Source of the DNA: Candidatus Acetothermia bacterium JdFR-50
Lineage (GTDB): Bacteria > Bipolaricaulota > Bipolaricaulia > Bipolaricaulales > Bipolaricaulaceae
DNA length: 12,301 bases
Assembly: GCA_002010365.1 (NCBI GenBank)
Contig: MTNL01000021.1
Span: 7 to 12,307 of the forward strand
Reading direction: 5' to 3'
The notes below the pieces were generated by a model. That model searched no databases. It was not told the DNA's origin and saw only the letters and a list, made by a program, of their open reading frames with translations. This document shows, one piece after another, positions 1 to 12,301 of the stretch (its first letter is position 1; every line of letters begins with the position of its first letter). The position numbers and the translations under genes are program-made.

Positions 1-13
1 CTAACGACCCTAG

Positions 14-86
14 TGGGCCGTGAGGGACTCGAACCCCCAACCCGCGGATTAAGAGTCCGCTGCTCTGCCAGTTGAGCTAACGGCCC
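14..86 (-). tRNA. tRNA-Lys (anticodon CTT)
   Basis: The reverse complement folds into a complete 73-nt cloverleaf. The acceptor arms GGGCCGT and ACGGCCC pair perfectly, the D-arm is GCTC/GAGC, the anticodon stem is GCGGA/TCCGC, and the T-loop is TTCGAGT. The seven-base anticodon loop CTCTTAA gives anticodon CTT, which reads the lysine codon AAG. The discriminator base is A. The genomic bases that follow are CTA, so the CCA end is not encoded and must be added by nucleotidyltransferase. No other tRNA is adjacent in the window. A promoter lies just upstream on the same strand. Confidence 0.97.
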
Positions 87-95
87 AGCTTGCAA

Positions 96-125
96 ATCTT
101 ACGGCCCATCCGCTTTTTCTGTCAA
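96..125 (-). promoter_or_regulatory. sigma-70-type promoter of tRNA-Lys
   Basis: On the minus strand a perfect -35 hexamer TTGACA (120-125) is followed after 18 nt by TAAGAT (96-101), four of six matches to the -10 consensus. The -10 ends 10 nt before the mature tRNA 5' end at 86, the spacing expected of a stable-RNA promoter with a very short leader. Confidence 0.65.
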
Positions 126-130
126 CCTTC

Positions 131-280
131 TCGGGCCCAAACTATACGCAGCCTACATCCGCCGCGCAATTTGCCGCCCGGAGGAACCTTGTCCCCAGGG
201 CCTCAATTCACGGGCCGCCGGCAAATTCTTTCGAGCTCTTCGGAATTTTGGCGGCTAAGGGACGTTTGTAATCTTGCCGA
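131..280. other. long imperfect inverted repeat, possible structured RNA
   Basis: The space between the tRNA promoter and the lamin-tail gene contains no convincing reading frame but has strong folding potential. The core 168-227 is a near-continuous hairpin: AATTTGCCG (168-176) with CGGCAAATT (219-227), CCCG (177-180) with CGGG (211-214), GAGG (181-184) with CCTC (201-204), and CCTTG (187-191) with CAGGG (196-200). Outside it, CCGCC (159-163) can pair with GGCGG (250-254), CAAAC (138-142) with GTTTG (264-268), and TCGG (131-134) with CCGA (277-280). The result is a rod of about 150 nt with an asymmetric central bubble (164-167 opposite 228-249). The strand is undetermined. It could be a small RNA of 6S-like shape, a 5' leader of the downstream gene, or an old mobile-element end. 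No family-specific sequence motif was recognised. Confidence 0.35.
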
Positions 281-327
281 TCGTTTGGGAGTGCCTTCAT
301 TATTCATTAAACGGGGAGGTGGTAGTA

Positions 328-1152
328 GTGCGCCTCTTCTGTTTCCTTTCGATGATCATTCTTTCAGGGCTGGTCCTTCTTTCCCGGGGAGAGGTGGTGA
401 TCAATGAGGTGGGATGGGCCGGAACGCTGGCCTCGGGATATGACGAATGGATCGAGCTCTATAACCCCTCCGAGGTTGCGGTAGACCTCTCCGGTTGGCG
501 CTTGCTCCTGGGTGAGCGGGAGATCTCCCTCTCGGGGATGATCCCACCCCACGGGTTTTACCTCTTGGAACGCACCGACGATACCACCATACTGGCCATA
601 GAGGCTGACCTTATCTACAAGGGTTCCATGGCCAATACCGGGACGGTGCTCATGCTCCTCGATCCGGAGGGCAACGTGGTGGATTCCGCCAACCTGGGGG
701 CCCAGGAGGGCTGGTTCGCCGGAGACGTAGCATCGGCCGCCTCCATGGAGCGCGTTTCCCCCGAGATCCCCGATAGCCCCGTGGCCTGGCGTACCGGGAT
801 CGCGGGTGAGGTACACGATGTCGATGGGAACCCTATCCACGGGACGCCCAGATCGGAAAACGCCGCCCTCTCCCGCCTCCTGGTGATACGATTCGATCTT
901 CCTGCCCCCAGTTTGGCCGGCACGGTGGAACTGGCCTGGGAGGTGGGAGGGGATGTGGAGGGAATCGTGGTGAAGATCTTTGTTAACAGAGGAGGGGTGT
1001 GGCAGCTCCTCGCCGAGGGGCTCCCTCCCCTGGGGAGCATTTCTCTGGATACCACCGCGTTTCCCAACGGTGTGATCCGCTTCGCCGTGGGGGCCTTCGA
1101 TGGAAGGGGATCCCGGGGCGGCGTGGTGGTGGAAGGGGAAATAGCGAACTGA
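328..1152 (+). CDS. secreted lamin-tail-domain protein
   Basis: Predicted 274-residue exported protein. The GTG at 328 is chosen because a strong ribosome-binding site (GGGGAGGT, 313-320) lies 7 nt upstream and the protein then starts with a clean signal peptide (MRLF, then a hydrophobic stretch to about residue 19). A longer in-frame reading from TTG 274 has no such support. Mature sequence begins EVVINEVGW, followed by DEWIELYNP and DLSGWRL, the hallmark of the lamin tail domain (LTD, immunoglobulin-like fold), roughly residues 22-175. The remaining about 90 residues look like a second beta-sandwich (IRFDLP, VELAWEVGG, IRFAVGAFD). Bacterial LTD proteins are usually secreted or surface proteins, often attached to nucleases or adhesins; no catalytic domain is visible here. 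It ends 70 nt before recA on the same strand and could be cotranscribed with it. Its specific role is unknown. Confidence 0.85.
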   Translation: MRLFCFLSMIILSGLVLLSRGEVVINEVGWAGTLASGYDEWIELYNPSEVAVDLSGWRLLLGEREISLSGMIPPHGFYLLERTDDTTILAIEADLIYKGSMANTGTVLMLLDPEGNVVDSANLGAQEGWFAGDVASAASMERVSPEIPDSPVAWRTGIAGEVHDVDGNPIHGTPRSENAALSRLLVIRFDLPAPSLAGTVELAWEVGGDVEGIVVKIFVNRGGVWQLLAEGLPPLGSISLDTTAFPNGVIRFAVGAFDGRGSRGGVVVEGEIAN

Positions 1153-1222
1153 GTTTTTATGATCCAAAACACAGTTGGATATGGTTGAGCCCCCGGGGAT
1201 TCTCCCCTACCATAGGAGAGAT

Positions 1223-2233
1223 ATGAAGAAGCGAGAGGTACTTGAGGGAGTGTTGAAGCAGATCAAGAAGGCTTACGGCGAGGGAGCCATTATGTGGCTC
1301 GGGGAACGCGCCGTGGCCGAAGAGGTGGAGGTCATACCCACCGGTTCCCTCGCCCTGGACATCGCGCTGGGGGTGGGGGGAGTACCCCGGGGGCGGATCG
1401 TGGAGATCTACGGTGCCGAGGCCTCGGGGAAAACCACGCTGGCCCTGCATATGATCGCCGAAACCCAGAGGCTGGGTGGGGTGGCGGCCTTCATCGACGC
1501 CGAACATGCCTTGGACCCCAATTACACCCGGGCCATTGGGGTGGATCTGGATCATCTCCTCCTCTCTCAGCCCAACTCCGGCGAGCAGGCCCTTGAGATA
1601 ATGGAGCAGCTCACCCGCAGCGGCGCGGTGGATATGATCGTGGTGGACTCGGTGGCGGCACTCGTCCCCGAGGCGGAACTTCAGGGCCAGATGGGCGACA
1701 CCCAGGTGGGGCTCCAGGCGCGGCTGATGTCCCAGGCGATGCGGAAGTTGGCCGCGGCCATCGCACAGTCCCGTACTGTTGCGGTGTTCGTGAATCAGAT
1801 CCGCTCCACCATCCAATCCGGCCCCTGGGGTCCCAGCACCACCACCACCGGCGGCCGAGCCCTCAAGTTCTACGCCTCGGTGAGGCTCCAGATCTGGTCC
1901 GAGGGCAAGCTCTCCGAGGGAAGCGAGCACGTGGGGATGAAGGTCCGGGTGCGGGTCACAAAGAACAAGGTGGCCCCGCCCTTCCGCGAGGCCGCCTTCG
2001 ACGTGATCTACGGGAAGGGCATCGTCCGCGAGCGGGATATCCTACACACCGCCGAATCGCTGGGGATCGTGACCCGTTCGGGCTCGTGGTACTCATACGG
2101 GGACGTGCGGCTTGGGCAGGGGATAAGCCAGGCCGCGGCCTTCATCGCCGAGAACCCCGACATCGCCGAGCGGATGGTGGCGGAGATCCGGGAGAAGGTT
2201 GGGATCCCGGAGCCAAGGCCCCTGGGTGAGTGA
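1223..2233 (+). CDS. recA: recombinase RecA
   Basis: ATP-dependent strand-exchange protein for homologous recombination and the SOS response; 336 residues, slightly short because the acidic C-terminal tail is nearly absent. The ATG at 1223 is preferred: a TAGGAGAG ribosome-binding site (1213-1220) lies just upstream and the protein then begins with the usual KKREVLEGVLKQIKKAYG helix. An in-frame ATG at 1175 would add 16 atypical residues. Walker A is GAEASGKT (64-71; family usual GPESSGKT). The catalytic glutamate lies in FIDAEHALDP (90-99), Walker B in DMIVVDS (137-143), and loop L1 around QMGDTQVGLQARLMSQ. Loop L2 after NQIR reads STIQSGPWGPSTTTTGG instead of the near-universal form with GVMFGNPETTTGG; it is one residue longer and lacks the conserved MFGNPE. 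The rest (ALKFYASVRL, GSWYSY, GQG) is standard. First of three overlapping genes recA-recX-ispF. Confidence 0.97.
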   Translation: MKKREVLEGVLKQIKKAYGEGAIMWLGERAVAEEVEVIPTGSLALDIALGVGGVPRGRIVEIYGAEASGKTTLALHMIAETQRLGGVAAFIDAEHALDPNYTRAIGVDLDHLLLSQPNSGEQALEIMEQLTRSGAVDMIVVDSVAALVPEAELQGQMGDTQVGLQARLMSQAMRKLAAAIAQSRTVAVFVNQIRSTIQSGPWGPSTTTTGGRALKFYASVRLQIWSEGKLSEGSEHVGMKVRVRVTKNKVAPPFREAAFDVIYGKGIVRERDILHTAESLGIVTRSGSWYSYGDVRLGQGISQAAAFIAENPDIAERMVAEIREKVGIPEPRPLGE

Positions 2234-2738
2234 GCGGGAACGGGCGTACAAATACCTCCTCCATCTCCTTTCCATACGGCCCCGCACGGAGGAGGAAGCC
2301 CGACGGAAGCTCCGGGGCAAGGGTTTTTCTTCCGAAGCCATCGAGGATGTGATCGCTCGTGCCAAGGAGGAGAAGCTCCTAGATGACCGCCTCTTCGCGC
2401 GCCTCTACGCCGAGGACCGGGCCTTCCGCCGTCCCCGAGCCAAACGCCTGATAGAACAGGAGCTCGCCCGTAAGGGGATTCCCTCCGAGCTCGTCCGGGA
2501 GGCGATAGATAGGGCCCTGGGAGAGGTAGAGGATGCTGACCTCGCCCGGGAAGCACTGAGGAGGCGGCTTCCGGCCCTGGAGGGGCTACCGCGGGAAGCG
2601 GCCCTGCGGAGGGCGTTTTCCTATCTTCTGCGGCGCGGATTCCCCCCGGGGATCGCCCGGGAGGTGGTCCAGGAGCTCTTGGGATCCGGTGGTCCTGAGG
2701 AGGGTCGAGATGGAAATACGGGTGGGCTTGGGGATTGA
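2226..2738 (+). CDS. recX: RecA regulatory protein RecX
   Basis: RecX binds the RecA filament and limits its extension. The product is about 170 residues, normal for the family, built of repeated three-helix units. Seen: ERERAYKYLLHLLSIRPRTEEEARRKL near the N-terminus, then the signature LLDDRLFARLYAEDRA followed by an RPRAKRLIEQELARKGIP segment, and a final LLRRGFPPGIAREVVQEL repeat. The start is uncertain. GTG 2226 overlaps the recA stop by 8 nt and suggests translational coupling; TTG 2199 is an alternative that would add nine residues. Its 3' end overlaps the ispF start by 29 nt. Position directly after recA is the classic arrangement. Confidence 0.92.
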   Translation: MSERERAYKYLLHLLSIRPRTEEEARRKLRGKGFSSEAIEDVIARAKEEKLLDDRLFARLYAEDRAFRRPRAKRLIEQELARKGIPSELVREAIDRALGEVEDADLAREALRRRLPALEGLPREAALRRAFSYLLRRGFPPGIAREVVQELLGSGGPEEGRDGNTGGLGD

Positions 2739-3189
2739 CTTCCACCGCTTTTCCCCCGAAAGGAAGCTCTTCCTCGGGGGTGTGGAGATCTCCCACGATC
2801 GGGGGCTCGAGGGCCACTCCGACGCCGACGTGTTACTCCATGCCATTTGCGATGCCTTCCTTGGGGCCGCGGCGCTAGGGGATATCGGCATCCACTTCCC
2901 GTCCGGGGATCCCGCGTATGCGGGCATCTCCTCCCTGGAGCTCTTGCGGAGGGTGCGGGAGCTCTTGCGTGGAAACGGGGTCGTCCCGCTACAGGTGGAC
3001 GCCACGGTGATCGCCGAGGTCCCGAAGATCTCCCCCTATGTCCCCGAGATGCGGGGGAGGATCGCCGACGTCCTCGGGATCCCGCGGGAGAACGTCTCGA
3101 TAAAGGCCACAACGCCAGAGCGAATGGGAGCTCTGGGGCGGGAAGAGGGGATCGCTGCTTTCGCGGTCGCCCTGGTTAGGCTTCGGTAG
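2710..3189 (+). CDS. ispF: 2-C-methyl-D-erythritol 2,4-cyclodiphosphate synthase
   Basis: Fifth enzyme of the MEP isoprenoid pathway. It cyclises the CDP-methylerythritol phosphate intermediate to the 2,4-cyclodiphosphate with release of CMP, acting in the cytosol as a trimer. At 159 residues it has normal full length. The ATG at 2710 follows a GAGGAGGG ribosome-binding site (2697-2704). The metal ligands are Asp10 and His12 in GLGIDFHRF and His44 in DVLLHAICDA. His36 lies in the EGHSDAD motif. The LGAAALGDIGIHFP block and the SIKATTPERMGALGREEGI nucleotide-binding segment (130-148) are present; the family usually has TTTE where this has TTPE. The gene overlaps recX and is last in the compact recA-recX-ispF run. 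Confidence 0.97.
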   Translation: MEIRVGLGIDFHRFSPERKLFLGGVEISHDRGLEGHSDADVLLHAICDAFLGAAALGDIGIHFPSGDPAYAGISSLELLRRVRELLRGNGVVPLQVDATVIAEVPKISPYVPEMRGRIADVLGIPRENVSIKATTPERMGALGREEGIAAFAVALVRLR

Positions 3190-3204
3190 GTCCCGGCACG
3201 GGCG

Positions 3205-3219
3205 TGTCTTGACAAGACA
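3205..3219. repeat. 15-bp perfect palindrome after ispF
   Basis: TGTCTTG and CAAGACA flank a central A, 16 nt after the ispF stop codon. It is not followed by a T-run, so it is not a typical terminator. It marks the boundary between the conserved gene run and the decayed insertion sequence and could be an operator, a recombination relic or coincidence. The embedded TTGACA (3209-3214) has no matching -10 at 16-18 nt. From here to about 3400 no intact gene is seen. Confidence 0.5.
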
Positions 3220-3300
3220 GAGAACGGATACTCCCGGGCCAAGTTCGCGGCAGCCGAGAAAAGGGCACAGGGTTTTCTTAGGTTCTTAAGGTCCATCGCC

Positions 3301-4238
3301 GAAATCGTGTGTCCTTTTGTCTTTCCGTGAAATGGACGAGCCCTTTCAAGTCCCGCTTTTCGTAAGTAGTGTCCCAGAGGAGGGAAGGCTTGCGTGCGAG
3401 ACAAAACGCGCGACTGTATCCCAGAGCATCTCCCGCCTCATCCAGGTGACAGAGGAGGAAGTGAAGGTATGGAACGGTCGCCCCCTCTCTCCCGGGAGTA
3501 CCACGCCATTTACATGGCCCACCTTCGTGAGCGCAAGGAGAGGGAAGGAGGCCAAAGAGCCGGTGTACGTAGCCCTGGGAGTGAAGGCCAATGGGGCGAG
3601 GAAGGTTTTGGGGTTCTGGCTTTCGGAACCGAAGGTGAGTTGACTCACGACTGGAAGGCGGTATTGCGGGAGCTTTGGGATCGAGGGGTGCGGGAAGTCA
3701 AGGTCTTCGTGAACGACGCTCTCCCCGGGATAGAGGAGGCGATCCGAGAGCTCTTTCCCGGATCGAAGTCGCAGCTCTGTGGGGCCCACACCTTAAGGCA
3801 CACCCTCTCCCAGGTGCGAAAGGGCTATCGGGCCGCCATGGTGGAGGATCTGGAAGCCATTTACCGGGTGAATACACAGAAAAAGGGGGACTGGGAGGCC
3901 CTGGTGGAATCGGAAAGGAGGTAGGCCAAGAAGTCCCCGAAGCTTGTGGCGAGATGGGTGGAGAAAAGCTATGAGCTGTTGGAATTCCTCAACCATCCCA
4001 AACCGATCCGGTCCTCCCTTTACCTTACCAACCAGCTTGAGCGGTTGATGAAGGAAGTGAAGAGAAGGACGCGGACGGTAGGAGTGTTCGGATGTCCCGA
4101 GGCGTTGGAGAAGGTCTCATACTTAGTGCTGGTGGAAAAAGAGCGGACGGGTTTGGGCAGGGAGGTCCTTGGATATGCAAAAACTCAAACGGGAAACTGC
4201 CATGGCATCGGGATACACAAAATGAGGCACTGCTAAAT
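3301..4238 (+). mobile_element. decayed IS256/Mutator-family insertion sequence, copy 1
   Basis: Remnant element holding a broken transposase in plus orientation. The right end (4215-4238) contains CACAAAATGAGGCAC, which matches 13 of 15 bases of CACAAAATGTGACAC, the corresponding outer repeat of the better-preserved copy at 8877-9836. The left end is much weaker: GTGTGTCCTTTTGTC around 3307-3321 resembles the same repeat with a short deletion. At about 0.94 kb it is shorter than the usual roughly 1.3 kb of the family, and the transposase N-terminal region is not recognisable, so an internal or left-side deletion is likely. Confidence 0.75.
3346..4236 (+). pseudogene. IS256-type transposase, frameshifted and with stop codon
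   Basis: The protein is spread over two frames. In one frame VSQSISRLIQVTEEEVKVW then NGRPL (about 3408-3489), later VYVALGVKANGARKVLGFWL; in the other frame, SREYHAIYMAHL between these and then LTHDWKAVLRELWDRGVREVKVFVNDALPGIEEAIRELFPGSKSQLCGAH onward. The latter is the typical Mutator core (W..L..L..RGV..V..F..D.LPG...AI...FP...Q.C..H). A TAG at 3922-3924 interrupts the frame, after which the same frame continues with LNHPKPIRSSLYLTNQLER and VKRRTRTVGVFG, the usual C-terminal block. The aspartate of VNDALPG and the glutamate of NQLER remain, but the first DDE aspartate (expected near YMAHL) is lost. The N-terminal third is missing. It is non-functional. Confidence 0.85.
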
Positions 4239-4462
4239 ATCCCCCAAATCTGTGCATACCTACTTCAGACCCATGTTGCCACGGTCTTCAACAGATGTTC
4301 CCACACCAAATCCAAATGGCAGATCCGATGATCCCTAATGTGTTCAGGAAAGCGCCCCCATTTTACGCCTCCAATCCTTCCGCCACCTTCGAGGTATAAT
4401 GAAAATGGGAATACCACATCTTGTGGACTTCCCCATGAATCCAACGAGGAGGTGGAGTGCAG
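4239..4462. other. intergenic stretch upstream of the riboswitch
   Basis: No gene recognised. A perfect -10 hexamer TATAAT at 4395-4400 could start the transcript carrying the riboswitch, with a leader of roughly 185 nt, but no good -35 hexamer sits 16-18 nt upstream. Short overlapping reading frames on both strands here resemble no known family and are probably chance. Confidence 0.35.
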
Positions 4463-4493
4463 TCGGATTGCCGAAAGGCCTAACCGGTTTTTT
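4463..4493 (+). terminator. stem-loop with six-T run upstream of the aptamer
   Basis: CGG, TT and GCC (4464-4472) pair with GGC, AA and CCG (4477-4486) around a GAAA loop, followed by six Ts (4488-4493). The form is that of an intrinsic terminator. It lies directly before, not after, the c-di-GMP aptamer, so it could end readthrough from the IS side or be part of the switch. An alternative fold pairs GCCGAAA (4470-4476) with TTTCGGC (4491-4497), which takes over the 5' strand of the aptamer P1 helix. Confidence 0.55.
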
Positions 4494-4587
4494 CGGCGTC
4501 CCGATAAAGGCAAACCCGGAGAGATCCGGGGACGCAAAGTCGCAGGCCCTCCCGCACCACAGGTGGCGAAGGGTGGCTGGACCGCCG
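4494..4587 (+). promoter_or_regulatory. cyclic di-GMP-I (GEMM-I) riboswitch
   Basis: RNA aptamer for the second messenger c-di-GMP. The most conserved blocks of the class are present in order: AGGCAAACC (4508-4516), a hairpin CCGGA-GAGA-TCCGG with a GNRA tetraloop, then the invariant GGGACGCAAAG (4529-4539), then a second hairpin region with CCACAGGTGG (4557-4566), GGGTGGCTGG and a closing strand. P1 closes by CGGCG-TCC (4494-4501) with GGA-C-CGCCG (4579-4587, one bulged C). It can be extended by TT (4492-4493) with AA (4588-4589). The aptamer ends 4 nt before the ATG of the protease gene, so translation control is likely: forming P1 would tie up bases right at the start site. The sequence match is strong; the direction of control is inferred. 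Confidence 0.9.
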
Positions 4588-4591
4588 AAGG

Positions 4592-5722
4592 ATGTCAAGA
4601 AAACTTCACAAATGGTTGGTAATTTGTGGCGCAGTTCTTCTTTCCCTTTCTGTTCTCCTAGGTACCTCATGGTACAAAACTCTAAATAGGATTAATCAAA
4701 AGCAATCTCAGGATGTCGCGGATGAAATGAGTTTAGAGGGGGCGGGTGGAGCATTTCTGCCTGCCCAGGATACGGTTCAATGGGGGCTGACCGCGATCAG
4801 GGCTCCGACGGCATGGCGGGTGACCAGCGGATCGGCTGAAGTCGTGGTTGCGGTCATCGATTCGGGTATCGACCACCGCATACCGGAGCTCGAGGCGATG
4901 ATGTGGCGAAACCCCGGGGAGATCCCGGGGAATGGGGTTGATGATGACCGAAACGGCTATGTAGACGACGTTTTTGGGTGGGATTTCCGAGACGATGATC
5001 CAAGCTCCCTGACCGGCACACCGATTTACTGGCATGGCACTTTCGTTGCCGGTTTAATCGCTGCTACCCATAATCCCATCTTGAACACGGGAGGCGTTGC
5101 TCCAGGAACTCGGATTATGGACCTCAGGTTTCTCGATTCCAGGGGACTTTTTTATACCAACGATTGGGGAAAGCTGATACGTGCGATCAATTATGCGGTG
5201 CGTAATGGGGCGCGAATCATAAATCTCTCCATTTACTCCAAAGTGATCCCCCCGGAATCGGTGCGACAGGCGCTCCACCGGGCGATGGAAAAAGGGGTCC
5301 TGGTGGTGGGGATCGTAGGGAATACTGGGACCCGTGTGGGGTATTTCGGACGCTGGAGCGAGGTGGTTGCGGTAGGAGCTGTGGATGAGGAAGGAGGCGT
5401 GGCCGCCTTTTCCAACCGCGGCCCCGAGGTCGCTCTGGTCGGCCCGGGAGTCGACATTGTTTCCCAGGGGATGGGTGGATTGCCGCGGACCGCCTCCGGG
5501 ACCTCCTTCGCCGCTCCACATGTAGCAGGGGTTGCGGCGCTTCTCCTTTCCATCAGTCCCAACCTCACCCCGGCCGAGCTCCTCGAGTACCTCCAGACAA
5601 CGGCCAAGGACCTGGGCGAGCCAGGGAAGGACTCCGCCACGGGAGCGGGCCTGGTGGATGCTGCCGCCGCGGTGGAGGCGGTGAAGGCCGCTATCGAAAA
5701 AGGAGAGCTATTCGGCAGGTGA
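4592..5722 (+). CDS. membrane-anchored subtilisin-like serine protease (S8)
   Basis: Predicted exported peptidase of the subtilase family, 376 residues. A short basic N-terminus (MSRKLHK) is followed by one hydrophobic segment (about 8-26) that is either an uncleaved anchor or a signal peptide; the catalytic domain (about 60-365) would face outside. The triad is intact: Asp90 in VVAVIDSGIDH, His148 in WHGTFVAG, and Ser305 in ASGTSFAAPHVAG. Asn244 in GIVGNTG is the oxyanion-hole residue. VDDDRNGYVDDVFGWDF (about 116-132) is the typical insert of the fervidolysin-like/bacterial group. There is little room for a propeptide (27-60). The ATG at 4592 is the first in-frame start, but AAGG abuts it directly, so spacing is poor; TTG 4616 has no better site. 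A c-di-GMP riboswitch sits immediately upstream, making this its regulated gene. Substrates are unknown; a surface adhesin or matrix protein would fit the c-di-GMP control. Confidence 0.92.
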   Translation: MSRKLHKWLVICGAVLLSLSVLLGTSWYKTLNRINQKQSQDVADEMSLEGAGGAFLPAQDTVQWGLTAIRAPTAWRVTSGSAEVVVAVIDSGIDHRIPELEAMMWRNPGEIPGNGVDDDRNGYVDDVFGWDFRDDDPSSLTGTPIYWHGTFVAGLIAATHNPILNTGGVAPGTRIMDLRFLDSRGLFYTNDWGKLIRAINYAVRNGARIINLSIYSKVIPPESVRQALHRAMEKGVLVVGIVGNTGTRVGYFGRWSEVVAVGAVDEEGGVAAFSNRGPEVALVGPGVDIVSQGMGGLPRTASGTSFAAPHVAGVAALLLSISPNLTPAELLEYLQTTAKDLGEPGKDSATGAGLVDAAAAVEAVKAAIEKGELFGR

Positions 5723-5766
5723 TCTTGGAGATTTGCTTGGTAAGGGCGAGGTCCGTGATATAACAA

Positions 5767-6004
5767 AAGGAGCTAGTTGCATTCTTGGAGAGGGCTCACA
5801 GGATGTTCGGGGACAAAAAGCGATCCTGAGACTGGTACGTAGCCTGGATCCTGTACTCGCGTCAGGCTGGGGTCTTGGCACCGGAAAGTAACTCCAGGAT
5901 TACCTTGAACTGCGGGGTGAACTTTTGTTAGTTGCCCATTCCGATCCCCTCCTTGGACACTAACTTTCTCTGAAGGAGATGTCCAAATTCAGGGGACCAC
6001 TACA
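5767..6004. mobile_element. scrambled remnant of an IS3-family element (orfA part)
   Basis: On the minus strand, an IS3-like end GTAGTGGTCCCCTGAATTTG (plus-strand 5984-6003) leads into an AAGGAGGGG ribosome-binding site and an ATG at 5939. This opens a degenerate OrfA N-terminus (MGN-stop-QKFTPQFKVILELLSGAKTPA-stop-REYRIQ), the helix-turn-helix start typical of IS3/IS150-type OrfA. The expected continuation is instead found on the plus strand at 5767-5820 as KELVAFLERAHRMFGDKK, the usual OrfA tail. Head and tail are thus in opposite orientation with a junction near 5821-5835, implying inversion or two overlapping remnants. No orfB is present. The element is dead. Confidence 0.6.
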
Positions 6005-6192
6005 CACTAACTACCTGGCCTTTAACCCCTTAAGACTCTGCCGCCTCCAACACCCACCGGAACTTGGGCGCCAAACTTCAGTTCTGTCGCTTCCCTCTGT
6101 ACCCCCAGCGGGACCAAAGAGCTCCACAACTCTTAGGTACTCCGGGCGATTTCACTCTAGGCATGTACTTCTGCTCATCGCTCTATCGCCAA
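6005..6192. other. intergenic stretch without recognised feature
   Basis: Between the IS3 remnant and the 3' end of the minus-strand secreted protein nothing recognisable was found on either strand. CAAGG and CCTTG at 6194-6207 form a small hairpin overlapping the last codons of the neighbouring gene, without a T-run. Confidence 0.4.
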
Positions 6193-6723
6193 TCAAGGAC
6201 CTCCTTGTCCCGGGGATTGTTTCGGGGAAGCTGAAGGGAAGATCTCGAACACCAAGGTTCGCTCGAGCAAAATCTTTTTTGTGATTTCCTCTCGCGGGAC
6301 TATCACCGAAAATTCCAATATCAATCGGTGCTCTCCTAGTCCTCCTCGCTTAAGGAGGACACTTTTGCAGCCCAGGGGCAGGAGTTTCTTCTCGAAAAGG
6401 AAATAGGTGCCCGCAGGAACCACCTGTTCCTTTCTGCAATCTAACTTTACTGTTACTACCCAAGGAATATTGCTACGCACTGCCAGGACTATTACTCCCT
6501 TGTAAACAGCAAAATCCTCCGCTGGGCGTGGAAGTTCGAAAGGGTGGGGCACCGCTCTTTCAGCTGTTTCACGGGGGAATTCCGATAGGGTCTGCCGTGG
6601 CAATATGCTCCAAACGATCGTCACCTTCCCCTCTCCTTTTCCGAAGACGCATAAAGAGGCAATAAAGAAAATCGCACACACTACATACAAGCACCGTCCT
6701 TGGCTACACCCGTTTTTCATCAT
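6193..6723 (-). CDS. hypothetical secreted protein
   Basis: A 176-residue product with a probable signal peptide: MMKNGCSQGRC, then a hydrophobic stretch LYVVCAIFFIASLCVFG ending near residue 28. The rest is rich in beta-strand-like alternation (GKVTIVWSILP, VYKGVIVLAVRSNIPWVVTV, SVLLKRGGLGEHRLILEFSVIV), suggesting a small exported beta-sandwich. I recognise no family. ATG 6723 has a GAGG about 9 nt upstream; ATG 6720 directly follows and is equally possible. TATATT on the minus strand about 30 nt upstream resembles a -10 box, without a clear -35. It stands alone on the minus strand inside the IS-bracketed island, between two IS scars, and its codon use is less GC-extreme than in the flanking blocks. 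It is probably a real gene because it has both a leader and a ribosome-binding site. Confidence 0.6.
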   Translation of the reverse strand: MMKNGCSQGRCLYVVCAIFFIASLCVFGKGEGKVTIVWSILPRQTLSEFPRETAERAVPHPFELPRPAEDFAVYKGVIVLAVRSNIPWVVTVKLDCRKEQVVPAGTYFLFEKKLLPLGCKSVLLKRGGLGEHRLILEFSVIVPREEITKKILLERTLVFEIFPSASPKQSPGQGGP

Positions 6724-7002
6724 GTCTAATCCCTCGGCCAGAAAATATATCGTCGCAGGGCCAAAACGCTAGCGAGGCGTGCCCGAGCGATGATCTCCCT
6801 AAGCCGGAGGAGGTTCCACGCCGACAGCACGTTCTTGTTCCGAAAAACGGGAGATACCAAAGAGTGCGCCTAGAGTTGCTCCGCTTTGGTGAGGAAGGTT
6901 TTTTGACGCCGCGGATATGATCCACTGTATCTACTCGAATTTACAAACGACAGACTGTCTGTTGGGCTCCTTGATGAGGGCTGGCGCAGCATGATCGCGT
7001 AG
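6724..7002. other. intergenic stretch with possible gene remnant
   Basis: No intact gene. A plus-strand frame without a start codon ends at TGA 6918-6920 and reads protein-like near its end (PKPEEVPRRQHVLVPKNGRY then QRVRLELLRFGEEGFLTPRI). It may be the tail of a lost gene, but no family was recognised. A perfect palindrome, ACAGAC-T-GTCTGT, lies at 6950-6962 and could be an operator. The minus-strand frame over the same bases looks like a shadow. Confidence 0.25.
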
Positions 7003-7053
7003 GATTTGGTCTTTACTTTAATAAATTCAAAAGAAAAGACCTGACCCCAAATC
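7003..7053. repeat. hairpin-forming repeat with TCAGGTC core (MITE/REP-like)
   Basis: The right arm read in reverse complement is GATTTGGGGTCAGGTCTTTT. The left arm (7003 onward) is GATTTGG directly followed by TCTTTACTTT, that is, the same sequence with seven bases (GGTCAGG) deleted. The arms flank a short AT-rich centre (about 7020-7028). The original was probably a near-perfect palindrome of about 60 bp. From memory, GGGGTCAGGTCTT-type ends are common around IS200-like/REP-associated transposases in environmental bacteria; no such transposase is in this window, so this would be a non-autonomous copy. Confidence 0.6.
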
Positions 7054-7086
7054 GTAATTTTTAAATCTAATTTATGATATTGGTAA

Positions 7087-7116
7087 TTGTTTGTTAACGC
7101 AACTTTGTCCTATAAT
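7087..7116 (+). promoter_or_regulatory. putative promoter of the HD-GYP gene
   Basis: A perfect -10 TATAAT (7111-7116) has TTGTTT (7087-7092; 4 of 6) 18 nt upstream. The -10 ends only 3 nt before ATG 7120, so the transcript would begin at or just inside the first codons. Either the message is leaderless, starting near ATG 7120 or GTG 7129, or the true promoter lies further upstream. Confidence 0.4.
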
Positions 7117-7119
7117 TAG

Positions 7120-8697
7120 ATGGTTATTGTGGGGAGCTTTAAGCGATATTGTTTTATCTTTTGTTTGCTTTGCTTTCTTGTAATCCTCTCTGTGGGAGTG
7201 ATTACCCTCTCCCATTGGATTTACGTAAAAGAGGTGGCCAGACTCATCGATGTGGGAGAGGATGTCTTTCAACAACTCAACATCACGATTAGCGAGCGTT
7301 TCCGCCATTTTTTGGAAGAAATAACTTTTCTGTTAGAGACACCTGAACTAAAGGAGTTCGTAGAGAACGATTTTCGGCTCGACGGACATGTGAGTGAAGT
7401 CCAAAGCTTGTTCTTGCGTTTTGCCTCTTTGCATCAAGAGTTCCACCGGGCAAGGATTATCGCTCATTCCGGTTGGGAAGTGATGCGAGTCGACAGAAGC
7501 GATGACGGGATTCCAGTGCTTGCACTTCCTCAGGAGCTCCAATACAGAGGTGACAGTTACTACTTTAATAAAACAATAGAGTTTAGCGAAGGCGAATTTT
7601 ATTTTTCACCGCTTAACGTTGAGGACGATAAAATTATTATTCAGATAGCTACACCTCTCTTCGACTCCGCAGGAAAAAAGAAAGGCATTGTGGTTTTGGA
7701 CATCTACGCGAAGACCCTTTTCTATCCCTTATCCACTAAGCTGTTCCTCTCAACAGATAAAGGACAATGGTTCGTTTTAACTCCTGAAGGCAAATTTGAT
7801 ATTTGTGAAACCTGTGAGTTCGACGAACTTTTGCAAGTGGAACAATTAAGGTTAAAAAAATTCGGTCGTGGTCTAATCTTTTACCAAATGATGGAGCCCT
7901 GGCCCGGTTGGCGGCTAATGGTCGTGAAGGAGATGCCTTCTGATCCTTTATACATTTTCCGTCTGCAGCTGATATTGGGAGCAACGATGGGCTTCAACGC
8001 GATATTGGTGTTAGTCTTCATTATCTTTGCATACTTTCTACGACAAACTCGAAGGCTCAATCGGTTTCAAAGAGGGATGATTTACTCCCTTACCTTGCTT
8101 GCCGAAGAGCGCGATCAGGAGACTGCAAATCACCTTGAGCGCGTGCAGCGTTACTCCGTTTGCCTAGCCCAGGAACTCCGTAAGGACCCACGCTATCGAC
8201 AAGCGATAACGAAGGAGTTTATAACGAATCTTTCCCTAGCTGGCCCCCTACATGACATCGGCAAGGTGGGTGTCCCGGACTATGTGCTACATAAACAAGG
8301 CTCTCTCAACAAAGAGGAGAGGCGCCTCATGGAGATGCATGTGCGCATCGGGTCTCAGATCCTGGAACGGCTGATACGTCAGTTCGGCCTTAAAGAGCGG
8401 TATCTCTGGATGGCTAAAAATATATGTGCTTACCATCACGAGCGCTATGACGGAACAGGTTATCCGGAAGGACTAAAGGGAGAAGAGATTCCTCTAGAGG
8501 CTCGGATCTTTGCGGTGGCTGACGCTTACGATGCAATTCGCTCCAAGCGTCCCTATAAGGGACCGCTATCGCACGAGGAAGCAGTAAGACGAATTAAAGA
8601 GGGAGCCGGTCGATACTTTGACCCTCGGGTAGTGGAAGCTTTTCTTCGGTGTGAGAAGGAATTCCAACGAATTAGTGAATCTTTTAAAGACAATTAA
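7120..8697 (+). CDS. membrane sensor with dCache and HD-GYP c-di-GMP phosphodiesterase domain
   Basis: Predicted transmembrane receptor that hydrolyses cyclic di-GMP. Of 525 residues, TM1 spans about 11-31. An extracellular double-Cache sensor covers about 35-275 (SGWEVMRVDR and IQIATPLFDSAGKKKGIVVLDI are typical of Cache domains bound by small ligands). TM2 is about 283-306, and a cytoplasmic HD-GYP domain covers about 315-515. Catalytic and metal residues are all visible: NHLERV (His338), HDIGK (His378, Asp379, Lys382), the MHV histidine (407), HHE (439-441), DGTGYP (444-449) and AVADAYDAI (Asp468). The coding sequence is visibly AT-richer than ispF or ychF, pointing to transfer. No Shine-Dalgarno precedes ATG 7120; GTG 7129 is an alternative start. 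It sits in the same IS-bracketed island as a c-di-GMP riboswitch, so it may set the level that the riboswitch reads. The sensed ligand is unknown. Confidence 0.95.
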   Translation: MVIVGSFKRYCFIFCLLCFLVILSVGVITLSHWIYVKEVARLIDVGEDVFQQLNITISERFRHFLEEITFLLETPELKEFVENDFRLDGHVSEVQSLFLRFASLHQEFHRARIIAHSGWEVMRVDRSDDGIPVLALPQELQYRGDSYYFNKTIEFSEGEFYFSPLNVEDDKIIIQIATPLFDSAGKKKGIVVLDIYAKTLFYPLSTKLFLSTDKGQWFVLTPEGKFDICETCEFDELLQVEQLRLKKFGRGLIFYQMMEPWPGWRLMVVKEMPSDPLYIFRLQLILGATMGFNAILVLVFIIFAYFLRQTRRLNRFQRGMIYSLTLLAEERDQETANHLERVQRYSVCLAQELRKDPRYRQAITKEFITNLSLAGPLHDIGKVGVPDYVLHKQGSLNKEERRLMEMHVRIGSQILERLIRQFGLKERYLWMAKNICAYHHERYDGTGYPEGLKGEEIPLEARIFAVADAYDAIRSKRPYKGPLSHEEAVRRIKEGAGRYFDPRVVEAFLRCEKEFQRISESFKDN

Positions 8698-8713
8698 ATT
8701 TGACGATCAACGT

Positions 8714-8729
8714 ACGCTTTTTCAAGCGT
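8714..8729 (+). other. small hairpin after the HD-GYP gene
   Basis: ACGCTT and AAGCGT flank a TTTC loop, 17 nt after the stop codon. There is no T-run after the stem on either strand, so it is at best a weak terminator or a 3'-end stabiliser. The following bases to 8876 hold nothing recognised. Confidence 0.35.
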
Positions 8730-8876
8730 GGGAGTCTGCTATTGGCCTCTGTATTTGAGTAGTGTTTAATACAGGGGGAGTAGCTCTTGGTATCGGTGGC
8801 TTGTGCTGCTTGACTTGCAACGCTCCCTTCACCGCTTTCCTCGTCCAATCGCGATCCACCGGGAGGTGGGGACAAG

Positions 8877-8900
8877 AATTTTGTGTCACATTTTGTGGCG
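8877..8900 (+). repeat. terminal inverted repeat of IS copy 2 (transposase 3' end)
   Basis: Outer end next to the transposase C-terminus. It shares the TTGTGTCAC...TTGTG pattern with 9813-9836 and, in opposite orientation, with 4215-4238 of copy 1. Confidence 0.75.
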
Positions 8901-9772
8901 TGGGATACTTTTTGGCAGACATCTACCCAAAGCCTTTTGGTTTTTTCAAAATCCTTAAGTCTTCGTTTCCATTTGGCTTCTTGCCGCTCACATTCAAGAT
9001 ACAAGAGCTTGTAGATGGTCTCCGGCTTGGGGAACTTATGGCTTTTCCCTTCCGTCCCCCTCCTCCTTTTTGGCCAAAGTAGCCCGTACTTTGTGGACGA
9101 GACTTGTACCAGTCGGCTTTGGGGTAGATCCGCAGGATCGCCTCCTGCATCCCCGGCAGCCCATCGCCCACAAACACCAGCGCTTCCCTTACTCCTAGCT
9201 CCCACAGATCTTCCAACACCTCCTGCCACATCGCGCTGGATTCGCTCGGGAAAAGGTATAACCCCAATACATCCCTGCCCCTCAGGAAACACAACATATA
9301 CCGATCCCTTCCTGATCCCAGAATCATTCCGCACCGCTTTCATAAACAGACCAAGTACGCGATGACGTAGCGTCTCGTGAGGAGGTGGTCCCGAAAAGCC
9401 TCCCTTGTTCCAACACCAGAATCGGTGATCCGGCTGATGGGTACAGTGGGGAGCAGTGGTGCCTACGAAGATGTCCCATCACCTCCCTCACCGTGCGTTC
9501 CGAGACCTCACAGCATACCAGTACCAGGTCGGCGAGGTCGACAGTCCTTCTGGTGTAGGGAGCGAAGGGGGAGGGCTTGAAGCGACCCTGCCGATCGTGG
9601 GGGACGCGGAACTGTACCTGGCCGAAAGGGGTGTCCAGTATTTAGGGGTTGGAGGCCGCTCTTATGTCCCCCGTTTTCCGGAATGAACGCGTCCCGTTCC
9701 AATAAAAGAAGAGCTTGGAGCTTTTCGGTCACCACTTCCCTTACCGTCTCCCGCAGAAGCGCCTCAAGTTCG
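8884..9772 (-). pseudogene. IS256-type transposase, multiply frameshifted and internally deleted
   Basis: Read on the minus strand through several frames in the right order. ELEALLRETVREVVTEKLQA (from 9772) is the usual N-terminal helix. A shifted frame gives TPFGQVQFRVPHDRQGRFKP and YTRRTVDLADLVLVC, then VSERTVREVMGHL. A further frame gives VPISRITDSGVGTREAFRDH and LLTRRYVIAYL, RDRYMLCFLRGRDVLGLYLF, and then MWQEVLEDLWELGVREALVF VGDGLPGMQEAILRIYPKAD, the Mutator core. LVHKVRATLAKKEE follows in another frame. The text then jumps to FPKPETIYKLLYLECERQEA KWKRRLKDFEK, the C-terminal end, so the segment holding the catalytic glutamate is deleted. The plus-strand reading frames over this region are shadows. 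Confidence 0.85.
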
Positions 9773-9812
9773 CCCCTGTCAGAAATGGGGTACCCCCTTA
9801 TCCAAAGTACTT

Positions 9813-9836
9813 CGTCACAATCCGTGACACAGAATT
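9813..9836 (-). repeat. terminal inverted repeat of IS copy 2 (transposase 5' end)
   Basis: Reverse complement reads AATTCTGTGTCACGGATTGT then GACG; pairs with 8877-8900. It lies about 40 nt upstream of the transposase remnant. Confidence 0.75.
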
Positions 9837-9940
9837 AGTTACACCACCCGATTTTTGAAAGAGTTTGTTGATTCAAAGGAATTGTTACAACGTGTTCTCC
9901 GGGTATCCTTGAGCAATCGGCTTTCAAAGGAGGGCGCAGG
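9837..9940. other. short gap upstream of ychF
   Basis: Right junction of the island. No convincing promoter for the ychF operon was found between the IS end and the ribosome-binding site AAAGGAGGG (9926-9934). Promoter activity may lie inside the IS end, or be too divergent to see. Confidence 0.3.
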
Positions 9941-11029
9941 GTGCCGGAGAGTTTTGGGCTCGTGGGGCTGCCGAACGCGGGGAAGTCCACCATCTTCAAC
10001 GCCCTCACCGCCGCGGGCGCCAAGGTGGAGGCCTACCCCTTCTGTACCCTCGAACCCCACCGCGGGATCGCCGCTGTCCCCGACCCGCGCCTCGACGCCC
10101 TCCACGCCCTCTTCCCCGAGAAGAAAAAGGTCCCTGCCACCATCGAGGTGGTGGATATCGCCGGACTCGTCAAGGGAGCTTCCCAGGGGGAGGGCCTCGG
10201 GAACCAGTTCCTCGCCGAGATCCGGGGCGTGGATGCCATCCTTCACGTGGTGCGCTGTTTCCCCGACCCGGAGATCCCCCACCCCACGGGCGACATCGAT
10301 CCCCGCCGGGATATAGAGATCGTGGAGACCGAGCTCCTCCTTAAGGATCTCGAGACCTTGGAGCGCAGGAAGGCCAGGATCGAGAAGATCGCGAGAACCG
10401 GCGACAAATCCGCCCGGGAGGAGCTCGCCCTCATCGAGCGCCTCATCGAGGGGATCGGGAAGGGCCTCCCCATCCGCAAGATGGGCTTGAAGCCCGAGGA
10501 GCTCGAGTTCCTCAAGGACCTAAAGCCCCTCACCGCGAAGCCCGTGCTTTATGTGGCCAATACCGGAGACGACGGGGAGAACGAGTACACCGAGGCCGTG
10601 GCCCGGATCGCCCGGGAGGAAGGGGCGGGGTACGTGGTGATCCGGGGGCGGCTGGAGGCGGAGATCGCCGAGGCCGCGGAGACGGAGGAGGAGCGGCGGG
10701 CGTACCTGGCCGAATGGGGCCTCGGGGAATCGGCCCTTTCGCGGTTGGTGCGGGCGGCCTATGAGCTTTTGGACCTCGCCACCTTCTACACCATCGAGGG
10801 GCCAGAGGTGCGGGCCTGGACCGTGCCAAGGGGCACAAAAGCTCCCGACGCCGGCGCCGAGATCCACACCGACTTCCGCGACCGGTTCGTCCTGGCTGAA
10901 GTGGTGAACTGGAGGGAGCTCGTGGACGCGGGCTCGGACAAGGCCCTGCGCGAGGCCGGTCGGTGGCGCCGGGTGGGCCACGATTACGAGGTCCAGGACG
11001 GGGACGTGATCCACTTCATTTGCGCCTAG
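9941..11029 (+). CDS. ychF: Obg-like ATPase YchF
   Basis: Ribosome-associated P-loop NTPase of the Obg family (OLA1/YchF), which generally prefers ATP over GTP and is linked to stress responses. At 362 residues it has family length. GTG 9941 follows AAAGGAGGG with 6-nt spacing. G1 is GLPNAGKST (9-17) and G3 is DIAGLVKGAS (72-81), followed by GEGLGNQFLAEIRGVDAILH and VVRCF, the YchF signature. The central coiled coil lies around 125-175. The C-terminal TGS domain (about 277-361) contains LATFYTIEGPEVRAWTV, GTKAPDAGAEIH, and ends YEVQDGDVIHFIC. The nucleotide-base motif normally N-(V/M)-x-E is NTGD (207-210), a departure from the canonical form. It is first gene of a run with the EamA transporter and PEP carboxylase. 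Confidence 0.96.
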   Translation: MPESFGLVGLPNAGKSTIFNALTAAGAKVEAYPFCTLEPHRGIAAVPDPRLDALHALFPEKKKVPATIEVVDIAGLVKGASQGEGLGNQFLAEIRGVDAILHVVRCFPDPEIPHPTGDIDPRRDIEIVETELLLKDLETLERRKARIEKIARTGDKSAREELALIERLIEGIGKGLPIRKMGLKPEELEFLKDLKPLTAKPVLYVANTGDDGENEYTEAVARIAREEGAGYVVIRGRLEAEIAEAAETEEERRAYLAEWGLGESALSRLVRAAYELLDLATFYTIEGPEVRAWTVPRGTKAPDAGAEIHTDFRDRFVLAEVVNWRELVDAGSDKALREAGRWRRVGHDYEVQDGDVIHFICA

Positions 11030-11031
11030 GG

Positions 11032-11883
11032 ATGGCCACCCTCGCCCTCACCCTCGCCACCGCTATCTGGGGCTGGAGTTTCGTGCCCGTGAAGGAGGCC
11101 ATGGGGCACACCTCCCCCCTATGGTTCCTCGCCCTGCGGTTCGCCATCGCGAGCGTCCTTTTCCTCCCCCTGGCCCCCCGCCGGGCCCGGGATTGGGGAC
11201 AAGGGTTCCTCCTGGGGCTCTTCCTCTTCGCCGGCTACGCCCTCCAGACATGGGGACTCGTCTACACCACCGCCCAAAAGTCCGGCCTCATCACCGGGCT
11301 CTCGGTCGTCCTCGTCCCCCCCATCGCGCATCTTTTCGGGGAGAGGACCCCCCTTCACACCTGGGTCGGGATGGGGGTCGCCGCGGCCGGAGTGGCCATC
11401 CTCGCCCTGGGGGGTGGGGGGCCGCTGGGGCCCGCGAGCTTCGGGGATTTCCTCACCGTGCTCGGGGCGATCTCCTACGCCCTTTACCTAGTGTTCCAGG
11501 GGAGGTGGGTGGGGGAGGGGAAGTGGCACCGGTTGCTCCTCCCCCAGTTCGCCGCCGTGGGGGCCCTCTCGGCTTTGGGGGCCGTGGCCACCGGGAGCGT
11601 CGTCCTTCCCGTAATCGGGGTCGTGTGGCGGAAGGCCGCCTCCACCGCGGTGCTCGCCAGCGGGGTCTCCTTCTGGCTCCTCCTTTGGGCCCAGCGACAC
11701 CTCCCCACGGGCTACACCGCGCTGGTCCTGGCACTGGAGCCCGCGTTCGCCGCCCTATTCGGGTGGTGGCTTTTGGGGGAGGTCCTCACCGGGCTCCAGC
11801 TCCTCGGGGCCTGCCTGATCCTCCTGGGAATCCTGTGGCCCAATCTCCGAGGCTATTCGGAAAAACCACAGCGGACGAGGTAG
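11032..11883 (+). CDS. EamA-family (DMT) permease
   Basis: Inner-membrane transporter or exporter of the drug/metabolite transporter superfamily, 283 residues with about ten hydrophobic helices. It holds two EamA repeats, the first starting LALTLATAIWGWSFVPVKEA and the second from about GDFLTVLGAISYALYLVF to the end, where LVLALEPAFAALFGWWLLGE is the usual second-repeat motif. Start ATG 11032 lies 2 nt after the ychF stop with no clear ribosome-binding site, so it is probably translated by coupling. An upstream in-frame ATG inside ychF would add 23 non-hydrophobic residues and is unlikely. The substrate cannot be told from sequence; members export amino acids, metabolites or drugs. Confidence 0.93.
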   Translation: MATLALTLATAIWGWSFVPVKEAMGHTSPLWFLALRFAIASVLFLPLAPRRARDWGQGFLLGLFLFAGYALQTWGLVYTTAQKSGLITGLSVVLVPPIAHLFGERTPLHTWVGMGVAAAGVAILALGGGGPLGPASFGDFLTVLGAISYALYLVFQGRWVGEGKWHRLLLPQFAAVGALSALGAVATGSVVLPVIGVVWRKAASTAVLASGVSFWLLLWAQRHLPTGYTALVLALEPAFAALFGWWLLGEVLTGLQLLGACLILLGILWPNLRGYSEKPQRTR

Positions 11884-11921
11884 AATAACTTTTTAAGGTC
11901 CAGCACGCCCAGGAGGTGGGG

Positions 11922-12301
11922 ATGCTCGATGCGCGAAAGGTCCCACGGTGTATGAGCACCCAGCACCCCGACAACGTCCAGACCCCATTTTTCGCCGATC
12001 ATTCCGTTCTCCAAGGAGAGGATGAGGTGAAGGAGGCGTTTTACGCCTACTCGCACCTGGGCTGCACCGAGCAGATGTGGGACTACGAGGGGAAGGAAGT
12101 GGACCCCTTCGTGGTGAAGAAGCTCCTCACCCGCTACGAGGGGTTCTTCCGGGAGCACCGGCTGGGGGAGGAGGTCTTCCTCACCCTACGCGTCCCGAAC
12201 CCCCGGGTGGAGAGGGCCGAGGGGAAGGTGCTCCTGGAGACCCTGGAGAGCATCCCCCGCTCCTGCGACGCCGCCCGGCTCTTCTACGGGGACGACGCCC
12301 C
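11922..12301 (+). CDS. ppcA: archaeal-type phosphoenolpyruvate carboxylase (partial, 5' end)
   Basis: Carboxylates phosphoenolpyruvate with bicarbonate to oxaloacetate, refilling the citric acid cycle or feeding carbon fixation. About 126 N-terminal residues are in the window; the frame is open to the edge. ATG 11922 has an excellent ribosome-binding site AGGAGGTGGGG (11911-11921) and begins [62 protein letters not shown] and [12 protein letters not shown] are diagnostic of the small archaeal-type enzyme (about 500 residues), unrelated in size to the usual roughly 900-residue bacterial PEPC. It lies 38 nt after the transporter gene, apparently in the same transcription unit as ychF. Confidence 0.93.

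Follow-up and report, generated by a model that had tools for sequence, protein, structure and literature searches.

A conserved c-di-GMP riboswitch-subtilase pair in Candidatus Bipolaricaulota and its possible part in the reciprocal control of a surface protease and an adhesin-like protein

Features of the locus and the riboswitch-protease pair

The window, that is, the whole stretch of 12,301 nucleotides from Candidatus Acetothermia bacterium JdFR-50 analysed here, carries a riboswitch, a protease gene, an orphan reading frame and an HD-GYP gene between transposase remnants. Its features, with positions counted from the first letter of the window, are as follows.

3317 to 4233, + strand: Mutator-family transposase remnants in three ORF pieces (PF00872, Transposase_mut), left boundary
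4487 to 4604, + strand: predicted P1 extension, 4495-4501 pairing with 4590-4596 and 4487-4493 with 4598-4604 (duplex -14.2 kcal/mol)
4500 to 4590, + strand: class I c-di-GMP (GEMM-I) riboswitch aptamer (Rfam RF03167 and RF01051; alignment)
4592 to 5722, + strand: membrane-anchored S8 (subtilase) protease, 376 aa (Pfam, alignment and profile matches to PDB subtilisins; membrane anchor assigned from the sequence)
6193 to 6723, - strand: orphan protein whose N-terminus has a hydrophobic stretch (ORF; no Pfam match)
7120 to 8697, + strand: dCache-HD-GYP protein, predicted c-di-GMP phosphodiesterase (Pfam, alignment, model and PDB fold matches, relatives)
8926 to 9327, - strand: Mutator-family transposase remnant (PF00872, Transposase_mut), right boundary

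The window has one Rfam riboswitch, for which the best model is RF03167 (c-di-GMP-I-GGC; 65.5 bits, E 5.8e-14, family cut-off 59 bits), and the ordinary c-di-GMP-I model RF01051 also matches it (61.5 bits vs a cut-off of 35); no riboswitch match was obtained in 14 control genomes. The protease ATG (4592) follows 1 nt after the aptamer end (4590), and the Peptidase_S8 match of the encoded protein (E 2.1e-45) is accompanied by a D90, H148, S305 triad and an oxyanion N244 that are invariant in 20 aligned homologues. A preliminary description of this DNA had placed a class I c-di-GMP riboswitch directly before an intact, membrane-anchored subtilase and had the whole set bounded by transposase scars, all of which agrees with the features found; only its start, 4494, was slightly wide, the aptamer beginning at 4500.

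To judge from gene order, the riboswitch-protease pair is conserved among close homologues, which supports the earlier proposal that this S8 surface protease would be under riboswitch control. Among 40 genomes searched, a listed riboswitch lies within 400 nt upstream of at least 15 of the 34 closest protease homologues, in 12 genomes, and the other 19 have none at that distance among the matches listed. The count is a lower bound, as it used 150 riboswitch matches from 37 genomes and more exist; its protease set was the strongest 34 matches and 18 of the next 21, three with internal stops being skipped and weaker ones unused. In a scan of named genomes, the pair occurred in 19 of 80 loci, 14 of them titled Bipolaricaulota or Acetothermia and five bearing other titles, and 18 of these 19 have an in-frame start codon at -2 to +1 nt from the aptamer end. 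The nearest relatives of the window protease gene are G003:C47 (79% identity) and G004:C15 (72%). A general link of GEMM-I riboswitches with any S8 gene was rejected, because 0 of 18 more distant S8 genes in the 40 genomes had an upstream riboswitch among the matches listed. Two Elusimicrobia loci do have a GEMM-I riboswitch before an S8 gene.

Genes adjoining the protease in related genera

The order in related genera is S8 protease, RHH-MshEN protein and giant adhesin-like protein, with a riboswitch before each gene. The adhesin-like protein has matches in 14 of the 40 genomes and carries DUF7507 and Ig-like repeats, and in one case cadherin-like repeats. The window's own genome, which is 62.8% complete, yielded no homologue of it, and neither did G002 and G004 of the window's genus. 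The surface protein itself was identified for G009, G019, G010, G020 and G011, and G024 has a secreted-looking reading frame. In the assembly used, the adhesin frame of G010 is interrupted after 245 aa.

It is from this arrangement that the adhesin-like protein becomes the likely substrate. The protease may instead be a general surface or housekeeping protease with some other substrate, a possibility that we take seriously without favouring it, as the protease and adhesin genes lie on separate contigs in G001, G003 and G005, which belong to the window's genus; against it, the two genes adjoin with the RHH-MshEN gene alone between them in G009, G019, G024, G010, G020 and G011. In G009, G019, G010 and G020, of related genera, protease and adhesin each stand behind their own c-di-GMP riboswitch. 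The idea of surface proteolysis controlled at the RNA level, already put forward in the preliminary description, gains support from these relatives, in which a giant secreted protein adjoins the protease and would be governed by a riboswitch of its own.

The protein encoded between the two is predicted to be a c-di-GMP-binding transcription factor. Its profile matches are the c-di-GMP-binding domains of PilF, PilB and MshE (whole-sequence E from 1.3e-18, MshE 5.2e-5), its fold match is MshE with c-di-GMP (0.9 A rmsd, probability 1.00), and two RLGxx(L/V/I)(L/V/I)xxG(L/V/I)(L/V/I)xxxxLxxxLxxQ motifs are recognisable in 13 aligned RHH-MshEN proteins, some of which have substitutions at the R, the first L or the G. 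The window's own genome has only a contig-edge fragment of this gene (G000:C61), which was among the last nine, partial or weak, of the 59 listed matches; these nine were omitted and the other 50 formed the RHH-MshEN set of the pair count.

Predicted direction of the switches and the proposed circuit

The predicted P1 extension in the window covers the ATG (4592-4594) when the aptamer is folded, and the start codon was modelled as unpaired at 0.00 with the aptamer forced and at 0.68 or 0.50 in the free state, depending on flank length. For 20 non-redundant protease riboswitches (reduced from 27 sequences; C40 was left out, no anchor being possible), the duplex mean was -10.99 kcal/mol vs -7.18 (sd 0.71) with shuffled partners, and in a test that ignores shared ancestry 0 of 5000 shuffles were equally strong; by the same test this excess was absent from the RHH-MshEN (2919/5000) and adhesin-type (1948/5000) riboswitches and present in five riboswitches of other genes (mean -11.10 vs -6.70; 83/5000). 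Sequences from several genera, although they differ, keep this extension of P1 across the start region. In 6 of 27 protease leaders, P1 is also followed by a U-run within 42 nt, and by our own reading the protease starts have no Shine-Dalgarno sequence at normal spacing.

Folding models give moderate support to the protease riboswitch being an OFF switch, with P1 extended over the start codon. It is rather unlikely that it is instead an ON switch or does not switch at all, with P1 extended with or without ligand and expression tuned from elsewhere: of the 21 evaluable protease riboswitches (six of the 27 were not), five (C17, G004C15, G005, G024, L136) have a start codon whose pairing hardly differs between the two modelled states and two (G019, G036) have one that is less open when free, but the remaining 14, which include the window, have a start codon that opens further when the aptamer is not folded. 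The means of start-codon openness over the evaluated protease riboswitches were 0.26 and 0.46.

The other two genes of the locus are predicted to be switched on by the same kind of aptamer. All 11 RHH-MshEN riboswitches have an arm complementary to the P3/P1 3' strand, with a mean duplex energy of -22.5 kcal/mol vs -9.7 and -10.2 in the other types, which is better matched than shuffled partners (51/5000, shared ancestry ignored) and is followed by at least four U in 9/11 and by an interrupted U-run in 2/11; this aptamer would compete with a terminator and hence act as an ON switch. The adhesin class in the folding tests is defined as the riboswitch directly after the RHH-MshEN gene, so that G016, L136, L138, L139, L143 and L148 belong to it by gene position alone; the RHH-MshEN and adhesin-type riboswitches of G020, near copies of those of G010, were left out. 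In 11/11 adhesin-type cases, two of them identical, the start codon is unpaired at 0.47-0.93 with the aptamer forced and at no more than 0.03 when free, and the models predict an ON switch that frees the Shine-Dalgarno sequence together with the start codon.

The HD-GYP protein has an HD_5 match (E 2.2e-33) and all of the HD, HHE and DGxGYP residues in the alignment, with which its HD-GYP fold matches agree, and its gene starts 1397 bases after the protease end, as had been described (about 1.4 kb, with catalytic residues). Its dCache part stays under the Pfam cut-off (14.3 vs 45 bits, E 0.029), and the PDB matches of its model, with a mean pLDDT of only 69.7 and a pTM of 0.43, include both HD-GYP and Cache-type sensor structures. 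The gene is found between the transposase remnants, where GC is low (GC3 0.49 vs 0.81-0.88 for recA, ispF, ychF, EamA and ppc and 0.70 for recX). The preliminary description regarded the set as a self-contained module, in which an external ligand acts through this HD-GYP protein to lower c-di-GMP and change protease synthesis. The pair of riboswitch and protease in that proposal holds; the exclusive tie to this HD-GYP is not supported, and we consider the module improbable. Protease and HD-GYP genes do share the space between the transposase remnants, and in G002, G003 and G004 an HD-GYP gene of this subfamily precedes a riboswitch-protease gene on the same strand by about 4 kb. However, the window HD-GYP is a different paralogue, being 53% identical to that of G007 and 47-49% identical to those three, which are 71-76% identical to one another, and there is no HD-GYP match on the contigs of the two closest protease relatives, G003:C47 (a contig of only 10.5 kb) and G004:C15. 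Moreover, c-di-GMP is diffusible and the window genome also has a GGDEF gene (C177) and further HD-GYP matches (C138, C168, C55), and therefore the pool of messenger is a common one. The form of the pairing seen in the window is not conserved, on which ground this HD-GYP was rejected as a fixed partner of the protease. A member of the subfamily is found near the riboswitch-protease gene in four of the five window-family genomes with a near full-length match; therefore, the possibility raised at the outset that the two genes never co-occur does not hold, and the gene order favours a loose link.

In Vc2, the ligand-contact residues are G20, A47 and C92 (PMC4744006). At window position 4536, the RF03167 consensus letter is G and the window has A, as do all 32 aligned riboswitches, the window included. 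From the model alignment and the Vc2 numbering, we take G4509, A4536 and C4585 to be the equivalents of these contacts, and 'GGC' in the family name presumably denotes G at the A47 position; the window aptamer is without this hallmark and its contact triad reads as canonical. The A47 equivalent being kept as A, the 'GGC variant' label should not be taken as a sign of a changed ligand, a reading rejected on contact residue A4536. That the RNA senses some other molecule is accordingly very improbable: RF03167 outscores RF01051 on the window, and GGC variants may have another ligand, as Weinberg et al. are said to have proposed in 2017, but the contact residue at which the RF03167 consensus departs is A throughout the alignment, and in relatives the adjoining RHH-MshEN genes likewise favour c-di-GMP.

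We consider it probable, with due reserve, that the window is one arm of a c-di-GMP regulon with reciprocal adhesin/protease control in Candidatus Bipolaricaulota. Binding of c-di-GMP would stabilise P1, bury the start codon and lower protease synthesis, and when c-di-GMP falls the protease would be made at the membrane, the nearby HD-GYP merely adding to the lowering of the shared pool. In related genera, c-di-GMP would act through separate class I riboswitches to avoid the terminator and raise the RHH-MshEN regulator, and to release the Shine-Dalgarno sequence and start and raise the giant surface protein. At high c-di-GMP, the adhesin would be made and its cutter stopped; at low c-di-GMP, the protease would be made and the surface protein shed. 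The arrangement suggests that a single messenger switches on an adhesive protein and switches off the protease that probably cuts it, and reciprocal function is the simplest reading of the three switches. More tentatively, and with slightly less than even confidence, we propose that each gene of the three-gene locus has its own class I riboswitch and its own mechanism, so that one messenger has opposite effects on adhesin and shedding protease. With the same reserve, the S8 protease would have its start codon buried, the RHH-MshEN protein, itself a reader of c-di-GMP, would be governed by antitermination, and the adhesin by release of the ribosome site.

Significance and comparison with known systems

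A phylum known mostly from metagenomes would gain a testable attachment-and-release circuit, whose predictions can be tested in vitro or in E. coli without culturing the source organism. The locus offers a class I riboswitch with the start codon inside an extended P1 and combines a single aptamer type with three different expression platforms. Its RHH-MshEN protein, a predicted c-di-GMP transcription factor, is, if true, a new domain pairing for such a factor. If the circuit is true, it also means that the logic of C. difficile PPEP-1 was invented independently, with an unrelated protease in another phylum, and that the pairing of adhesin and protease at the riboswitch level arose more than once, with unrelated proteases. 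A literature search for Bipolaricaulota and riboswitch gave no match, and this arrangement was not described among the matches listed in a broad search.

In the LapD/LapG/LapA system, a giant adhesin is guarded by c-di-GMP against the protease dedicated to it; control there is post-translational and relies on a membrane receptor and a cysteine protease, whereas control in Bipolaricaulota would be on the mRNA and with a serine protease; the window protease is of the S8 family and hence no LapG-type cysteine protease. The MshEN domain is a c-di-GMP receptor with tandem 24-residue motifs, for which ATPase, glycosyltransferase 'and other domains' are named as partners (PMC5013675). The same tandem motifs, with some substitutions, occur in the small protein of the relatives' locus, but there they are joined to an RHH DNA-binding domain. 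The literature on MshEN with ribbon-helix-helix or CopG leads to the paper on CdbA of Myxococcus xanthus, an RHH protein that binds c-di-GMP (PMC7156744); RHH-MshEN resembles it as an RHH protein for which c-di-GMP binding is predicted.

The passage in PMC6366702 describes Bc2 of Bacillus thuringiensis, an ON switch of class I that precedes the cap adhesin gene. It is like the adhesin arm in putting a surface adhesin under a class I aptamer but works by transcription read-through and has no protease partner named in that passage. The closest likeness is to C. difficile, where, according to the same passage, ZmpI/PPEP-1 (CD2830), CD2831 and CD3246 are under class I or class II c-di-GMP riboswitches, the protease being OFF, with class I acting by termination, and the adhesins being ON, with class II (PMC6366702). 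As in PPEP-1 and CD2831 in that account, surface protease and adhesin genes are each under a c-di-GMP riboswitch, here in related genera; the opposite directions of control given there are here only a prediction. In contrast to the zinc metalloprotease and sortase-dependent substrates given there for C. difficile, Bipolaricaulota would use an unrelated S8 protease in another phylum, would control it by burying its start codon, and would have aptamers of class I alone and an extra RHH-MshEN gene.

Riboswitch, protease and HD-GYP gene of the window

The preliminary description placed a class I c-di-GMP riboswitch directly before a subtilase (S8 protease) gene, a dCache-HD-GYP gene beyond it and insertion-sequence scars around them, and this observation was confirmed:

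4500-4590, + strand: class I c-di-GMP riboswitch aptamer, the sole riboswitch in the window (Rfam)
4592-5722: S8 protease, start one base past the aptamer (open reading frame, Pfam)
7120-8697: dCache-HD-GYP gene, catalytic residues present (Pfam, alignment)

Among Rfam models, c-di-GMP-I-GGC scored highest for the aptamer (65.5 bits), followed by the ordinary c-di-GMP-I model (61.5 bits). We take G4509, A4536 and C4585 to correspond to G20, A47 and C92 of Vc2. In the model alignment, the A47 position is G in the GGC consensus and A in the window, as in all 32 aligned riboswitches (window counted), and because of this A the RNA is treated as a predicted canonical c-di-GMP aptamer. In the available part of PMC4744006, G20, A47 and C92 are the Vc2 residues that touch the ligand. 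Riboswitch matches at E <= 0.001 were found in 39 of the 40 genomes searched (own genome included) and over the cut-off in 36; five in the window's genome exceed the cut-offs of both models. One riboswitch of this genome (L006 on contig C198, 2879-2964) continues directly into a GTG start codon and has a strong P1 extension (-15.3 kcal/mol); 228 bases later, the contig stops. Behind two more (L008, 1271-1346, - strand; L009, 325-414, - strand) lie small proteins that lack a Pfam match and whose N-termini resemble signal peptides, that of L009 extending past the contig end.

It had also been proposed that these elements form a self-contained c-di-GMP module. This reading is partly supported. 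The riboswitch-protease pair stands. Five genomes of the family have a near full-length match to this HD-GYP subfamily, and in four of them (the window's own, G002, G003, G004) the gene is no more than about 4 kb away from a riboswitch-protease gene, the fifth (G007) having short contigs. Self-containment does not stand, since the genome carries a GGDEF gene and further HD-GYPs elsewhere. Nor is the window HD-GYP an orthologue of those near the riboswitch-protease genes of G002-G004, with which it shares 47-49% identity while those three share 71-76% mutually; its best match among the 40 genomes is in G007 (53%). The contigs of the two closest relatives of the window protease gene gave no HD-GYP match, and a loose association of HD-GYP and riboswitch-protease genes is conceivable. 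The low-confidence structure model of the enzyme resembles HD-GYP and Cache-type structures. Its GC content (0.459) and third-position GC (0.489) are below those of recA, ispF, ychF, EamA and ppc (0.646-0.694 and 0.81-0.88) and recX (0.652 and 0.70), which suggests that the gene was acquired. Transposase remnants flank the riboswitch-protease-HD-GYP stretch on both sides. Positions 3200-9940, between the high-GC recA-recX-ispF and ychF, are low in GC (0.46-0.58) except for the riboswitch (0.67), hold transposase remnants and look like an acquired island.

Pairing of the riboswitch with the S8 protease

The catalytic residues of the protease are unchanged across 20 aligned homologues, and by sequence its N-terminus looks like a membrane anchor. 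Directly 3' of a riboswitch on contig C17 of the same genome lies a second S8 protease, which shares 61% identity with that of the window over the matched part. Among the matches listed, a riboswitch lies <=400 nt upstream of at least 15 of the 34 closest homologues, in 12 genomes, and upstream or downstream of at least 18; among those listed for more distant S8 genes of the 40 genomes, the count is 0 of 18. Protease and riboswitch thus appear to belong together as a conserved pair.

The closest loci in a named genome scan are mostly titled Candidatus Bipolaricaulota or Acetothermia. With a model built from 32 riboswitches, its 80 loci gave 41 riboswitch matches, and 19 loci have one directly ahead of the protease (14 titled Bipolaricaulota or Acetothermia; L117, L135, L139, L160 and L163 titled otherwise). 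In 18 of these 19, the distance from the aptamer end to an in-frame start codon is -2 to +1 nt; the remaining one, L139, has a disrupted frame close to the start. Some riboswitch-paired proteases are truncated by a contig end, and the G002 copy has an internal stop. The protease family also occurs in records titled Thermotoga, Heimdallarchaeota, Neomarinimicrobiota and Caldisericota (L139, L159, L161, L135, L163, L117, L160), part of which may be misnamed or misbinned contigs. The pairing may recur outside Bipolaricaulota, as tandem class I matches precede a distant subtilase (38-40% identity) in two Elusimicrobia loci (L177, 7122-7429; L179, 5509-5821), with 60-94 nt between the end of the second copy and the first in-frame start.

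A predicted regulator and an adhesin-like protein in relatives

Five relatives (G009, G019, G024, G010, G020) share the order riboswitch, protease, riboswitch, small protein (~106 aa), riboswitch, large secreted protein. G011 and G016 lack an Rfam match ahead of the protease and carry the riboswitches of the small and the large protein; G017 and G023 have the small protein 80-81 nt behind the protease, with no riboswitch between them among the matches listed.

The N-terminus of the small protein is of RHH type (PF01402, above the cut-off in one of three proteins tested), and its C-terminal half is similar to the c-di-GMP-binding domains of PilF, PilB and MshE (profile search, E from 1.3e-18), the MshEN motif being defined as in the available part of PMC5013675. 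Its structure model (pLDDT 78.9, pTM 0.50) gave nothing at E <= 0.001 in a fold search; comparison of the C-terminal half with c-di-GMP-bound MshE gave 0.9 A and probability 1.00, but E 0.046. This RHH-MshEN family is found in 34 of the 40 genomes (e.g. L095, 4912-5235; L112, 118-435; L100, 4624-4950), the sole one in the window's genome being a fragment at a contig end (C61, 2-166, - strand). Among the matches listed, at least 26 of 50 genes have a riboswitch <=400 nt upstream. These proteins are predicted to be c-di-GMP-binding transcription factors, a domain pairing that we did not meet in the literature searched for it.

In G009, the large protein is 1670 aa long and contains DUF7507 and Ig-like repeats; in G001, it is 892 aa long and its repeats are Ig- and cadherin-like. 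From its size, secretion signal and repeats, we infer an adhesin. In G010, the frame is broken after 245 aa in the available assembly, and in G016, the contig ends. Homologues matched in 14 of 40 genomes, part of them weakly or to repeats only. None was found in the genome of the window, which is contig C7 of an incomplete assembly (1.29 Mb, 62.8% complete). In the window's genus, the large protein stands behind riboswitch and RHH-MshEN gene in three of six genomes (G001, G003, G005). A window protein (274-1152) has a Lamin Tail Domain (PF00932), a family that two stretches of the large G009 protein also match.

Predicted direction of control and a known counterpart

In protease leaders, bases 5' of the aptamer pair with bases 3' of it, extending P1 over the start region. 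For 20 non-redundant protease riboswitches, the mean duplex was -10.99 kcal/mol versus -7.18 (sd 0.71) for shuffled partners, and 0 of 5000 shuffles were as strong, shared ancestry being ignored. With ancestry likewise ignored, RHH-MshEN riboswitches (2919/5000) and the adhesin type directly after the RHH-MshEN gene (1948/5000) gave no excess. Five riboswitches that belong to other genes did (83/5000, ancestry ignored), and the design therefore extends beyond proteases. In the folding model, the window start codon is unpaired at 0.00 with the aptamer forced versus 0.50-0.68 without it; over the 21 evaluable of 27 leaders, the start codon without aptamer was more open in 14, less open in 2 and unchanged in 5. 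Together with the P1 extension, this argues with moderate confidence for an OFF switch.

In all 11 RHH-MshEN leaders, the P3/P1 3' strand and downstream bases form a terminator-like stem (mean -22.5 kcal/mol versus -9.7 for the adhesin type and -10.2 for protease leaders; 51/5000 shuffles, ancestry ignored), followed by at least four U in nine and an interrupted U-run in two; U-runs occur in 0 of 11 adhesin-type and 6 of 27 protease leaders. Since aptamer and terminator are mutually exclusive, an ON switch is predicted. In adhesin-type leaders, the P3 5' strand pairs with the Shine-Dalgarno sequence and start codon, the latter being unpaired at <=0.03 free versus 0.47-0.93 with the aptamer forced in 11 of 11 rows (L138 and L139 identical). 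Shine-Dalgarno openness averaged 0.67 with the aptamer forced versus 0.22 free; G016 showed no change and L148 little. Because the sequences are alike, shuffling gave a weak excess (213/5000, ancestry ignored); an ON switch is predicted here as well.

A better reading than the module is a c-di-GMP regulon conserved in Bipolaricaulota, in which the protease, the RHH-MshEN regulator and the adhesin-like protein would be under opposite control. We found no description of this arrangement in the literature searched, which most subscription papers lay outside. According to the available part of PMC6366702, c-di-GMP lowers expression of C. difficile zmpI (PPEP-1) through a class I riboswitch and raises that of its substrates CD2831 and CD3246 through class II riboswitches, and joint action was proposed for this opposed regulation. 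The predicted protease-adhesin riboswitch arrangement in Bipolaricaulota is alike, whereas the protease is unrelated and the aptamers are of class I only.
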